Below, one piece after another: positions 1 through 64,000 of a DNA stretch of 64,000 bases; within the stretch, counting starts at the first letter, position 1, and each line of letters starts with the position of its first letter. The DNA lies in the NCBI GenBank assembly GCA_905182565.1, contig CAJJCB010000018.1:1-64000 (forward strand). Reading direction: 5' to 3'. The translations under genes and the position numbers were made by a program. Source of the DNA: Acidimicrobiaceae bacterium. GTDB lineage: Bacteria; Actinomycetota; Acidimicrobiia; Acidimicrobiales; Poriferisodalaceae. A model generated the notes under the pieces. It saw nothing but the letters and a program-made list of their open reading frames with translations, was not told the DNA's origin and did not search any database.

Positions 1-981
1 AACATTCATTTGCTGCAAGGCTTGGGTTCACCAAATGGTTTGGCTGTTTATGACAAGGTTAACGAAGAGTGCATTCCGCATCCTTTCTACCTTTCGGGAC
101 ACCCTGCCTGGGGCGATCCAGTTAAGCATCCTTGGACCACCAGCTACCAGATGTCATACTCAACCGAAGCTGTGCTTTGGGGCACCTGGATTAAAGTCAA
201 CCTTGCTGACGAACTGCCAGTTAAGGTTGCCGGTTTGGTGATGGACAACGACTTCGGTCTTGCCTATGAAATGGGCTTCGAGTCTTATGTCGAGAACAAC
301 CCTGACGTAGTGTCGGAATTCCTTCCGGTTCGCCATGACCCGGCTGCTCCAACGCTCACCAACGAGGTGACCACCATCGCGGCGTTTGACCCTGCTGTGT
401 TCATTTCGATGACCGCTGGCAACCCGTGTCTGTTGGCAATCCAAGAAGTAGAAGGATCGGGTCTTTATGACCGTCTGTCAGCAGCATTCACTCCTTCGGT
501 ATGTAAAGGTATTGCTGCATACATGGCTCCTGCCGGCGATGCAGCTCATAATTACTGGATTGTTGGTGGTGGCGCTAAAGACACCACTGACAGCGTAAAG
601 ATGAAGGAACCTTTCATCAAATTTGCACGTGACCTGATAAGTGACTATGGCGAAGATGCCGGTATTTCATTAACAGGCGAAGGTATCTTCCGTGGATATG
701 CGTTCACTGAAGCCTTCCGAATTGCTGATGCGCTTCCTGGAGGAATGAGCAGAACTAACCTGATGCTTGCGCTGCGTAACTTTAAGATCTATCACCCAGG
801 TCTTCTAGAAGGTTTAACTATGGAACTAAACGGTAACGTAGACGCTTTCGTAGTTGAAGGTTCTGAGTACAGCCAGTTTGATGCTACGAACCAAACGTGG
901 GTAATGGTTGGCGATATTGTTGACGCAAACGGCGGAACGCCGAACTGTGCGTGGGACAAAGCCAACGGTGGTTGCCGCTAA
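1..981 (+). CDS. Branched-chain amino acid-type ABC substrate-binding protein (LivK-like), 5' truncated by window edge
   Basis: The reading frame is open from base 1, so the N-terminus and any signal peptide lie outside the window; 326 residues plus the stop are visible. The visible part looks like the periplasmic binding protein type I fold (Peripla_BP_6), as in LivK/AmiC-like receptors: alternating hydrophobic strands such as VAGLVMDNDFGLAYEMGF, a second-lobe start near AAFDPAVFISMTAG, and a C-terminal stretch with RTNLMLALRNF followed by a strand reporting on the ligand. It would bind a small amide or amino acid outside the membrane and pass it to a LivHM-type permease. Permease genes of that family occur at 40.4-42.5 kb but not next to it. 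A strong hairpin follows the stop. Family-level call only; ligand unknown. Confidence 0.75.
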   Translation, partial: NIHLLQGLGSPNGLAVYDKVNEECIPHPFYLSGHPAWGDPVKHPWTTSYQMSYSTEAVLWGTWIKVNLADELPVKVAGLVMDNDFGLAYEMGFESYVENNPDVVSEFLPVRHDPAAPTLTNEVTTIAAFDPAVFISMTAGNPCLLAIQEVEGSGLYDRLSAAFTPSVCKGIAAYMAPAGDAAHNYWIVGGGAKDTTDSVKMKEPFIKFARDLISDYGEDAGISLTGEGIFRGYAFTEAFRIADALPGGMSRTNLMLALRNFKIYHPGLLEGLTMELNGNVDAFVVEGSEYSQFDATNQTWVMVGDIVDANGGTPNCAWDKANGGCR

Positions 982-1007
982 AGGTAAGGCATAATCGCAT
1001 CAGATAA

Positions 1008-1130
1008 CTAGATGCAAAAACGTTATAAAGATACAAAGAGGAACCGCTGGATCACGATCCGGCGGTTCCTCTTTCAATTATCGGGTCTCAGCAATTTACC
1101 CAAATAGCCACTGCCTTATAATATTTCTTG
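1008..1130 (+). repeat. Direct repeat copy A (about 120 bp, contains hairpin)
   Basis: This stretch matches 1838-1957 at a constant offset of 830 bp. The match starts at CTAGAT, is strongest through the hairpin at 1035-1074, and fades after the TGCCT(T/C)ATAA region. The two copies bracket the small lipoprotein gene, so each gene here ends in the same 3' module. It looks like a duplicated terminator segment, or a duplication that included the upstream gene end. Confidence 0.75.
1035..1074 (+). terminator. Long hairpin, probable Rho-independent terminator of the LivK-like gene
   Basis: A 13-bp perfect outer stem (AAAGAGGAACCGC against its reverse complement) continues through a T-G wobble into GGAT/ATCC around a 4-nt loop. 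It lies 54 bp after the stop codon of the binding-protein gene. The arm ends in CTCTTT, giving only a short T tract. The A-rich left arm could make it act in both directions. Confidence 0.75.
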
Positions 1131-1339
1131 TTTTTTGGCTATCTCCGTTAACTTCAACTCGAGCTGGTTTTGCGGCTGCGACTGCATTTACTAGTATTAC
1201 TTTGGTGTGTGACCCAGTTAAAGACTGTTCGACATGCCAGACTGGATCCATAATGAGCGAACCTCGGTAGGTGTGGCGGGACTTCACTATTAGCAACGCA
1301 GTGACCGTAGGTAATCCAACAACAGAAAGAGAAATAACC

Positions 1340-1753
1340 ATGAAGCGATATATAGCGCTGTTAATGGGTCTTGTAATGGTCTTAGTCGCTGGCTGTACTA
1401 GCCAGGCCGACGTGGTGTCCAGGAATTTATCGACTGCGGCAGAAGAGTTCGAGATCAGTAGGCGGATTGTGATGTTCAATGGGATTACCGATAATTACCT
1501 TTTGAGTATCGAAGGACGCTGTTCTATTGAGGTTGATGCATTGGACAATCAACTGGAGGTAACCTGCAAGGTCGGCCCAAAAGCTTTCGAAAAGCACTTT
1601 CTTGGTCTGTCTGACAATGTGTCCTACCTCGTCGAGCAGCTTCAACCTGTTGCCGCAAACGAGTTCCGGACACGAGTGGTCTTCAGGCCTCAGACAATCC
1701 TTCCGGACATCGACCTTAAAACGTCGTCTAATGATAATAATGACGTTGAGTAA
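1340..1753 (+). CDS. Small predicted lipoprotein, function unknown
   Basis: The ATG at 1340 is chosen over an upstream in-frame start at 1271 because it gives a clean lipoprotein signal: MKR, a hydrophobic stretch to about residue 17, then the lipobox VAGC with Cys19. The mature part (about 118 residues) is soluble and mixed alpha/beta, with two Cys in RCSIEVDALDNQLEVTCKVG that could form a disulfide, and an acidic, Asn/Asp-rich C-terminus. No family is recognised. It sits alone between the two copies of the hairpin repeat, so it is probably a monocistronic surface lipoprotein. The reverse-strand ORF across 1096-1479 is a shadow. Confidence 0.6.
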   Translation: MKRYIALLMGLVMVLVAGCTSQADVVSRNLSTAAEEFEISRRIVMFNGITDNYLLSIEGRCSIEVDALDNQLEVTCKVGPKAFEKHFLGLSDNVSYLVEQLQPVAANEFRTRVVFRPQTILPDIDLKTSSNDNNDVE

Positions 1754-1837
1754 ACTTTGTCATCGTGGCGAGCCAGGTGAGATTGGTGCTGGTGCCGTGA
1801 GCTTCATCGTTTTCGGTGGTGAAAAGGTTTCCTCTTT

Positions 1838-1957
1838 CTAGATACAAAAATATGATAAAGGTACAAAGAGGAACCGCTGGATCACGATTCGGCGGTTCTT
1901 CTTTTAATTGTTGAGTCCCGCTATTCCCCCAGATAGGCAATGCCTCATAACATTTAT
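1838..1957 (+). repeat. Direct repeat copy B (about 120 bp, contains hairpin)
   Basis: Second copy of the 1008-1130 repeat. It has diverged by scattered substitutions, for example CCGG to TCGG in the hairpin and TCGGGTCTCA to TTGAGTCCCG after it. Synteny of the flanks inside the repeat shows a duplication rather than convergent hairpins. Confidence 0.75.
1865..1904 (+). terminator. Hairpin, probable bidirectional terminator
   Basis: Same hairpin as at 1035-1074 with a few changes; the right arm ends in TTCTTCTTTT, a better T tract than copy A. It follows the lipoprotein stop by 111 bp and lies 143 bp beyond the 3' end of the minus-strand operon ending at 2048. It could therefore stop transcription from both sides. 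Confidence 0.7.
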
Positions 1958-2047
1958 GTTCGGATCACCGTTGTCGGAGCTAAATCAGTTCTGCTTGGGT
2001 AGGTCACCACAGCTTGATTGCTACCTAATAACAGCGACCTGCTAGTT

Positions 2048-2425
2048 CTAGGTCCGTTTGTATGAAAACGAGTAAACAGATCCTTCGTGGAAGTTTTGCG
2101 TCCAGTTCTCTGGGATCATTTCTTGGGTGTTGAGCAGGCTATGAAGTTCTCTTAAACCTTCGCGCATCTGGATCACAAATTCGGCTTCCGGATACCCTGA
2201 AACTGCAGATGCTCTTTGAGAGGTAATGATTTCGACTTGGTGGTCGGTGTCGTATCTGGCTTGTAATTTTTTGGTTACTCTGGCTTCACCGTATTTGCCT
2301 CGATGTAGGAAGGTTAGGACATCTGTTTCGCCATCTGCTCTTAGGTGATATTTTACGAGGATTTTATTTCCGGTGCTTTTACCGTGATTGTCCCACTTGG
2401 CTTCTGATTCCATGGCTTCTTTCAT
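2048..2425 (-). CDS. Conserved-looking hypothetical protein, 125 aa
   Basis: No family is recognised. A longer reading from 2593 would run into the oxygenase gene, so the ATG at 2425 is chosen; it directly follows the same ~32 nt leader that precedes the oxygenase start at 3329. The protein is soluble, with a beta-rich N-terminal half (NKILVKYHLRADGETDVLTF) and a helical, acidic C-terminal part ending in aromatic residues. There is no signal peptide or membrane segment. It is the last gene of a minus-strand run: acyl-CoA dehydrogenase, oxygenase, this gene. Co-expression with the oxygenase is likely from spacing; function unknown. Confidence 0.55.
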   Translation of the reverse strand: MKEAMESEAKWDNHGKSTGNKILVKYHLRADGETDVLTFLHRGKYGEARVTKKLQARYDTDHQVEIITSQRASAVSGYPEAEFVIQMREGLRELHSLLNTQEMIPENWTQNFHEGSVYSFSYKRT

Positions 2426-2457
2426 AGCAGGCTCTCTAACGATTAGTCTTAAATACT
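2426..2457 (-). repeat. Intercistronic leader repeat, copy 1
   Basis: The 32 nt directly upstream of the ATG at 2425 match the 32 nt directly upstream of the ATG at 3329 at 27 positions. Both end in GAGCCTGCT immediately before ATG. The block occupies most of the 46-nt gap to the preceding stop codon. It may be a duplicated translation-initiation or regulatory element. Confidence 0.7.
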
Positions 2458-2471
2458 TTGTTGAGGTTGGT

Positions 2472-3329
2472 TTAGGTGCCTTCGCCGCGTAGCTCGCGTA
2501 GACGTTCCTGCAGGTAGGAATCTGCTGTATAGCGGTCAGACAAAATAACGTCTGGGTTGGGATGGCAGAACAGCGGCAGGCTAATTCGACCAATGGTCTT
2601 GTCGACGCCTTCCGGGTTCACGACGCGATGGGTGGTGGACGGGAAGTAGCCCCCCGAGGCTTCCTGCAACATGTCTCCGATGTTGACGATCAGGTTGCCG
2701 AAATCACAAGGCACCTCCAACCACGACCCATCCTTTGCCAAAACCTGTAAGCCCGGTTCGTTGGATGCGGGCAAGATGGTAATCAGGTTGATGTCTTCAT
2801 GCCCCGCAGCTCGGATCGCTGCGGGTTCTTCCTCACCAGTCAATGGTGGGTAATGCAAAATGCGCAGTACGTGCTTTCGACTGCCCTCGATCATGTCTGA
2901 CAGTCGCTGGCTGTAGAGGACACTGACTTCTGGTGGTGACTCGTCTTCAATCCACTGCAGCAACTCCACCGTGAGTGTCATAGCACTCTCGTAATACGAC
3001 TGAACATCGGGCCGTAGGTCGTCAGGGCATACATCACCGGAGTAGAAGTGAAAGAACTCCTTGAGGTCCTTGATCGTGTTGCCTTTGGCTGTCTCAGACA
3101 TGGACTGCGGATAGAAACCGCCGGAGCCATTGTCTTGAACCTTAAAATCATTCTTGCGCTCTTCACTAAAAAAAGTACGCCACTGTTCATAGATACCTTG
3201 GACCTGACTCTGATGCAGCGGATGGTTTTTTAAGACGCCAAAGCCGGTTTCACGCAAAGAGCGAACAAAACCCTGCTTTGCGTTGGGGCTGTTGTAATCG
3301 ACTGCGACGAGCGGCGTGATTTTATTCAT
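2472..3329 (-). CDS. Isopenicillin N synthase-like 2-oxoglutarate/Fe(II) oxygenase
   Basis: At 285 aa this is usual for the IPNS/2OG-Fe(II) family. An N-terminal DIOX_N-like part has GFGVLKNHPL near residue 30. The double-stranded beta-helix core carries the iron triad as GHEDINLITIL (His and Asp) and TTHRVVNPEG (distal His), and the co-substrate-binding Arg-x-Ser as RISLPLF. It should be a cytosolic O2-dependent hydroxylase or desaturase acting on a small molecule; substrate unknown. It lies 43 nt after the acyl-CoA dehydrogenase and 46 nt before a hypothetical gene, with the same leader in both gaps. Its base composition (about 54% G+C by hand count) is above both neighbours (about 42-43%), which hints at separate acquisition. 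Confidence 0.85.
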   Translation of the reverse strand: MNKITPLVAVDYNSPNAKQGFVRSLRETGFGVLKNHPLHQSQVQGIYEQWRTFFSEERKNDFKVQDNGSGGFYPQSMSETAKGNTIKDLKEFFHFYSGDVCPDDLRPDVQSYYESAMTLTVELLQWIEDESPPEVSVLYSQRLSDMIEGSRKHVLRILHYPPLTGEEEPAAIRAAGHEDINLITILPASNEPGLQVLAKDGSWLEVPCDFGNLIVNIGDMLQEASGGYFPSTTHRVVNPEGVDKTIGRISLPLFCHPNPDVILSDRYTADSYLQERLRELRGEGT

Positions 3330-3361
3330 AGCAGGCTCCCTAATGATTGGTCTAAAATATT
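3330..3361 (-). repeat. Intercistronic leader repeat, copy 2
   Basis: Partner of the 2426-2457 element, in the same position relative to the ATG of the oxygenase gene. The shared part includes a TAATC(A/G)TTAG core and GGGAGCCTGCT next to the start codon, which contains the only purine-rich ribosome-binding-like sequence. Confidence 0.7.
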
Positions 3362-3372
3362 TTTAGAGATGA

Positions 3373-4530
3373 CTATTCGGCCAGTAAGGCTCTACTAATA
3401 ACAAGTTTTTGAATCTCACTAGTACCCTCTCCAATAATCATTAATGGAGCGTCACGATAATATCGCTCGACCGGGTACTCACTTGTGAAACCATTACCAC
3501 CATGGATTCGCATCGCGTCTAACGCAAGCTCACTCGCTGTCTCAGAAGCAAACAGTTTGGCCATGCCTGCAGCGAGGTCAACTCGTTCACCTGCATCAGC
3601 TTTTCGTGCAGCCTCAAAGGTAAGTAATTTAGCTGCCTCCAATTTAGTAGCCATCTCAGCAAGCCTGAAAGCTATAGCTTGGTGTTGAGAAATTGGTCGT
3701 CCAAAAGCTTCTCTCTCTTTCGCATAAGAGAGTGCAGCATCGTAGGCGGCTTGCGCAACACCTACCCCGCGTGCAGCAACATTAATTCGGCCTAACTCGA
3801 GAGCAGAAAGAGCCCATCTAAGGCCATTTCCAATACCATTTTGTCCACCAAGCAACTCGGTTGCAGAAATTCTGTGATCTACATAAGACATCTCTACAGT
3901 TTCAAGCCCTCGATAACCTAACTTCTTAATTTTTTTGCTAATAGAGATACCACCGCTTTTCTCACCCGGTGTTTTTTCAACAATGAAACAAGTAATTCCA
4001 CCAGCGCCCTCATCATCTGCTGGAACCCGTGCGAGTAATGCAACTACTCCCGCTTTTTCCCCATTAGTTACCCACATTTTTGTGCCGTTGATAATCCACT
4101 CATCGCCATCAGGTTTTGCCTGACAACGCAAAGCAGCTGCATCAGACCCACTATCTGGTTCAGACAATGAGAAGCAACCGCGCAAATCACCGGTCGCCAT
4201 TGCTGGTAGCCATCGCTGTTTCTGAACATCGGTACCAAATTGAGCAATCAATTTCGCGCAGATTAAGTGACTATTAATTACGCCCGCAAGAGACATCCAG
4301 CCTCGAGACAGTTCTACTATCACTCGAACGTAGGTCGAATTATCTAGTTCAAGCCCACCGTATTCCTCAGGAATTGTGGCCCCGAAAAGACCAAATTCAG
4401 CCATTTGCAAGACCATATCGGTCGGATAGATATCGGGCAGTTCAAACTCGGATGCATGGGGTATGACTTCGCTATCAACCCAAGTTCTCAATGTCGATAT
4501 CATCTCATCTGCTAAACCAACTTCGGTCAT
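3373..4530 (-). CDS. Acyl-CoA dehydrogenase
   Basis: FAD flavoenzyme that introduces the alpha-beta double bond into acyl-CoA. At 385 aa it has the full three-domain layout: helical N-domain, middle beta domain with CFSLSEPDSGSDAAALR and MWVTNGEKA, and C-terminal helical domain with REAFGRPISQHQAIAFRLAEM. The catalytic Glu is in the usual place in MIIGEGTSEIQKL near residue 370. Resemblance is to the short/branched-chain and butyryl-CoA type. It is the first gene of the minus-strand run and is divergent from the F420-type oxidoreductase at 4617, sharing an 86-bp promoter region. Acyl chain preference cannot be read from the sequence. Confidence 0.9.
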   Translation of the reverse strand: MTEVGLADEMISTLRTWVDSEVIPHASEFELPDIYPTDMVLQMAEFGLFGATIPEEYGGLELDNSTYVRVIVELSRGWMSLAGVINSHLICAKLIAQFGTDVQKQRWLPAMATGDLRGCFSLSEPDSGSDAAALRCQAKPDGDEWIINGTKMWVTNGEKAGVVALLARVPADDEGAGGITCFIVEKTPGEKSGGISISKKIKKLGYRGLETVEMSYVDHRISATELLGGQNGIGNGLRWALSALELGRINVAARGVGVAQAAYDAALSYAKEREAFGRPISQHQAIAFRLAEMATKLEAAKLLTFEAARKADAGERVDLAAGMAKLFASETASELALDAMRIHGGNGFTSEYPVERYYRDAPLMIIGEGTSEIQKLVISRALLAE

Positions 4531-4616
4531 TTTCTACCTCCAGCATGACAGATCTATATTCTGTATCTATGATCCTAATGAGCAAATACCGAACGTCTCG
4601 ATTGGAAGAAGCCTAA

Positions 4617-5666
4617 ATGAAAATTTCTATGGCAATTGGTGCAGGCGCGAGTCTAAATCCCCAGAGTTTGGCAAAAACAGTACAAGATCTAGAAAGCGCT
4701 GGAGTGGATCTGGTGTGGGGCGGAGAAATTTATGGATACGACTTAGTATCGACTCTGGCTTTTATCGCAGGTAAAACAAAATCTATGGAACTGATGACGG
4801 GAATTTTGCCGGTCTATTCGCGAACTCCATCTTTGATAGCGCAGACAGCCATTACGATTGACGCATTATCTGAAGGTCGTTTCGTTCTTGGTTTAGGTAC
4901 CTCCGGGCCACAAGTGATCGAAGGTTGGCACGGTGTTCCTTACAGCAAACCCCTTGGGCTAACTCGGGACGTAATTAATATTTGCCGAAAAGTTTGGTCA
5001 GGAGAGAAAGTAGAGCATGAAGGTCGTGCCTACAACCTTCCTCTATCCGAAGGTGAAGGAACAGGCTTAGGTAAAGCTCTTAGGCTTATGTGTAAGCCAC
5101 TAAGACAAGATATACCGATCGCCGTAGCGGCTATCGGCCCGAAAAACGTCGAAATGACTGCTGAACTTGCCAACGTATGGCAACCAATACATTTCCTCCC
5201 TGAAAAATTTCATGAAGTATGGGGTGAATCGCTACATGCAGGAAAAGCGAAGAGAGCCAGTGACTTAGGTGATCTTAAAATAATTGCCGGCGGTACTGTT
5301 GCGCTCGGCAAAGGACCCAGCGTAGACGTAGCTCGAAAAGCAGTGAGAGACAACGTTGGATTTTATGTTGGGGGTATGGGTGCTCGAGACAAAAATTTCT
5401 ACAATGATCTTTTCAAGCGATACGGATATGAAGAGGAAGCAGCATCAATCCAGGACTTATTCTTAAGCGGTAAGCGTGAGGAAGCTTTTGCTGCGGTTCC
5501 AGATGAATACGTTGATAGAGCAAGCCTTACTGGTGATGAAGGACATGTTCGTGAAAGAATTCAGGTTTACAAAGATGTTGGCGTCACCTACTTAGATATT
5601 AATATTCCGGCTGGCACAGAGAACCCGCTGGAAGTAATTGAAAAAGTGAAAGCGTGGGCCGAATAG
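4617..5666 (+). CDS. LLM-class F420-dependent oxidoreductase (Rv3520c-like)
   Basis: Bacterial luciferase-like TIM-barrel flavoprotein, 349 aa. Typical family marks are the N-terminal MKISMAIGAG, the barrel strand and helix SEGRFVLGLGTSGPQVIEGW, TRDVINICRKVWSGE, and the C-terminal VTYLDINIPAG seen in the Rv3520c-type subgroup. Such enzymes use F420 or FMN to reduce or oxidise small hydrophobic or CoA-linked substrates; which cofactor and substrate apply is inference. The stop overlaps the region of the YbaK-type gene, whose ATG is 6 nt further on. First gene of a plus-strand run reaching the MFS carrier at 7481. Confidence 0.85.
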   Translation: MKISMAIGAGASLNPQSLAKTVQDLESAGVDLVWGGEIYGYDLVSTLAFIAGKTKSMELMTGILPVYSRTPSLIAQTAITIDALSEGRFVLGLGTSGPQVIEGWHGVPYSKPLGLTRDVINICRKVWSGEKVEHEGRAYNLPLSEGEGTGLGKALRLMCKPLRQDIPIAVAAIGPKNVEMTAELANVWQPIHFLPEKFHEVWGESLHAGKAKRASDLGDLKIIAGGTVALGKGPSVDVARKAVRDNVGFYVGGMGARDKNFYNDLFKRYGYEEEAASIQDLFLSGKREEAFAAVPDEYVDRASLTGDEGHVRERIQVYKDVGVTYLDINIPAGTENPLEVIEKVKAWAE

Positions 5667-5671
5667 AGCGC

Positions 5672-6145
5672 ATGGCACAAAGAATGGGCGCGAATATTCG
5701 GTTCGTTCACGCTGTTAGAGCGGCAGGTCTAGAACCGGTTATCCAAAATTTAGCCAAAGATACGAGAACTGCTATTGAAGCGGCTTCTGTTTTGGGCTGT
5801 GAACTCGAACAAATAGTGAAGTCTTTAGTTTTCGTTTGTGGTGAAAATTTTTTGTTAGTGCTTACGGCAGGTTCTAATAAAGTTAACGAAAGTAAGTTAA
5901 GCGAGGTAATGGGAGAACCAGTAGAGCGAGCTTCACCAACTCAAGTAAGGGAAGCAACCGGTTACGCCATCGGTGGAGTGCCTCCGATCGGGCACACTAA
6001 AAAGCTTAAATGTTTATTCGACCCACTACTGCTAAGCAACGAAACCGTTTACGGAGCTGCCGGAACACCATCAAGTGTTTTCGCCATCTCGAGTTCAACC
6101 TTGCTTGATCTGACGGCCGGGTCAATCGAGCAATTCACAGAGTGA
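5672..6145 (+). CDS. YbaK/EbsC-type aminoacyl-tRNA deacylase family protein
   Basis: A 157-aa protein of the YbaK/ProX editing-domain fold, which hydrolyses mischarged tRNAs such as Cys-tRNA(Pro) or Ala-tRNA(Pro). Family features visible are the conserved Lys in EQIVKSLVFVCG and the loop GYAIGGVPPIGHTKKL near residue 105, then a FAISSSTLLDLT tail. An in-frame GTG at 5654 would overlap the upstream gene; the ATG at 5672 places the protein at the usual length. Fits a stand-alone tRNA-quality enzyme that happens to sit in a metabolic run. Confidence 0.85.
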   Translation: MAQRMGANIRFVHAVRAAGLEPVIQNLAKDTRTAIEAASVLGCELEQIVKSLVFVCGENFLLVLTAGSNKVNESKLSEVMGEPVERASPTQVREATGYAIGGVPPIGHTKKLKCLFDPLLLSNETVYGAAGTPSSVFAISSSTLLDLTAGSIEQFTE

Positions 6146-6176
6146 CTAAAATTATCGAATCGCAAAGCTTTAAAGA

Positions 6177-7481
6177 ATGAGGAAACTAAGAAACCCTAAG
6201 TCGCTTCGCCATCTGCGAGTTGTCGAGTTTTTTCTGGCTCCCGACGGAAAGCTTTATGAAGGCTGGAAAACTGTCTTAGCCTCTGCGGCGGTAGTTTTTT
6301 TTGCAGTTGGTTCTGTTGTGTACGGTCTAGGCGTAATTTTTGAACCGTTACGAAATGAGCTGGGCTGGAGCACACTAGTTGTTTCTATTGGATTCTCTCT
6401 TAGGTCAGAAGTTGGAGGTGTAGCCGCTCCTTTCGTTGGCGCTGCTCTCGACCGTTACGGTGTTCTTCCGGTGGTCCGATTAGGGATAGGAACATCAGCA
6501 ATCGGTGTCTTGCTACTTTCGTATGCTCGCTCCCATTGGGTTTTTTTTACAGCAGTGACCTTACTAGCTCTAGGTACCACGGCAGCCGGTGGACAAGTCG
6601 GCCACTTTGCAACAGCGAGTTGGTTTCGTGCACGTCGAGCTAGAGCTATGTCTCTGATGACATTGGGAGGCGCGTTAGGCGGCATTTTTTCATTCTTAAT
6701 GGCATTAGGAGTAGAGGCAGTCGGTTGGAGAAACACATTGCGAGGTTTGGCGCTTGTAATTCTTCTATTCGGCTTTCCACTATCAAGGCGGATTCGCTCA
6801 CGGCCTGAAGGTCACCATCAGCCCTTAGATGGCATATTGGTATGCGACACTAAACAAAAAACAGATAAGCGAGAATGGAATATTCCTTATCGGCGAGCAA
6901 TCAGATCAAGCTCATTCAAGTACTTAGTTTGTTGGAACTTATTCATAGATTTCGGCCGTCTAGCCTACCTAACGCATCTTGTCGCCTTCATAGACCGAGA
7001 TTTGGGTGCGGCACCAATCATGGCAGGTTTATCATTAACAATTTCGACCGGATCATCCCTTATCGGCAGGCTCGCTGCTGGACACTTTGCGGACCGGTGT
7101 GCCATGAATGTGGTGTCGGCTTTCACAACAATTCCGTTTGTTGCCGGAGTAGTAATTTTAGCTCTAGCAGTTGACCCTTGGCATGCCTATGTTGGTGCAG
7201 TGTTCGGTGGAATAGGATTCGGCGCGTCGATTCCCGTTCGCCCTGCTATGTACGTAGATTATTTTGGAATGCAAGCATTCGGTCGAATTATGGGTGCGGG
7301 CAGATTCGTTTCTACGACGGGAGGCTTTCTCGGTGCCACGATGCTCGGCTTAACCGTTGACCTCAACGATGGCTCATACAGCATGGGTTGGTGGATTGTT
7401 GCCATTTTGGTAGTTGTAAGTATCCCTTTGATCTTGATGGCTAAACCACCAGTTGAGCTTCAAAAAGAATTCGAAAATTAA
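6177..7481 (+). CDS. MFS transporter, monocarboxylate/oxalate-formate antiporter-like
   Basis: 434 aa with about 12 hydrophobic segments split by a hydrophilic central loop near residues 200-230 (RSRPEGHHQPLDG...). The motif-A-like loop between TM2 and TM3 reads GAALDRYGVLPVVRLG and its repeat in the C-half reads AAGHFADRCAM. It would move an organic acid or similar small anion by proton coupling; substrate unknown. It has an unusually long cytosolic N-terminus (about 30 residues) before TM1. A second related carrier is at 15672. Likely partner of the F420-type oxidoreductase and thioesterase around it. Confidence 0.85.
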   Translation: MRKLRNPKSLRHLRVVEFFLAPDGKLYEGWKTVLASAAVVFFAVGSVVYGLGVIFEPLRNELGWSTLVVSIGFSLRSEVGGVAAPFVGAALDRYGVLPVVRLGIGTSAIGVLLLSYARSHWVFFTAVTLLALGTTAAGGQVGHFATASWFRARRARAMSLMTLGGALGGIFSFLMALGVEAVGWRNTLRGLALVILLFGFPLSRRIRSRPEGHHQPLDGILVCDTKQKTDKREWNIPYRRAIRSSSFKYLVCWNLFIDFGRLAYLTHLVAFIDRDLGAAPIMAGLSLTISTGSSLIGRLAAGHFADRCAMNVVSAFTTIPFVAGVVILALAVDPWHAYVGAVFGGIGFGASIPVRPAMYVDYFGMQAFGRIMGAGRFVSTTGGFLGATMLGLTVDLNDGSYSMGWWIVAILVVVSIPLILMAKPPVELQKEFEN

Positions 7482-7583
7482 GGGTGATAATGAAACTGTT
7501 AATCAGGTATACAAAGTTGCATAATCATTAATAGCTTTCGTTTATACCAACTATTTTGTATCTCTTGGTTCTAATGTCGCCTC

Positions 7584-7991
7584 ATGCCCATTCATTCGAC
7601 ATCAATCGTTCCTCGTTTCGGAGAACTCGATCCATATAATCATGTAAACCATGCGGCTTACGTAGCTTATTTTGAAGCTGCTCGATGTGTAGCTCTATCG
7701 GACATTGGGATGGCTTTGCCGGACTTGAGTGATCGCGGAATTCAAATCGTTGTTACTAATCTAGAAGTTAAATTTCGTGTAGCTGCAACGGCGCGTGATT
7801 CCTTGAAGGTCTATACCGAGGTTAAAGAAATGCGACGTGCCAGTTCGATCTGGTTGCATCGTTTGGTTCGCGAGTCAGATCAAAAACTTTTAGTGGAATC
7901 AACTATTACCTTAGGGATATGCGACTCGGCTGGACGGCCTACTAGACCACCGGATGATTTGAATCTGGCGCTAAAGTTATTGTCGGGTTAG
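7584..7991 (+). CDS. 4-hydroxybenzoyl-CoA thioesterase family (YbgC/FadM-type) protein
   Basis: 135-aa single hot-dog domain. The active-site signature is FGELDPYNHVNHAAYVAYFE, with the catalytic Asp at about residue 16 and the Asn-His pair following, as in YbgC and FadM. It would hydrolyse an acyl-CoA thioester. It is separated from the MFS gene by 102 bp of AT-rich sequence that could hold a promoter, and is 17 nt upstream of the aldo/keto reductase. Confidence 0.87.
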   Translation: MPIHSTSIVPRFGELDPYNHVNHAAYVAYFEAARCVALSDIGMALPDLSDRGIQIVVTNLEVKFRVAATARDSLKVYTEVKEMRRASSIWLHRLVRESDQKLLVESTITLGICDSAGRPTRPPDDLNLALKLLSG

Positions 7992-8008
7992 GGAAAGGTT
8001 TTGTAAAT

Positions 8009-8881
8009 ATGGAAAAGCGGCGTTTAGGTCGAACGGGCCATGAAAGTTCGCTAGCGATTCTAGGAGGAGCGGCATTTGCTGCTTGCTCAACTAGCGAGGC
8101 CGAGTCTGCTTTTTATGGAGCCCTTGAGATGGGTGTGAACCATCTTGATATTGCTCCGCGCTATGGTGATGCAGAAGAAACTGTGGGCCGTTACATACCA
8201 TCAGTTAGAAAAAATTTGTTTGTTGGATGTAAAACTGCGGAGTTAACAGCCGATGCTGTTAGGGCTGATTTAGAAAGATCTTTAACTCGGTTGGGTTGCG
8301 ACTATCTGAATCTCTATCAAGCTCATGGTGTAACGGATCTCAAGGATCTTGACAATAGAGCAGATGCGCTAGAGACGATTATGAAAATAAAAGAAGAGGG
8401 AATCACTCATTATGCAGGAATCACTGGTCATGACATAGGTGCTCCAAAAGCTCATCTTGAGGCCCTCAAGAGGTATGACCTAGACACAGTCATGTTCCCG
8501 ATTTATCCGAGATTGTGGTCGGATCAGGAGTACCGCGAAGACGCTGAAAAACTGCTTAGCTATTGCGAAAAAAATGATGTTGGTGTCCAGATAATTAAAT
8601 CGATCGCGCGAGAGCCATGGGGAGAGAACATTTCATCTCATCGTTGTTGGTATAAGCCTGAAACAGAGGAGAGTCTTATAGAGCGAGGTGTCCGCTTCGC
8701 TCTCTCTACTCCAGGAGTCGCTGCAATAGCTTCAGTCGGGGATTTGATGTTGTTACCAGCTGTGTTGAAGGCAGCAGAAAACTTTTCACCGATGAACGAA
8801 AGTGAACGTAGAAAAGCCATAGAAGAGTCCGCGGATAACCAAATTATTTTTCCCATTTCAGAACATTTCAGACGTGACTAA
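8009..8881 (+). CDS. Aldo/keto reductase family protein
   Basis: 290-aa NADPH-type TIM barrel. The catalytic tetrad can be placed: Asp in NHLDIAPRYGDAE, Tyr in the same stretch, Lys in LFVGCKTAE and His in YQAHGVTD. The N-terminus MEKRRLGRTGHESS is typical. C-terminal half includes TPGVAAIASVGD, the usual cofactor-side strand. The shortish C-terminus lacks a long ferredoxin extension. Substrate is an unknown carbonyl. Convergent with the SDR gene on the other strand, with 13 bp between stops. Confidence 0.87.
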   Translation: MEKRRLGRTGHESSLAILGGAAFAACSTSEAESAFYGALEMGVNHLDIAPRYGDAEETVGRYIPSVRKNLFVGCKTAELTADAVRADLERSLTRLGCDYLNLYQAHGVTDLKDLDNRADALETIMKIKEEGITHYAGITGHDIGAPKAHLEALKRYDLDTVMFPIYPRLWSDQEYREDAEKLLSYCEKNDVGVQIIKSIAREPWGENISSHRCWYKPETEESLIERGVRFALSTPGVAAIASVGDLMLLPAVLKAAENFSPMNESERRKAIEESADNQIIFPISEHFRRD

Positions 8882-8894
8882 TAGGCATACCTAA

Positions 8895-9680
8895 TTAGAC
8901 AACCGGGGTAAGGCCGCCATCTATATTTATGCTTGTGCCAGTTATATAAGATGCCGCATCGCTTGCTAAAAATAATGCAAGGTTGGCGAATTCTTGCGGG
9001 TCTCCCATCCGACCAGCTGGAATTCCACTTCCCATTTGTTTAACGAATTGTTCGAAAGATTCATCGCCTTGAAGATTGCTCCAACGTGTGCGCCACTGTT
9101 CACTCACAATCAGCCCAGTGTTTAGGGCATTAATCAACACTCCATCAGACGCAAATTCTGTTGCGAGGGCCTTAGTCAGAGCCATGCCTGCTGCCCTAGC
9201 GACAGAGGTAGGGCAAGTTTTGGCACCAGGTGCTTTAGCTGCAGAATTTAATGTGTTTATGATTCGGCCCCACTGACGCTCCTGCATATCAGGAATACAT
9301 AGTCGGCATAGTCGTGCTGCGGAAAAAAATTTTAAGTCAAAGTCTGACATCCAGTCATCTTCGGTCACATCTAAAAAAGGTTTGGCATTAGAAGTCCCAG
9401 CGTTGTTCACTAAAATATCTACAACTCCAAATGTCTGTTTTGATTCTTCGTACGCCTCAGCTATAGCGTTTGCTTGGCTTACATCAGCGGAGATAGCGAC
9501 ATGGTTCCCTGACGGATTAGCAGTCCGTAGAGCGGAAAGCGTCTGGTCTAGGGCAAATTTATCTCTAGCTATTACGGAGACATTCGCTCCTGCAGAAGCA
9601 AATGTCTCGGCCATAGCTCGGCCAAGCCCTTTACTACCCCCGGTAATTAATGCGCTACGACCATCTAAACGAAGTTCCAT
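8895..9680 (-). CDS. SDR-family oxidoreductase with altered YxxxK site
   Basis: 261-aa Rossmann protein with cofactor motif TGGSKGLGRAMAE, NNAGTSNAKP, and the C-terminal ASYITGTSINIDGGLTPVV common to 3-oxoacyl reductase-like SDRs. Where the Tyr-xxx-Lys catalytic pair should stand the sequence reads PTSVARAAGMALTK, i.e. Thr-xxx-Arg. I believe this substitution recurs in a divergent SDR subgroup, so it is probably a real enzyme with another mechanism or a binding protein rather than a broken gene. Substrate unknown. Confidence 0.8.
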   Translation of the reverse strand: MELRLDGRSALITGGSKGLGRAMAETFASAGANVSVIARDKFALDQTLSALRTANPSGNHVAISADVSQANAIAEAYEESKQTFGVVDILVNNAGTSNAKPFLDVTEDDWMSDFDLKFFSAARLCRLCIPDMQERQWGRIINTLNSAAKAPGAKTCPTSVARAAGMALTKALATEFASDGVLINALNTGLIVSEQWRTRWSNLQGDESFEQFVKQMGSGIPAGRMGDPQEFANLALFLASDAASYITGTSINIDGGLTPVV

Positions 9681-9711
9681 GCTCTAACGATATATCGGAT
9701 ACAAGCTGCGC

Positions 9712-10563
9712 TCATCCAAAATCCCATCTCATTAACCCTTCCTGGATACACGAAGCGATAAGCAATCCTTCCTGATCAAAAAATTTGCCAGTGGCAAGAC
9801 CGCGAGCACCGCTTGTGGATTCAACAGATTGTTTGTATAGAAGCCATGTGTCGGCTTTTGGAACTTGGTGAAACCACATTGCATGATCGAGACTAGTGCC
9901 GGTCAAACGCTCATCTTGCCAACGTTTTCCATGAGGCAGCGTCACGTGATCGATAAGGGTCGCATCAGCCATGTAAGCCAGAGCACATTCATGCATCTGT
10001 TGATTTTCGCCCATGGGTTCGCTCATGCGCATCCACATGAGCTGAGGTTCGGTTATAGGAATATCCTCTGGAAGCGTCGGCGGATTTATGTAACGAATTT
10101 CTATGGGTCGTTTGCGGCCATGCCATTCACCCGCGATTAAGCCAAGTTGTGATTCCCAATAGTCGTAATAGGTAATTAAGTCATCATCAGGCCCAGGAAG
10201 ATCTTCTAACAACTCAGGTTGCCAAGTAAAGCCATTTTCTGGAATATGGAAAGACAAAATCGTACGAAATACTTCTACGTTTGCTTGACTAGCAACTACT
10301 TGTCGACTGCTAAAAGACCGTCCGTCTTTTATTCGTTCTACCTTAAGAGTCGTTTCTTTGTTGACGTCCCCGGGTCTAAGGAAATATGAGTGTGAGGAAT
10401 GCACAAATTTAGGAGGTTCAACCGTTAATTGTGCAGCTCGCAAGCTATGACACAAAAATTGGCCACCAAATGTTCTTTGGCCACCTTCGGGAGCTGAGGG
10501 AGCAAGATAGGTGTCAGCTGAAAGTCGCTTAAATTTTAATAGATTCTCGAATACTTGTGTCAC
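9712..10563 (-). CDS. tesB: Acyl-CoA thioesterase II
   Basis: Double hot-dog thioesterase hydrolysing medium and long acyl-CoAs. Starting at GTG 10563 gives 283 aa beginning VTQVFENLLKFKRL, which lines up with the E. coli TesB start; an in-frame TTG at 10611 would add 16 unusual residues. Conserved pieces are QRTFGGQFLCHSLRAA in the first domain, the catalytic Asp in LAYMADATLID, Ser/Thr in TGTSLDHAMWFH, and Gln in ASCIQEGLMRWD. Divergently transcribed from the carboxylase beta subunit, with about 72 bp between starts. Confidence 0.88.
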   Translation of the reverse strand: MTQVFENLLKFKRLSADTYLAPSAPEGGQRTFGGQFLCHSLRAAQLTVEPPKFVHSSHSYFLRPGDVNKETTLKVERIKDGRSFSSRQVVASQANVEVFRTILSFHIPENGFTWQPELLEDLPGPDDDLITYYDYWESQLGLIAGEWHGRKRPIEIRYINPPTLPEDIPITEPQLMWMRMSEPMGENQQMHECALAYMADATLIDHVTLPHGKRWQDERLTGTSLDHAMWFHQVPKADTWLLYKQSVESTSGARGLATGKFFDQEGLLIASCIQEGLMRWDFG

Positions 10564-10635
10564 ATAACTAAAGATACTGAGCCGAGGGGCAACAAAGAGA
10601 TCTAGGCTCAAGGAGTCGCAGAGCAGGGAGCGAAA

Positions 10636-12186
10636 ATGAGCTGGGAAGCCGAAATAGAAGAATTACACAAACGAGAGGCATTTGCTGATCAACTCGGTGG
10701 AGTAGAGAAAGTTGAACGCCAACACTTTTATGGAAAACTTACCATTAGGGAAAGAATTAGTGCGGTAGCTGATCCGTCTTCTTTTCACGAAATAGGCAAG
10801 ATCGCCGGCGTTGCTCAATACGACGATGATGGAAACCTTCTGTCATTAACCCCGTCTAATTTTATTTTTGGTTTAGCTCGCATCGACGGCCGCCCAGTCA
10901 TAATTTCTGGAGATGATTTCACTGTCAGAGGCGGCTCTGCGGACGCTACATTCCCAGAAAAGCGAAACCGAGCAGAAGGCATGGCCTTAGAACTCAAACT
11001 CCCACATATTCGACTAGTTGATGGAATGGGTGGAGGTGGCTCGGTAAAAACAATCGAGACGGCTGGTCGAACTTATATCCCGGAACTTCGAGGCTGGGAA
11101 ACAATAGTCAATCACCTTGCCGTTTCTCCTTCGGTCTCCTTAGCCCTAGGTTCAGTCGCTGGAATAGGTGCCGCTCGCGTAGCAACTTCCCACTACTCTG
11201 TAATAGTCCGAGAAACAGCACAGATGATGATCGCTGGCCCTGCATTAGTTGAGCAAGCTCAGCTTGGCAATCACGGTAAAGAGGAGCTGGGTCACGCGAA
11301 CATCCATACCTCCAATGGTGCAATTGATGACGTAGCTGAGACAGAATTAGAGGCTTTCCAGCTAGCCAAAAAGTTTCTTTCGTATCTCCCATCAAGCATC
11401 GATGAACTACCTCCCCGAAGTGAAATCAATGATGACCCTTTCAGAAGAGATGAGTGGCTAATCACCGCAGTGCCTCGTGAGCCACGCAGGGTATATCAAA
11501 TGAGAAAAATTGTTGAATCAATTTTTGACCGTGAGTCTTTTTTCGAAATTGGTAAGAATTGGGGTAAATCAATAATCACGGGCATGGCTAGACTTAACGG
11601 ATTTCCCGTCGCAGTATTCGCCGAAGACCCGTTCCAATATGGTGGTGGGTGGACGGCTGACGGCTGCCGTAAGCTCATACGACTATTAGACATGGCATCC
11701 ACGTTTCACTTACCGGTGATTCACCTGGAAGATTGTCCAGGGTTTCTTATTGGCAAAGAATCTGAAGAAAATGCAACGATTCGTTATGGATCACAAGCGC
11801 TTGCAGCAATTGGCCAGTTAACAACTCCGTTTGCGTGTGTTGTTCTGCGAAAAGCATTTGGTGTAGCTGGCGCTGCTAACAATAAGCCAGGTGCTCATAG
11901 TTTCCGATACTCATGGCCATCTGGCGATTGGGGCTCGCTCCCTATCGAAGGAGGCATCGAAGTCGCCTACAAACAAGATCTAGCAGACAGCGATAATCCC
12001 GAGCAACTAATTGAAGAGATCCGAGAGCGGTTAAACAAGCTACGATCTCCTTTAAGATCTGCGGAATTTTTTGAAATCGAGGAAATTATTGATCCCCGAG
12101 ATACGCGTGGCCTGTTATGCGAATGGGCTGAGTTAGCTCAACGGACCCTTGAAACTGGTCCATCAAAATTTAGTTACCGACCGTAA
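10636..12186 (+). CDS. Acyl-CoA carboxylase beta subunit (carboxyltransferase)
   Basis: 516-aa biotin-dependent carboxyltransferase with two crotonase-fold halves. The N-half has GKLTIRERISAVADPSSF and VDGMGGGGSVKTIE; the C-half has EDPFQYGGGWTADGC and HLEDCPGFLIGKESE, then AFGVAGAANNKPGAH, the acyl-CoA/biotin pockets of the propionyl/methylcrotonyl-CoA carboxylase beta family. It would transfer carboxylate from biotin to an acyl-CoA. No biotin carboxylase or carrier subunit is in the window, so the partner must be encoded elsewhere. Followed after 92 bp by an acyl-CoA dehydrogenase. Confidence 0.87.
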   Translation: MSWEAEIEELHKREAFADQLGGVEKVERQHFYGKLTIRERISAVADPSSFHEIGKIAGVAQYDDDGNLLSLTPSNFIFGLARIDGRPVIISGDDFTVRGGSADATFPEKRNRAEGMALELKLPHIRLVDGMGGGGSVKTIETAGRTYIPELRGWETIVNHLAVSPSVSLALGSVAGIGAARVATSHYSVIVRETAQMMIAGPALVEQAQLGNHGKEELGHANIHTSNGAIDDVAETELEAFQLAKKFLSYLPSSIDELPPRSEINDDPFRRDEWLITAVPREPRRVYQMRKIVESIFDRESFFEIGKNWGKSIITGMARLNGFPVAVFAEDPFQYGGGWTADGCRKLIRLLDMASTFHLPVIHLEDCPGFLIGKESEENATIRYGSQALAAIGQLTTPFACVVLRKAFGVAGAANNKPGAHSFRYSWPSGDWGSLPIEGGIEVAYKQDLADSDNPEQLIEEIRERLNKLRSPLRSAEFFEIEEIIDPRDTRGLLCEWAELAQRTLETGPSKFSYRP

Positions 12187-12278
12187 TGAATTGACGCTGT
12201 GTCTGAATTGTGCGAGTTTCAAAGCATATTAAATATTTGTTCTTGCTGTAGTAGCGATATAACGACGTAAGGGAAACT

Positions 12279-13529
12279 GTGGACCCGACATATAGTCATG
12301 AGGCTGATAGTTATCGACAGAAAATACAAGCTTTTCTTGCAGAACATCTTCCTACCGATTGGAAAGGCATCGGAGCTTTGAATGGAGATGCTCGGGAAAT
12401 TTTTGTAGGTGAATGGCGCTCACTTCTAGCTGAGAACAGGCTTCTGGCTGTCTCATGGCCAACAGAATACGGAGGAGCTGGCCTAAGCGAAGTTGAAAGA
12501 ATTGTCTTAGCCGAGGAGTTTGCAAAGGCGGGCGTTCCTGAGGGCAATGACAATGATGCATTCTCAATAACTATGGTTGGCAACGCAATTATTCAATGTG
12601 GGTCAGAGGAACAAAAACGACATTTCTTGCCTCGCATTATCACTGGCGTAGATAGATGGTGTCAAGGGTACAGCGAGCCTGATAGCGGTTCTGATCTAGC
12701 TAACTTGGGTACCAGAGCCGCTTTGGATGGAGATGAATGGCATATCAATGGACAAAAAGTTTGGACCTCTAGCGGCCACACCGCAAATTGGATCTTCGTT
12801 TTGTGCCGAACTGACCCTGAATCACCAAAACATAAAGGAATTAGTTTCATTCTTGTTCCAATGCAACAAGAAGGCGTCGAGATACGCCCAATCATAAATA
12901 TTAATAAGAGGCATGACTTTAATGAAGTTTTTTTTAGCGACGCAAAAGCACCTAAAGAAAATGTTGTTGGTGACGTACACGATGGTTGGCGTGTCGCAAA
13001 CATTTTACTTGGCTTCGAAAGAGGACATGGAGCTACGACAGACGCTATACGATTTCGAGAAGAACTTGATCGGGTATCTCTGATAGCTCAACAAAAGGGT
13101 GTTACTGCAGACCCTAATATGCGGCAAGATTTGGCGCGCGCCCACAGCAAGGTTGAAATTATGCGCTGGATGGGACAGCGGGCGGTAACGGAAGCCTTAG
13201 CTGGAAATCCCCCCGGTCCAGAATCATCGCTTCATAAATTGATATGGAGCGAGTATCACAATTGGTTCACTGAAAAAACTATGCATATTCTGGGGGCAGA
13301 GGCGATGGTGCCATCAGGACACGGTGCCGTGAATGGAATAGGCACCGACGCAATTGGAGCACAATTCTCCTCAAAGAGTTGGGTTCAAACAATGCTCGGC
13401 GCGCGACCTGGAACTATCTATGCAGGAACTTCGGAAGTGCAACGAAACATTGTAGGGGATCGCGTGTTAGGGCTACCGAGGGAACCGCGAGCCGATAGTG
13501 GACCATGGAATGAAATGGGCAAAAAATAA
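12279..13529 (+). CDS. Acyl-CoA dehydrogenase (FadE-type)
   Basis: 416 aa, GTG start with TAAGGGA upstream. Middle-domain marks are YSEPDSGSDLANLGTRA and QKVWTSSGHTANWIF; the C-domain ends GTIYAGTSEVQRNIVGDRV followed by LGLPREPR, characteristic of the large actinobacterial FadE group. The position equal to the MCAD catalytic Glu is Ala here (AGT, not EGT). In this group the base is usually supplied from another helix, and a Glu in LLGFERGHGATT is a candidate. Substrate unknown. Probably one operon with the SDR 31 bp downstream. Confidence 0.88.
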   Translation: MDPTYSHEADSYRQKIQAFLAEHLPTDWKGIGALNGDAREIFVGEWRSLLAENRLLAVSWPTEYGGAGLSEVERIVLAEEFAKAGVPEGNDNDAFSITMVGNAIIQCGSEEQKRHFLPRIITGVDRWCQGYSEPDSGSDLANLGTRAALDGDEWHINGQKVWTSSGHTANWIFVLCRTDPESPKHKGISFILVPMQQEGVEIRPIININKRHDFNEVFFSDAKAPKENVVGDVHDGWRVANILLGFERGHGATTDAIRFREELDRVSLIAQQKGVTADPNMRQDLARAHSKVEIMRWMGQRAVTEALAGNPPGPESSLHKLIWSEYHNWFTEKTMHILGAEAMVPSGHGAVNGIGTDAIGAQFSSKSWVQTMLGARPGTIYAGTSEVQRNIVGDRVLGLPREPRADSGPWNEMGKK

Positions 13530-13560
13530 TCGTAAATAATCGTAAAAGGAGTTCGTTATT

Positions 13561-14328
13561 ATGACATTTGACCTTAAAGGAAAAACGGCGCTCGTCACAG
13601 GTGGGTCGGCAGGCATCGGCAAAGGTATAGCTAAAGCACTAGCCGGAGCTGGAGCGCAGGTCATGATTACCAGTAGGAAAGCTGAGAAATGTGAAGCAGC
13701 AATAGCTGAAATAGGAGGCGAGTCTGATTTCATTACCTCTCACATTGGAATCCTTGAAGAAGCAGAACGCGTTGTGGACGCGACTCTAGAACGATTCGGG
13801 TCTGTGGATATTTTGGTTAATAACGCAGCAACCAATCCTTGGGCAGGACCAATGATTGACTGTGACGTACCGAGGCTCGACAAGACCTACGAAGTCAATC
13901 TTAGGGCTCCTCTGCAATGGACTCAGACGGCATGGACTAAGTGGATGCAAGAAAATGGTGGATCTATAATTAATATCGCGTCGGTTGGCGGCTTCGCCAC
14001 CAGCGAAGCTCTTGGGGTCTACTGCATGTTTAAAGATGCGCTCATGCATATGACCAGGCAACTAGCTGCAGAAATGGGTCCAAAAGTGCGAGTAAATTGC
14101 ATCGCGCCTGGTCTGATCAAAACAGACTTCGCAAAAGTTTTGTGGGATGGTCCACGCGGGAAACAGATAGCTGACATGCTTCCGCTCGGCCGTCTCGGTG
14201 AACCTGAAGACATAGGAGAAGCCGCACTTTATCTGGCGGCCGGAGCTAGCTGGATGACAGGAAATACACTTACAATCGATGGCGGAGAACTCATTCGAAT
14301 TACGGGTGAACCTCCGATCGAAGAATGA
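13561..14328 (+). CDS. SDR-family oxidoreductase
   Basis: 255-aa classical SDR, preceded by a strong AAAGGAG ribosome site. Cofactor motif TGGSAGIGKGIAKAL, NNAATNPWAG (NNA variant of NNAG), Ser in INIASVGGF, and catalytic YCMFK are all present; the C-terminus SWMTGNTLTIDGGELI is typical. Likely a 3-hydroxyacyl-CoA dehydrogenase or keto-reductase working after the upstream acyl-CoA dehydrogenase; that role is inferred from position. Its stop overlaps the start of the small membrane protein by 4 nt. Confidence 0.88.
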   Translation: MTFDLKGKTALVTGGSAGIGKGIAKALAGAGAQVMITSRKAEKCEAAIAEIGGESDFITSHIGILEEAERVVDATLERFGSVDILVNNAATNPWAGPMIDCDVPRLDKTYEVNLRAPLQWTQTAWTKWMQENGGSIINIASVGGFATSEALGVYCMFKDALMHMTRQLAAEMGPKVRVNCIAPGLIKTDFAKVLWDGPRGKQIADMLPLGRLGEPEDIGEAALYLAAGASWMTGNTLTIDGGELIRITGEPPIEE

Positions 14329-14708
14329 AAGTCAGTCTAGGCAAGTGGCTTCCGTTAACTATCTGGACGTTACTGCTATGGACATCTCGGATAAAAAATA
14401 TTCTTCAAAATAGTGATTTGACTTATATCGCCGTTGCGATCCGAGTTTTGGTGGCATTAATGTTTTTGCTCCTAGCGCTATTAACCGTTCGCTCGTCTCT
14501 ACGAAAAAAAGAAAACCAAAGTTGGCTGATTGCGCTCTGCGTCTGGTCACTTGTCTACTGGCCTGTAAGAGGTGGACTCATCCTAATAGATTCCCAGTAC
14601 TCGCCTGGGTTTAAGGCAGTTCACACTGCCTTAATGATAGTTACGCTTGGTCTTGTTGCCATAGCGTTACCTTATAAAAAACTAGCTCAAATTAGAGGCA
14701 AATTTTAG
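14325..14708 (+). CDS. Small integral membrane protein, function unknown
   Basis: 127 aa starting with an ATGA overlap on the SDR stop. Four hydrophobic segments are visible: about residues 8-20, 33-55, 66-86 and 96-117, with a positively charged loop (VRSSLRKKENQ) between the second and third. No family recognised. The last 27 nt overlap the end of the alpha/beta hydrolase gene on the other strand. Translational coupling suggests it is co-expressed with the SDR. Confidence 0.6.
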   Translation: MKVSLGKWLPLTIWTLLLWTSRIKNILQNSDLTYIAVAIRVLVALMFLLLALLTVRSSLRKKENQSWLIALCVWSLVYWPVRGGLILIDSQYSPGFKAVHTALMIVTLGLVAIALPYKKLAQIRGKF

Positions 14709-15425
14709 GAACCAGTTCCACACTAGATGCGGATCTTCGACCATCGGGTTATGCCCGAGCCCTTCAAAAACCACAGGTGGTTCGATAGGCAATAGCTTGT
14801 GATCCTCGACCGTGGCTACGGGATCTGCACTCCCGAGAGCCATAGTCATTGGTATTCCCATTTTTGTGATGGATCCCATGCTTTCCAGAAAGTAGCGTGG
14901 TGCTGCCAGGAACGAAGATGGGTCTTGTGACACCATCCAACCTTCTTCGATTTGCCTAATGCCACGGTCTACAAGCGAAGAAGTGGGCTCAACGATTCCT
15001 ATGAGACCAGATAATTTAAGAAACCAATCAATTGCCTCACTACGAGTTTCAAAAATTCTTGGTGGCTTAGATGCCATTTTTGGAATGCGATTGAGATCTT
15101 CCTCTGACCAGAGAATTTTTAAACCAAGAACTGCAAGTCCAAGTGGTGGATTGCCAAAAAAACCAGATCCTAGAGCTAGCCCGACACCGCCGCCCATTGA
15201 ATGGCCCAGAACGATGTAACGCTCATTATGATCTAATAGATCAATAACATCCGATGCTAGTGAGCCAAGTGTGTACCGGTTGCGCCATTCAGCTGCACCA
15301 TGACCACGAAAATCAGGTGCGATTACACGCCCTGGCCAATCGGAGGCTGCGATTAGCGGTTCCCAGATTTGTGCGGTAGCCCCCATCCCATGGAGAAGAA
15401 CAAGAGTTGGGTTCTTTTCATTCAC
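14682..15425 (-). CDS. Alpha/beta hydrolase fold protein
   Basis: 247-aa esterase/hydrolase of the MhpC/BioH type. Oxyanion region LVLLHGMGATAQIWEP, nucleophile elbow VLGHSMGGGVGLAL (Ser), acid in ALGSADPVATVED (Asp) and base in FEGLGHNPMVEDP (His) form a complete triad. Substrate is an unknown ester or C-C bond. It is divergent from the MFS gene at 15672 and converges on the small membrane protein. Confidence 0.87.
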   Translation of the reverse strand: MNEKNPTLVLLHGMGATAQIWEPLIAASDWPGRVIAPDFRGHGAAEWRNRYTLGSLASDVIDLLDHNERYIVLGHSMGGGVGLALGSGFFGNPPLGLAVLGLKILWSEEDLNRIPKMASKPPRIFETRSEAIDWFLKLSGLIGIVEPTSSLVDRGIRQIEEGWMVSQDPSSFLAAPRYFLESMGSITKMGIPMTMALGSADPVATVEDHKLLPIEPPVVFEGLGHNPMVEDPHLVWNWFLKFASNLS

Positions 15426-15575
15426 CTCAACGAGATTACAGAAAGAATTTGCGTTCGGTCGCGCGTAGATGCATATCTGTCCGAGTTTCTTTAATTCATA
15501 TGAAATGTAGAGCAGGTTTACAGTGAGTGAATGAAATTAACTATCAGCGGATATTTCTGATGAAGGGAGTTCGGG

Positions 15576-15630
15576 TCAGAACTCACGCCGCTGTTCTGAA
15601 ATTAAAGTAATAATCATTAGTTTAATGATT
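15576..15630. promoter_or_regulatory. Two short dyads upstream of an MFS gene
   Basis: In the 246-bp divergent gap there are two inverted repeats: TCAGAAC / GTTCTGA spaced by 10 nt (15576-15599) and AATCATTA / TAATGATT spaced by 3 nt (15612-15630). The second is a plausible regulator-binding site 42 nt before the GTG at 15672. No regulator gene lies next to it. Chance occurrence in AT-rich DNA cannot be excluded. Confidence 0.35.
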
Positions 15631-15671
15631 TCTGGAGAGCAGACAGGACTCAGCTACGGCAGGATGGCTTA

Positions 15672-16940
15672 GTGCGAAAATCTCGACCGAAGTTCAGAGG
15701 CTGGAAAGTCGTTGGCGCTGGAGTTTTGATTCAAGGCATGCAGAGCGCCCTCATAATGCAATCAATGGGTAGCTACATGGTGATACTCGAAAAACAGTTT
15801 GGGTGGAGCAAGTCTGTTCTTTCGGCTGCTTTTTCAGTTAATCGATTTGAGTCTGCATTACTTGGCCCTCTTCAGGGCTGGCTTTTGGATCGGGTGGGAC
15901 CGAAGCGAATTGCCAGAGCAGGCGCAATATTGTTATTAGTTGGGTTTCTTTGGTTTAGCCAAATTAATTCATTATGGGAGTTTTTTGCTTCATTTTTTTT
16001 AGTAGCAGTTGGAGCCGGACTTAGTGGGTTTTTGACAGTTACTGTGTCAATCGTTCGGTGGTTCGAGCGGCGTAGAGCTCGGGCCCTCGCTACTGGCAGC
16101 ATGGGTTTCGCTATGGGTGGCTTAGCGGTCCCACTAGTGGTTTGGTCTATTAACTCTTATGGTTGGAGACCAACAGCAGCATTTTCTGGAGTGCTAGCTA
16201 GTGTTTCTATTTTCTATTTTGCGAAATTTTTAGATGGGTCTCCCGAGGACTATGGCCAACAACTAGATGGTTTAGAGCCGGAAGAAGTGGAATCAGAGCC
16301 AACTGCTGAAGGTCTCGCCTCGATTCACTTCACAGCGCGCGAGGCCGTCCGCACGAGGGCTTTCTGGATGATCTCACTTGGGCATATGAGTGCTCTTTTC
16401 GTAGTGGGTGCGGTAATGGCCCACTTGGCACTTTATCTCACATCAGAGCGTGGCTATTCGTTGCAGCAAGCTAGCTTTGTTGGGGCTGCGTTGCCTTTGA
16501 TGCAAATGGTGGGAATGGCCATAGGAGGTTTTCTTGGTGACCGAGTCAATAAAAGAGTAATTGCTTCTTTCGCCATGATTGGACACGCAGGCGGCATACT
16601 CATCTTGGCATATGCGACTCAGGCTTTGACGATTAGCTTGTTCGTCATTCTTCATGGCCTAGCTTGGGGCGCTCGCGGCCCATTGATGCAGGCCCTACGA
16701 GCTGATTATTTTGGATCGTCTTCATTTGGTGCGATCATGGGTTTGAGCTCGGTAATCGTCATGCTTGGAACTGTGTTGGGCCCAATTATTGCCGGAGTTT
16801 TAGCAGATGTAACTGGCAGCTACCGGTTAGGTTTTATTGTTCTCGCAGTGTTGTCAGCATTAGGAGTGGTCTTCTTCATTTTTGCTACCCCCCCGGATCC
16901 GCCCGTTAGGTCTGCGGACCCAAGCCTCAGCGAGAACTGA
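15672..16940 (+). CDS. MFS transporter, monocarboxylate-type
   Basis: 422 aa, GTG start. About 12 hydrophobic segments with a hydrophilic central loop near residues 195-220 rich in Glu. The TM2-3 loop reads GWLLDRVGPKRIARAG, and the C-half equivalent IGGFLGDRVNKRVI. Same subfamily as the carrier at 6177 and the usual choice for organic acid uptake. The 3' end overlaps the YihY-type gene on the other strand by 81 bp. Confidence 0.85.
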   Translation: MRKSRPKFRGWKVVGAGVLIQGMQSALIMQSMGSYMVILEKQFGWSKSVLSAAFSVNRFESALLGPLQGWLLDRVGPKRIARAGAILLLVGFLWFSQINSLWEFFASFFLVAVGAGLSGFLTVTVSIVRWFERRRARALATGSMGFAMGGLAVPLVVWSINSYGWRPTAAFSGVLASVSIFYFAKFLDGSPEDYGQQLDGLEPEEVESEPTAEGLASIHFTAREAVRTRAFWMISLGHMSALFVVGAVMAHLALYLTSERGYSLQQASFVGAALPLMQMVGMAIGGFLGDRVNKRVIASFAMIGHAGGILILAYATQALTISLFVILHGLAWGARGPLMQALRADYFGSSSFGAIMGLSSVIVMLGTVLGPIIAGVLADVTGSYRLGFIVLAVLSALGVVFFIFATPPDPPVRSADPSLSEN

Positions 16941-17777
16941 CTCGGCTTCAGCTGCTAGAAGCATTGCGCATGCCGAAATATATAACCAAACTAGAAGTAC
17001 GGCAACTGCTCCCAGGGAGCCAAAAGTTGCTTGCAACTGATCCGCGTTGGAAGCAACTGAAGCCATCACAAAAGTTCCTCCAACCCATATCAAGCCACCG
17101 ATACCAACTGCTACTACGCGCGCTCGGGTTCGTGAAGACGGCCCAATTACCATTCTGTACACCCAGGCCAAAGAGAGCGAAGTAAATAATAAGACCACTG
17201 GCCACCTGGCCCAATTGATCCAATTTTTGGGATCGTTAGCGAACCAAGCTGTCTCTATTGTTCGCGGTAGAGCAACAACTATCCAAATCAAAACTGTTGT
17301 CACGACTAAGCCCATGGCGCTTAGCTTCAGAGCAAAAATTCTTCCTTGGAGCCAATTGTGGGGACTTCGGCGAGCATGAGCAATTCGAATAGCCATGACA
17401 GAAGAATTAAAAGCATTAGAAACCAGCCAGAGAAGCCCGAACAAGCCAATAGCTAAGCTCAACCCAACCTCACCGTTTCCTATAGCGGTCACGCCTCTGA
17501 GCTGAGTTACCACTAGATTTGCTGCTTCTTGGGGCAAAGCGTTGGTTAAGGGTTCGAGTTGAACTGCTACTTCATCTGGTTCAGCTATAAGGCCATAAAT
17601 AGAAACTATCGATACGACAGCTGGTACGAGCGCTAAGGCAAAATAATAAGCAACTCCGGCAGCAGCTAACAGGGTGTGGTGCGCAGAAACATTTTTGATG
17701 AAGTCCTTCGTCAGGCGAAGGAGGCCTTGAGGTGAGCTGGATAAAGAGCTCTCAGATGTGTGGTCGGCCATACTCAT
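16860..17777 (-). CDS. YihY/BrkB-family inner membrane protein
   Basis: 305 aa with about six hydrophobic segments. The signature start HHTLLAAAGVAYYFALALVP near residue 33 is typical of YihY (old RNase BN annotation); later marks are FNSSVMAIRIA, VYRMVIGPS and a last segment LGAVAVLLVWLYISACAMLL followed by AEAESVLAEAW. Proposed in the literature as a small-molecule or lipid-linked exporter; real role unknown. Its last 27 codons lie antisense to the end of the MFS gene. Confidence 0.85.
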   Translation of the reverse strand: MSMADHTSESSLSSSPQGLLRLTKDFIKNVSAHHTLLAAAGVAYYFALALVPAVVSIVSIYGLIAEPDEVAVQLEPLTNALPQEAANLVVTQLRGVTAIGNGEVGLSLAIGLFGLLWLVSNAFNSSVMAIRIAHARRSPHNWLQGRIFALKLSAMGLVVTTVLIWIVVALPRTIETAWFANDPKNWINWARWPVVLLFTSLSLAWVYRMVIGPSSRTRARVVAVGIGGLIWVGGTFVMASVASNADQLQATFGSLGAVAVLLVWLYISACAMLLAAEAESVLAEAWVRRPNGRIRGGSKNEEDHS

Positions 17778-17820
17778 AGGGTGCCAGGATTATAGTGCGG
17801 GAACGCGCGACCGCTAAATA

Positions 17821-19149
17821 GTGATAGAAATTTCTGTTGTGGACACTGATACATTATTTGACCCTCGAACTTATAAAACTGGAGTTCCATACGATTTGAT
17901 AGCTGAAATGCGGCAAAAATCTGCGATTCATTGGGTCCAGGAGCCAGCTTTACTTGGTTGGGAAGAAGGACCAGGGTTTTGGGCGGTTCTAACTCATGAT
18001 TTAGTAAACAAGGTACTGCGTGACCCGAATAATTTCTCTTCCTACCAAGGCGGAACGCAGATAAGAGACCCGTCATCGGCCTCGATGCTGTCATTTGTTC
18101 AACGTATGATGCTGAATCAAGACCCGCCTGAACACTCTCGGTTACGAAGATTACTAGTGAAATCTTTTACCCCTCGAGCTGTCGCACGTCTAGAAGAAAA
18201 TATTAAATCGTCCGCGTTTTCGATAGTAGCTAACGTTCAAAATAATGCACGAGCAGACTTCGTGACAGAAATTGCGACCGACCTACCATTACTTACGCTT
18301 GCCTCCATAATGGGTATTCCGGAAGAAGATCGGATGCTCCTATATGACTGGAGTAACCGGGTAATTGGATACCAAGATGCCGAATATGCCACGTCGGATT
18401 CCTTTGACCCAGAAAAGGGAACTGAGATGGCGAAGCGAGCATTAAAAATTCGTGCTGGTATCAAGGCAGATGAATCTGGCCGCCTCCCTGATCCGAGATC
18501 TCGGGAAGGATTAGCTGACATGTATGCGTATGCAAGTGATTTAGCAAACTATCGACGATCAAACCCTGGCGAAGATATTGTGTCAATTTTGTTGAACGCA
18601 GATGACGATCAAGGTCCAATCACGGTGGAAGAATTTGAAACGATGTTTTTCTTGTTCGCAGTAGCGGGTAATGAGACTTTAAGAAATGGGATCCCTGGTG
18701 GACTGCTAGCGCTATTAACAAACCCCGAACAGCTAACGCAACTTGTCAATGATCCATCATTGCTAGATGGCGCGATTGAAGAGATGCTGCGATACGCCCC
18801 GCCGGTTGTTCACTTTCGCAGAACTGCTACTTGTAATCTTGAGCTTGGCGGCAGGTCAGTTGCAGCTGGCGAAAAAATAGTGGTCTATCACGCTGCGGCC
18901 AATCGAGATCCGAAGGTATTTGAAAATCCGGACCGATTCGATATTTTAAGAAGTCCGAATGACCATTTAACCTTTGGTGCCGGCCCTCATTTTTGTCTTG
19001 GGTCGCGTCTTGCTCGCGTGCAGATGAGGGCCTTGTTCTACGAAATTATTACCAAGTTGCCGAATTTGGAGATAGCTGGTGAACCAGAACACCTTGTTTC
19101 TAATTTTCAAAATGGATTGAAACACTTACCAATCCGGTGGAGCACGTGA
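17821..19149 (+). CDS. Cytochrome P450 (CYP125/124/142-like)
   Basis: 442-aa soluble P450 with GTG start. I-helix oxygen-binding motif AGNET, K-helix ExxR as EEMLRY, PERF region NPDRFDI, and heme loop FGAGPHFCLGSRLARVQ with the axial Cys are all in place. The C-terminal NGLKHLPIRW and the general pattern resemble mycobacterial CYP125/124/142, which oxidise terminal methyls of sterols and branched lipids; that substrate is inference. No ferredoxin or reductase is adjacent. Overlaps the next gene by 13 nt, so it is translated with an esterase. Confidence 0.88.
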   Translation: MIEISVVDTDTLFDPRTYKTGVPYDLIAEMRQKSAIHWVQEPALLGWEEGPGFWAVLTHDLVNKVLRDPNNFSSYQGGTQIRDPSSASMLSFVQRMMLNQDPPEHSRLRRLLVKSFTPRAVARLEENIKSSAFSIVANVQNNARADFVTEIATDLPLLTLASIMGIPEEDRMLLYDWSNRVIGYQDAEYATSDSFDPEKGTEMAKRALKIRAGIKADESGRLPDPRSREGLADMYAYASDLANYRRSNPGEDIVSILLNADDDQGPITVEEFETMFFLFAVAGNETLRNGIPGGLLALLTNPEQLTQLVNDPSLLDGAIEEMLRYAPPVVHFRRTATCNLELGGRSVAAGEKIVVYHAAANRDPKVFENPDRFDILRSPNDHLTFGAGPHFCLGSRLARVQMRALFYEIITKLPNLEIAGEPEHLVSNFQNGLKHLPIRWST

Positions 19150-20045
19150 AAATAACGGAAAATCTAGAAGACCACACAAATGTTAGTTATGAGGATGTTG
19201 CGTACCTGAAACACAACAATGGGGAATTATACGCACGCATTTGGCGATCGTTAAACGGCGGACCTTTGCAAGGGGTAGGCATAGTTGATGTTCACGGAGG
19301 GGCGTGGTCTGCTTTGGATAGAACCTCTGGTGATTTTTATAACCAAGTTTTATGTTCGATGGGCGCCACAGTGATTTCCCTAGATTTCCGATGTGGACCA
19401 AAATATCATCATCCGACGGCGGTAAGAGATGTTTGTGATGGAGTGCGTTGGGTGCGCATGCACGCTTCAGAGTTGAAGATCAAACAGACACAAATAGTGA
19501 GCATAGGTAGCTCAAGTGGTGGCCATATAGCACTCATGGCAGCATTAAACCCAACACTGTCAGTTGACCCAACTATTGAATTAAATGGGTTCAACAGTAT
19601 TGAAGATATAAACGCAGTAGATGCCTCAGTTATTGGCGTCGGGGTATTTTGGGCTCCGGTAGACCCATTGAAAAGATTCTTATACGCAGAAAATCTCAGA
19701 ACAGAGCACGGCAATCGGCTAACCAGCAATACGGAAGCATATTTTGTCGATAAAGAAACTATGAAAGAAGCAAGTATTCCGCGATTAATAAATAAGGGGT
19801 CCTACACGAATCTTCCGCCTATTTTTTTTGCGGAAGCTGAACATGATCGAAATGTCCCATCAGTAATAGTCAATGATTTGTGTGACGCGTACGCGAATGC
19901 GAATGGGTTCGTCAGTCGGAGACTCTATGGTGGCACACAGCATGGTTTTGGTCAGCAAGACGGAACTAAGGCACGAGAGTTTCTCCTAGATTTAGCTATG
20001 TGGATAAGCCAGACGTCTAACTCTGCTTCACACCCAGCTGATTAA
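19137..20045 (+). CDS. Alpha/beta hydrolase, HSL/acetyl-esterase-like
   Basis: 302 aa starting at GTG 19137 inside the P450 gene (a second GTG at 19146 is possible). HSL-type oxyanion motif VDVHGGAW, nucleophile in SIGSSSGGHIALMA (Ser), acid in AEHDRNVPS (Asp) and base in GGTQHGFGQ (His) define the triad. It would cleave a carboxylic ester. A mid-protein stretch near residues 150-175 (VIGVGVFWAPVDPLKRF) fits the cap-adjacent strand of the family. Operon with P450 and hot-dog thioesterase. Confidence 0.87.
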   Translation: MEHVKITENLEDHTNVSYEDVAYLKHNNGELYARIWRSLNGGPLQGVGIVDVHGGAWSALDRTSGDFYNQVLCSMGATVISLDFRCGPKYHHPTAVRDVCDGVRWVRMHASELKIKQTQIVSIGSSSGGHIALMAALNPTLSVDPTIELNGFNSIEDINAVDASVIGVGVFWAPVDPLKRFLYAENLRTEHGNRLTSNTEAYFVDKETMKEASIPRLINKGSYTNLPPIFFAEAEHDRNVPSVIVNDLCDAYANANGFVSRRLYGGTQHGFGQQDGTKAREFLLDLAMWISQTSNSASHPAD

Positions 20046-20062
20046 CGATCTAAGGTTTCTGT

Positions 20063-20497
20063 ATGCCTGTAAAATTAAAATTTTGGGACGAACAAACTGC
20101 GACAAAATTTGCAGGCTTTGTGCCCAAGAAAGGTATCGATGGATTCCTCGGAATCACAATCGACTCCTTTGAACCGGGTCAATTAGTTGCTTCCTTTAAA
20201 GTGTTACCCGACATGGTCACAATGATTGGCAATATACACGGTGGCTGCATATCAGCTTTCTGCGATCATGTCCTAGGTGTAGTTCTTTATCCCGCTATGC
20301 CAAAAGGATCCTGGGCAGCTACGACAGAATTTAAAATTAATCTTCTTCGCCCCGTTAGCGAAGGCGTATGTACAGCTAGCGCCGAGGTGATCGCTATGAG
20401 CAAAACTACGGCGGTCGTACGAATTGATGTAACAAATAAAGAACGTCTCGTTGCCGCTGCTCAGGGCACTTGCTTAATCATGGGGCCTCAATTATGA
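20063..20497 (+). CDS. PaaI-type hot-dog thioesterase
   Basis: 144 aa, single hot-dog domain. NIHGGCISAFCDHVLGVVLY carries the HGG and Asp pattern of the PaaI family, followed by TTEFKINLLRPV, the conserved strand after the long helix. Likely hydrolyses an aryl- or acyl-CoA. 17 nt after the esterase and 4-nt overlap (ATGA) with the F420-type oxidoreductase, so it is translated together with them. Confidence 0.87.
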   Translation: MPVKLKFWDEQTATKFAGFVPKKGIDGFLGITIDSFEPGQLVASFKVLPDMVTMIGNIHGGCISAFCDHVLGVVLYPAMPKGSWAATTEFKINLLRPVSEGVCTASAEVIAMSKTTAVVRIDVTNKERLVAAAQGTCLIMGPQL

Positions 20498-21429
20498 AAC
20501 CTGATATTCGAGTTGGAGTGACACCAGCACTTGACCTTTGGAGTCGACCTTGGGAAGAACGAAAAAAAGCTCTGCAACGTGTAGTGGATTTTGGTATTGA
20601 TCATGTTTTTTTTGCAGACCACGTAAGTTTCAGGTTTGGTCATGGACATGATGGGATGGTTAGTGCTGCGGCGCTAGCGAATTTACATCCAGAAATTGGG
20701 ATCTATCTAGGAGTATATTTACTGCCTCTTCGACACCCGGTTCCGGTAGCCAGGCAACTCGCAAATTTGGCGGAGATGGCTCCCGGACGCATATCGTTTG
20801 GAATTGGTGTCGGGGGAGATGATAGGCACGAAGTAGAAGTTTGTGGAGTTGACCCTCGAACTCGTGGACAGCGCACTGATGAATCGCTTGAGATTGTCCA
20901 AGGTCTCTTGCGAGGTGAAACGTTGAGCTATAGCGGAAAATTCTTTCAAATTGATAAGGCCCGAATTGTTCCGGTGCCGAAGCCTGCAATACCTGTGTAC
21001 GTCGGGGGAAGAGCAGACGCTGCGCTTCGCAGGGCAGGAAAATTTGCTGATGGATGGCTAGGGATTTGGTGTTCGCCAGAACGTTACAGGAAGGCTTTGA
21101 ACATTTTTGACGAGGCTGCGGAGGAAGCTAAACGAACTATTACGCCCGATCACGGTATCCAGCTCTGGGTAGGAATTGGGGACAACAAAGATGAAGCAGC
21201 GGGATATGTGGGCCCTGAAATGGAAAATTTTTATCAAGTCCCATTTGAGAAATTTTCTAAATATACGCCTCACGGAACAGTTGATGATGTCGTCGAATTT
21301 CTCACCCCTTACCTAGAGGCAGGATGTCGTCATTTTAATTTAACTCCTTGTGCCGTAAGTACAGAAAAAGCGACTGAGGCTATTGGACTTGTGGGGGAAC
21401 GTCTGCGTGCCCTTGATGGAAAGTCTTAG
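20494..21429 (+). CDS. LLM-class F420-dependent oxidoreductase
   Basis: 311 aa when started at the ATG that overlaps the thioesterase stop; an upstream in-frame TTG at 20470 would lie inside that gene. Luciferase-like barrel with VVDFGIDHVFFADHVS, PLRHPVPVARQLANLAEMAP, ISFGIGVGGDDRHEVEVCGV and PIPVYVGG-like strand AIPVYVGGRADAALRRAG. Flavin or F420 oxidoreductase of unknown substrate. In an operon with P450, esterase, thioesterase and TauD-type dioxygenase. Confidence 0.87.
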   Translation: MKPDIRVGVTPALDLWSRPWEERKKALQRVVDFGIDHVFFADHVSFRFGHGHDGMVSAAALANLHPEIGIYLGVYLLPLRHPVPVARQLANLAEMAPGRISFGIGVGGDDRHEVEVCGVDPRTRGQRTDESLEIVQGLLRGETLSYSGKFFQIDKARIVPVPKPAIPVYVGGRADAALRRAGKFADGWLGIWCSPERYRKALNIFDEAAEEAKRTITPDHGIQLWVGIGDNKDEAAGYVGPEMENFYQVPFEKFSKYTPHGTVDDVVEFLTPYLEAGCRHFNLTPCAVSTEKATEAIGLVGERLRALDGKS

Positions 21430-22297
21430 ACCGTTGAGGTCCACGCCAGACAATCATCAAGCTTTAATAGTCCGGCCCATATCCGGTGCTTTAGGAGCTG
21501 AAATTTCCGATATAAATTTAGCGAAGTGCGCTAACAGTATCGACCAAATTAAGGCAGCTTTTTTGAAGTACCATGTTTTGGTATTTCGTGAACAAACATT
21601 GAACCCGATTGAAATAAAAAACTTTGCAAAATATTTTGGACCATTAGAAACCCACCCTTACATAAAGGGCTTAGATGAACATCCTGAAGTAGCGCCCATT
21701 ATTAAAGAAGCGAATGAAAAAATAAATTTCGGCGGTGGCTGGCATACAGATATGTCATTTCTTTCTTGCCCTCCCTTGGGGTCATTGCTATATGCAATAG
21801 ACACTCCAGAATTTGGAGGAGATACTCTTTTTGCTAATCAGCACGCAGCATACGAGAGCCTTTCTGACTATATGAAGGAGTTTGTTGGCCAACTTAAAGG
21901 TCTTCATTCTGCAGCGAGCCAGTACGGACTAAATGGTGATTCTGAAAAGCGTTCAGAAGCTCGAAAGTCTATGTCACTTGGGATATCAGAAAAAGCTCAT
22001 GCTCAAGTGTCGCACCCAGTTGTCCGAACTCATCCAGAGAGTGGCTTGCGTGCACTGTACGTAAACCGACCATTTACTGAGCGGCTGGAAGGGCTTCGTT
22101 CTAGCGAGAGTAACGCTCTTTTGTCTTTTCTTTGGAGTCACTGTGAAGAGCCAAGATTCACGTGTCGGGTGAGGTGGGAGCCTGGTACCGTAACTTTATG
22201 GGATAACAGAATTGTTCAGCATTATGCCTTGAACGACTATGACGGTAGACGCCGAGAAATGCGCCGAGTGACTATTGAAGGCGATCGGCCAATCTGA
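21416..22297 (+). CDS. TauD/TfdA-family 2-oxoglutarate dioxygenase
   Basis: 293 aa from the ATG at 21416, overlapping the previous stop by 14 nt. Iron ligands are His and Asp in GGGWHTDMSF and the distal His in DNRIVQHYALNDY; the 2-oxoglutarate Arg is in RREMRRVTIEGD. N-terminal VRPISGALGAEISDINL is the standard TauD opening. Members hydroxylate taurine, alkyl sulfates, aryloxy acids and similar; substrate here unknown. Last gene of the co-oriented set that begins with the P450. Confidence 0.9.
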   Translation: MESLRPLRSTPDNHQALIVRPISGALGAEISDINLAKCANSIDQIKAAFLKYHVLVFREQTLNPIEIKNFAKYFGPLETHPYIKGLDEHPEVAPIIKEANEKINFGGGWHTDMSFLSCPPLGSLLYAIDTPEFGGDTLFANQHAAYESLSDYMKEFVGQLKGLHSAASQYGLNGDSEKRSEARKSMSLGISEKAHAQVSHPVVRTHPESGLRALYVNRPFTERLEGLRSSESNALLSFLWSHCEEPRFTCRVRWEPGTVTLWDNRIVQHYALNDYDGRRREMRRVTIEGDRPI

Positions 22298-22483
22298 TAC
22301 TGAGCACTATCAGATACCAAAAGTCACCCATGCATCGATAGTCGTAGTGTGTCTGAGTGGTTCTGGAAATTATTGGGTGTCTTTTGCAGAGAATACAGTT
22401 GACTTAATTGTAATCACCACCGACGTGCCCTTCCGTGAATCTTAGTTGCCAGCCTTGGCCTTCTTTTGATTCTCAGTAGTGTT

Positions 22484-22840
22484 CTACAGGTCTATTGCGT
22501 TGGCCTTTAGGTCGCTCAACGAGACCCATTCTAGAGTTAGGAGGTGAGTCGCCCGGAGCCGAACTGGGGGAGCTTGCCCGGCTTCAAAAGCTTCTTGCCA
22601 ACGAGGTGCACAAAGGCACCAGTTATCTCCATCGCTGAGGCCTTTAAACCCGAATTCAGGTCGTGAGGTGCTCAAATCATTGCCTGCTGCTTTTGAAAAA
22701 TTTAAAAAGTCGTCAGTCATTATTGCACAGACGGTGTGGACACCTAAATCTCCTGCGCCCGTATTGCAACAATTATCTCGGTAGAAACCAGTGACTGGGT
22801 CACTTCCGCACACTTCGAGTTCAGTTCCTATTACGTTCAT
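22484..22840 (-). CDS. DUF2237 family protein
   Basis: 118 aa starting MNVIGTELEVCG (an ATG two codons earlier is possible). It carries the nearly invariant DUF2237 text: DPVTGFYRDNCCNTGAGDLG, HTVCAIMTDDFL, FSKAAGNDLSTPRPEFGF-like (FSKAAGNDLSTSRPEF) and NWCLCAPRWQEA. Six or so conserved Cys suggest metal or disulfide use. Small cytosolic protein with no established biochemical role. Single gene, divergent from the CoA-transferase at 22965. Confidence 0.88.
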   Translation of the reverse strand: MNVIGTELEVCGSDPVTGFYRDNCCNTGAGDLGVHTVCAIMTDDFLNFSKAAGNDLSTSRPEFGFKGLSDGDNWCLCAPRWQEAFEAGQAPPVRLRATHLLTLEWVSLSDLKANAIDL

Positions 22841-22964
22841 CACCATGATTGATAGGTACGTTAGGGGAATCTGAGGTTAAAGGTGCGCCTTAATGCAAAG
22901 TTTGGGATGCGCCAGTTCTGGATGCGCGCGAGACTTCGGTTTGTGTGCCACAAAGGAGAAACGA

Positions 22965-24143
22965 ATGCGACCGCTTGAAGGAATCAAAGTTCTAGACATG
23001 AGTCGGGTGTTGGCGGGACCTTTCGCTGGGAGAATTCTCAGTGATTTAGGGGCGGAAGTAGTGAAACTAGAACCTCCGGAGGGTGATGTGACGCGCAGCT
23101 GGGGCACTGTTCGAGCTGGATTGGCAGGCTATTATACGCAACAAAATATTGGGAAACGTAATGTCTGCATCGACCTCCGATTAGAAGGTGGGGCTGAACT
23201 AGTTAAGGAGCTAGCTAAAAGCGCTGATGTCTTAGTCGAAAACTTTCGCCCTGGGGTAATGAAAAAGTACGGTCTCGATTACGAAGCTTTAGAGAAATTG
23301 AATCCGAAGCTAGTAATGCTGTCAATATCAGGTTTCGGACAAGAAGGGCCAGAATCTGGTAGAGCAGCGTATGCGCCGATATTGCATGGCGAGTCAGGCT
23401 GGCTTCAGCGGGTGTCAGCATGGAATGACCAGCCGATTATTGACTTAAATCTCTCCGCAGCTGACACGAATGCCTCCCTTCATGGAACAATCGGGCTACT
23501 AGCAGCTTTGCGCGTGGCCGAAGCGAGCGGACAGGGTCAGCACATTGACATGTGTATGTTAGACGCGTTTTTAGCAACTGATGACGCTAGTCATGTGGGT
23601 TTAGACGGTGGAAAATATGCAGCGGCGGGCGGGCTAGTATGGGAAGCTGCGGGTGGTCCGATTCTTACCGCAGGCGATTTTCGGTGGGTGTGGAAGCGTC
23701 TCAGCGAGGTTCATGGACTAAAAGATCCTTCTCCTCCAGATACTGAAGTACAAGCTAAACGATTAGCTCGCACGACTATTATCCAAGAGTTCCTTTGTTC
23801 ATTTACAAGTCGTGAAGAGATGTTGGCTGCGTTAGATAAATGCAACTTGGCATGGGGACATATCAACACAACGAATGAAGCCTATGACTCACCTACGTCT
23901 GTTCATCGGGCTAACTCGATAGAAATTGATGCAAGAGATGGTGGAAAAAGAAAAGTTTCTCAAACCCCATATAAGTTTTCACGAAGTGAATCCGGTTTGG
24001 AAAATGATGCCGTCGCACCATACCGAGGTGAACATAATCATGCGGTTCTTGCTGAATGGTTAGGGGCAGGAGAACAAGAAATCAGAGCGCTATCAAGTTC
24101 GGGTGTTTTGTTGTCAGAAAATTATGTAATGGAGGAGAAATAG
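22965..24143 (+). CDS. CaiB/BaiF-type CoA-transferase
   Basis: 392 aa from the ATG at 22965, which has AAAGGAG in front; an in-frame ATG at 22893 gives an atypical extension. Family III CoA-transferase: RVLAGPFAGRILSDLGAEVV, GKRNVCIDLRLEGG, ADVLVENFRPGVMKKYG, and the active-site region GQHIDMCMLDAFLA with the catalytic Asp. Moves CoA between carboxylic acids, probably activating a substrate for the SDR gene that starts at the next base after its stop. Confidence 0.9.
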   Translation: MRPLEGIKVLDMSRVLAGPFAGRILSDLGAEVVKLEPPEGDVTRSWGTVRAGLAGYYTQQNIGKRNVCIDLRLEGGAELVKELAKSADVLVENFRPGVMKKYGLDYEALEKLNPKLVMLSISGFGQEGPESGRAAYAPILHGESGWLQRVSAWNDQPIIDLNLSAADTNASLHGTIGLLAALRVAEASGQGQHIDMCMLDAFLATDDASHVGLDGGKYAAAGGLVWEAAGGPILTAGDFRWVWKRLSEVHGLKDPSPPDTEVQAKRLARTTIIQEFLCSFTSREEMLAALDKCNLAWGHINTTNEAYDSPTSVHRANSIEIDARDGGKRKVSQTPYKFSRSESGLENDAVAPYRGEHNHAVLAEWLGAGEQEIRALSSSGVLLSENYVMEEK

Positions 24144-24971
24144 ATGGGACGTTTAGATAATCGAGTAGCAGTTATAACTGGTGCTGGAAGTGGGATGGGA
24201 GCCGAGACCGCCCGTTTGTTCGCCAAAGAAGGCGCTCAAGTGCTCGTAACTGATATGAATGAATCGAACGGGCAAGCAGTAGCGGATGAGCTTGGAGCAA
24301 AGGGTTCTTTTTTGCGAGTAGATGTATCGCGCGAAGAGGATGTATCGAATGCAGTGTCTGAAGCGGTTGACTTATGGGGACGCCTCGACATCATGTTTAA
24401 TAATGCAGGTTTTGGTGGCGCTCGCGGTCCCATCGAAACTATTAGCGAAAGCGACTTTGACATCACTGTCGATGTTTTATTTAAAGGTGTTTTTTTTGGG
24501 ATGAAACATTGTGCACCAGTTATGAAGAGTCAAAAATCTGGTTCGATTATTTCGACAGCGTCAGTAGCTGGATTGCAAGCCGGAGAATCTCCTCATCTAT
24601 ATACAGCTGCCAAAGCTGCAGTTATTCATTTGACCAAGTCGGTTGCGTTGGAACTTGGGCAAGACGGGATCCGAGTTAATTCAATATGTCCCGGTGTAGT
24701 AGCTACACCTCTTGCCCATGGACCAATTAGCGAAGATCGCCGAGAAAAATTTAAGTCTCGATTCGGACGACATCAACCAATTGGTCGTGTTGGAGTTCCG
24801 GACGATATAGCTCAGGCAGCGCTCTTTTTAGCCTCGGATGACTCAACATTTATTACCGGAGCAGAACTAGTTGTTGATGGTGGTGCTAATGCAGGCCGCC
24901 CTTGGAGTCGGCAAAGCGAATTGATGACTGGGGAAGGGCCAATTAAACTTTATCGACCTGAAGGCCGTTGA
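24144..24971 (+). CDS. SDR-family oxidoreductase
   Basis: 275 aa. TGAGSGMGAETARLFA cofactor motif, NNAGFGGARG, Ser in ISTASVAGLQAG, catalytic YTAAK, and FITGAELVVDGGANAG at the C-terminal end. The ATG directly follows the CoA-transferase stop, with GGAGAAAT as ribosome site inside that gene, so the two are coupled. Likely oxidises a hydroxy-acid or its CoA ester. Confidence 0.9.
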   Translation: MGRLDNRVAVITGAGSGMGAETARLFAKEGAQVLVTDMNESNGQAVADELGAKGSFLRVDVSREEDVSNAVSEAVDLWGRLDIMFNNAGFGGARGPIETISESDFDITVDVLFKGVFFGMKHCAPVMKSQKSGSIISTASVAGLQAGESPHLYTAAKAAVIHLTKSVALELGQDGIRVNSICPGVVATPLAHGPISEDRREKFKSRFGRHQPIGRVGVPDDIAQAALFLASDDSTFITGAELVVDGGANAGRPWSRQSELMTGEGPIKLYRPEGR

Positions 24972-25087
24972 TATCGAAGGTTCGAAGCAGCGTTACGACC
25001 GAGTAATAACAGAAAATTCTATGTAGCAGAGAATGCGTTAGTAAGAACATGTGGCGGTAGCTTGTAGGAAAAGAATTTAAAGAGGTC

Positions 25088-25672
25088 ATGGTGGGGAAAG
25101 GTCCTACCCATTCGAAAACGCTGAAAAATGTGCCTGCAACATTTGACAAGCTCGCGCAAAAACCACTTGATTTCGACACCTTTTATGCTCAACATAGAGA
25201 TCGACTAGCTACGGCAATCAGCCTTACCTTAAGAGATACTGATCTAGGAACAGAGGCAACTGATGAAGCTTTCGTTCGCGCGTGTCAACGGTGGGATCAA
25301 ATTCGTGAATATTCGAATCCGCAAGGCTGGGTTTACAGGGTAGCTATGAATTGGGCTCGATCTTGGTTGCGTAGAAGACTTAGAGAAATAGAAAAAAGAC
25401 CTCTCCTGAATTTTGACTCATTCTTTGTTGACAAGGTTCTCGATGTTGATTTGGAACGTGCCTTGGACACTCTCTCGCCTCAGAGTCGAGCAGTTGTAGT
25501 TGCGAGGTTTTTTATGGATTGGTCTATAGACGAAACTGCAGATGCGCTAGGAGTTCGCCCAGGCACAGTAAAAAGTCGTTTGAATCGAGCCTTAAAGCAG
25601 TTAGAAGTCCGTCTGGATAGTCAGAGTGCCGACAAGAACGTAAGCGAAGGAGCGAATCATGGGCTTCGATGA
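25088..25672 (+). CDS. ECF-type RNA polymerase sigma factor (SigE-like)
   Basis: 194 aa. Region 2 begins at about residue 30: FDTFYAQHRDRLATAISLTL, then the -10-binding helix DEAFVRACQRWDQIREYSNP and GWVYRVAMNWARSW. Region 4 covers about 125-175: LDTLSPQSRAVVVARFFMDW, SIDETADALGVRPGTVKSRL. This is the actinobacterial SigE-like pattern. The partner gene starts 14 nt before its stop. No classical zinc anti-sigma (HxxxCxxC) is nearby. Confidence 0.9.
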   Translation: MVGKGPTHSKTLKNVPATFDKLAQKPLDFDTFYAQHRDRLATAISLTLRDTDLGTEATDEAFVRACQRWDQIREYSNPQGWVYRVAMNWARSWLRRRLREIEKRPLLNFDSFFVDKVLDVDLERALDTLSPQSRAVVVARFFMDWSIDETADALGVRPGTVKSRLNRALKQLEVRLDSQSADKNVSEGANHGLR

Positions 25673-26999
25673 TGATATTAGACGTCATCTTCAAGATACC
25701 GGTGAGCAGGTCGAGTTAAGTACAGGGGTGCTCGAGGAAATCCGAAAAAAGGCTACGAAAAGAATTCGGTTGAAAAAGCTGTTTACGAAAGGGATTATCA
25801 GTTTTGCGGGTGTTGTAATTATCGTAAGTGGAACATACACCTTTCTATCTTCCTCGAATGGATCTGAAAGTTTTGAAACCTCGTCCGAAGGTAACTTAAT
25901 CGGCGAAACAGATGCTTCGGAGATAGAAGAAAAAGAGCTTTCTGCTGCAGACACTTCAGAGCTGCAAGATGAAGTACAAAATATTGTGTCACCAAAAAAT
26001 CTTGATCAGAGCCCACCTGATGATCAGTCTTTAGCTGAAGAAGAGTCAAACCAGCTGATGAGCTGGATTCAAGTAACGGCTCCGATCCCTGGTTCTAAGA
26101 CGAAGTACTCATTCAGCGGAAATAACGTAGCCGCTCACTCGAATGATCTTTGGTTTATTTTGCAAGACTCTGACTGGGTGAAACTAAAGTTCCCCGCTGG
26201 TATTGAAGTAGTAGGAGTGCAGCTAGACACAACCGGAAATTGGTCTTCCGTTTTAGGATGGTCTGGGTCTAACTTATGTGACCGAGTTCTGGTAATAAAA
26301 GATAAGTATCGACATCCATCTCGTGAGTACAAAGATCCACTTTATTTGGCCACTGGTAGTGTCAGGCAAATTGAGACAGCGGCTTTGCGAGTCACTGAAG
26401 ACGAGATGACGATTTCAACTACGGAAAGAGTTCTGACGGACCCCTTGTGTCTGCTTAGGAGCCAAGGTTTAGATGCGGTAGAGGCACGCATAGACGGAGA
26501 GTACCTATATGCGACTGACCCGATTGAAGGCAAAGTAGTTTATTCACTCAAGGCGCTTGGTGTTGAAATAGATGAAGCTGCGCTCAGAGAGTCAGAAAAA
26601 ATGTATGTAGCTTTGTCGCGTTCAACGAATGGAGAAGGTTGGGCACGGCAGAAAATCTCTAGTGAAGTGTTGTTGAATATAGGGATAATTGCAGACAAAA
26701 TTGAAGTCGAAACAGAAAATCAGATAGTTCGAGATGGTCAAATTTTTGATCGTGCTGATATTTTCGGTTCGCTAAATGAAGACCAACGAAACTTAGATGC
26801 TCTCATAGATGGAGACACCTTAATAAAACTGGTTGTTCGAGGTGAACGTACTTTGTTAGATATGGGAGACTCTGAGCTAGGACTAATTGAATTGAGTGGG
26901 GGAGCTGCTAAATGGGGCAGACTAGATTGGGTTGGCAAAAAAGTTGGAGTAATCGTTAATACGGGTGGTAGCGAAACGTTATTCCTGTCGGGAAAGTAA
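25659..26999 (+). CDS. Single-pass membrane protein overlapping the ECF sigma gene, putative anti-sigma partner
   Basis: 446 aa. About 42 cytosolic residues, rich in charged helix (DDDIRRHLQDTGEQ... EEIRKKATKRIRLKK), precede one transmembrane segment near 46-64 (IISFAGVVIIVSGTYTFL). The rest, about 380 residues, is predicted outside, opening with an acidic low-complexity linker to about residue 125 and continuing into a beta-rich domain with one Cys pair (SNLCDR, DPLCLLRSQG). The 14-nt overlap with the sigma gene argues for a functional pair. The short N-terminus has no zinc-binding anti-sigma motif, so the role as regulator is inference. Confidence 0.75.
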   Translation: MGFDDDIRRHLQDTGEQVELSTGVLEEIRKKATKRIRLKKLFTKGIISFAGVVIIVSGTYTFLSSSNGSESFETSSEGNLIGETDASEIEEKELSAADTSELQDEVQNIVSPKNLDQSPPDDQSLAEEESNQLMSWIQVTAPIPGSKTKYSFSGNNVAAHSNDLWFILQDSDWVKLKFPAGIEVVGVQLDTTGNWSSVLGWSGSNLCDRVLVIKDKYRHPSREYKDPLYLATGSVRQIETAALRVTEDEMTISTTERVLTDPLCLLRSQGLDAVEARIDGEYLYATDPIEGKVVYSLKALGVEIDEAALRESEKMYVALSRSTNGEGWARQKISSEVLLNIGIIADKIEVETENQIVRDGQIFDRADIFGSLNEDQRNLDALIDGDTLIKLVVRGERTLLDMGDSELGLIELSGGAAKWGRLDWVGKKVGVIVNTGGSETLFLSGK

Positions 27000-27026
27000 T
27001 TCAGAAATTTGAAGAAGGAGATGGGT

Positions 27027-28391
27027 ATGACTGATCTTGGGCTGTTGTCTACGACAGAACAAATTGAGTTGATTCGAAAACGCGAGGTTACGAGTCAGGA
27101 GCTAACAGCTCACTACATAGACCGTATTGAGAGACTCGACCATGAAATTAATGCAGTTGTTACTCGTGATTTCGAACGGGCTTTAAGTGAATCTGAGCTA
27201 GCAGACGAGAAGACAAGCCGAGGAGAAACCTTAGGACCACTTCATGGTATTCCAATAACTGTGAAAGATGCGTTAGCGACCGAGGGGCTTCGATCAACCG
27301 GTGGAGCCCTAGAGCTTTCAGATAATGTGCCTAATGACGATGCCGCAGTTGTCAAAGCTGTGCGGGATGCTGGCGCTATTGTTATCGGTAAAACAAATTT
27401 GCCCAGGTGGTCTGGTGATATTCAGGCCTACAACGAAATATTTGGTACTACAAATAATCCCTGGGATCTAGAACGGGTTCCAGGAGGTTCATCTGGAGGT
27501 GCGGCAGCTGCAGTCGCCATGGGCTTCACTTCATTTGAAATAGGCACCGATATAGGTGGTTCGATTCGTTTCCCAGCTGCTTTTAACGGAGTCTGGGGTC
27601 ATAAGCCGAGTTTTGGCTTAATACCAACAACCGGGTACTTAGATTATGAAAATGGTGGTTTAAACGAAGCAGATATAAATGTGTTTGGACCAATAGCGCG
27701 GAGCGCTTCCGATCTGGACCTTCTACTAAGCATTATGGTTCGTAGTAAGAAACCCTGGGTAGTTCAGCTAACCGACCCTCCGACTGACATACGAAAATTA
27801 AAAATTGCTGCGTGGCTTGATGATGATTTTTGTCCGGTTGACGCAGAGGTTCTTGAGGCTGTTGATATAGCTGTTTCGGCCTTAGAAGCCGATGGATTCC
27901 ATGTAGACCGTGAAGCTCGGCCAGCTATAGATCCTGAAGAAGCAGCAATGTTGGGTCTGTGGTTAGTGCAACGAGCCACTTCTCAAAGCACTCAAAGTAA
28001 TGGCCCTGGGCATCGCATATGGTTAGACCATCATGTTCGACGGGAAGAAATTCGAAAAGCCTGGGAACAATTTTTTTCTTCGTACGATGCCATAATTCTT
28101 CCTGTATCTTTTGTGCCACCATTCCATCATCAACAGACTGGCGATTGGTCGAAGCGGACACTCTTGTGTAACGGCGAGGAGAGACCCTATCGAGATGTAG
28201 CTAAATGGACGACGATGGTAGGCATGGCTTACCTACCATCTACGGTTCCACCGATAGGAATTGGTGCGTCGGGCGTGCCAATCGGATGTCAAGTAGTTGG
28301 CGCATATGGTCATGATCGCCTGACGATTTCCCTTGCTTCCCATATCGGAGATTTAATGGGCGGTTTTAATGCCCCTCCACGCGCTTTGTAA
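27027..28391 (+). CDS. Amidase signature family hydrolase
   Basis: 454 aa when started at ATG 27027, which is 6 nt after AAGGAG; ATG 27021 touches that site and TTG 27009 is unlikely. The Ser-cisSer-Lys triad is visible as Lys in GIPITVKDALATEG, Ser in VPGGSSGGAAAAVAMG and nucleophile Ser in GTDIGGSIRFPAA. Hydrolyses an amide; substrate unknown. C-terminal region WTTMVGMAYLPSTVPPIG is typical. The final 26 nt overlap the helicase gene on the other strand. Confidence 0.9.
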   Translation: MTDLGLLSTTEQIELIRKREVTSQELTAHYIDRIERLDHEINAVVTRDFERALSESELADEKTSRGETLGPLHGIPITVKDALATEGLRSTGGALELSDNVPNDDAAVVKAVRDAGAIVIGKTNLPRWSGDIQAYNEIFGTTNNPWDLERVPGGSSGGAAAAVAMGFTSFEIGTDIGGSIRFPAAFNGVWGHKPSFGLIPTTGYLDYENGGLNEADINVFGPIARSASDLDLLLSIMVRSKKPWVVQLTDPPTDIRKLKIAAWLDDDFCPVDAEVLEAVDIAVSALEADGFHVDREARPAIDPEEAAMLGLWLVQRATSQSTQSNGPGHRIWLDHHVRREEIRKAWEQFFSSYDAIILPVSFVPPFHHQQTGDWSKRTLLCNGEERPYRDVAKWTTMVGMAYLPSTVPPIGIGASGVPIGCQVVGAYGHDRLTISLASHIGDLMGGFNAPPRAL

Positions 28392-31300
28392 GAAGCTGAA
28401 CATCTGCTATTGCCAGGTGTAGGTCATCCAGTCGTTCGACTCTAGCTGGCCCTCCGTCGGAAGAAAGAAACACAAGTTTCATTTCTTTGACGTGCTGCCC
28501 GGTTGTTGCCTCCACCGCAAAAGCGTAAGCGGCGCCTTGAAGGCGGTATTGCAAAACCTTGTCTTCAACGGTCAAATCGGTGATTTGATCTGTTTTGTAG
28601 TCGATAAGAATTAGGTCGTTATTATCATGTTCTTCGTACATCAGATCGATGTAACCCTCAAGAACAAGTCCATTAATTGGGGCAGCGACATAAAGCTCTC
28701 GCCAGTGGCGTTGCATAGCAGCAGACTTGATTACTTCTGTTTCCAGAGCGGATGTGACGAAAGCCTGTACCAGCTGAGATTGGTGACTTATCGATTCTGC
28801 AGCAGCTTGAGATGCTGATAGTGCTGCAATGTTTGTTCCCTTAGACAGGTCTATGGTTTGAAGCACTCCATGTACAGCTCGACCTAAGGCGCTGCCATAT
28901 CTGCCCTTTCTCCACGGTGTTTCCGATAAATCTTGACCGTGTTTATTAAGCCCTTCTTCGTTTTGGTTTTGAGTAACTGCATTTTTCCTAGATAGTCGAG
29001 TTATACCCGTAGGGCTAATCGAACGTAGCTGGTTTGGCCGGCTGAGGGCTATTGTTCGGCGTGCCTCCCATTCTTTACGACTAGGGCGGTTCGTCTGAAT
29101 GTCCTCGTCCTGTTTAATGACTGGTTGTGATGGCAGAGAAGGAACAGTAAAAGCTATTTCCGTATGGTCGACGCAGCCATCATAAATTAATTCTGCGGCA
29201 TTCATTTCGGAGCGAAGTATTTTTTTGTCACTTCGCTCGCTTCTATGAACTGAGACTATTAGATGATCAGATGCTCGAGTGCAAGCTACGTATAGAAGCC
29301 GAATTCTCTCAGCTTGCTCAAGAGATTTTTTTTCCTCGAGCCAGTTAGAAAATCCTGATGATTCAACTCCGGCCTTGCAGCGAATCATTGGGACAGATGC
29401 TTCTGGGGTAAATCCGACCTGCAAACCCCGGGACTTGTTGCTCTCTCCTGCTAGGCCTGCCACAATTGTTATAGGAAATTCGAGGCCTTTGGCAGCATGG
29501 ATAGTCATTATTCTTACTGAGTCATTATCAGATTCAGGGAGCACACTTTCTACTGCTCGACTGTTTTTGTCTGCTTGTGAACTTGCCCAACGTAAAAATC
29601 TATGAAGAGTGCCACCTGTTGTATCACTCCAGGCTCTGGCTTGGTCGACAACGTAACGAAGTCGACGTAAACTGTCCCGAGGCCTTTGACTAATCACTGA
29701 CTGCTCATAGAGTTGCTGGTCACCAATTAATTTCTCGATTAGCTCTGAAGGGGATAGTAAAGTTCGAAGAGAATAGAGAGAAGCTAAATGTCTAAGCCCC
29801 TTTAACGCTATGTTTGAGGCGTCATCGGTTTGGGTTTCTGGGAGTTCAGCGAAATTCCAGCTTCCATGCCCATTGACTCGGTATTGGTAAAGATCATCAT
29901 CTCCGCAACCGTAGATAGGTGAACGTAAGGCGCTGATGGTAGCGAGAAAATCTGTGGGGTCATTGATTGCTCGCAAACACATGATCAGGTCCCGAATTTC
30001 TCGACTTCGCCAAACAAGATTCGCGGACTCTAGTTGGTATGGAATACCGTACTTTGTAAATGCCTTCTCTAGCGAAGGTAGAGAACTTCTGCGTGGAACA
30101 AGTACTGCCATATCATTGAAGTTCGCTGGAGCCCATTCATTATTTCTTTGAACTGACCAGCGTTCTTGCTTTGCGGCAAGAATCGTGGCGCTAATGTCTG
30201 AAGCTTCTGCGGCTCGAATGGTATCGATCCTATCTTTTCTGACATGAGCCGATTGTCCGATCAAGCCGATACCTGGCCCATATGGCGCCGGATCTCTCAA
30301 AGGTACAAGGCTTTTGTATTCTGGCTGAGAACCAGTCTCGTATTCGATCAAGTTATTGAATACTGCGTTAATCCACTCAATGATTGGTGTGACGCTACGA
30401 AAGTTCGTAGATAGTTCTGTCACCTCAGTTGTGAATTTGTTACGCGCTTCAAGGAAAAGACCGATATCTGCTCGACGAAATCGGTAGATAGATTGTTTCG
30501 GATCACCGACAAAAAATAGTCTGCCAGGTTCCACAGAAAGACTCTGCCAAGAGCGTGATGAATCGCTGCTAGGCGAAGAAGCTATAAGAACTGCTAACTC
30601 TATTTGAATGGGATCAGTATCTTGGAACTCATCGAGAAGGAGACGCTGATATTTTGAATGTAAGACAGAACGAACGGCAGATCCATGCAGCGGGTCACGA
30701 AGAGTATTTCGAGCTAACACGAGCAGATCATGAAATTCGAGACAACCATTAGTTCGCCGGTCTATAGCTGAGCGAAGAGTAAAGTCTATGAGATGGGATA
30801 AAAATCGGTTTAAAATGGCATCGACGAATTGCTGGTGTCGTTGCTTTAGAAGAATGCGAAACTCAGCGTATTCGCTTCGAACAGAGTAGATATCATGCCA
30901 ATTCTTCTTCGCTCCTTTCGTATTTGCATTTTTGCTCAAAAGGGGAGTGCCGGATACTGCCTGATGTAAAATTTCTAGCTGACTGATGACATCGAAGGCA
31001 TTTTCTAAAGAATAAACAACCTGGCTAACTTTGGTTAGTAACTTAACCATTGAGTCTTTAGATGTATCGCCAAAGCAGCCATCGATTTGATTTATCAGGG
31101 CATGGCCTCGAGTTATGAGATCAGAAAAATCATCGGCGGGTAAGTCCGGACAACAAAACGGAGTAAGTAGGTCCCAGTTGGAATCCAGAGCCTTTGCTAT
31201 GTCAGTCAAATGCTGTACGGGCTTGAACTCGATAGCGTCCGCAAACAGAAGCGTTTCAGCCCAGTCTTCGTCCGCGAATAAGTCATCTAGAAGTCCTTCC

Positions 31301-31734
31301 ATGCGATATTGAAATGCGACTTGACTATTGATCTCATCAACTGTTTCAAAGCGCGGCGGCAAGTTTGCTTCGATCGGGAACTCGGCAAGAATTCGACGAG
31401 CAAACCCATGAACTGTGGAGATAGCAGCTCCATCTAAGTCATTGAGTGCGTTTTCAAAAAGCTCAAAGTTTTCATCGTCAGCGTTGGATCGAAGTTTTTC
31501 GAGTTGGATGCGAATTCGATGCTTAAGTTCTGCTGCTGCTTTCTCCGTGAAAGTTATAGCTGCAATGTTTCGGAGTGGGATGTTACTTGGCGATGAAACT
31601 AACGAGATAATTCTTTCGACTAATGAATGAGTCTTTCCTGAGCCGGCTCCCGCCTCAACGAAGAGAGTCTCATCAAGAGAACTAACTATCTGATTTCTTT
31701 GGTCCTTATCAAAAAGAATGGTGCTGTCAGTCAT
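28366..31734 (-). CDS. UvrD-like helicase with C-terminal RecB-type nuclease (AdnB/AddA-like)
   Basis: 1122 aa. Superfamily 1 motor: Walker A EAGAGSGKTHSLVERI near residue 30, Walker B LLLDEFQDTDPIQIELA near 365, motif III FFVGDPKQSIYRFRRAD, motif V IMTIHAAKGLEFPITIVAG and motif VI LLYVACTRASDHLIVS. The C-terminal PD-(D/E)XK nuclease has the His in GRAVHGVLQTI and the core LEGYIDLMYEE... LILIDYKTDQ. This is the processing machine that resects double-strand breaks for recombination. It overlaps the upstream nuclease-subunit gene by 8 nt. Size and order (1040 aa then 1122 aa) match mycobacterial AdnA-AdnB. Confidence 0.88.
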   Translation of the reverse strand: MTDSTILFDKDQRNQIVSSLDETLFVEAGAGSGKTHSLVERIISLVSSPSNIPLRNIAAITFTEKAAAELKHRIRIQLEKLRSNADDENFELFENALNDLDGAAISTVHGFARRILAEFPIEANLPPRFETVDEINSQVAFQYRMEGLLDDLFADEDWAETLLFADAIEFKPVQHLTDIAKALDSNWDLLTPFCCPDLPADDFSDLITRGHALINQIDGCFGDTSKDSMVKLLTKVSQVVYSLENAFDVISQLEILHQAVSGTPLLSKNANTKGAKKNWHDIYSVRSEYAEFRILLKQRHQQFVDAILNRFLSHLIDFTLRSAIDRRTNGCLEFHDLLVLARNTLRDPLHGSAVRSVLHSKYQRLLLDEFQDTDPIQIELAVLIASSPSSDSSRSWQSLSVEPGRLFFVGDPKQSIYRFRRADIGLFLEARNKFTTEVTELSTNFRSVTPIIEWINAVFNNLIEYETGSQPEYKSLVPLRDPAPYGPGIGLIGQSAHVRKDRIDTIRAAEASDISATILAAKQERWSVQRNNEWAPANFNDMAVLVPRRSSLPSLEKAFTKYGIPYQLESANLVWRSREIRDLIMCLRAINDPTDFLATISALRSPIYGCGDDDLYQYRVNGHGSWNFAELPETQTDDASNIALKGLRHLASLYSLRTLLSPSELIEKLIGDQQLYEQSVISQRPRDSLRRLRYVVDQARAWSDTTGGTLHRFLRWASSQADKNSRAVESVLPESDNDSVRIMTIHAAKGLEFPITIVAGLAGESNKSRGLQVGFTPEASVPMIRCKAGVESSGFSNWLEEKKSLEQAERIRLLYVACTRASDHLIVSVHRSERSDKKILRSEMNAAELIYDGCVDHTEIAFTVPSLPSQPVIKQDEDIQTNRPSRKEWEARRTIALSRPNQLRSISPTGITRLSRKNAVTQNQNEEGLNKHGQDLSETPWRKGRYGSALGRAVHGVLQTIDLSKGTNIAALSASQAAAESISHQSQLVQAFVTSALETEVIKSAAMQRHWRELYVAAPINGLVLEGYIDLMYEEHDNNDLILIDYKTDQITDLTVEDKVLQYRLQGAAYAFAVEATTGQHVKEMKLVFLSSDGGPARVERLDDLHLAIADVQLLTKRVEGH

Positions 31735-34700
31735 CGCTTCCTTCAGCTAGCTGAAGATAGTCAGCTAGCTCGATTGCTGAAGATTTGACTTCCCATTGTT
31801 TTTGAAGGTCCCCAGTTCCGTAACCATCAGGATCGCAGTAAGCGCAGTCTATGAATTCACCGTATGAAGCTACGTTGGCCGGTCGAGCGGGGAAAACGCC
31901 TGACTCTATGCCGATCACAATGCTTTCGATTACTGCATCAAATTTTTCGAGAACTGTATCGGTTATTTCATATCCAATTTCTTTCCACTCACCTTTTGCC
32001 TCGCTAGTAAACCAGTAGCTGACGTGTGTCGTGGTCTGTGGGTTAGGGAACATCTCACGCGCTGCTAATCCATAGATAGGTAATTGAAGTTTAGTTCCTC
32101 TCTGAGTTGGGTCTTGTTCGCTTAGACCCTTGAAATCCTTTGGTTTCCCAGTTTTGTAGTCAATGACGATTAGATTCCCGTCTGGTTTTTGTTCGACCCG
32201 GTCGGCGCTTCCACGAAACGACACTTTTTTACCTGAAGGAAGAAGCCGGTGGATTGGATGGCCTTCTCCGAACCTGAATTCTGATGCAATGATGGTTCCT
32301 ATATGTTGTCTTTTTGTATCATTTTTTAGAAGCTTTCGGAGGTCGTTAAGAATGGCTTCTCTATCGCGTGGCCAAAAAACTGGTCTGCCAGTAAGGCCTT
32401 TATCTTCTAGATCCTGAGCCACTTGACTGCCGATTTGACGCATTCGCGTAAACTCTGAATCTGAAAAATTATGGTGAGTGAGGCTCGGTGAGTTCTGATT
32501 GATGAGTTCTTGCAAAAATAAATCTGCGGCCTCATGAACCAGAGACCCACGATCTAATGCCGTAATGCGTAGTTCTGTTTCTGGGTGAGTGGTTTCTGTT
32601 ACTCCGAGAATGTGGCGCAAAAAGTAACTATGAGGGCATTTTGCCCAAGCCTCGAGACGAGTTGCAGAGATTATGTCGACACGAACCCCTTCCGGAGTGA
32701 TTACACCAGAAAGATTGCCGTCAAATCGAGTGAACTGAGAAGATTCGCGAGCCATCATCAACTGTCGACCTTTTTCAAAAGGGCTAAGAAGCTCGAGATT
32801 GTGATCAGCTACATCACCGGTTTCTTGTTTTAAAGACAGAAGCTCTGCGAGATTGTGCTCATTTGCCGTGGCTGGAAATTTTGAATTTCGTATGCCAGAT
32901 ATAAAGGACGGTATGAACTCTGCCCAGTCTTCTGAATCTTCTGTAAACGCTAGGTCCAGATTTGAGTTGCCGAGCTTAAGAGCTGAATCAATAACCCATC
33001 TCGATGGGTGCCGTTCTCCATTGCGACGAAGATCACCTCTAGGGAAAGAGAGGCTGCGGTATGGAGCCGTTGCTAAGCATGAAAGAAAGTTTCGATGATC
33101 TTTATGTAAGTCTTGGCTTCGCATCGGAAGAGCCTCGCCCAACAACTGTCTTTGCTGGTCTGCGAGCAAACCTTCGGTGCCTTGATTTGTTGGGAATACG
33201 CCTTCAGCCATTCCGAGCACGTGAACATAATCAAAATCGAAGCCTAGAGTTTGGTTAATTTTGCCGACGAAGACGCCATCACCCATTGTCCCTACACGAG
33301 TAGTCGTCTGATCTAATTCGAGCTCTAAAGTCCTCCGAAAAACATCTCGAGTGACTGATGTTTCGATATTTTCTAAATCGCGTAGCCGAGATAGAATGCC
33401 ATTTATTAATTCAGCAGAACGGAGCTCAGGTTCTGGTAGCTGGATGATGTCGTACGGACCTATATAACGGTCCAAAAGTTGTTGAAGCCAGATACACGCC
33501 GAGCGCCAACCTGGGACTAATTTCTCAAAGTTAGCTTGATCTGAGAGTTCAAGAATGAATTGGTGCAAGGCATTAGCTTCGTTACCTGCAGTCAGGTTCT
33601 CTTCCACTTTCGGATTTTCAGGGTCTCTATTTCTGAGGCGTTCTGATCGTTTGAGGGCTTCGTCGCGATGGCTAGCCAAAGCAGTGGTCCAATTATGGAT
33701 GCCCGCAACTACTCCTGCTGCTCTTGCCCTGCGTGCCCAAGCGACATCCGGAATGAGCTCCGACGAGTCTGGATTTAGGCGAATTGGAGCGCTTGAAAGA
33801 AGATCGAGAACATCATCTCGGCGAAACTGTTGATCTGAAATAGAAAGAAGACCAAGGGTAAATTTTCCAATCACGGATTCGCTTAACCGTCGCGAACTGG
33901 AGCCATTCCACCGAATCCCCGTCAGATCGAAGCGTTCATGGAGTAGCCGGCGGTAAGGCTCTTCGTGCGGGTAAACCACTGCTATTCGGTCAGGAGATAT
34001 TCCTTGATCTAATTGAGCAAGGACAGTTCGGGCTGCAAATCGGGTCTCATCATCCGGATCAGTCGTAGAGATAATGTGTTGAGCAAAAGGAGGAGTTGTA
34101 GAAGTGTTGGGGAGTTTAACTTCGAGCAGAGCGCAAGTTCGTCGCGCGTCTCTGTCGGCGTTGTGAACCCCAGTCATTCCAATGAGTACAGACACTTTAG
34201 ACCGTGAGCCAAGAGACTTAACTAAACCTGCAGCTAAGGCGCCGAGTTCTTGTGGCAGAAAAACTATTATCTCGCCATCAAGATCAGCCTCGTCGTTATT
34301 TACCAAGTGGCTAGCAGTGGTAAGCAAATCAAACTCGTCGTACCATTCTTGGCAAAGAGAAGCAGTAATTAGTCTATGTAATTTTACTATTTCGAAAGTT
34401 CGAATGTTTGAGGCGGCTAACTTGTCAAGTTGGTCGGAGTCAAGATCTCGCAACTCTCGATGAACATTTACCAAAGCGCGTTCTGTTGCACTGTGTTGTG
34501 TGACGCCAGCGAACATTCCGGGCTGATTAGCTAGAGCGTTGCGCACAGAGGCAGCAACTATTGCATTACTCACGGGCTTACGTCCGCTAGAGGTGAGAGC
34601 TGCAGAGGCCAATCTCTCGGCTAAATGAAATGGTGTTAAAAAATCTACAGCAATAACACCGGCACCAAGCTTGTATGTCGGACCGTGTTGGCCAGCGGCA

Positions 34701-34849
34701 AGCTGGCGGCGTATCGAAACTGACGCGTAGTTACTCGGAACTAAAACAGTGACTGAAGTAAGTGGGTCAAGTTGTTTAGCTTCAGCGATACATTTTGCTA
34801 GTTGCTCTGAAGCATTTTTGCCGAAGGAAACAACTTGGACTGTAATCAC
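31727..34849 (-). CDS. AddB/AdnA-like helicase-nuclease partner subunit
   Basis: 1040 aa, GTG start. No intact Walker A: the N-terminus reads VSFGKNASEQLAKC, so the motor is probably non-catalytic. Helicase-like architecture remains (PDRIAVVYPHEEPYRRLL, DYVHVLGMAEGVFPTNQG). The C-terminal RecB-type nuclease is intact: GSLVHEAADLF, FRGSADRVEQK and IVIDYKTGKPKDF. Cys in LEAWAKCPHSYFLRHI and two in FIDCAYCDPDGYGTGD are where the AddB iron-sulfur cluster sits, but the last ligand of the CxxCx5C pattern is Gly. Operon with the helicase. Confidence 0.82.
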   Translation of the reverse strand: MITVQVVSFGKNASEQLAKCIAEAKQLDPLTSVTVLVPSNYASVSIRRQLAAGQHGPTYKLGAGVIAVDFLTPFHLAERLASAALTSSGRKPVSNAIVAASVRNALANQPGMFAGVTQHSATERALVNVHRELRDLDSDQLDKLAASNIRTFEIVKLHRLITASLCQEWYDEFDLLTTASHLVNNDEADLDGEIIVFLPQELGALAAGLVKSLGSRSKVSVLIGMTGVHNADRDARRTCALLEVKLPNTSTTPPFAQHIISTTDPDDETRFAARTVLAQLDQGISPDRIAVVYPHEEPYRRLLHERFDLTGIRWNGSSSRRLSESVIGKFTLGLLSISDQQFRRDDVLDLLSSAPIRLNPDSSELIPDVAWARRARAAGVVAGIHNWTTALASHRDEALKRSERLRNRDPENPKVEENLTAGNEANALHQFILELSDQANFEKLVPGWRSACIWLQQLLDRYIGPYDIIQLPEPELRSAELINGILSRLRDLENIETSVTRDVFRRTLELELDQTTTRVGTMGDGVFVGKINQTLGFDFDYVHVLGMAEGVFPTNQGTEGLLADQQRQLLGEALPMRSQDLHKDHRNFLSCLATAPYRSLSFPRGDLRRNGERHPSRWVIDSALKLGNSNLDLAFTEDSEDWAEFIPSFISGIRNSKFPATANEHNLAELLSLKQETGDVADHNLELLSPFEKGRQLMMARESSQFTRFDGNLSGVITPEGVRVDIISATRLEAWAKCPHSYFLRHILGVTETTHPETELRITALDRGSLVHEAADLFLQELINQNSPSLTHHNFSDSEFTRMRQIGSQVAQDLEDKGLTGRPVFWPRDREAILNDLRKLLKNDTKRQHIGTIIASEFRFGEGHPIHRLLPSGKKVSFRGSADRVEQKPDGNLIVIDYKTGKPKDFKGLSEQDPTQRGTKLQLPIYGLAAREMFPNPQTTTHVSYWFTSEAKGEWKEIGYEITDTVLEKFDAVIESIVIGIESGVFPARPANVASYGEFIDCAYCDPDGYGTGDLQKQWEVKSSAIELADYLQLAEGSDD

Positions 34850-34962
34850 ATTTGAAAGATTAGCTTGAGGGTGACCGGTTAGAACGAACCTGATGTCTAA
34901 CTGTGGTCAAAGCAGGCTCAAATTCTTGCCCCCGCTTGTAGCTGCCTTGTTAGCTGAGCCGC

Positions 34963-35901
34963 TCATGTACCTACAAGGCGCTCTACGACTGGAGCGAGGT
35001 TATAGATTTCAGTTGAAGGAAAAACAATGTAACTAACACCATAAACTTCTCTACGATGTTGAAGTTGCTCACAGATGTCGTTCACGGTTCCAGCGAGAAC
35101 CAGCGGAATTTCGCGTGCTTGCTCCGGAGTAACTCCAAAAACAGGAGCTAAATTTTCAAAGAGCTCATCAGCTTCTTTGCTTGTTTGAGTAACGCTTACC
35201 ATAAAGGTGTTGATTTGGAGCTCTAGGTCTGCGAACCGATCTTCTGCCGCTTCCTCCACCCAAGTTCGGCGTTCGATAAATCTTTCGGCTAATGCTGACT
35301 GAGCTGTGTTAGCGCCGATTTCGCCGCTGTGCAGAGAGGCATTCAGACCGACAATATCTGCTCTTCGAGCCGCTTCTGTTAATACTTTTTTACCTCCACC
35401 ACCGATTATTAATGGGGGCCCTTTTTTGTTGAATGGCAAAGGAAAACCTGTGGCCTCTTTTATTTGATAGTGGTCGCCAGTGAAGGTAAAAACGTCCCCA
35501 GACCAAAGCATCTGAATTATTTCGATTGCTTCAATCATCCGACTTATTCGAATGCCTGGTCGGTCATAAGCTATTCCGGCAGTTAAGTAGTCGGCCTCCA
35601 TCCAACCGGCACCAATCCCGAATTCGACCCTTCCTTCAGAAGCAAGATCTAGAGTTGCGAGTTCTTTTGCGAGAACTAACGGATGCCGGTAATCAACGTC
35701 ATATACAAGAGAACCAACGTTAAGGATTTCGGTAGCCTCAGCAGCAATAGTAAGTGCAACTGTTGGTGACCACTGTTCATCGAAGTGGTCTGGACAGAAT
35801 ACAGTGCTGTAGCCGATCGCTTCTATTTCTTTAGCTTTAGAACGATACTCAGCTCCAGTAGCAGCTGATGGAAGTTGAATGCCAAAACGAAAATGTTTCA
35901 C
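34963..35901 (-). CDS. LLM-class F420-dependent oxidoreductase (MSMEG_2516-like)
   Basis: 312 aa luciferase-like barrel: FRFGIQLPSAATGAEYRSKA, IGYSTVFCPDHFDEQWSPT, DYRHPLVLAKELATLDLASE, RVEFGIGAGWMEADY and GPPLIIGGGGKKVLTEAARR. The opening pattern and the cluster of glycine residues resemble the MSMEG_2516 subgroup of probable F420-dependent enzymes. Substrate unknown. A 113-bp gap separates it from the AdnAB-like pair, and a 399-bp gap lies upstream of its ATG. Confidence 0.88.
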   Translation of the reverse strand: MKHFRFGIQLPSAATGAEYRSKAKEIEAIGYSTVFCPDHFDEQWSPTVALTIAAEATEILNVGSLVYDVDYRHPLVLAKELATLDLASEGRVEFGIGAGWMEADYLTAGIAYDRPGIRISRMIEAIEIIQMLWSGDVFTFTGDHYQIKEATGFPLPFNKKGPPLIIGGGGKKVLTEAARRADIVGLNASLHSGEIGANTAQSALAERFIERRTWVEEAAEDRFADLELQINTFMVSVTQTSKEADELFENLAPVFGVTPEQAREIPLVLAGTVNDICEQLQHRREVYGVSYIVFPSTEIYNLAPVVERLVGT

Positions 35902-36300
35902 CTGATAACCATAACTTGAGATAGATGAGGGTGACTGTATATGAGGTGGTTCTGTTCAGTCGCTGGTCGTTTATACGTAGTTATGAATCAATCAAGTGAA
36001 ACTGGAAATGTGGGTTTTGCTTTCGAAAAAAAAATGATCAAAAAATTATTCCCAAGTTAGATTTTAGTTATTTTGCAAATTTGGTTGTAGTCAACATGAA
36101 TTATAATTATTACTCAGTTAGCTGTTAATAATTTGAGAGCTGACTAACTATTGCTAGGGCCACCTACCCGTTGGTCTTGAGAACGAGAACGAGAACGTCG
36201 CTGATGCCAATAGGTGCAAGAAAATATTTTAATTAGAGATACTACTCCAGTAGGTGTTAACACCCAGTAACTGAGATGAGCGTCGCCTAGGGTACGAGCC
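35902..36300. other. 399-bp AT-rich intergenic region between divergent genes
   Basis: No ORF with coding character seen. Contents: a poly-A-rich stretch around 36027-36060, three tandem copies of GAGAAC near 36180-36200, and the GGTGTTAACACC palindrome at 36253. It separates two divergent starts, so promoters for both genes should lie here. Confidence 0.5.
36253..36264. promoter_or_regulatory. Perfect 12-bp palindrome upstream of a thioesterase gene
   Basis: GGTGTTAACACC, 36 nt before the GTG at 36301. Its position suits an operator or a site flanking the promoter. No regulator is adjacent and no second copy was noticed in the window. Confidence 0.35.
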
Positions 36301-37140
36301 GTGATAGATAAAATTAATTTGGAAACGACCTACAAGAAGCCGAAAAACGTGCCACCGGCTCTTTTTGTAGAAAAGGCTTCAGGAGTAGTAGCAACAGAGC
36401 TGACTCGAGGTCCTTGGAGCCACGGGGTTATGCATGGTGGACCTATTTGCGGCTTGTTAGGTTGGGCGGTTGAAACTGCACTGAATAGAACCGATTTAAT
36501 ATGCACTCGTTTGACTGTCGAAATTCTCTCAGGGATAGGAGTAACTAACTTAGAAGTGACTTCTCAGGTACTAAAAAATGGGAGGAAGACAGCAGTTGTT
36601 GATGGCCAGATTCGTGAAAACGATAAATTAGTTGGCCGAGCATCTTCGCAGTGGTTAGCTCCATCTGGAATAAATTTTGAAACCGAAAACCGAGTGCCAG
36701 ATATACCAGCAATTCGCGCTGACCCTGGATCTCATCCTGACATGGAGTACCCCCGACCTGGTTTTAACGCCGATGCTATCGATATGAGAGTGATCGAAGG
36801 GTCGACTGAAGAACCAGGCCCAGGGCGAATCTGGATCCGCCTAGACTGCGCGCTAATAAATGGCCAAGAGACAAGCCCTTTCCAACGTATCTCGACTCTT
36901 GCAGATTTAGGTGCAGCTGTTGGTTGGGAAAATTCTTACAGCGGAGGCACATACATAAACACTGACGTTACGTTGCAAATGATAAGGAAGCCTGAAGACG
37001 AGTGGGTTTTTTTTGAGTCACATGTTGAAAAAACATACCAAGGAATCGCTTGTTGCTATTCAAATATTTACGATAAAAAGGGCTTACTTGGTTGGGTTAT
37101 GCAAAGCCAAATTGAAGCACCAGAAGATATTACGTTTTGA
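36301..37140 (+). CDS. Acyl-CoA thioesterase-like protein (double hot-dog, TesB-like)
   Basis: 279 aa, GTG start. First hot-dog domain has TRGPWSHGVMHGGPICGLLG, then CTRLTVEILSGIG and RKTAVVDGQIRENDKLVGRA; the second half has LADLGAAVGWENSYSGGTY and INTDVTLQMIRKPEDEWVFF. This matches thioesterase-like (4HBT_3 type) proteins. It would hydrolyse or bind an acyl-CoA. Its stop is 9 nt from the convergent CoA-transferase stop. Confidence 0.82.
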   Translation: MIDKINLETTYKKPKNVPPALFVEKASGVVATELTRGPWSHGVMHGGPICGLLGWAVETALNRTDLICTRLTVEILSGIGVTNLEVTSQVLKNGRKTAVVDGQIRENDKLVGRASSQWLAPSGINFETENRVPDIPAIRADPGSHPDMEYPRPGFNADAIDMRVIEGSTEEPGPGRIWIRLDCALINGQETSPFQRISTLADLGAAVGWENSYSGGTYINTDVTLQMIRKPEDEWVFFESHVEKTYQGIACCYSNIYDKKGLLGWVMQSQIEAPEDITF

Positions 37141-37149
37141 ATACGAACT

Positions 37150-38379
37150 TCAGCTACCTCGGGAACCTTCGCTTATGAAACCGCTTTCAAGAAGGTTTTG
37201 AATTTGGATTTCTGTCATCCCAATTTCGCTGAGTATCTCTCGAGTGTGTTGACCTAAGGCAGGCGCTGGTCCTTTAGGTCCAACATCGGCAGTCTTAAAT
37301 CGAATCGGTGCAGCAACGGTTTTGTAGTCTCCCAACTCCGGGTTGCTTATTTTTGGAAAAATTCCAAGTGCTTCAGCTTGTGGGTCTTGAGCCACTTCAT
37401 GTAGGGCTAAAACCGGCCCCCAAATGATTCCTTCTGCATCAAATATTGCTCCCCATTCATCTCTTGTTCGATGCGACAGAGCTTCGTCAATTGCTTTCAC
37501 CAGTTCTGGCATGTTGTGAAAGCGTCCCTTGACATCTTGAAGTCTCTGGTCATCGAGAAAATCTTCCCGACCAATAATTTGACACCATTTGGTCCAAGCT
37601 TTCTCTTCGGGCATATTGAGAACAATCCATTTACCATCCCCGCATGGATAACGATTAGCAGTCGGAATAATCATATTTTCACGAGCTCGAGGTCGGAGCG
37701 GAGCCTTATCCATCGCGGTAATTGCGTAATCAGTTGCCTGTGTCCAGATAGCGGTTTCGTAGAGGGAAGTTTCAATCACTTGTGCTGTATTTGTTTTTTC
37801 GGCAAGACGTAAGGCTGCGAGAATTCCTCCGACGAAAGCTAACCCGGTCGTGTGATCACCTTGAGCTGGACGGGCCATAGGCACCGGACCATTCTCACCT
37901 TCTCGCATAGCATCATAAATCCCAGATCGGCCAAAAAAAGCGGTGACGTCATAACCTGGCCGCCATGCTTCAGGGCCAGTCGTGCCATAGCCCGTAAGCG
38001 TTGCGTGAACTATGGTTGAATTCAATGTCGTTATTGTTGCAGGGTCTAGTTTGAATCGTTCTTGCCGGTGAGCGAGGAGATTACACATGAATACATCTGC
38101 GTCAGCAATAAGTTCATGAACAACTTGAATTCCTAAATCAGAATCAAGATCAACTGCGATAGACCGTTTGCCTCGATTGGAGACATCGAATTGAAAGTCG
38201 TATTCTTTCATGTTGCCAGATAATTTGGCTGGCCGACCCATGCCTCGCATCGGGTCTCCTTGAAGGGGTTCAACTTTAATAAGGTTGGCGCCAAGATCAG
38301 CTAAAATCGCCCCGGCGCTCGGGGAGGCCATCCAGTTGTCTATCTCAATAATTGTGACGCCTTCAAGTGGTGTGGTCAA
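37150..38379 (-). CDS. CaiB/BaiF-type CoA-transferase
   Basis: 409 aa. MTTPLEGVTIIEIDNWMASP opening, GAILADLGANLIKVEPLQGD, NRGKRSIAVDLDSDLG and the acceptor-binding GYGTTGPEAWRPGYDV. In the active-site stretch (QVIETSLYETAIWTQA) Glu occupies the place where Asp stands in the paralogue at 22965. Such a change occurs in some family members but alignment would be needed to confirm the register. Catalyses CoA transfer between acids. Divergent from the SDR at 38457 (77 bp). Confidence 0.88.
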   Translation of the reverse strand: MTTPLEGVTIIEIDNWMASPSAGAILADLGANLIKVEPLQGDPMRGMGRPAKLSGNMKEYDFQFDVSNRGKRSIAVDLDSDLGIQVVHELIADADVFMCNLLAHRQERFKLDPATITTLNSTIVHATLTGYGTTGPEAWRPGYDVTAFFGRSGIYDAMREGENGPVPMARPAQGDHTTGLAFVGGILAALRLAEKTNTAQVIETSLYETAIWTQATDYAITAMDKAPLRPRARENMIIPTANRYPCGDGKWIVLNMPEEKAWTKWCQIIGREDFLDDQRLQDVKGRFHNMPELVKAIDEALSHRTRDEWGAIFDAEGIIWGPVLALHEVAQDPQAEALGIFPKISNPELGDYKTVAAPIRFKTADVGPKGPAPALGQHTREILSEIGMTEIQIQNLLESGFISEGSRGS

Positions 38380-38456
38380 AGTTACTCCCCATCTATGGAC
38401 AAAAGGATAGTTTGATGCGACTGAATAAGGAATGATTTAGGCACGAGATCAATCCT

Positions 38457-39302
38457 ATGGTTACTCTGCAATGTATGGATATTAAGGACAAGGTAGCGAT
38501 AGTTACGGGTGCAGGTAGCGGAATCGGGAAAGCAATAGTTGAACGATTCCACGATGAAGGGGCTAGAGCTATCGTCGTTGTAGATCGAGATGGCGATGGA
38601 GCTCAAAAAGTTGCTGCTTCAGTAGGCGCACGAGCCGTAGCTCTCGATGTCACTGATGAAAAAGCGATCGCAAAACTAGTTTCGGAAACGGTCGAAGAGA
38701 ATGGTTGCCTTGATATTTTTGTTTCAAATGCCGGTTACGTAACACAGGGCGGCTTAGAAGTTGAAAACCAAGAGATACAAAGAATGTGGGAAGTCCACGT
38801 GATGGCTCACATCTATGCGGCTCGATCAGCAGTTCCCGTGATGGCTGCTAACGGGGGAGGATACCTGTTGAATACAGCCTCAGCGGCAGGTCTGCTTACT
38901 CAGCTGGGTTCAATGCAATACGCGATTACCAAAGCAGCAGCAGTCTCATTAGGTGAGTTTCTTGCGATTACTTACGGTGAGAGGGGCATAAAAGTTTCAA
39001 TGTTATGTCCGCAAGCTGTCGAGACAAATATCTTAAAAAATAGTCCAGATAAATTAGACCAGGGGAATGGAACTCCTGGAGCGGCTGCAGGCGATGGTGT
39101 TCTTCAACCTGAAGAGTTAGCCGAAACTGTTATCCAATGTATGAGAGAAGAGCGGTTTCTTGTACTCCCGCACCCAGAGGTTCAGACATACAGAGAGAGA
39201 AAAGCAGCAGATACTGACCGATGGATTGTTGGAATGCAACGATTCCAGAGCCGTTTGTTTTCTCAGAGTGATGTGACGCCAGCTGACTGGTTCTTGGGGT
39301 AA
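38457..39302 (+). CDS. SDR-family oxidoreductase
   Basis: 281 aa; an internal ATG at 38475 (MDIKDKVAIVTG) would give the more usual N-terminus and may be the true start. TGAGSGIGKAIVERF cofactor motif, SNAGYVTQGG (NAG), catalytic Ser in NTASAAGLLTQL and YAITK. No glycine-rich C-terminal DGG; instead it ends with ADTDRWIVGMQRFQSRLF, as in classical SDRs linked to CoA-transferase clusters. 6 nt upstream of the broken DUF2889 gene, with which it was probably co-transcribed. Confidence 0.88.
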   Translation: MVTLQCMDIKDKVAIVTGAGSGIGKAIVERFHDEGARAIVVVDRDGDGAQKVAASVGARAVALDVTDEKAIAKLVSETVEENGCLDIFVSNAGYVTQGGLEVENQEIQRMWEVHVMAHIYAARSAVPVMAANGGGYLLNTASAAGLLTQLGSMQYAITKAAAVSLGEFLAITYGERGIKVSMLCPQAVETNILKNSPDKLDQGNGTPGAAAGDGVLQPEELAETVIQCMREERFLVLPHPEVQTYRERKAADTDRWIVGMQRFQSRLFSQSDVTPADWFLG

Positions 39303-39308
39303 AAGTTT

Positions 39309-39715
39309 ATGCATCTAAGGGAGCCTGAAGGAGTTGAACTTCATCCCCGCAGTTATGAAGTTAGCGCTTATTCCACCAGACCAGGAGAACTACTACTTCG
39401 CGGAAGGGTTATGGATGAGAAACCGCCTGGAGTTTATTTCGAAAATGATTCGGAGCCCCTTAGATACATCACATGGTCATTGATGTATCGGTTTCCTTTC
39501 CCGATTTAATAATTACTAATGCCATAGTCGTAACGGAAACCCACTCTCATGAGGGCTGCATGAAAATAGTTGACCATTCTAAAAAATTAGTAGGTTTGTC
39601 AATCGCTCTAGGCTTTACAAAAAAAGTTCGGGAACTCTTTGGAGGGCCAAGAGAATGTAGTCACACGACAGCTCTTTTGAATGCGATGGCTCCTGTGGCC
39701 ATCCAATCGGTCTGG
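39309..39715 (+). pseudogene. DUF2889-type gene, frameshifted and truncated at a tRNA fragment
   Basis: Two frames together encode one recognisable protein. Frame one (from ATG 39309) gives GVELHPRSYEVSAYSTRPGE, LLLRGRVMDEKPPGVYF and DSEPLR; the second continues with IHHMVIDVSVSFPDLI, SHEGCMKIVDHSK and FGGPRECSHTTALLNAM, as expected for DUF2889. The switch is at about 39464, where re-using one A (AGA then ATA) restores the text, i.e. a one-base deletion or a sequencing error. After QSVW (39715) the frame enters the tRNA-Pro fragment and GC-rich DNA, so the native C-terminus is lost. Follows the SDR gene by 6 nt. Confidence 0.75.
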
Positions 39716-39753
39716 GGGACCGAAGGTCGGGAGTTCAAATCTCCCCAGCCCGA
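39707..39753 (+). tRNA. 3' half of tRNA-Pro(GGG); 5' half absent
   Basis: Cloverleaf parts are exact: anticodon stem TCGGT/ACCGA around the 7-nt loop CTGGGGG (anticodon GGG), variable loop AGGTC, T arm GGGAG-TTCAAAT-CTCCC, acceptor strand CAGCCCG and discriminator A. No CCA is encoded. A partner acceptor strand (CGGGCTG) and a D arm should lie about 30 nt upstream, but that DNA is the DUF2889 coding sequence instead. The first nine bases (TCGGTCTGG) belong to both. It cannot make a functional tRNA as it stands; it looks like an att-type remnant or a join. Confidence 0.85.
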
Positions 39754-39772
39754 TACACAGTTTGCAGGTCAG

Positions 39773-39795
39773 GGCCGGTCCTTTGGGGCCGGGCC
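39773..39795 (+). terminator. GC-rich hairpin just after the tRNA fragment
   Basis: GGTCC/GGGCC (one G-T pair) plus two C-G pairs close a TTTG loop, with two more pairs after a one-base bulge. It starts 20 nt beyond the tRNA 3' end, a normal place for a tRNA terminator, but has no T tract. Confidence 0.35.
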
Positions 39796-39916
39796 GTCGA
39801 GTCGATGCATCGGGACTGGGGCGGAACCCGCCAGTTCCTCGAACGGCCCACGAGCGTGCCAGTCCTCCATCTCGCCGAAGTCGATCACGGTCTCATTGTC
39901 GAGCCCCCGGTTGGGC

Positions 39917-39954
39917 GTGAACACGGATGGGTACCCATCGTGACCCGTGTTGAC
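39917..39954. repeat. 38-bp inverted-repeat dyad with perfect 14-bp palindromic centre
   Basis: A perfect palindrome GATGGGTACCCATC at 39926-39939 is flanked by ten-base arms GTGAACACGG (39917-39926) and CCGTGTTGAC (39945-39954) that pair with one mismatch. Such nested dyads occur in recombination sites and structured RNAs. It sits in the GC-rich block, 164 bp from the tRNA fragment. Confidence 0.5.
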
Positions 39955-40312
39955 CTCCCGGATGGACCCCAGCAGGAGGAAATCGTCTACCGGGAAACTG
40001 GTGACAGACGGCGCCTCCTGCGCTGACGGCATCTACTACAGGCGGGTGAAGTAAGCGCCGGTCCATACCTCAACTTGAGATGCCGAGGAGCAGGCTGCGA
40101 GACGTCGCGAACTAGAGCGAACCGGTGATCAACTAGAACAGCAGTTCAGAGGCGGTTTCCGGGTGTTTCCCCAGGTCAGCGGTTTTGGGGGTGCATCGAT
40201 CTGGTCTATGAGGTCGGTTTCTGCGACTGCGTAGATAGTTGATCCTCCAGTGACGGATAGAGAAAATATCGAACAAATCAGAACGAGTATGGCCTTTAAT
40301 TCAAATACCTGT

Positions 40313-40342
40313 CACATATGGTCTGATCCTGGCCCATATGTG
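40313..40342. repeat. Inverted repeat CACATATGG / CCATATGTG
   Basis: Perfect nine-base arms at 40313-40321 and 40334-40342 separated by 12 nt. It lies 70 bp beyond the 3' end of livM and may act as a terminator for the minus strand, though no clear T tract follows on that strand. Confidence 0.45.
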
Positions 40343-40411
40343 CGGTCAGATTGAAGCCGGTTAGGAACTTCCGTCTCCTATTTGGGCAGAAGAAAGAGCA
40401 CAAAAGCTTGG

Positions 40412-41536
40412 TCAGTCTATTTCGTCTTGGGGAGAGGGCATGTCCGGCGTTTCGCCTTCCAGCCAGCCTTCTAATGCTGAAAGCCGCTGGTCCACTCTTT
40501 CGAGCGTCTGGACAATGTTTGACTGTGTATTAGGGTCGGCATCTGGTCGGTTCTGACGAGAACTTTGCCTTTTTTCGATAATGGTCATGAACCCTTTACC
40601 TTTAGTCAAGTAGGCAGTTCCTAGTAACAAGGCGGCGTAGATAAAGCCTTCCGACTTGATGAAGCCGATCCAGCCTCTTTCAACTACCCAGTTGTGGTCC
40701 ACGAGCCAAATCGGTAAAAAGATTAAAATAATAGAACCTGGTACTGCAGCGATGACACTCGCACCGCCGAGAGCTATTGCCAAGGCAAACATTTTTATAG
40801 AGAGTTCTTCAGGGAAGTGGGTGTAGTCATTGAAATTAACCGGCACTAACAGAAGTCCACCTGCAAGGCCAGCTAAGCCGCCGCTGAGCGCTACCCCGTA
40901 GAGTCGAAGTCTGTATACCGGTATTCCAAAAGCCGCCGCTGCCTCCGGTTCGTCTCGGCTCGCAAGAAATGCTCTACCTATAGGCCCGCGAAGGATTCCT
41001 TGGACTAAAAAGAGGGCAATTGCTGAATAGCTTAAGACGATAGCAAATTCCCAAATGTGCTCGTCATTAGCAGCAATACCAGTCCAACCGGGAGTATTGA
41101 ATTTCCCGTCCAGAGTAACTGGCAAATTACCATCAATCTGCTTAAGAACAATTGGGAATGCAACAGCAAGAGACAAAGTCAGAAGAGCTAGATAAGCCTT
41201 TGGAAGGCGAAGCGAAGGAACCGCTACAACAGCACCGGCGATAGCTCCGCCGATAAGTCCAGCAAGCGGCATCCACACAACTGGGACACCGAAATCGTTG
41301 ACAGCGTGAAGAGCGCAGTATGCACCAACTCCGATAAAGGCCCCTTGCCCCAAGGAAAGCAGCCCTAAATAATGAGTCAAGATGGCTAGCCCAGCAAACG
41401 CCAAGGTCATGGCTGCAGCGTTCGTAGCATTCGTCACTGTTCTAGAGGTTGCGGTGAATGCTACCCATCCGATAAAAGTTGCGAAGATTGCCAGTCCCAG
41501 AACTGAAACGATCCGCGATGTTATAGATCCCTTCAT
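40412..41536 (-). CDS. livM: Branched-chain amino acid-type ABC transporter permease LivM
   Basis: 374 aa with about nine or ten hydrophobic segments. LivM text includes LGLLSLGQGAFIGVGAYCAL, LRLPKAYLALLTLSLAVAFP, GPIGRAFLASRDEPEAAAAF and AVPGSIILIFLPIWL. A hydrophilic C-terminal tail after residue 325 has coiled-coil character (TLERVDQRLSALEGWLEGE). Forms the inner-membrane channel with LivH; its ATG overlaps the livH stop by 4 nt. The livG/livF ATPases and binding protein that normally accompany it are absent downstream, where the GC-rich block and tRNA fragment lie. Confidence 0.9.
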   Translation of the reverse strand: MKGSITSRIVSVLGLAIFATFIGWVAFTATSRTVTNATNAAAMTLAFAGLAILTHYLGLLSLGQGAFIGVGAYCALHAVNDFGVPVVWMPLAGLIGGAIAGAVVAVPSLRLPKAYLALLTLSLAVAFPIVLKQIDGNLPVTLDGKFNTPGWTGIAANDEHIWEFAIVLSYSAIALFLVQGILRGPIGRAFLASRDEPEAAAAFGIPVYRLRLYGVALSGGLAGLAGGLLLVPVNFNDYTHFPEELSIKMFALAIALGGASVIAAVPGSIILIFLPIWLVDHNWVVERGWIGFIKSEGFIYAALLLGTAYLTKGKGFMTIIEKRQSSRQNRPDADPNTQSNIVQTLERVDQRLSALEGWLEGETPDMPSPQDEID

Positions 41537-42471
41537 TTTTTACCCCAAGAAGGTTGCTTAGCCAGGAGCCCTGAAGGTCGAACTGAAAGAATGATAATTA
41601 GCACTAGAAGAGCCCAAACTAGAGTTACTTGACTATCGATGAAGCCGACGTAACCCCCCAACATCGTTTCGAGAAATGCGAAGAGATAGCCGCCGACGAA
41701 AGCCAATATTGGACTTCGTAAGCCTCCGAGAGTCGCAGCAGCCAAACCAAAGATAAGCAACCGCCCCATCATGTCTGGGCGCACATTTATTTGCCCGGCG
41801 ATAAGCCCACCAGCTAATGCACCAAGCCCAGCTGCAAGCGCCCAACCGAGCATGAGAACTCTGCTCACTCTTACCCCAACCAGCAAAGAACTTTGCCTAT
41901 TGGAAGTCACTGCTCTAAATGCGAGCCCAACTTTTGTGCGCTTCTGCAGAACAGCCAACATGAGCAAAGCGAGCAGCATCGTAATAGTTATGCCTAAAGT
42001 GTCATGCCAAAGTCGCGCTCCTCCAATATCGAAACGATCATCAACCGTGTCTGGAAAAGGAGAGCCAAGAAACATTGTGTAGCCTCCCCAATGTTTACGA
42101 ACGAAAGCATCTATTAGTAGATATATGCCCAGACTTGCTCCGATAGCTGGTATCGGGTCATCCCCGAGCGGGCGGATAACCACTTTTTCGAGGAGTGCCC
42201 CGAGCAGCATTGAGATTAAAACTGCGCCTGCGATTGCTGCCCAAAGCGGAAGAGGGGCTCCTAAGATGTCTGTCCCGGAAGTGAATTTAACGAACGGGCT
42301 AGGGCCTGTGGCGAGGACAAGTGCAATATAAGTAGAGAACATAGCGAGCTGACCTTGAGCAAGGTTCAATACTCCTGAAGAGCGAAAAACCATGGAGATA
42401 GCCACAGCTAGTGCTGCGTATGCAGACCCATTAGCTAATGAATCAAAGGTGCGTTGAAGAAACAAGGACAT
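41533..42471 (-). CDS. livH: Branched-chain amino acid-type ABC transporter permease LivH
   Basis: 312 aa. SLANGSAYAALAVAISMVFR opening, GVLNLAQGQLAMFSTYIALV, TKVGLAFRAVTSNRQSSLL (the EAA-type coupling loop), and LGGLRSPILAFVGGYLFAFL. About eight hydrophobic segments. Partner channel of LivM for uptake of amino acids, amides or similar ligands. First gene of the livH-livM pair; 93 bp from the divergent FAD monooxygenase. Confidence 0.9.
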   Translation of the reverse strand: MSLFLQRTFDSLANGSAYAALAVAISMVFRSSGVLNLAQGQLAMFSTYIALVLATGPSPFVKFTSGTDILGAPLPLWAAIAGAVLISMLLGALLEKVVIRPLGDDPIPAIGASLGIYLLIDAFVRKHWGGYTMFLGSPFPDTVDDRFDIGGARLWHDTLGITITMLLALLMLAVLQKRTKVGLAFRAVTSNRQSSLLVGVRVSRVLMLGWALAAGLGALAGGLIAGQINVRPDMMGRLLIFGLAAATLGGLRSPILAFVGGYLFAFLETMLGGYVGFIDSQVTLVWALLVLIIILSVRPSGLLAKQPSWGKK

Positions 42472-42564
42472 GTGAAACAGAGTTTGACACTTTTAGACAA
42501 CCTTTATCTACCAACTCTGCCAATATCTTAAGTTTCGGTCTTCTCATTGGCCTAGTTTCTAGAT

Positions 42565-44148
42565 ATGAGTAAAGCCGATACCGAGGTTTTGATAGTAGGC
42601 GGAGGACCAGTTGGTTTAAGCATGTCGATTATGCTGTCCTTGCTTGATGTCGACCATGTGCTTATCGAAAAGCACCCCAGCACTACATATCACCCAAAGG
42701 CGCGAAATCTAAATACACGCACTATGGAGATTGTTCGCGAATGGGGTATCGATAAAGAAATGGCGGAAGTCGCTCTACCAGAAGCCTGGTCAAGTTCGAT
42801 TGCTTATTGCAAGGATTTAGTTAAACCTGAGATAGGGCGCATGAAGACAAATGGGTTTGTTGGTTTGGGTGAAAGTATCAGCCCAGCGATTCCGCACCTC
42901 TCCAGCCAAGATATTTATGAACCAATTTGGCGAAGGAGAGCCGAGTCGCTGGCCCCGGAGTCTCTGAAATTCGGAAGAGAACTTAAGAGCATCCGTCTTC
43001 ACGATAGATCTGTTGAAGTAGAGATTGAAGTAGCTGACCAGATCGAGGTCATTTCAGCTCGGTATTTAGTAGCAGCAGATGGAGCTAACAGTTTTGTTAG
43101 AAATACGCTTGAAATCCCAATGGATGGCCCAAGTGGAATAGCAAATTTTGTGAACGTGTACTTTAGTGCAGACCTTTCAGACCTGGTAGGCAAAAGGCCT
43201 GCAGTGCTTTATTTTACCAGCGAACCACGCGGGGTTTTCCAGCCATTAGACGGCCAAAAGCGCTGGCTCTGTCAGATAACACACTTAGGCCCAGGAAACG
43301 GTCTCGAGGAGTATGACGTAGCTACCTGCATAGACTGGGTTCGTAAGGCGACACAAAACAGCGAACTCGAAATTGAAATTCTCTCAATTGGTAGTTGGAC
43401 CATGAACGCCACAGTTGCCGATAAATACAGTGAGCGAAGATGTTTCCTAGTCGGTGATTCTGCTCATCAGCTGCCTCCTACTGGAGGTTTTGGAGCGAAT
43501 ACCGGTATTCAAGATGCCCACAATCTGGCGTGGAAATTAAGCCTTGTGTTAAAGGGGAGTGCGAGTGAATCACTACTGGATACCTATGAACAAGAGCGCA
43601 AGCCAGTAGCGGAGTTCAATGCGAAACAAAGCCTCGCGAATAGTAAAATGGTAGGCCGAATAACTTCTCTTGCCTTAAGAGGAGAGAGTGCTGATGAGGC
43701 AATCAGTGATTCAAAAAACTACGGCAATTTTGCTGGAATGGAACTTGGATATTGTTATGAATCGAAGGCTGTTATCTCTGATCTAACTGACCCTCCGCTG
43801 GTAGATGATTATGTCGCCGACTATGTAGCTACTAGTCGTCCAGGACATCGTATTCCACACCATTGGCTTGACCTGGAGCAAAGCAAAAGTACGTTGGACC
43901 TAGCGAATAGCAACCTAGTTGCACTTGTAGATGAGGATGAAAGCCGTTGGGAAATAGAATCTGGAAAACAAATTGAGTTTATAGTGCTTAAAAAAAACGT
44001 GTCAAAGGCAATTGGTATGCCTCTCGGAGGCTGCATAGTTCTGAGACCAGATGGGCATGTAGCTTGGCGATCAGCCGGCGACGGTACTAACGATTTAGCG
44101 TTAGGTGAAACAATTAATTTGATTCTAGGAAAAGCCGTGAGAAAGTAA
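42565..44148 (+). CDS. FAD-dependent aromatic hydroxylase-type monooxygenase (PheA/TfdB/MhpA family)
   Basis: 527 aa. N-terminal FAD-binding VLIVGGGPVGLSMSIMLSLL, DG-type motif YLVAADGANSFVRNTLEI, and the second FAD contact CFLVGDSAHQLPPTGGFGAN with TGIQDAHNLAWKLSL. The C-terminal part is the shorter thioredoxin-like end seen in MhpA/rifampicin monooxygenase relatives. Hydroxylates an aromatic or polyketide-like ring with NAD(P)H and O2; substrate unknown. Only 4 nt before the amidohydrolase, hence probably one operon. Confidence 0.87.
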   Translation: MSKADTEVLIVGGGPVGLSMSIMLSLLDVDHVLIEKHPSTTYHPKARNLNTRTMEIVREWGIDKEMAEVALPEAWSSSIAYCKDLVKPEIGRMKTNGFVGLGESISPAIPHLSSQDIYEPIWRRRAESLAPESLKFGRELKSIRLHDRSVEVEIEVADQIEVISARYLVAADGANSFVRNTLEIPMDGPSGIANFVNVYFSADLSDLVGKRPAVLYFTSEPRGVFQPLDGQKRWLCQITHLGPGNGLEEYDVATCIDWVRKATQNSELEIEILSIGSWTMNATVADKYSERRCFLVGDSAHQLPPTGGFGANTGIQDAHNLAWKLSLVLKGSASESLLDTYEQERKPVAEFNAKQSLANSKMVGRITSLALRGESADEAISDSKNYGNFAGMELGYCYESKAVISDLTDPPLVDDYVADYVATSRPGHRIPHHWLDLEQSKSTLDLANSNLVALVDEDESRWEIESGKQIEFIVLKKNVSKAIGMPLGGCIVLRPDGHVAWRSAGDGTNDLALGETINLILGKAVRK

Positions 44149-44152
44149 AGAG

Positions 44153-45475
44153 ATGGCAGGAATTCGGTATTTCGTAGAAGTATTAGTTACATGCGATGAG
44201 AATTTCACTGTTATTCGTGATGCCGCTATCGATGTTAAAGATGGCCAAATCACATGGGTCGGTAAAGAGAAAGAAGCTCCAGCAACCTTAAAAAAAGAAA
44301 TCCGAATTAAAGGGCTAGTTATGCCTGGTTTAATCAATGCGCATGCACACACTCCAATGACGCTGCTTCGAGGTGGTGGCGATGGGTTACCTTTGATGCG
44401 TTGGCTAACCGAGGTGATGTGGCCACGTGAAGGGCGCATGACCCCATCGGATGCCTACTGGGGCATGACGCTCGGGTCTGCGGAAATGCTGAGCTCGGGG
44501 ATTACAACGACATGCGAGATGTATATCCACGAAGAGCAATTAGTCGAGGCCGCTACTAACGCCGGCATTCGAATAGTTATGACACCTGGAATTCTTTCAG
44601 CTCTGCATGCAGACTCGAATCAATCTGCGCTCCTGAGAATAGATGAGGTAGCCGATTTCCACCGATTGTATAACAATCCGAAAAAAGGTGTGACCGTAGG
44701 GTTTGGCCCTCATTCTGCCTATGACCTAGGGCTAGCTATATGTGCTGAAGTAGCTACAGCGGCTCGTGACCTTGATGCTTTGTTGCATATTCATATAGCT
44801 GAAACAGCGAACGAGGGTTCGGAATTAGAACGCTTACACGGTGGTTTATCGACGGTGAGAATTCTTGGCGAGTCCACAGTCTTTGGGGGCAAAGTTCTTG
44901 CGGCTCATAGCGTGTGGCTAACTAGAGATGATATGGCGTTCTACGCCGACTATGGCGTTGCTGTTGCCCACTGCCCTTTAAGTAATATGAAACTGGGTTC
45001 GGGTGTAGCTGATATCAAGACAATGCGTGAATTGGGTATAACCGTGGCTTTAGGAACCGATGGCCCAGCCTCTAATGACAGTCTCGATCTGTGGCAAGAA
45101 ATAAAAATTGCGCCATTGCTTTCGCGCGTGAGCTCTCTTGACGCGACAACTCTTGATGCCAAAGATGCAATCTGTATGGCTACCCGAGATGGGGCCAAGG
45201 CATTAGGTCTAACAGATGTTGGCTCACTCGAAGTGGGTAATTGGGCCGACATGATCCGGCTCGATCTTGACGACTCGGCTTTTATTCCAGCCACGAAAGA
45301 ATCAGAGCTAATCTCAAATATTGCTTTTGCTGCTGGCCGCCGTTTAGTGAGTGACGTATGGGTAAAGGGAGAAAAAGTAGTCAGCGGACACCAGTGCTTA
45401 ACGGTAGATGAAAACCTTGCTCGAACGGAATGTAAAGCTAGAGGGCTGCGGCTCGCTCAAGAATCTGGAACGTAA
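44153..45475 (+). CDS. mtaD: Amidohydrolase, MTA/SAH deaminase-like (MtaD type)
   Basis: 440 aa of the TRZ/ATZ metal hydrolase family. Metal ligands: HxH in GLINAHAHTPMTLLRGG, His in LLHIHIAET, His in VLAAHSVWL and Asp in ALGTDGPASNDSLDL; the HxxE-type acid stretch is also in HIAETANEGSE. Text such as AHCPLSNMKLGSGVADI is typical of 5'-methylthioadenosine/S-adenosylhomocysteine deaminases. Acts on a purine nucleoside in the cytosol. The phosphorylase gene follows after 37 nt, so this enzyme likely feeds it with methylthioinosine. Confidence 0.82.
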   Translation: MAGIRYFVEVLVTCDENFTVIRDAAIDVKDGQITWVGKEKEAPATLKKEIRIKGLVMPGLINAHAHTPMTLLRGGGDGLPLMRWLTEVMWPREGRMTPSDAYWGMTLGSAEMLSSGITTTCEMYIHEEQLVEAATNAGIRIVMTPGILSALHADSNQSALLRIDEVADFHRLYNNPKKGVTVGFGPHSAYDLGLAICAEVATAARDLDALLHIHIAETANEGSELERLHGGLSTVRILGESTVFGGKVLAAHSVWLTRDDMAFYADYGVAVAHCPLSNMKLGSGVADIKTMRELGITVALGTDGPASNDSLDLWQEIKIAPLLSRVSSLDATTLDAKDAICMATRDGAKALGLTDVGSLEVGNWADMIRLDLDDSAFIPATKESELISNIAFAAGRRLVSDVWVKGEKVVSGHQCLTVDENLARTECKARGLRLAQESGT

Positions 45476-45512
45476 GCGTCGCCTTGAAGCGAATTCCATG
45501 CGACGATAGATC

Positions 45513-46253
45513 ATGATCGGAATTATTGCCGGAACAGGATTTTATGCACTTCCCGATCTAATGAATCGATCTGATCGGCAGGTGAAAACTCCCTACGGTG
45601 AAGCATCGGTAAGTCTAGGGCTATGGAATGGCCAGCAGATAGCTTTTGTGGCGCGCCATGGTGGCGACCATTCAATCCCTCCGAGTTCAATTAACTATCG
45701 AGCGAATATTAAGGCTCTTGAGCAGCTAGGCGCAGAAGCAATTTTTGCAGTAAACGTGGTTGCCTCATTACTCCCAGATGAAGGTCCCGGCTCACTATTC
45801 TTAGTGAGTGATTTTTTAGAATTTACCCAAGGGAGGTTAAGCACATTTTTTGATCAACCTGGAGAAGTCCGCCACACCGATATGACCACAGCGTATGACC
45901 AGTCATTGCGTTCTCTTCTCTCAAAAGCTGCTGATCTAGAGGCAATTACCGTGCGAAACGGTGCAACTTATGTTTGTACCAATGGACCGCGCTTTGAGAC
46001 ACCGGCAGAAATCAGAATGTTTTCAAATATGGGAGCCGAGGTTGTCGGAATGACTGGCTACCCAGAGGTTGCGCTCGCACGAGAACTAAATATTCCCTAT
46101 TCATCGGTTGCAGTGGTCTCGAACTCGGCGGCTGGACATGGAGAGGGTGAAATATCGCTAGAGGAAATATGGGAAGTATTAGATGGTTGCAAAGATAAAA
46201 TTTTTCGGTTGTTAAGCCGGGCGGTTCAACTTTGGTCTACCGGTGAGTGCTGA
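45513..46253 (+). CDS. MTAP/PNP-family phosphorylase, probable methylthioinosine phosphorylase
   Basis: 246 aa. IIAGTGFYALPDLM phosphate loop, FVARHGGDHSIPPSSINYRA, NVVASLLPDEGPGSLFLVSD, CTNGPRFETPAEIRMFSNMG, AEVVGMTGYPEVALARELNI. At the base-binding site, where adenine-specific MTAP has Asp-x-Asp (TDYD), this protein reads SNSAAGHGEG, with Asn and Ala. That is the pattern expected for a 6-oxopurine base. With the deaminase next door, the likely route is MTA to MTI to hypoxanthine and methylthioribose-1-phosphate. Specificity is inferred. Confidence 0.82.
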   Translation: MIGIIAGTGFYALPDLMNRSDRQVKTPYGEASVSLGLWNGQQIAFVARHGGDHSIPPSSINYRANIKALEQLGAEAIFAVNVVASLLPDEGPGSLFLVSDFLEFTQGRLSTFFDQPGEVRHTDMTTAYDQSLRSLLSKAADLEAITVRNGATYVCTNGPRFETPAEIRMFSNMGAEVVGMTGYPEVALARELNIPYSSVAVVSNSAAGHGEGEISLEEIWEVLDGCKDKIFRLLSRAVQLWSTGEC

Positions 46254-47112
46254 ACTGCCGGAGATGTTAGCTGCTGACTTTATCCGTGACGAGCCAGATC
46301 CATTTCATTGGAGAATGGGTGTGCGTCCGCTCGAACTTGATAAATGGCTAATCAAAGACACCCGCTTCGAAGTTGACCTAGCTGAACTAAGACTTCAGTT
46401 GGCAAAGCGTCGAGATGAGATTATCTATTGCGAAGAGGGATCTGAGGGAGCGTGCGCAGAAATTTATGCGGCTATTCGTGCTCATTGCTCGCTTAGCGAA
46501 GTGGAAACGTTTGTTCCTGCAGGTACAGACATAATTGAAGCCGCACGACTCATTGTCCAAGAAGACTTGTGTGTAATGACTCGCAAAAATGGTTTTTGGG
46601 TGATGGTTGCATGCGCCGTGGCTTTTCCAACTAGCTGGGATGTGCAATCTAAGTTTGGTAAAAGCCTCGATGAAATTCATGAACCTGTGCCGCGATATTC
46701 GAAAGACTTATCTAAATCGATGAATGTTTTTTTCGACAGGCTTCGAGCTGAAGCCCCCGTTTGGAGATCTAATAGAACGCTTAGCGATAGGTCTTCTCTT
46801 CGACTCGAACCCTACACTCGCACTCAAGAAGCTCAGACAGAAATAACTATTGATAATGTAGGAGATAAAGTTTTTCTGAGAGTTGAATATCAAACGCTTA
46901 GAAAATTTCCGGTATCAGATTCCGTGCTCTTCACTATCCGGATACTGCAGCAACCACTGCGCGAGTTGCTCGATGAACCAGTTGCTTTGAGATCATTAGT
47001 CAGAGGGTTAGCTCGAATGCCACCTGATATAGCTGCTTACAAGAGAGGTACTTCCAATTACGTAGAACTGATAGCTGAATGGGCTAAGGGGTCGGGTCTT
47101 GAGATTACTTAA
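46243..47112 (+). CDS. DUF3445 / heme-dependent oxidative N-demethylase alpha-like protein
   Basis: 289 aa; GTG start overlapping the phosphorylase stop by 11 nt (ATG 46264 is an alternative). Family text includes WRMGVRPLELDKWLIKD, LVQEDLCVM-type AARLIVQEDLCVMTR, ACAVAFPTSWDVQSKFGKSL and the heme-side EYQTLRKFPVSDSVLFTIR. Characterised relatives (HODM) are heme enzymes demethylating secondary amines with O2 in multi-subunit complexes. No partner subunits for such a complex are in the window, so it may be a single-subunit form. Substrate unknown. Confidence 0.8.
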   Translation: MSAELPEMLAADFIRDEPDPFHWRMGVRPLELDKWLIKDTRFEVDLAELRLQLAKRRDEIIYCEEGSEGACAEIYAAIRAHCSLSEVETFVPAGTDIIEAARLIVQEDLCVMTRKNGFWVMVACAVAFPTSWDVQSKFGKSLDEIHEPVPRYSKDLSKSMNVFFDRLRAEAPVWRSNRTLSDRSSLRLEPYTRTQEAQTEITIDNVGDKVFLRVEYQTLRKFPVSDSVLFTIRILQQPLRELLDEPVALRSLVRGLARMPPDIAAYKRGTSNYVELIAEWAKGSGLEIT

Positions 47113-47124
47113 GCAACTGGTACA

Positions 47125-47150
47125 GTTACGAACGAACGTTCGTTGGTAAC
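47125..47150. promoter_or_regulatory. 26-bp dyad upstream of paaA, probable TetR-family operator
   Basis: A perfect 14-bp palindrome AACGAACGTTCGTT (47131-47144) is flanked after one mismatched G on each side by GTTAC and GTAAC arms. It ends 23 nt before the paaA start. Long palindromes of this kind are typical TetR-family operators, and a TetR-type gene is inside the operon, so autoregulated control of the phenylacetate pathway is likely. Confidence 0.75.
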
Positions 47151-47173
47151 TTGTTGATTGGAAGTAACTAGCT

Positions 47174-48091
47174 ATGAAGACATGGGAGTCATTGGAGGAC
47201 TTTGAGGCCTTTGTCATAGATGGTGGGATAGTTGAGCCATCTGACGAGATGCCAGATGTCTATAGGCTCGCTGTTTTTAAGTTCATAGAGCTGCATGCAA
47301 ATAGCGAGTACATGGGAGGGTTAACTGAAAGAGATTGGATTCCTAAGGCTCCCGGTCTTCATCGTAAATTGACTGCTCTAGCGAAGACACAAGACGAGAT
47401 CGGTCATGCCCACCTCTTGTACATGATTGCTGCAGATCTTGGAGTTAAAACCCGAGATGAGATGATGGAAGACCTTCTCGCTGGGACTACGAATTTTCAC
47501 AATGTTTTTCATTACCGAGTCCATAGCTGGGGAGATCAAGTAGCCGTTGCATACTTAGTGGACGCAGCTGCCCTCGCTAGCCAGCAAGCAGTTTTTAAAA
47601 ATTGCTCTTACGGGCCATACAAACGAATTCTTCGTCGCGTCATTGCCGAAGAAGGTTTTCACATGAGGAATGGTGAAGAACTACTTTTGACAATGGCGTC
47701 TGGTACAGACCTCCAGAGGACGATGATGCAGGACTCAATTAACCGGTGGTGGCTTCCAGCCATTCAACTTTTTGGGCCAGACTCTCGCTTAGATGACCCG
47801 CTTTTGCGGTGGAACATTAAATCTGAGCGTAACGAAGTTTTACGTGATCGTTATATTCAGAAATTTGTTCCGCAACTTCTTAATGCAGGATTTCAAGTTC
47901 CGGATTCTGGTTTGTATCAAGATAGTGAAACAGGTCGATGGTGCACAAGCGATATTGATTGGGAGCCTCTCAAAGCAACAATGCGCAATGGAGGCCCTGA
48001 TAGCAAACGTCGTTTGAGTGATGCCAAGGCTGCGTGGGAAGACGCATCATGGGTCCGAGATGCATTAGACGAAGTGGTAATTAGCAAATGA
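47174..48091 (+). CDS. paaA: 1,2-phenylacetyl-CoA epoxidase subunit PaaA (catalytic)
   Basis: 305-aa ferritin-like di-iron subunit. Iron-ligand motifs are LAKTQDEIGHAHLLYMIA and VIAEEGFHMRNGEELL (ExxH twice); NRWWLPAIQLFGPDS and the WCTSDIDWEPLKA end are PaaA hallmarks. Forms the epoxidase with PaaC and PaaB, activating O2 to epoxidise phenylacetyl-CoA. First gene of the operon; its stop overlaps paaD by 4 nt. Confidence 0.93.
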   Translation: MKTWESLEDFEAFVIDGGIVEPSDEMPDVYRLAVFKFIELHANSEYMGGLTERDWIPKAPGLHRKLTALAKTQDEIGHAHLLYMIAADLGVKTRDEMMEDLLAGTTNFHNVFHYRVHSWGDQVAVAYLVDAAALASQQAVFKNCSYGPYKRILRRVIAEEGFHMRNGEELLLTMASGTDLQRTMMQDSINRWWLPAIQLFGPDSRLDDPLLRWNIKSERNEVLRDRYIQKFVPQLLNAGFQVPDSGLYQDSETGRWCTSDIDWEPLKATMRNGGPDSKRRLSDAKAAWEDASWVRDALDEVVISK

Positions 48092-48549
48092 GGAGTGCTC
48101 AAATGTTGAAGGCTGTTCGCGACGCCGTGGCTAAGGTAACGGATCCAGAGTATCCAGAAGTCACGATTGAGCAGTTGGGCATATTGGAAAGAGTTTTTAG
48201 CAGTGGCGAAAGTATCTGTATTGACCTAGTTCCAACTCGATCAGGGTGCCCGGCGTTAGAAATTATAAGAACAGATGTGTTAGCTGCAGCCAAAGATGTT
48301 GGTGCCACCTCTGTTTCCGTTAAATTTTGTTCGGACCCGGTCTGGACACCAGATCGAATTACTGAAGACGCACGACGTATTTTGGCTCGTGAGTTTTTTG
48401 TAGTGATTCGAAACGTTGACGGTAGCTCCAAGTGTCCGATGTGTGAGAATAGTGAACTCGAGAATCGAAGTGATGTGGGCAGTACTCCGTGTCGGTCTGT
48501 GTCCTGGTGCGCTGAGTGCCGAAACCCGATTGAAGTTATAAGACGATGA
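48088..48549 (+). CDS. paaD: 1,2-phenylacetyl-CoA epoxidase-associated protein PaaD
   Basis: 153 aa. MIP18/DUF59 domain: VTDPEYPEVTIEQLGILERV and TRSGCPALEIIRTDVLAAAK with VKFCSDPVWTPDRITEDAR; C-terminal zinc-ribbon-like CPMCEN and WCAECRNP pairs. Probably involved in iron-sulfur assembly for the PaaE reductase. Located directly after paaA rather than after paaC as in E. coli; ATGA overlaps on both sides couple it to paaA and the regulator gene. Confidence 0.9.
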   Translation: MRSAQMLKAVRDAVAKVTDPEYPEVTIEQLGILERVFSSGESICIDLVPTRSGCPALEIIRTDVLAAAKDVGATSVSVKFCSDPVWTPDRITEDARRILAREFFVVIRNVDGSSKCPMCENSELENRSDVGSTPCRSVSWCAECRNPIEVIRR

Positions 48550-49139
48550 AGCGTAATTCGCGAGCAGATGTAATTGAAACAGCTAGTCGACTTTTCGCTA
48601 AAAAAGGCTTTCATGGCACCTCAATGAGAGATCTGGGTGGCGAACTCGGCCTTTTAGGTTCGTCTTTGTATTCGCATATCGGTTCAAAAAATGAACTACT
48701 TGTTGACGTTGTACGTCAATCTGCTGCCACGTTTCAGAAGCTTGCTGATGAAGTTTCGGCGTCAGTAGAACCGGCGCCGGCCCGTATGTTTCAGCTTGTA
48801 CGGGGCCATCTCAATATTCTTGTGAATGACCAATATCAGGCGCAAACTTTTTTGAACGAAACTCGATTTCTTCCACCAAATGAACGAGAAATGGCAGTGA
48901 AACTGTTTGATCACTATCAACAAACGTTTCACAAAGTTATTTCTGACGGCCAGGACGCTGGCTTCTATCGGAAGTCGATGGACGTCCATCTTGCTGCAAA
49001 TTTAATTCTTTCGCTTCTAAACGGAACGACTCGCTGGTTCCGAGATAACGGCCCATTGGACATTGGAGATGTTTCGGCAGAAATTGCTGCTCTCTTAGGC
49101 AGCGGGCTCAGTTCAAATAAGTCGATAGAAGGACTCTAG
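48546..49139 (+). CDS. TetR-family transcriptional regulator in the paa operon
   Basis: 197 aa. N-terminal helix-turn-helix at about residues 25-50: GFHGTSMRDLGGELGLLGSS with LYSHIGSKNELLVDVVRQ. The ligand domain ends with a Trp-rich stretch LNGTTRWFRDNGPLDI, as in KstR2/PaaR-like members. Likely binds the dyad at 47125-47150, relieved by phenylacetyl-CoA or a pathway CoA ester; this is inferred from position. Sits in the middle of the paa genes, overlapping paaD by 4 nt and leaving 4 nt to paaB. Confidence 0.88.
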   Translation: MKRNSRADVIETASRLFAKKGFHGTSMRDLGGELGLLGSSLYSHIGSKNELLVDVVRQSAATFQKLADEVSASVEPAPARMFQLVRGHLNILVNDQYQAQTFLNETRFLPPNEREMAVKLFDHYQQTFHKVISDGQDAGFYRKSMDVHLAANLILSLLNGTTRWFRDNGPLDIGDVSAEIAALLGSGLSSNKSIEGL

Positions 49140-49143
49140 ATAG

Positions 49144-49425
49144 ATGAAAACTTATGAGGTGTTTCTAAAAAAAGCTGGTAAAGAACCGTTCGGACACGCG
49201 GGATCACTTGATGCGCCGGATGATCATATGGCTTTGCTTTTTGCTAGAGACTCTTATGGGCGAAGAAGTGAAGGTGAGCAAATTTGGGTAGTTAGTCGCG
49301 ACCATATTCTTGAAGGTAACCAATCAGATTTGGCTCTTGCTGATAGATCTCATAAACACAATGATGGTCAGCGAGTTTCTGAACTCCGGACGAATCAAAG
49401 GCTGAAGAAAGAACTCGGCGAATGA
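49144..49425 (+). CDS. paaB: 1,2-phenylacetyl-CoA epoxidase subunit PaaB
   Basis: 93-aa small subunit: MKTYEVFLKKAGKEPFGHAG, HMALLFARDSYGRRSEGEQI and WVVSRDHI are the PaaB signature. Bridges subunits and is required for activity in E. coli. The ATGA overlaps the start of paaC. Confidence 0.92.
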   Translation: MKTYEVFLKKAGKEPFGHAGSLDAPDDHMALLFARDSYGRRSEGEQIWVVSRDHILEGNQSDLALADRSHKHNDGQRVSELRTNQRLKKELGE

Positions 49426-50174
49426 TGCATACGCTAGATGATGCCGCTATTGAATATCTGCTTGGCTTCGCTGATGATGAATTATGTGTCGGGCAAAACC
49501 ATTCTTGGTGGATCGCTGTTGGCCCATTCCTAGAAGAAGATCTCGCTTTTTCATCAATTGCCCAAGATGAGCTGGGCCATGCTCGAATGTTGTATGAGTT
49601 TCTTGAGCTTGAAGAATCTGTAGATCAAATTGCTTACGGGAGGGATCCGCGAGAGTACCGATCTGCGCATATAGCTGAGTTAAGGTGTCATCAGTGGCCA
49701 GAAGCCCTAGTAAGACATGTGCTCTATGACTTAGCTGAAGAGGTTCGCTGGCGTGCTTTATCTAAGGGAAGTTGGAAAGGTATAGCTGCTATAGCGACAC
49801 GGGCTATTGCGGAAGAACGCTTTCATTTACAGCACGCTCTATCTCTTGCAGAAAGATTGTTAGCAACTGCTGAAGGTAGAAAACGTTTGCTTCCTAGTTT
49901 CCAAAGATTAGCTCCAATGGGACAAGAGCTTTTCAGAGTCAACTTAGATGAACTTCAGCTCGTAGAGAGCGGGTTATTGTCATCGCCATTAATTGATCAA
50001 AAAAATTCTTGGATTAAAAACGTAGAAACCTTTTTGGATTTGTTTAACTGCGAAATTAACTGGGAACAATTTCAGGATGCTCCGGGGCGTGAAGGTATGA
50101 GGTCATCAGACTTTGAATCGCTGCATGCCGAGATGATCGAAGTCCTTAGCCTAGATCCAAATGCTAAATGGTAA
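49422..50174 (+). CDS. paaC: 1,2-phenylacetyl-CoA epoxidase subunit PaaC (structural)
   Basis: 250-aa ferritin-like partner of PaaA. GFADDELCVGQNHSWWIAVG opening, IAQDELGHARMLYEFLELEE, and IAEERFHLQHALSLAERLLA. In the E. coli complex PaaC is the structural ferritin-like partner and metal centre use is absent or secondary. Last gene of the operon; no paaE reductase follows. Its stop lies 3 bp from the convergent CoxL-like gene. Confidence 0.92.
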   Translation: MMHTLDDAAIEYLLGFADDELCVGQNHSWWIAVGPFLEEDLAFSSIAQDELGHARMLYEFLELEESVDQIAYGRDPREYRSAHIAELRCHQWPEALVRHVLYDLAEEVRWRALSKGSWKGIAAIATRAIAEERFHLQHALSLAERLLATAEGRKRLLPSFQRLAPMGQELFRVNLDELQLVESGLLSSPLIDQKNSWIKNVETFLDLFNCEINWEQFQDAPGREGMRSSDFESLHAEMIEVLSLDPNAKW

Positions 50175-50177
50175 ATT

Positions 50178-52451
50178 TTAATGGTGCTGGTTAATCAGTG
50201 TCCAGACTTTTTCGGGTGTGCATGGCATGTCTATGTGTCGTATTCCGAGATGGGATAGGGCGTCAATCACTGCGTTTTGGATAGCTGGTGTGGATCCGAC
50301 TGTGCCTGATTCACCGATACCTTTCGCTCCGAGAGGATTTATATGAGTTGGGGTTTCAAGAACTATCCGGTCAAAAAATGGTAACTCTGTTGCCGAGATA
50401 ACTGGGTAATCACCAAAGTTCGTTGTCAGCGGATTGCCATCTGGGTCATATCTAAACTCTTCCATAAGGGCCTGTGCAGCTCCTTGTGCCAGGCCTCCAT
50501 GCACTTGGCCATCTGCAAGTAACGGATTCAAGATTATGCCAGCGTCATCACATGCAAACATTCTGATCAGCTTGGTGAATCCGGTTTCTCTATCAATCTC
50601 CACGACAGCTATGTGGGTACCGAATGGGAAAGTCGGTCCTTCGGATTCAAAAATTTCTTCTGAATGAAGAAGTCTCGGGCCGGCGGTTGCGCTTTCTAAA
50701 TAATCTGATACAGCCGCCCATCCGACGTCAACAGCGGGGGTTCCCACCACATGAAAACGTCCTGAAGAAGTATCGAGAGTGATATCTTCTGTCGATGCTT
50801 CTAGAAGCTCGGCAGCAATCTTTTTCGCTTGCTCTACTAGACCGGATGAGGCTTCCCATATAGCAGCGCCGGCTAACTGAACGGATCGGGACCCACCTGT
50901 AATAGCCCCTTGTGGTACTTCATCAGTATCACCGTGAACTACCTTTATCTCGTTCATCGGGACACCAGTCTGGTCAGAAATAAGCATTGCCCAAGACGTG
51001 TGATGTCCTTGCCCATATGGAGACGATCCGGTGCGTGCAAGTAATTGGCCTCCGGGTAAAAGTTCTAAGGCTCCGTATTCTGCTCGCCCAGCTCCTGCAG
51101 TTCGCTCGACATAGGAGGCTAAACCAATTCCGAGATAAGGTTCAGTTCCAGATTGGATCCGACGTTGCTGCTCTATACGCAGCTTTTCGTATTCGCTTGC
51201 TTCCAAAGCTGCATCTAGAGTTGCTTCGTATTCACCGCTGTCATAGGGACTTCCTGTTGGTGTGACAAGCGGGAATTCGTGAGGTTGTAAAAAATTTTTC
51301 CTGCGAACTTCAGCAGGGTCCATATTGATGTCGCGGGCGAAAGCATCGACAGCCCTTTCGATTGCAGCGGCAGCTTCTGGTCTTCCTGCCCCTCGATAGG
51401 CTCCGGTTGGGGTTGTGTTTGTTACCACTGAAACTGAGCTAAAACCGACGCTTGGTATCTCATAACAACCAGTCAACATAGCGCGAGCGTTGCTAGGAAG
51501 ACCGGCACCGCCAGCCGGATAGGCACCTGACTCTTGAACGATATGCAGCTGATATGTAGTGATATTTCCTTCACGGCTGCCACCGATTTTGCAATATTGA
51601 ATTTGGCCTCGTCCATGACCTAAACCGACCATGTCATCACTACGAGGCGGAACCCATTTCACAGGTCGGCCAATCCGTCTTGCAAGCCAACCTAAAAGAA
51701 CTTCTTCAGGGAATGGACGTGCTTTAGCTCCAAAGCTTCCACCAACATCTCGTGAAATTACTCTTACTTGTTCTTCTTGTAGGTTGAGAATCTTCGCAAT
51801 GGCTGAACGTACTGGATGAGGTCCTTGCCCTGAGTTGTAGCAGTATAGGCGCCCGTCAGCATGCCACTCAGCTGCTGCTACTCGAGTTTCGATTGGGGCT
51901 GGAGCAAGACGGTTGTTGACTGTTCGAACCTCACTTATAACCTCACAAGAACTAAAATCTGCTTCGAGTCCTTCGGCTTGCATCCGGCACACAATATTGC
52001 CTTCGTTTGCTCCATCGAAGAGTAAAGTAGATGAGCTAAGCGCTTTTTCCGGGTCGATTATGACCGGTCTTGATCGAAAATCTATTTCTATAAGTTCTGC
52101 GGCGTCCATGGCTTGGGCGATAGTTTCCGCAACTACTGCCGCTATTGGTTCTCCGACGTAACGAACTTTGTGATCAGCTAGAAGCGGACGAATCATTGCA
52201 TCATCAAAAATAGGATTACCAGAAGGATAAGGCCCAATATCAAGGTCTTTGTTAAGTACTACATCTATGACCCCTGGCGCTTGCAAAGCGTCAGCAATTT
52301 CTATGGAAAGAATTTCAGCGTGGGCGATTGTGGAGACTAGATAATAAACTTGAGCGGCGTTTTGTAAATGAATGCCCGCTACATAGTTACCTAAACCTCG
52401 AAGTAGTGGCTCATCTTCACGTCTACGAACTGAAGTTCCTCGCAATGCCAT
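50178..52451 (-). CDS. Molybdopterin-binding large subunit, xanthine dehydrogenase/CoxL family (form II signature)
   Basis: 757 aa. The active-site loop reads TGAYRGAGRPEAA (AYRGAGR), the form-II CoxL signature, not the AYxCSFR of true CO dehydrogenase. Other marks: DVGGSFGAKARPFPEEVLLG, MoCo contacts RTGSSPYGQGHHTSWAML, and the catalytic Glu in GAKGIGESGTVGSTPAIQNA. Would hydroxylate a heterocycle or aldehyde using Mo, with small FeS and FAD subunits. Those subunits are missing from both sides, so the gene is orphaned or its partners are distant. Confidence 0.88.
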   Translation of the reverse strand: MALRGTSVRRREDEPLLRGLGNYVAGIHLQNAAQVYYLVSTIAHAEILSIEIADALQAPGVIDVVLNKDLDIGPYPSGNPIFDDAMIRPLLADHKVRYVGEPIAAVVAETIAQAMDAAELIEIDFRSRPVIIDPEKALSSSTLLFDGANEGNIVCRMQAEGLEADFSSCEVISEVRTVNNRLAPAPIETRVAAAEWHADGRLYCYNSGQGPHPVRSAIAKILNLQEEQVRVISRDVGGSFGAKARPFPEEVLLGWLARRIGRPVKWVPPRSDDMVGLGHGRGQIQYCKIGGSREGNITTYQLHIVQESGAYPAGGAGLPSNARAMLTGCYEIPSVGFSSVSVVTNTTPTGAYRGAGRPEAAAAIERAVDAFARDINMDPAEVRRKNFLQPHEFPLVTPTGSPYDSGEYEATLDAALEASEYEKLRIEQQRRIQSGTEPYLGIGLASYVERTAGAGRAEYGALELLPGGQLLARTGSSPYGQGHHTSWAMLISDQTGVPMNEIKVVHGDTDEVPQGAITGGSRSVQLAGAAIWEASSGLVEQAKKIAAELLEASTEDITLDTSSGRFHVVGTPAVDVGWAAVSDYLESATAGPRLLHSEEIFESEGPTFPFGTHIAVVEIDRETGFTKLIRMFACDDAGIILNPLLADGQVHGGLAQGAAQALMEEFRYDPDGNPLTTNFGDYPVISATELPFFDRIVLETPTHINPLGAKGIGESGTVGSTPAIQNAVIDALSHLGIRHIDMPCTPEKVWTLINQHH

Positions 52452-52527
52452 CTCTAGATGCTCCCGAAATAATTTGGACTAGTTATTAACTCAATCACAC
52501 TACTGATTGTGTCAGGCAAGATAGGCT

Positions 52528-52692
52528 CATGTTCGTTCGGTGTCTATAAATAGCGAAGTCCGGTGAGATTCCGGCACTGTCCCGCAACGGTGATGTCCCT
52601 TTGGGAAAAAGTCCGGTCGCCTATTCTTAGCCCTCGCACGACGATTCCCGAGGAGGAAATGTTGTGCGGCAGGTTTTCTGCCGCCCTTAATC
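52528..52692 (+). promoter_or_regulatory. Cobalamin (adenosylcobalamin) riboswitch
   Basis: The conserved core is readable: CCGGTGAGATTCCGGCACTG followed by TCCCGCAACGGTGATG (B12-box part, 52560-52594), then AAAAAGTCCGGTCGCC near 52607-52622, and a terminal hairpin GCGGCAG-GTTTT-CTGCCGC (52666-52684). It ends 22 nt before the btuF start, with AGGAG at 52702-52706. High B12 would close the leader and shut down the seven-gene operon; the terminal hairpin is the likely expression platform. Confidence 0.92.
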
Positions 52693-52713
52693 TCGGCTAA
52701 CAGGAGATCTTAA

Positions 52714-53673
52714 ATGAAACATCTAGTCAGAGTAGCTTTCTTCGCAATAGCATCAATTCTGATGTTTTCTTCATGTGGCGGTGAGGAAAGCATTACAGCA
52801 GATGAGGCGACTGCGGACACTCAAGCCCCTGTCATTGAAGAACCTTCAGATGACAACAAGCTAGTGACCCTTGAAGCAGATGAAGAAGTTCCGGCAGGCC
52901 CTCAATCTATTGTCTCGTTATCACCTACTGCTACAGAAATGCTGTTTGCAATAGGAGCAGGATCACAGGTAGTAGCTGTAGATAATTACAGCTACTACCC
53001 AAAGGAAGCGCCTGTAATAGAAGACTTATCCGCTTGGTCTCCAAACATCGAGGCGATTGCTGAGTTTGAGCCTGATTTAGTGGTCCTGAGTGACGCTGGC
53101 GTCCAAGAGGAATTAGAAAGTTTAGGAATTGAGGTCTTGGTTTTACCGGCGGTGACCAACCTTGATGGTGTTTATGAACAAATTGCGGAGCTAGGTGTGG
53201 CTACAGCGAACGTGGATGGTGCAGGTGTGCTTGTTGCTTCGATGCGCGCAGAGATTTCATTGATTATCGATAATATCGTGACTCCTGAGAAACCTCTTAC
53301 ATATTTCCATGAGCTCGATGACACTCTCTATTCAATTACAAGTGGCACATTTATTGGGCAGATTTATGAAATGGTTGGACTTAGTAATATCGCCGACCCA
53401 GCCGACGCGGATGGATCTGCATACGGATACCCGCAGTTAACTCAGGAATTTATTCTTGAATCTGACCCAGATCTAATATTTTTTGTTGATGCTAGTTGTT
53501 GCGGACAAAGTGTTGAAATAATTGGTGAACGCCCGGGGTGGGATGTCCTTAAAGCAGTGCGCAATGGAACCGTAATAGAAATGAATGCCGATATAGCTAG
53601 CAGATGGGGTCCACGTCTAGTTCAGTTCTTGCAGTCCTTGTCTGATGCTGTCGCTTTGGTCCCCGCTGGATAA
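52714..53673 (+). CDS. btuF: Cobalamin/corrinoid ABC transporter substrate-binding lipoprotein BtuF
   Basis: 319 aa with lipoprotein signal (MKHLVRVAFFAIASIL, lipobox FSSC) and an acidic Thr/Asp linker to about residue 65. Helical-backbone binding protein marks: SLSPTATEMLFAIGAGSQVV, VDNYSYYPKEA, EFEPDLVVLSDAGVQEEL and ESDPDLIFFVDAS. Binds cobalamin or cobinamide at the cell surface. Riboswitch upstream fixes the ligand class. First gene of the operon. Confidence 0.9.
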   Translation: MKHLVRVAFFAIASILMFSSCGGEESITADEATADTQAPVIEEPSDDNKLVTLEADEEVPAGPQSIVSLSPTATEMLFAIGAGSQVVAVDNYSYYPKEAPVIEDLSAWSPNIEAIAEFEPDLVVLSDAGVQEELESLGIEVLVLPAVTNLDGVYEQIAELGVATANVDGAGVLVASMRAEISLIIDNIVTPEKPLTYFHELDDTLYSITSGTFIGQIYEMVGLSNIADPADADGSAYGYPQLTQEFILESDPDLIFFVDASCCGQSVEIIGERPGWDVLKAVRNGTVIEMNADIASRWGPRLVQFLQSLSDAVALVPAG

Positions 53674-53677
53674 CAAA

Positions 53678-54742
53678 ATGCAACCCGATAAATCACATAC
53701 TGCATTAGCCAATTATGAACGCCTACGCCTGACATGGCTTCTCGGCGGCGTCGTATCTGTCTTGGCTGTCGCAGCTATTTCTCTATCTCTTGGACCAGCT
53801 AATATTTCGGTTAATTCAATTATTTTCGAGATCATAGATAGGTTTCCACTTTTAGAAGCGAACAGTAATCTCAGTGAAATTCATTCAAATATTGTCTGGG
53901 AAGTGCGGCTTCCTCGAGTGATCCTAGGAGGACTTGTCGGTGCGACGTTAGCTCTGAGTGGCGCGACCTACCAAGCCGTTTTTCGGAATCCGTTAGCCGA
54001 TCCCTACCTTTTGGGTGCGGCCGCTGGCGCTGGATTAGGCGCGACCCTTGCGTTGGTCAACCGATGGGGAGATGGAAGTGGTGCAGGTGACGCCGTTCCG
54101 CTCCTGGCCTTTTGCGGAGCACTTCTAGCCGTTGCAATTACCTACTTCATGGGGCTGACAGGAGATAGCAGCAGATCTCCTGCCTCGCTTCTATTAGCAG
54201 GTGTTGCAGTTGCGAGTTTTCTCACAGCAATCCAAACTTTTATTCTTCAACAGAACGCAGATACGATTCGCCAAGTCTATACATGGATTCTTGGGCGTCT
54301 AAACACTGCATCATGGGGCGAAGTGTGGCTATTGCTTCCCTATGCGCTAGGAACATCTTGCGTGATTCTTCTAAATCGTCGAATTCTAGATGTCATGCGG
54401 CTAGGAGACGCTGAAGCCGCCTCATTAGGTATTCGACCAGATAGAACAAGAAAAATAATGGTAGTGGCTGCTTCGTTAGCAACTGCGGCGGCAGTAGCTG
54501 TGAGCGGCCTAATTTCATTTGTTGGAATAATAGTCCCTCATACAATTCGGTTACTTTTTGGTTCGAGTAATCGGATCGTGCTTCCATTATCTATGCTTTT
54601 CGGAGCATCTTTCATGATCGCAGTAGATCTGCTTGGTCGAACAGTGGTATCACCATCGGAGATACCGATCGGAGTCATAACGTCTTTTTGCGGTGCCCCA
54701 TTTTTTATTTTTGTTCTTCGATCTAGCCGTAGGTCGATCTGA
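53678..54742 (+). CDS. btuC: Cobalamin ABC transporter permease BtuC (FecCD family)
   Basis: 354 aa when started at ATG 53678, 4 nt after the btuF stop (an ATG at 53645 lies inside btuF). FecCD-type: VRLPRVILGGLVGATLALSG, NPLADPYLLGAAAGAGLGAT, ILGRLNTASWGEVWLLLPYA, GDAEAASLGI and the pore-side GLISFVGIIVPHTIRLLFG. About ten transmembrane segments. The TGA overlaps the next ATG by one base. Confidence 0.92.
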   Translation: MQPDKSHTALANYERLRLTWLLGGVVSVLAVAAISLSLGPANISVNSIIFEIIDRFPLLEANSNLSEIHSNIVWEVRLPRVILGGLVGATLALSGATYQAVFRNPLADPYLLGAAAGAGLGATLALVNRWGDGSGAGDAVPLLAFCGALLAVAITYFMGLTGDSSRSPASLLLAGVAVASFLTAIQTFILQQNADTIRQVYTWILGRLNTASWGEVWLLLPYALGTSCVILLNRRILDVMRLGDAEAASLGIRPDRTRKIMVVAASLATAAAVAVSGLISFVGIIVPHTIRLLFGSSNRIVLPLSMLFGASFMIAVDLLGRTVVSPSEIPIGVITSFCGAPFFIFVLRSSRRSI

Positions 54743-55521
54743 TGGCGTTGCTGGAAGCAAAAAACATCTCAGTGTCTCTAGGCAAGACTCGAGTAATAAA
54801 ACAAATAACCTTGTCAGTCCAAAGTGGTGAATGGTTAACAATTGTTGGTCCAAACGGATCAGGAAAATCAAGCTTTCTAGCTGCGGTAGCGGGCTTGCAA
54901 CATTGTGAGGGTTCAGTCACTATCAGCGGTCAGGCTTTATCGAAAATTACTGCTCGAAGCCGAGCTCAATTAGTTTCTTATGTCCCTCAACATCCGATAG
55001 TGCCGTTAGATATGTTGGTGGGAGATTACGTTTTGTTAGGTAGGACACCACATATCTCAGCACTTGGAGTAGAGGGGCCAGTCGACCTAAATTTAGTTGG
55101 CGAAATTCTTAGCCGTCTAGACCTTGAAGAGTTAAGTAGCCGACCCTTAGGATCGCTTAGCGGTGGGGAGTTGCAAAGGTGTCAACTAGCGCGCGCTTTG
55201 GCTCAAACGACACCAGTCATACTTTTAGATGAACCAACAGCAGCGCTTGATTTGGGACATCAGCAGCAAGCCTTAGACCTGTTAGAAGAACTCCGCAACG
55301 AACGGCAAATGACAATTATTTCTACAATGCATGACCTTACATTGGCTGGTCAATACAGCGACCGTCTCATGTTGTTTGACCACGGAAGAGTAGTGGCAGA
55401 AGGAAATGCGGCAGATGTCATTAAAGTTGACCTACTCGCTGAAACATATTCTGCTCGTATCCAAGTTATTGAAGTAGATGGAACGCAGGTAGTGGTGCCG
55501 CGATCTAAGGAGTCAAGATGA
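54742..55521 (+). CDS. btuD: Cobalamin ABC transporter ATPase BtuD
   Basis: 259 aa. Walker A GPNGSGKSSFLAAVAGL, Q-loop VSYVPQHPIVPL, signature LSGGELQRCQLARALAQ, Walker B PVILLDEPTAALDLGHQQQ, and H-loop ISTMHDLTLAGQYSD. Drives import through BtuC. The stop overlaps cobO by 4 nt. Confidence 0.92.
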   Translation: MALLEAKNISVSLGKTRVIKQITLSVQSGEWLTIVGPNGSGKSSFLAAVAGLQHCEGSVTISGQALSKITARSRAQLVSYVPQHPIVPLDMLVGDYVLLGRTPHISALGVEGPVDLNLVGEILSRLDLEELSSRPLGSLSGGELQRCQLARALAQTTPVILLDEPTAALDLGHQQQALDLLEELRNERQMTIISTMHDLTLAGQYSDRLMLFDHGRVVAEGNAADVIKVDLLAETYSARIQVIEVDGTQVVVPRSKESR

Positions 55522-56087
55522 CAAGTGTCCCACCTGAAGTAGGACCTGAAGTTAAGAATCGCTTGGCTAGCAAGTCACTGGTCATAGTCAACACTGGCGA
55601 TGGTAAGGGCAAGTCTTCTTCAGCATTTGGGGTAGTTGTTCGTGCAGTAGCGCGAGAATGGCCGGTAGGGGTAATCCAATTTTTGAAGTCGGGGAAATGG
55701 CAAGTCGGAGAAGAAAAAATTTGTAGAGATGTCTTGGGAGTCGACTGGTGGGCAATCGGAGATGGGTTTACCTGGGATTCAAGAGATATAAGCGAAGATC
55801 AAGCAGTTGCCGTGTCAGCATGGGCACAAGTAAAGAAAGTAATTCGAGAGGACAAATATCGTTTAGTTGTTCTAGACGAGATTACGTATCCAATTAATTG
55901 GGGATGGATTGAGCTAGATGAAGTTGTATCAGTAATAAAGGCGCGACCAGTTGCAACAAATGTTGTCATAACCGGTCGGGATGCCCCTGAAGCACTAATT
56001 GACTTAGCGGATACAGTCACTGAAATGCGCAAAATTAAACATGCTTTTGATAATGGAATAATGGCAAAAAAAGGTATTGACTATTGA
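55518..56087 (+). CDS. cobO: Cob(I)yrinic acid a,c-diamide adenosyltransferase (CobO/CobA type)
   Basis: 189 aa. P-loop LVIVNTGDGKGKSSSAFG near residue 24, PVGVIQFLKSGKW, and YRLVVLDEITYPINWGWIE, then VVITGRDAPEALIDLADTVT: all standard for the CobA/CobO/BtuR family. Adds the 5'-deoxyadenosyl group to reduced corrinoids from ATP, letting imported cobinamide enter the pathway. TTGA overlap with cobU. Confidence 0.92.
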   Translation: MTSVPPEVGPEVKNRLASKSLVIVNTGDGKGKSSSAFGVVVRAVAREWPVGVIQFLKSGKWQVGEEKICRDVLGVDWWAIGDGFTWDSRDISEDQAVAVSAWAQVKKVIREDKYRLVVLDEITYPINWGWIELDEVVSVIKARPVATNVVITGRDAPEALIDLADTVTEMRKIKHAFDNGIMAKKGIDY

Positions 56088-56647
56088 CCCGCAAGCGCTT
56101 GTCTCGTAACTGTCCGGCGGGATTCACGTTCTTAACAGGGGGAGCTCGGTCTGGGAAAAGTTGGCTCGCTCAGGAAATAGCAAACAGTTCTGAGTCTTCA
56201 GTTTGTTTCATTGCAACTGCCGAGGCCCTTGACGAAGACATGGCGACACGAATAACCCAACACCAGAATGATCGTCCCGCTCATTGGTCAACCAAAGAGG
56301 CGCCGATTGAAATAAACAACGCATTATTAAATGTGGACAAAAACCATGTAGTAATAATTGACTGTTTAACTCTATGGGTATCTAATTTGTTGACAGCAGA
56401 ATTTTCCTCGTCTGCAATTCTTAGAAAATCAGCTGAAGCCCTTGCGTCAATACGTAATCGAAATGCTCCGACCATCGTTGTTTCGAATGAAGTAGGGCTG
56501 GGCATAGTCCCAGGTAACGAACTGTCTCGTACTTATCGTGATGTTCTTGGCTCAGTGAACCAGTCTTTCGCTGGTAACTCCGATCAAGCTTTTCTTACTG
56601 TTGCAGGTCTTTTACTGCCGCTGCAACATCCAGAAAGGGTTCTGTGA
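56084..56647 (+). CDS. cobU: Adenosylcobinamide kinase / adenosylcobinamide-phosphate guanylyltransferase CobU
   Basis: 187 aa with a TTG start overlapping cobO. P-loop FTFLTGGARSGKSWLAQEIA, later DCLTLWVSNLL, VSNEVGLGIVPGNELSRTYR and DVLGSVNQSF are the CobU/CobP signature. Phosphorylates adenosylcobinamide and adds GMP to give AdoCbi-GDP, the CobS substrate. Confidence 0.92.
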   Translation: MTRKRLSRNCPAGFTFLTGGARSGKSWLAQEIANSSESSVCFIATAEALDEDMATRITQHQNDRPAHWSTKEAPIEINNALLNVDKNHVVIIDCLTLWVSNLLTAEFSSSAILRKSAEALASIRNRNAPTIVVSNEVGLGIVPGNELSRTYRDVLGSVNQSFAGNSDQAFLTVAGLLLPLQHPERVL

Positions 56648-57651
56648 CACTCCAAATTGAACGCTATCTGAGTAACCTCCCCAAACTCGATCGAGAAATC
56701 GCTGCTGCTGTCAGGGATCGTTCAAATCAAATTTTGAGACCAGCAGGAGCGTTAGCACGACTAGATGAGATAGCAACTTTTATTGCTAGCTGGCAGCAAA
56801 CTCTTAGCCCTAAAGTGCTTAATCCTAAGATTCTTATTTTCGCTTCAAATCACGGAATAGCAGATGCTGGAGTGAGTAATTACCCAAGTGAAGTCACCGA
56901 GGCAATGGTGAAAGCATTTCAACACGGTGTCTCATCGATTAATGCTATTGGGAGACTAGTTAACGCCGAAGTTGACGTAATAGATGTGGGAGTTAAAACC
57001 CCGACTAAAGATTTTCGATATGAAGATTCAATGTCGAGTGAAGAATTTGAGACTGCATTTTTCCAAGGAGTAGAAGCAGTGGAAGCGATAGACACTGACC
57101 TGTTGGTTGTGGGAGAAATGGGCATCGGCAACACGTCTGCTGCAGCGGCTGTGGCTGCTGCGACTTTTGGCGATGGAGCGACGCAGTGGGTAGGTCACGG
57201 GACTGGTGTTGACGAGGAAGGATTTAGACGAAAACAAGCGGCAGTAGCGGAAGGCCTGGCTCGAGTTCGAAAAGCTGACGGCCAAAACCAGTCGTTAGAT
57301 ATGCTGCGTCGGCTAGGAGGAAAAGAGATGGTCGCTATAGGTGGCGCTGTGGTTGCAGCACGACATCGGCGTATCCCGGTGCTCTTGGATGGGTACGTTG
57401 TCGCTTCTGCTTTGGCCCCGATCTGGAAATATGATTCAGAAGCTCTTGATCATTGTTGGGCAGGACATCGTTCGCCGGAGCCAGGGCATGCAACACTCTT
57501 GAGAGAATTTGGATTAGAGCCGATACTTGAACTGGATCTGCGTTTAGGTGAAGGATCTGGAGCTGCAGCAGCTATTCCCTTGGTGAGAATGGCTTGCGCC
57601 CTTGTTTCGGAAGTACCTACGTTTGATGAATTTTTTGAGGGTAAGACGTGA
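56644..57651 (+). CDS. cobT: Nicotinate-nucleotide:dimethylbenzimidazole phosphoribosyltransferase CobT
   Basis: 335 aa, GTG start with 4-nt overlap. IFASNHGIADAGVSNYPSEV, MGIGNTSAAAAVAAATFGDG, VGHGTGVDEEGF, and LLDGYVVASALAPIW, GHRSPEPGHATLLREFGLEP are all CobT hallmarks. Activates the lower-ligand base as alpha-ribazole phosphate from nicotinate mononucleotide. No DMB-forming bluB is visible, so the base may be taken up. Confidence 0.93.
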   Translation: MTLQIERYLSNLPKLDREIAAAVRDRSNQILRPAGALARLDEIATFIASWQQTLSPKVLNPKILIFASNHGIADAGVSNYPSEVTEAMVKAFQHGVSSINAIGRLVNAEVDVIDVGVKTPTKDFRYEDSMSSEEFETAFFQGVEAVEAIDTDLLVVGEMGIGNTSAAAAVAAATFGDGATQWVGHGTGVDEEGFRRKQAAVAEGLARVRKADGQNQSLDMLRRLGGKEMVAIGGAVVAARHRRIPVLLDGYVVASALAPIWKYDSEALDHCWAGHRSPEPGHATLLREFGLEPILELDLRLGEGSGAAAAIPLVRMACALVSEVPTFDEFFEGKT

Positions 57652-58400
57652 GAAATTTGAGAGCAGCTGTAATTTTTCTCACCCGTATCCCAATTACTTT
57701 CGGTAAAAAGAAAATGCCTGAGTTAAGTCGTTCGGTCCCATGGTTCCCTGTTGTCGGTGCACTAGTTGGACTGCTTGTAGGAACTTCGTATTGGTTGCTT
57801 AGTCAGATTATCCCTGGAAGCGTAGCCGCAACGGCATCTATCGCACTAGGTGTCATCGTTACTGGTGCATTCCATCTAGATGGCTTAGCTGATGTTGCGG
57901 ACGCTTTTCCAGGAGCGGCTACTGTAGAACGTCGTCTTGAGATTTTGAAAGACAGCCGGTTAGGCACCTACGGAACTAGTGCGTTGGTATTGGTTCTTCT
58001 ACTAGAAATAGCTTCTCTCGCGAATTTGTCACCTTTCGATGGATTCAAAGTAGCCATCGCGGCAAACGCCTTAGGGCGCTCATCTGCTGTATTCGTGATG
58101 CTGATTTCTCGGCCTGCGCAAGTATCTAGCCTAGGACTTTCGTATGTTTCAGATCTTAGCTTTTGGCGCGCTTCGATAGGGATAATGGCCGGAAGCGGTT
58201 TAACTTATGGGTTACTAGGTTTACCGGGATTGATATTGATTTTATGCTGCCTCCCACCGGCTTTGATTATTCGAGTTTGGTCATATCGATCGATAGGTGG
58301 CATTTCTGGTGACTCTTTGGGTGCAGTTGCGCAAGTCAGCCAAATGTTTGTTTTTTTGGTAGCAGTTGGCGTCCTTGGCAGTACTTGCGAATGCCTATAA
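57648..58400 (+). CDS. cobS: Adenosylcobinamide-GDP ribazoletransferase CobS
   Basis: 250 aa, GTG start, membrane protein with about six or seven hydrophobic segments. AAVIFLTRIPI opening, WFPVVGALVGLLVG, VTGAFHLDGLADVADAFPGA, then LKDSRLGTYGTSALVLVLLL define CobS (phosphate-binding Asp cluster DGLADVADA). Joins AdoCbi-GDP and alpha-ribazole to finish adenosylcobalamin. Last gene of the riboswitch operon. A separate alpha-ribazole phosphatase is not seen. Confidence 0.93.
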   Translation: MRNLRAAVIFLTRIPITFGKKKMPELSRSVPWFPVVGALVGLLVGTSYWLLSQIIPGSVAATASIALGVIVTGAFHLDGLADVADAFPGAATVERRLEILKDSRLGTYGTSALVLVLLLEIASLANLSPFDGFKVAIAANALGRSSAVFVMLISRPAQVSSLGLSYVSDLSFWRASIGIMAGSGLTYGLLGLPGLILILCCLPPALIIRVWSYRSIGGISGDSLGAVAQVSQMFVFLVAVGVLGSTCECL

Positions 58401-58427
58401 AGAATTTAACGAGGTACTCTGACCCAC

Positions 58428-58898
58428 GTGGCAAAATCAGACGCAGAGTTACCAAATGACGGTCGGCTAAAGTTAGATGAAATGTTTCGGTCTGACCCGT
58501 TTGCGGCGAGCCTCGACGCGGAAGTCATTGCGTGGGGTCCAGGCTTTGCAACTGTGAGCGCACTTATCACTGAAAGACAAACAAATTTTCTTGGCGGCGG
58601 CCACGGCGGAATCTTATTCAGTTTGGGGGATATTGCCATGTCGTTTGCTTCAAATGGTTACGGTAGGAAAGCGTTAGCGGTGCAAATTGATATCGGGTAC
58701 CACAGAGGAGTGTCTCAAGGCGAAGAAGTTGTAGCGACAGCAAGTGAAACTAGTCGCACAAGAAGATTTGCTAATTATCGTCTTGAACTTCATGTTGATG
58801 AGAAGTTAGTTGGATCAGCCACGGGAATTACCTACCGAACAGATGAATGGCATTTTGGTGAAAGTTTGTGGCCTGAAGACTGGCGATTGAAGCACTGA
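58428..58898 (+). CDS. PaaI-family hot-dog thioesterase
   Basis: 156 aa, GTG start, 27 nt after cobS. FLGGGHGGILFSLGDIAMSF holds the HGG and Asp of the PaaI type, followed by AVQIDIGYHRGVSQGEEVVA. Resembles the phenylacetate-pathway hydroxyphenylacetyl-CoA thioesterase PaaI, which fits the paa genes 8 kb upstream, but could be a general thioesterase. ATGA overlap with the following lipoprotein gene. Confidence 0.85.
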   Translation: MAKSDAELPNDGRLKLDEMFRSDPFAASLDAEVIAWGPGFATVSALITERQTNFLGGGHGGILFSLGDIAMSFASNGYGRKALAVQIDIGYHRGVSQGEEVVATASETSRTRRFANYRLELHVDEKLVGSATGITYRTDEWHFGESLWPEDWRLKH

Positions 58899-60727
58899 TG
58901 AGGGACTGTGATGGAAGCAACCCTAAGTCACACGACTTAAAAAAGTATTGTCTCAAGGGCTGGATAGTGAGACTGGGTTGTGTCTTGTTGCTTGTAGCAA
59001 GCGGGTGTATGTCGAAAGCTGATTTCTCTGATTCAGAAGCTACAGCTATTCAGGAAATAGTTTTAGATGATGATGAGCAACTGTCCTCAGGAACTCTTGG
59101 TGTCCCTGAGGACATGACTACTGGAATTTCTCAGCAGAAAGAATTGAGTCCTCAATCCGGTGGAGCAATCACTGTCTTGCTTCAAGATGATCTCTCTCCA
59201 ATTAGTGGATGGTCCCCATGGGAAAATATTTGTGCTTGGGCTTGCAGAAATGTTTTAAACCAAGTCTTAGAAACATTGACCGTAGTTCTGCCAGATGGTT
59301 CTGTAGTCCCGTTCCTAGCAAAAAAAATTAATCACAATAACGATTACACGGAATGGACTGTGGAGCTGCGCTCCGGACTTTTGTTTAGTGACGGCACCCT
59401 TTTGGAAGCATCGATCTATAAGAAAGGGTATGACGATTATGTAAAGAGTGGAAAAGTTACAAGCGGGCTTCTCCGCGATGCGAGAATTACTAGCGTCAAC
59501 GTAGTTAATGACTCGACACTCTTGTTTGAGCTTAGTGAATCTAACCCGATGCTCTTGAATGTGTTAGCAGGGCCAATCGGTCGAGTATTTTTATTAGAAA
59601 AAGACTCTTTGAGCGAAGAACAATTCGCGTTTAATCCGGTAGGAACAGGTCCATTTATTTTTGAAGGTTGGAGTCCGGGAGAACGCATTGTCTTAAGGTC
59701 CAATTCTCGTTACTGGCGTAAGGACGAAAACGGAGTTCAGCTACCGTATCTGGAGGAAATAACTTTTCGTCAGATCGCCGATGAACGTCTCCGGTTAAAC
59801 TTTTTGATTAAAGGAGAAGGCCAAATCCTTCAGACAAGGTCTTCGTTAGCGATCAGCCAAGGACGAGAATCTGAATTGACTGTTATATCGCGACGAGAAG
59901 ATAATGTTGGAGTAATCTTATTTAACACTTTAGAGAGCCCCACGAATGATCTGCGTGTCAGAAAGGGCTTACTGCTTTCTTCAGACCAAGAAGAACTTGG
60001 CCGACTAGCGTCCAATAGCCCCGATGCGTCATTAGCAGCTCAATGGGTGAGTCCCGACAGCAGATGGTATTCAGAGGCGGTGACACGCGCGTGGCCTAAA
60101 GCTAATATGAGCGAAGCTAAAGAGTATTTACTTAAGTACGTTCAGGACCCTAAGCGTTCCGATAAACGAATGACCGGCGAAAAAATTGCAGTCACGCTAC
60201 TTTGTACTGATGATCTGCAGCTTGCCAATATGACACGCTCGTTAAAGAGCCAATGGGAAGCAACAGGTTTGGTAGACGTCACACTGGAACAAGTGGGTCG
60301 CAACGCGTTGATAAAAAGGGTTCTTGGGTCAGTTACTGATCAACCTTCGTTTAAGGGAGATTTCGAAGCAAGCTGCTGGAGAGTAGGTGGAGAGTCTGAT
60401 CCAGGTGCCCAGATAGAAGCTTTCCTTGGTCTGGTTAAGACTTCACCATTAAACGTCGCGAATATGGAAGGTGATGACTTACTGTCGCTGGTGGAGGAGT
60501 TGAACGCCACAGGAAAATTTCAGGATCGATCGTTGATCCTCGAAAATTTGATGCTTTTGCTTAATGCAAAAATTCCAATGATTTACGTGGACTACTTGTC
60601 TTCAGCTTTGATTGGGGACTCTTCTGTCGAGGGATTAGGTACCTGGACACTTCCTGAAGGCATTTCTGTCTTGGGGCAGATAGCAGGTGTAGGACGTTAC
60701 TCAGAGGTTTGGCTTAACGATGGATGA
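58898..60727 (+). CDS. Peptide/nickel-type ABC transporter substrate-binding lipoprotein (SBP_bac_5)
   Basis: 609 aa, with an overlapping ATG at 58898; a GTG at 58967 (VRLGCVLLLVASGC) would give a more usual lipoprotein signal. The lipobox is VASGC. Family marks: NVLNQVLETLTVVLPDGSVV, WTVELRSGLLFSDGT, FNPVGTGPFIFEGWSPGERI, VLRSNSRYWRKDENGVQLPY. It would bind a peptide or similar solute outside the membrane. No permease or ATPase genes are adjacent, so it is an orphan binding protein. Confidence 0.85.
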   Translation: MRDCDGSNPKSHDLKKYCLKGWIVRLGCVLLLVASGCMSKADFSDSEATAIQEIVLDDDEQLSSGTLGVPEDMTTGISQQKELSPQSGGAITVLLQDDLSPISGWSPWENICAWACRNVLNQVLETLTVVLPDGSVVPFLAKKINHNNDYTEWTVELRSGLLFSDGTLLEASIYKKGYDDYVKSGKVTSGLLRDARITSVNVVNDSTLLFELSESNPMLLNVLAGPIGRVFLLEKDSLSEEQFAFNPVGTGPFIFEGWSPGERIVLRSNSRYWRKDENGVQLPYLEEITFRQIADERLRLNFLIKGEGQILQTRSSLAISQGRESELTVISRREDNVGVILFNTLESPTNDLRVRKGLLLSSDQEELGRLASNSPDASLAAQWVSPDSRWYSEAVTRAWPKANMSEAKEYLLKYVQDPKRSDKRMTGEKIAVTLLCTDDLQLANMTRSLKSQWEATGLVDVTLEQVGRNALIKRVLGSVTDQPSFKGDFEASCWRVGGESDPGAQIEAFLGLVKTSPLNVANMEGDDLLSLVEELNATGKFQDRSLILENLMLLLNAKIPMIYVDYLSSALIGDSSVEGLGTWTLPEGISVLGQIAGVGRYSEVWLNDG

Positions 60728-61760
60728 TTCTTTACCAGCGTGGTCAGCCAGTCAGCTGGGATGGAATTTTTCTCAAAAAAAATTCCCAAAAATAGATAGT
60801 GATTATTCTATTAGTCGTGTGTCTGTTGAACATCGGGGCGCATACGAAATTATGGGCGAAACTGGACAACGAGAAGCCGCTCTTGATACTCGGCTCAGAG
60901 ATTCGGCAACAAACCAACTGGACTATCCAGCAGTTGGCGATTGGGTAATTCACACTAAGGATGCTCAGCACGATCGACGTGTGTTAATAACAGAAGTTTT
61001 ACAACGCGACTCCGTCATCATTCGACGAGCTCCAAAGCAAGAGCCGATACCACAAGTCGTTGCTACTAATGTAGACGTCCTCGGCATCGTCACTTCTGCT
61101 GATCAGCCACTCGACGAACGTCGGTTAGAACGATATTTAGTGACCGCATTTAGTAGCGGAGTTGTGCCAGTTGTTATCGTAAATAAATCAGATCTAAATG
61201 GGACAGTTGAACGCGCCAACTACTTTCGAGCTCAGTACCCAAAATTAGAGGTGCTCGAAACCTGCGGTATTCATGGGTCAGAAGGACTCGGCATAGAAGA
61301 AATTACTGGAGACGGCCTTACGGTTGCTTTGACCGGATCTTCCGGAGTGGGCAAATCAACCCTAGTTAATCGTTTGCTCGGCGAAGACATAGTGAGAACT
61401 GGTGAAGTCCGAGCTGACGGGACTGGCAGGCATACAACAGTACGACGTCAATTGTTCGTCTTGCACGGGGGAGGTGTTGTTATAGATACTCCAGGGTTAA
61501 GAGAACTTCAACTATGGGATGGTAGTGGCTTAAACCTTGTGTTTCCTGAGATATCTGAGTTTGTCGACCTTTGCCGTTTCTCTGATTGTTCTCATAATGA
61601 AGAGCCTGGATGCGCAGTCTTGGAAGCATTGTCAAGCGGGCTCATAAGTGAACCTAGGATAAGCTCGTATCAGGATTTATCTCATGATTTAGAAGAGTTG
61701 CGAGCTCAAATCGAGCTTTATGAAAGAAGTAAACGTCATCGTCGCGATGCCCGATCTTAG
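60720..61760 (+). CDS. rsgA: Ribosome small subunit-dependent GTPase A
   Basis: 346 aa. Circularly permuted GTPase motif order: G4 VIVNKSDLNG, G1 ALTGSSGVGKSTLVNRLLG, G3 VVIDTPGLREL; preceded by an OB-fold N-domain and followed by the zinc knuckle CRFSDCSHNEEPGCAV (Cys, Cys, His, Cys). Aids late 30S subunit maturation. Starts 8 nt before the end of the upstream lipoprotein gene. Slightly longer N-terminus than the E. coli protein. Confidence 0.92.
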   Translation: MDDSLPAWSASQLGWNFSQKKFPKIDSDYSISRVSVEHRGAYEIMGETGQREAALDTRLRDSATNQLDYPAVGDWVIHTKDAQHDRRVLITEVLQRDSVIIRRAPKQEPIPQVVATNVDVLGIVTSADQPLDERRLERYLVTAFSSGVVPVVIVNKSDLNGTVERANYFRAQYPKLEVLETCGIHGSEGLGIEEITGDGLTVALTGSSGVGKSTLVNRLLGEDIVRTGEVRADGTGRHTTVRRQLFVLHGGGVVIDTPGLRELQLWDGSGLNLVFPEISEFVDLCRFSDCSHNEEPGCAVLEALSSGLISEPRISSYQDLSHDLEELRAQIELYERSKRHRRDARS

Positions 61761-61778
61761 CCCCAGCGCGTCGTCGTC

Positions 61779-62564
61779 CTATCGGCCATTAAATCTAGGT
61801 TTCCGCTTTTCCATAAATGCTGCGACGCCCTCTTGATAATCAGCGCTGTCAAAGCAAGCTTGAACCATTTTATCTACAGCCTTGAAATCTCTAGCTGTTT
61901 CATCTTTCAGCCACTCATTAATCGAAGCTTTTGCAGCAGCAATAGTTAGAGGCGCATTCGAAGAAATGAGATCTGTCCAGACCGCTACATGCTCCTCTAA
62001 CGAGGCTTTGGGCACAACTTGGTTAATTAAGCCCATGGACAAAGCTTCATCTGCTCCGAATCGGTCAGCCAGAAACATAATGCGTTTGGCAGCAGATGGA
62101 CCTACCAGTTGTACTAATTTGCCTAAACCGGCAGTCGCATAACCCAGCCCTAAGCGTGCTGCCGGAATTGTGAAAAGCGCATCGTCAGATGCAACCCTGA
62201 TATCAGCAGATAGAGCTACTGCTAACCCTCCACCGATGCAATATCCATGGATCATCGCTATCAGTGGTTTACGCAAATTACTAAGCGCTGCGTAAGCCTC
62301 TGAGGTAGCGTCGTCATAGCCATCATTAGATTCGCTGTTCTGTCGTTTCTCACTGAATTGGCTGATATCAGCTCCGGCTGCGAATGCTTTTTCTCCAGAA
62401 CCTTTGATAACGACAACCCTAATCATTTCATCATCGCCGAGGTCAATAGCGGCATTTCTAAGAGCAATCCACATGTCTGCGCTTATCGCATTGTGGCGTT
62501 CAGGATGATCAAGAATAATTGTGCCGACATAGCCGTTACGTTCAATATGTATCTGTCCTGCCAC
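61779..62564 (-). CDS. Enoyl-CoA hydratase/isomerase family protein
   Basis: 261 aa from a GTG at 62564 (the frame stays open to a TTG at 62693, but the added 43 residues are unlike the family). Crotonase fold: GTIILDHPERHNAISADMW, KAFAAGADISQFSEKR (oxyanion loop), IHGYCIGGGLAVALSADIRV, and FTIPAARLGLGYATAG where the acid stands. Neighbour of a second crotonase at 62953, both minus strand. Likely in beta-oxidation or phenylacetate breakdown. Confidence 0.85.
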   Translation of the reverse strand: MAGQIHIERNGYVGTIILDHPERHNAISADMWIALRNAAIDLGDDEMIRVVVIKGSGEKAFAAGADISQFSEKRQNSESNDGYDDATSEAYAALSNLRKPLIAMIHGYCIGGGLAVALSADIRVASDDALFTIPAARLGLGYATAGLGKLVQLVGPSAAKRIMFLADRFGADEALSMGLINQVVPKASLEEHVAVWTDLISSNAPLTIAAAKASINEWLKDETARDFKAVDKMVQACFDSADYQEGVAAFMEKRKPRFNGR

Positions 62565-62952
62565 AGCAAGAAATGGTACACCTACTTCTCGGACCGTTGG
62601 TGGTTCGATAAGCGGGGATAAATAAGCAACGTGCAAAAGCTGAGAGATGGACTCGATGGCGGTCTTTATTGCGGTGCTCTGAATCAAATGCAATCACTGA
62701 TTAATCAAAACGTAATTTCTAATAGCTCACTAAGTCGACATTTAGCTGAAACAACCAGTGACTAGTTACAGTCGCGGAACTTAGTAATCGCAGGAAAGCT
62801 GGCGGCTATTCAAACTAAACAAAGTAGATGTTCTTAAACAATTCTCAATCCACACGGGAGATGTTGTCAAAGAGGGAGATTCTAAGGACCAGCTATTGGA
62901 GTCATGCAGATCCTAGAGCTCAAGGTGAAGTTATCAGCTAATCAATTTGAGA
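62565..62952. other. 388-bp gap between two enoyl-CoA hydratase genes
   Basis: No convincing gene. The 129 bp nearest 62565 form an open extension of the first hydratase frame that could be an alternative start; beyond 62694 the sequence is AT-rich with stops in all frames and no clear hairpin or dyad. Confidence 0.5.
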
Positions 62953-63729
62953 CTATTTTGGCACCCAGTTTGGGTCTCTGCGTTCTTTGAAAGCACCAAT
63001 TCCTTCTTGAGCCTCCTCTGACTTGAACAGAGATTGACTTAAATGCGAAGTCCATTCCCAGGCTTCACTGCGCTGCATTTGCGGTACTTTCGAAACTAGT
63101 TGTTTCGACGCAGCAAGTGCATTTGGTCCGCCTTTCACAACTTTCCCGATGGTTTCGGATACGGCAAGATCGAGTTCAGAACGAGGAACAGCTTGATTAA
63201 TCAAACCGATGTATGCCGCTCTTTCGGCTGGAATCTTTTCTCCGCTTAAGAACAATTCACTGGCATTCGCGCGGCTCAGTTTTGGAAGGCAGACAACGGA
63301 GATAACTGCTGGTGCGACTCCAATTCTGACTTCCGTGAAGCCAAAAATTATGTCATCAGCCGCAACAGAAATATCAAAAGCTGCTGCTAAGCCGACGCCT
63401 CCACCAGTGCAATGACCAGCTATTGAGCCGATTACCGGTTTTGGCGATTCCATTATGTCATCGAGAATTTTTGTAAACGTATGTCGCGCCTCGGGTTGAA
63501 CCACTCCTGGAGCAGCCGCTTTGAGATCGGCTCCAGCGCAAAAAGTATTACCATTATTCGTAAACAAAACAACTCGTATCGATGGGTCGTTCTGAGCTTT
63601 ATCGAAGCAATCGCCGATGGCATTCACCATCTCAACACTTAGAGCGTTCTTATTTTCGGGTCTGTTTAAAATGATTGTCGCAATTCCAGAAGAAATTTCG
63701 TAAATAGCTGCATCAGAATGTGTGCTCAC
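62953..63729 (-). CDS. Enoyl-CoA hydratase/isomerase family protein
   Basis: 258 aa. GIATIILNRPENKNALSVEM, NNGNTFCAGADLKAAAPG (oxyanion loop), IGSIAGHCTGGGVGLAAAFD, FGFTEVRIGVAPAVISVVCL, and the C-terminal EAQEGIGAFKERRDPNW tail. The Glu in FTEVRIG is in the usual position of the catalytic acid. Acts on an acyl-CoA. ATG next to a divergent channel gene. Confidence 0.9.
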   Translation of the reverse strand: MSTHSDAAIYEISSGIATIILNRPENKNALSVEMVNAIGDCFDKAQNDPSIRVVLFTNNGNTFCAGADLKAAAPGVVQPEARHTFTKILDDIMESPKPVIGSIAGHCTGGGVGLAAAFDISVAADDIIFGFTEVRIGVAPAVISVVCLPKLSRANASELFLSGEKIPAERAAYIGLINQAVPRSELDLAVSETIGKVVKGGPNALAASKQLVSKVPQMQRSEAWEWTSHLSQSLFKSEEAQEGIGAFKERRDPNWVPK

Positions 63730-63801
63730 GATATGGATTGTAGTTAGGTGATTGCTGTTTGTCGCCAGGTTGTCCTCTGGATGCCCTAACTAAATCCTAA
63801 G

Positions 63802-64000
63802 ATGATAGATGTGACTGACTTAAACACCACAAATGGGCAGACTGAACTTCAAGATGCTTGCGGGATTGATACTGATTGGTTATGTCAGAAAATTTTTGAA
63901 CTAACCGATAGCTCGGATCTCGCTGCTTTGGCAGGCTTCGTTGTAGATAAGCCGGTCAAAATTGTTTTGATTGTTGTCATAGCGTTGGTTGTACGAAGAA
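63802..64000 (+). CDS. N-terminal part of an MscS-like mechanosensitive channel, 3' cut by window edge
   Basis: 66 codons are visible from ATG 63802. After an acidic N-terminus (about 45 residues) comes VDKPVKIVLIVVIALVVRR, which is the start of the first transmembrane helix. Actinobacterial MscS proteins often open with an ACGxxxxWLC-type stretch; here it reads ACGIDTDWLCQKIFE. The call rests on this short match, and the pore domain is outside the window. Confidence 0.6.
   Translation, partial: MIDVTDLNTTNGQTELQDACGIDTDWLCQKIFELTDSSDLAALAGFVVDKPVKIVLIVVIALVVRR

Follow-up and report, generated by a model that had tools for sequence, protein, structure and literature searches.

The 64,000-nt window, i.e., the whole stretch of DNA analysed here, contains a DUF2889 gene that is interrupted by a 489-bp insertion carrying the 3′ half of a tRNA-Pro(GGG) across its left border. 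We consider it probable, at close to 90%, that this insert is a minimal integrative element resembling a CIME and lacking an integrase, that it belongs to a family of the Acidimicrobiia which targets tRNA-Pro(GGG), and that it entered a secondary site by recombination at the anticodon loop.

The interrupted DUF2889 gene

The insert extends from position 39716 to 40204 (plus strand; counted with one TCTGG copy) and is precise to the base. Copies of TCTGG flank it at 39711-39715 and 40200-40204. One genome of the same genus, G038, was used for comparison. In this genome the insert is absent and the base corresponding to 39715 directly abuts the one corresponding to 40205: window positions 39300-39715 align to G038 at 89%, and the alignment continues directly with positions 40202-40420 at 86%. 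The G+C content is 62% in the insert and 47% in the flanks. Judged from these sequence comparisons, we regard the insertion as real and as an unusually clear off-target insertion, of a kind that is already known.

The target site in DUF2889 reads ATCGGTCTGG|TCTATG, and the ends of the element, if joined, read ATCGATCTGG|GGGACCG. Over the ten positions ATCG(A/G)TCTGG the DUF2889 site and attP match at nine, and the single mismatch is a G at the left border and an A at the right border. Because of this distribution, the exchange is placed to the right of the mismatch, in or just after TCTGG, which corresponds to the anticodon loop of the tRNA. The left TCTGG copy, at the anticodon-loop position, is the crossover in attL, and the right copy belongs to attR. 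The identity shared by the two borders is limited to 5 bp; within the 7-nt loop overlap, attP and the chromosomal site differ in the final three bases (GGG and TCT, respectively). Secondary sites are characterised by a target that is uninterrupted in close relatives and partly matches attP, and both are seen here (empty site in G038; 9/10).

The interrupted gene belongs to PF11136 (E-value of 1e-20 in Pfam with the two upstream frames joined). Its 5′ part (39309-39715, plus strand) is 88% identical to the intact DUF2889 gene of G038 (L026:2902-3594, 230 aa), and alignment to the same gene located its 3′ part at 40205-40491 (plus strand). The initial annotation had taken QSVW as the end of the protein. 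This applies to the Pfam domain only: the G038 protein goes on with SMRSVSATEQ..., and the continuation in the window starts at 40205. The C-terminus that was suspected at another locus is thus found behind the second border, 489 bp downstream, and there is no need to look for this remainder or for the 5′ tRNA half elsewhere in the genome. The gene order SDR - DUF2889 - branched-chain amino acid permease is the same in the window, in G038 and in G036, which has a second intact orthologue of 231 aa. Relatives with intact DUF2889 and tRNA-Pro genes had been named as a potential refutation of the chimera, while an insertion predicts exactly such relatives.

Besides the insert, three lesions distinguish the window gene from that of G038: a 1-nt deletion after 39461 (39461/39462), upstream of the insert, due to which the domain has to be read in two frames, an in-frame stop codon (TAG, 40232-40234), and one extra nucleotide near 40337. 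We classify the DUF2889 gene of the window as a pseudogene on the basis of this alignment. Its decayed state would fit an insertion that is old enough for decay.

No recognisable gene was found in the 489-bp insert by Pfam and homology searches. An 87-aa ORF on the minus strand (39769-40032) was rejected as a gene; it has no Pfam match, and its hits are weak and contain stops. The interior (39790-40060) gave no convincing homologue, with short, chance-like matches only, and no larger ancestor could be assigned to this copy. An origin from a phage, plasmid or virus was also rejected, the matches being short or tRNA-like only. PF00589 had no match in the insert or on contig C18, in agreement with the initial statement that no integrase is visible in the window.

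The tRNA-Pro half and the attachment arms

The 47 nt at positions 39707-39753 (plus strand; TCGGTCTGGGGGACCGAAGGTCGGGAGTTCAAATCTCCCCAGCCCGA) represent the 3′ half of a tRNA-Pro(GGG) and comprise the anticodon stem-loop with GGG, the variable loop, the T arm, the acceptor strand and the discriminator. The fusion of this half to DUF2889, as initially proposed, was confirmed: all 47 positions are identical to the 3′ part of the intact tRNA-Pro(GGG) of the Acidimicrobiaceae MAG SP351 (L062). A search for an intact tRNA-Pro(GGG) in the host genome, also suggested by the initial annotation, located a copy on contig C12 (G000) that matches the half at 35 of 47 positions. The difference between these two values shows that the tRNA half is foreign, and that the element came from a lineage other than the host. 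ARAGORN called no complete tRNA in the whole window, and Rfam gave sub-threshold tRNA-like matches only.

The first nine nucleotides of the half, TCGGTCTGG (39707-39715), are common to DUF2889 and the tRNA, and positions 39716-39753 are borne by the element. The shared 9 nt had been recognised correctly; the simple splice derived from them does not hold, since the insertion is clean, 489 bp long and has a second border. With 26 copies in the genome, compared to 22 for the reversed control, the 9-mer by itself is unremarkable. In spite of this common 9-mer, a chance origin of the junction is excluded by the two att borders, the second of which lies at 40200-40204, and by the empty site in G038.

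The right end of the insert was searched against 298 genomes of the order and the right-end motif against 84,980 species genomes, and convincing matches were restricted to Acidimicrobiia. The right arm of the insert (40085-40199, plus strand) holds GCGAGACGTCGCGAA and GTGATCAAC and ends with ATCGATCTGG. Right arms of 85-120 bp are present in other MAGs of the Acidimicrobiia, and nine aligned right arms share 40 invariant columns. In other genomes the end of the arm, ATCGATCT, leads directly into the 3′ half of tRNA-Pro(GGG) at seven junctions (in bin95s, ActinoDeep01, G296, G191 and G314) and into the 3′ half of tRNA-Met(CAT) at three (in G030 and SI072_bin141). All ten junctions have the same crossover, ATCGA-TCTGG/TCTCA followed by the Pro or Met 3′ half. 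An extra copy of the right arm in G296 leads into a tRNA-Gly half.

At the left end the tRNA half is followed by GCAGGTCAGGGCCGGTC..., and this end shows 88% identity over 78 nt in bin95s and 81% over 68 nt in G026. The left arm (tRNA half plus about 30-40 nt) is present at L178 and L031. It is also located 3′ of intact tRNA-Pro genes in several families, where it includes a strong terminator-like hairpin. The hairpin GGCCGGTCC-TTTG-GGGCCGG of the window (39772-39795, plus strand) is a degenerate counterpart, with a z value of -1.2 that is no stronger than shuffles, versus -5.8 for the hairpin of a relative. Three direct repeats of the GCAGGTCAG type flank the core, one in the left arm (39764-39772) and two in the right arm (40141-40149 and 40171-40179, all on the plus strand), and the motif is also found after tRNA-Pro and tRNA-Asn in related loci. 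These repeats resemble the arm-type sites of integrases and are putative sites of this kind. These similarities identify the two ends of the insert as attachment arms of a family of integrative elements found across the Acidimicrobiia.

Integrases and choice of the target site

Behind the intact tRNA-Pro(GGG) of SP351 (L062) lies a truncated tyrosine integrase, and a right arm is located 1.2 kb further at the contig end. G133 has a full-length tyrosine integrase (376 aa; PF00589, E-value 1e-23; L169:7320-8450); 47 bp separate the end of its gene from an intact tRNA-Pro(GGG), and over the C-terminus the protein is 83% identical to the SP351 fragment used as query. A related integrase by tRNA-Pro(GGG) in G215 is partial, being cut by the contig end. 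Since the integrases of SP351, G133 and G215 all adjoin tRNA-Pro(GGG), this tRNA can be considered the normal target of the family, and its recombinase to be of the tyrosine type. Elements of 1-10 kb with remnants of integrases occur at tRNA-Pro in relatives. A 10.5-kb element at tRNA-Pro(GGG) was observed in G242 (C1, L172 5282-15817). Its boundaries are an intact tRNA-Pro on one side and a 3′ half of this tRNA on the other, and it codes for a relaxase-like protein of 1055 aa and an integrase that is truncated.

The host genome, a MAG of 95.6% completeness, yielded no matching integrase. Its recombinases are two Xer-like proteins, which we take to be Xer from their scores and the usual number of two per genome, and one non-Xer integrase at the end of contig C4. 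The search for an integrase elsewhere in the genome, as put forward initially, thus led to an unrelated protein, which is 26% identical to the tRNA-Pro integrase and encoded near a tRNA-Arg. The C4 gene (G000:C4, L094 1-1404) is cut by the contig end and lies beside an ORF for an excisionase-like helix-turn-helix protein and tRNA-Arg(TCG). This locus is probably a different integrative element.

The anticodon stem of the host tRNA-Pro(GGG) is CTTGT/ACAAG, versus TCGGT/ACCGA in the tRNA half of the window. An absent or altered primary attB is a further characteristic of secondary-site use, and the changed stem, the 35/47 identity and the high completeness of the host genome agree with it. These data suggest that the divergent anticodon stem of the host tRNA-Pro led to the use of a secondary site; the incoming element may have found no good primary site in this host. 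The site in DUF2889 matches the whole left arm of the stem plus CTGG, the first four bases of the anticodon-loop core. The choice of this site is not accounted for by TCGGTCTGG, considering its many genomic copies.

Proposed origin of the insert and comparison to known systems

In a circular form of the element, attP would be composed of the tRNA-Pro 3′ half preceded by the right arm (...GGGGGTGCATCGATCTGG), with GTGCATCGATCTGG joined to GGGACCGAAGG as the predicted junction. A tyrosine integrase from a larger parent or a helper element would recombine this attP with ATCGGTCTGG in DUF2889. By this integration the tRNA half would come to lie behind the Trp codon of DUF2889 on the left, the right arm would form the other border, and the gene would be inactivated. 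The insertion was presumably catalysed by an integrase that was either supplied in trans by a helper or lost later by internal deletion. The initial annotation had suggested an attP with a tRNA half and integration at a secondary site by a tyrosine recombinase acting on anticodon loops. This suggestion gains support from the empty site, the two att borders, the arms of the family and the ten junctions. Points against it are the negative search for a matching integrase in the host, the 5-bp identity of the borders with its divergent loop bases, and the interior of the insert, for which no convincing homologue was obtained.

Two features of elements integrating at anticodon loops are present: one half of attP contains the target tRNA's 3′ portion, starting in the anticodon loop, and in relatives the other end joins displaced tRNA 3′ halves with the same crossover (ten junctions). 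The element has no tyrosine integrase gene of its own, and the integrated copy does not restore the target tRNA, as the 5′ side is DUF2889. Since no tRNA is restored at the site, the insert is to be seen as a defective derivative at a secondary site and not as a standard island. Two features of CIMEs are found, the loss of integration and transfer genes and the retention of attL and attR (both TCTGG copies and both arms). As it lacks two features of the island class and has these two of CIMEs, we file the insert as a CIME-like minimal element.

A variant of this explanation, which differs in the order of events alone, assumes that a larger element with its own integrase entered DUF2889 and that a later internal deletion left 489 bp between the arms. 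We give it somewhat less than an even chance, a value that is not exclusive of the one for the main reading. The 1-10 kb elements of relatives, with their integrase remnants at tRNA-Pro, are in favour of such a deletion, and the extra lesions in DUF2889 imply that the locus had time for decay. However, the 489 bp show no trace of an integrase coding sequence or of another gene, and a unit in G030 (L033) that has a right arm and a comparable length of about 240 bp implies that short units may move as such.

It is very improbable that, with no site-specific recombinase involved, the insert arose by illegitimate recombination at 5-9 nt of microhomology or is a captured foreign fragment. The common and frequent TCGGTCTGG could serve as such microhomology, and joining would also result in short identities at the borders, but both borders match, to the base, the conserved ends of the att family and the anticodon-loop crossover of the ten other junctions, and a random fragment is not expected to start and stop at both arms. 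Other unspecific rearrangements, which the initial annotation had considered, are likewise disfavoured by the identity of both ends as att arms of the family. Even less credible is an artefact of assembly or binning leading to a chimeric contig. It could be suspected because the assembly comprises multiple contigs and the composition of the insert is foreign. Such a join, also among the initial alternatives, is disfavoured by the two flanks, which are parts of one gene that is contiguous in G038. In addition, the insert is base-precise with borders sharing 5-9 nt, below usual assembly overlaps, and DUF2889 is independently inactivated by changes on either side, which a true pseudogene would be expected to show.

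Among known systems, our preferred reading, a CIME-like element at a secondary site, can be compared to the genomic islands in tRNA genes compiled in Islander (PMC4383910, which cites Williams 2002), and especially to the class with attachment at the anticodon loop ('A'). Common to both are a 3′ tRNA fragment in attP and the crossover in the anticodon loop; relatives have an associated tyrosine integrase, and tandem junctions leave displaced tRNA 3′ halves. Unlike this class, the element of the window targets a protein gene, does not restore a tRNA, has a length of 489 bp and lacks an integrase. Islander rejects candidates under 2 kb, without integrase, or overlapping Pfam coding domains (PMC4383910), and such cases would escape island finders that demand an integrase, a size above 2 kb and the absence of Pfam overlap. 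CIMEs are cis-mobilizable elements that have lost integration and transfer genes and kept attL and attR (PMC5704250, after Pavlovic et al. 2004). The insert likewise has att sides and no such genes, and its relatives show tandem accretion. In contrast to CIMEs it is much smaller and occupies a secondary site instead of lying beside a related element in the usual target, and its mobilisation is putative.

SGI1 (PMC2297512) and SXT (described there) use a partly matching secondary site where the preferred attB is absent, and substitutions in the overlap are tolerated. Similarly, the element of the window has a preferred attB yet uses a partly matching site, with substitutions inside the overlap. 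Those cases are laboratory transfers of large elements, whereas the copy in the window is natural, small and decayed, and its primary site is a tRNA with a diverged anticodon arm. ICEs and integrative plasmids of actinobacteria that occupy tRNA genes, such as the G242 segment, have the same target tRNA and the same kind of integrase, and are likely the source lineage of the arms. Unlike the insert, these elements leave the tRNA restored and possess an integrase, a relaxase and cargo.

The locus appears to be a natural off-target integration by an anticodon-loop recombinase, precise to the base, for which empty site, borders, source tRNA and a plausible reason are available together. The tolerance of such integrases may extend to one stem arm plus the loop bases CTGG, and the locus shows a route by which lone tRNA halves arise in coding genes. 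A broader idea, which we consider doubtful, is that Acidimicrobiia harbour non-autonomous two-arm elements of less than 500 bp, an analogue of MITEs for tyrosine integrases, which use tRNA-Pro or tRNA-Met integrases in trans and enter protein genes if the anticodon arm has diverged. The arm family, with Pro and Met as targets and related arms at Gly and Asn, makes detailed mapping possible.

Further loci with these arms were noted. A second case of secondary-site integration was sought in G026 (L031) and G027 (L032), where the flanks gave no clean empty site. The repeated junctions of right arms and tRNA halves in several genomes prompted us to consider an integron-type cassette array, an idea that was rejected, as tandem accretion and ordinary integrases at tRNA-Pro suffice. 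In the unit of about 240 bp in G030 (C26, L033 about 9873-9642), a degraded 3′ end of tRNA-Pro lies on the left and a right arm leads into a tRNA-Met(CAT) 3′ half; this may be a further very short member of the family. A second junction of right arm and Met half follows after 2.2 kb (L033 7571-7454). In ActinoDeep01 (contig 10, L059 6600 and 7598) two tRNA-Pro half junctions with different right arms are 1 kb apart, and the second type of right arm, GACGTCCTGGACAGATTTCTGTG, is also present in G036 (L028). A 9-kb segment of G296 (C9, 25.6-34.6 kb; L106, L053, L063) starts with an intact tRNA-Gly(GCC), ends with the junction of right arm and tRNA-Gly half and contains an internal junction of right arm and tRNA-Pro half, as if elements with different tRNA specificity had been combined. 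In G027 (C146), a chimeric tRNA 3′ half (L032 7846-7800), similar to tRNA-Pro(GGG) at its start and to tRNA-Met at its end, lies in an intergenic region of which related genomes have a version shorter by about 60-80 bp. In SP351 (G329:C23, L108 5111-4084) an intact tRNA-Asn(GTT) is followed by the left-arm motif CCGCAGGTCAGGACCGGTCC and a truncated integrase pointing away from the tRNA; this motif is therefore common to elements at different tRNAs.
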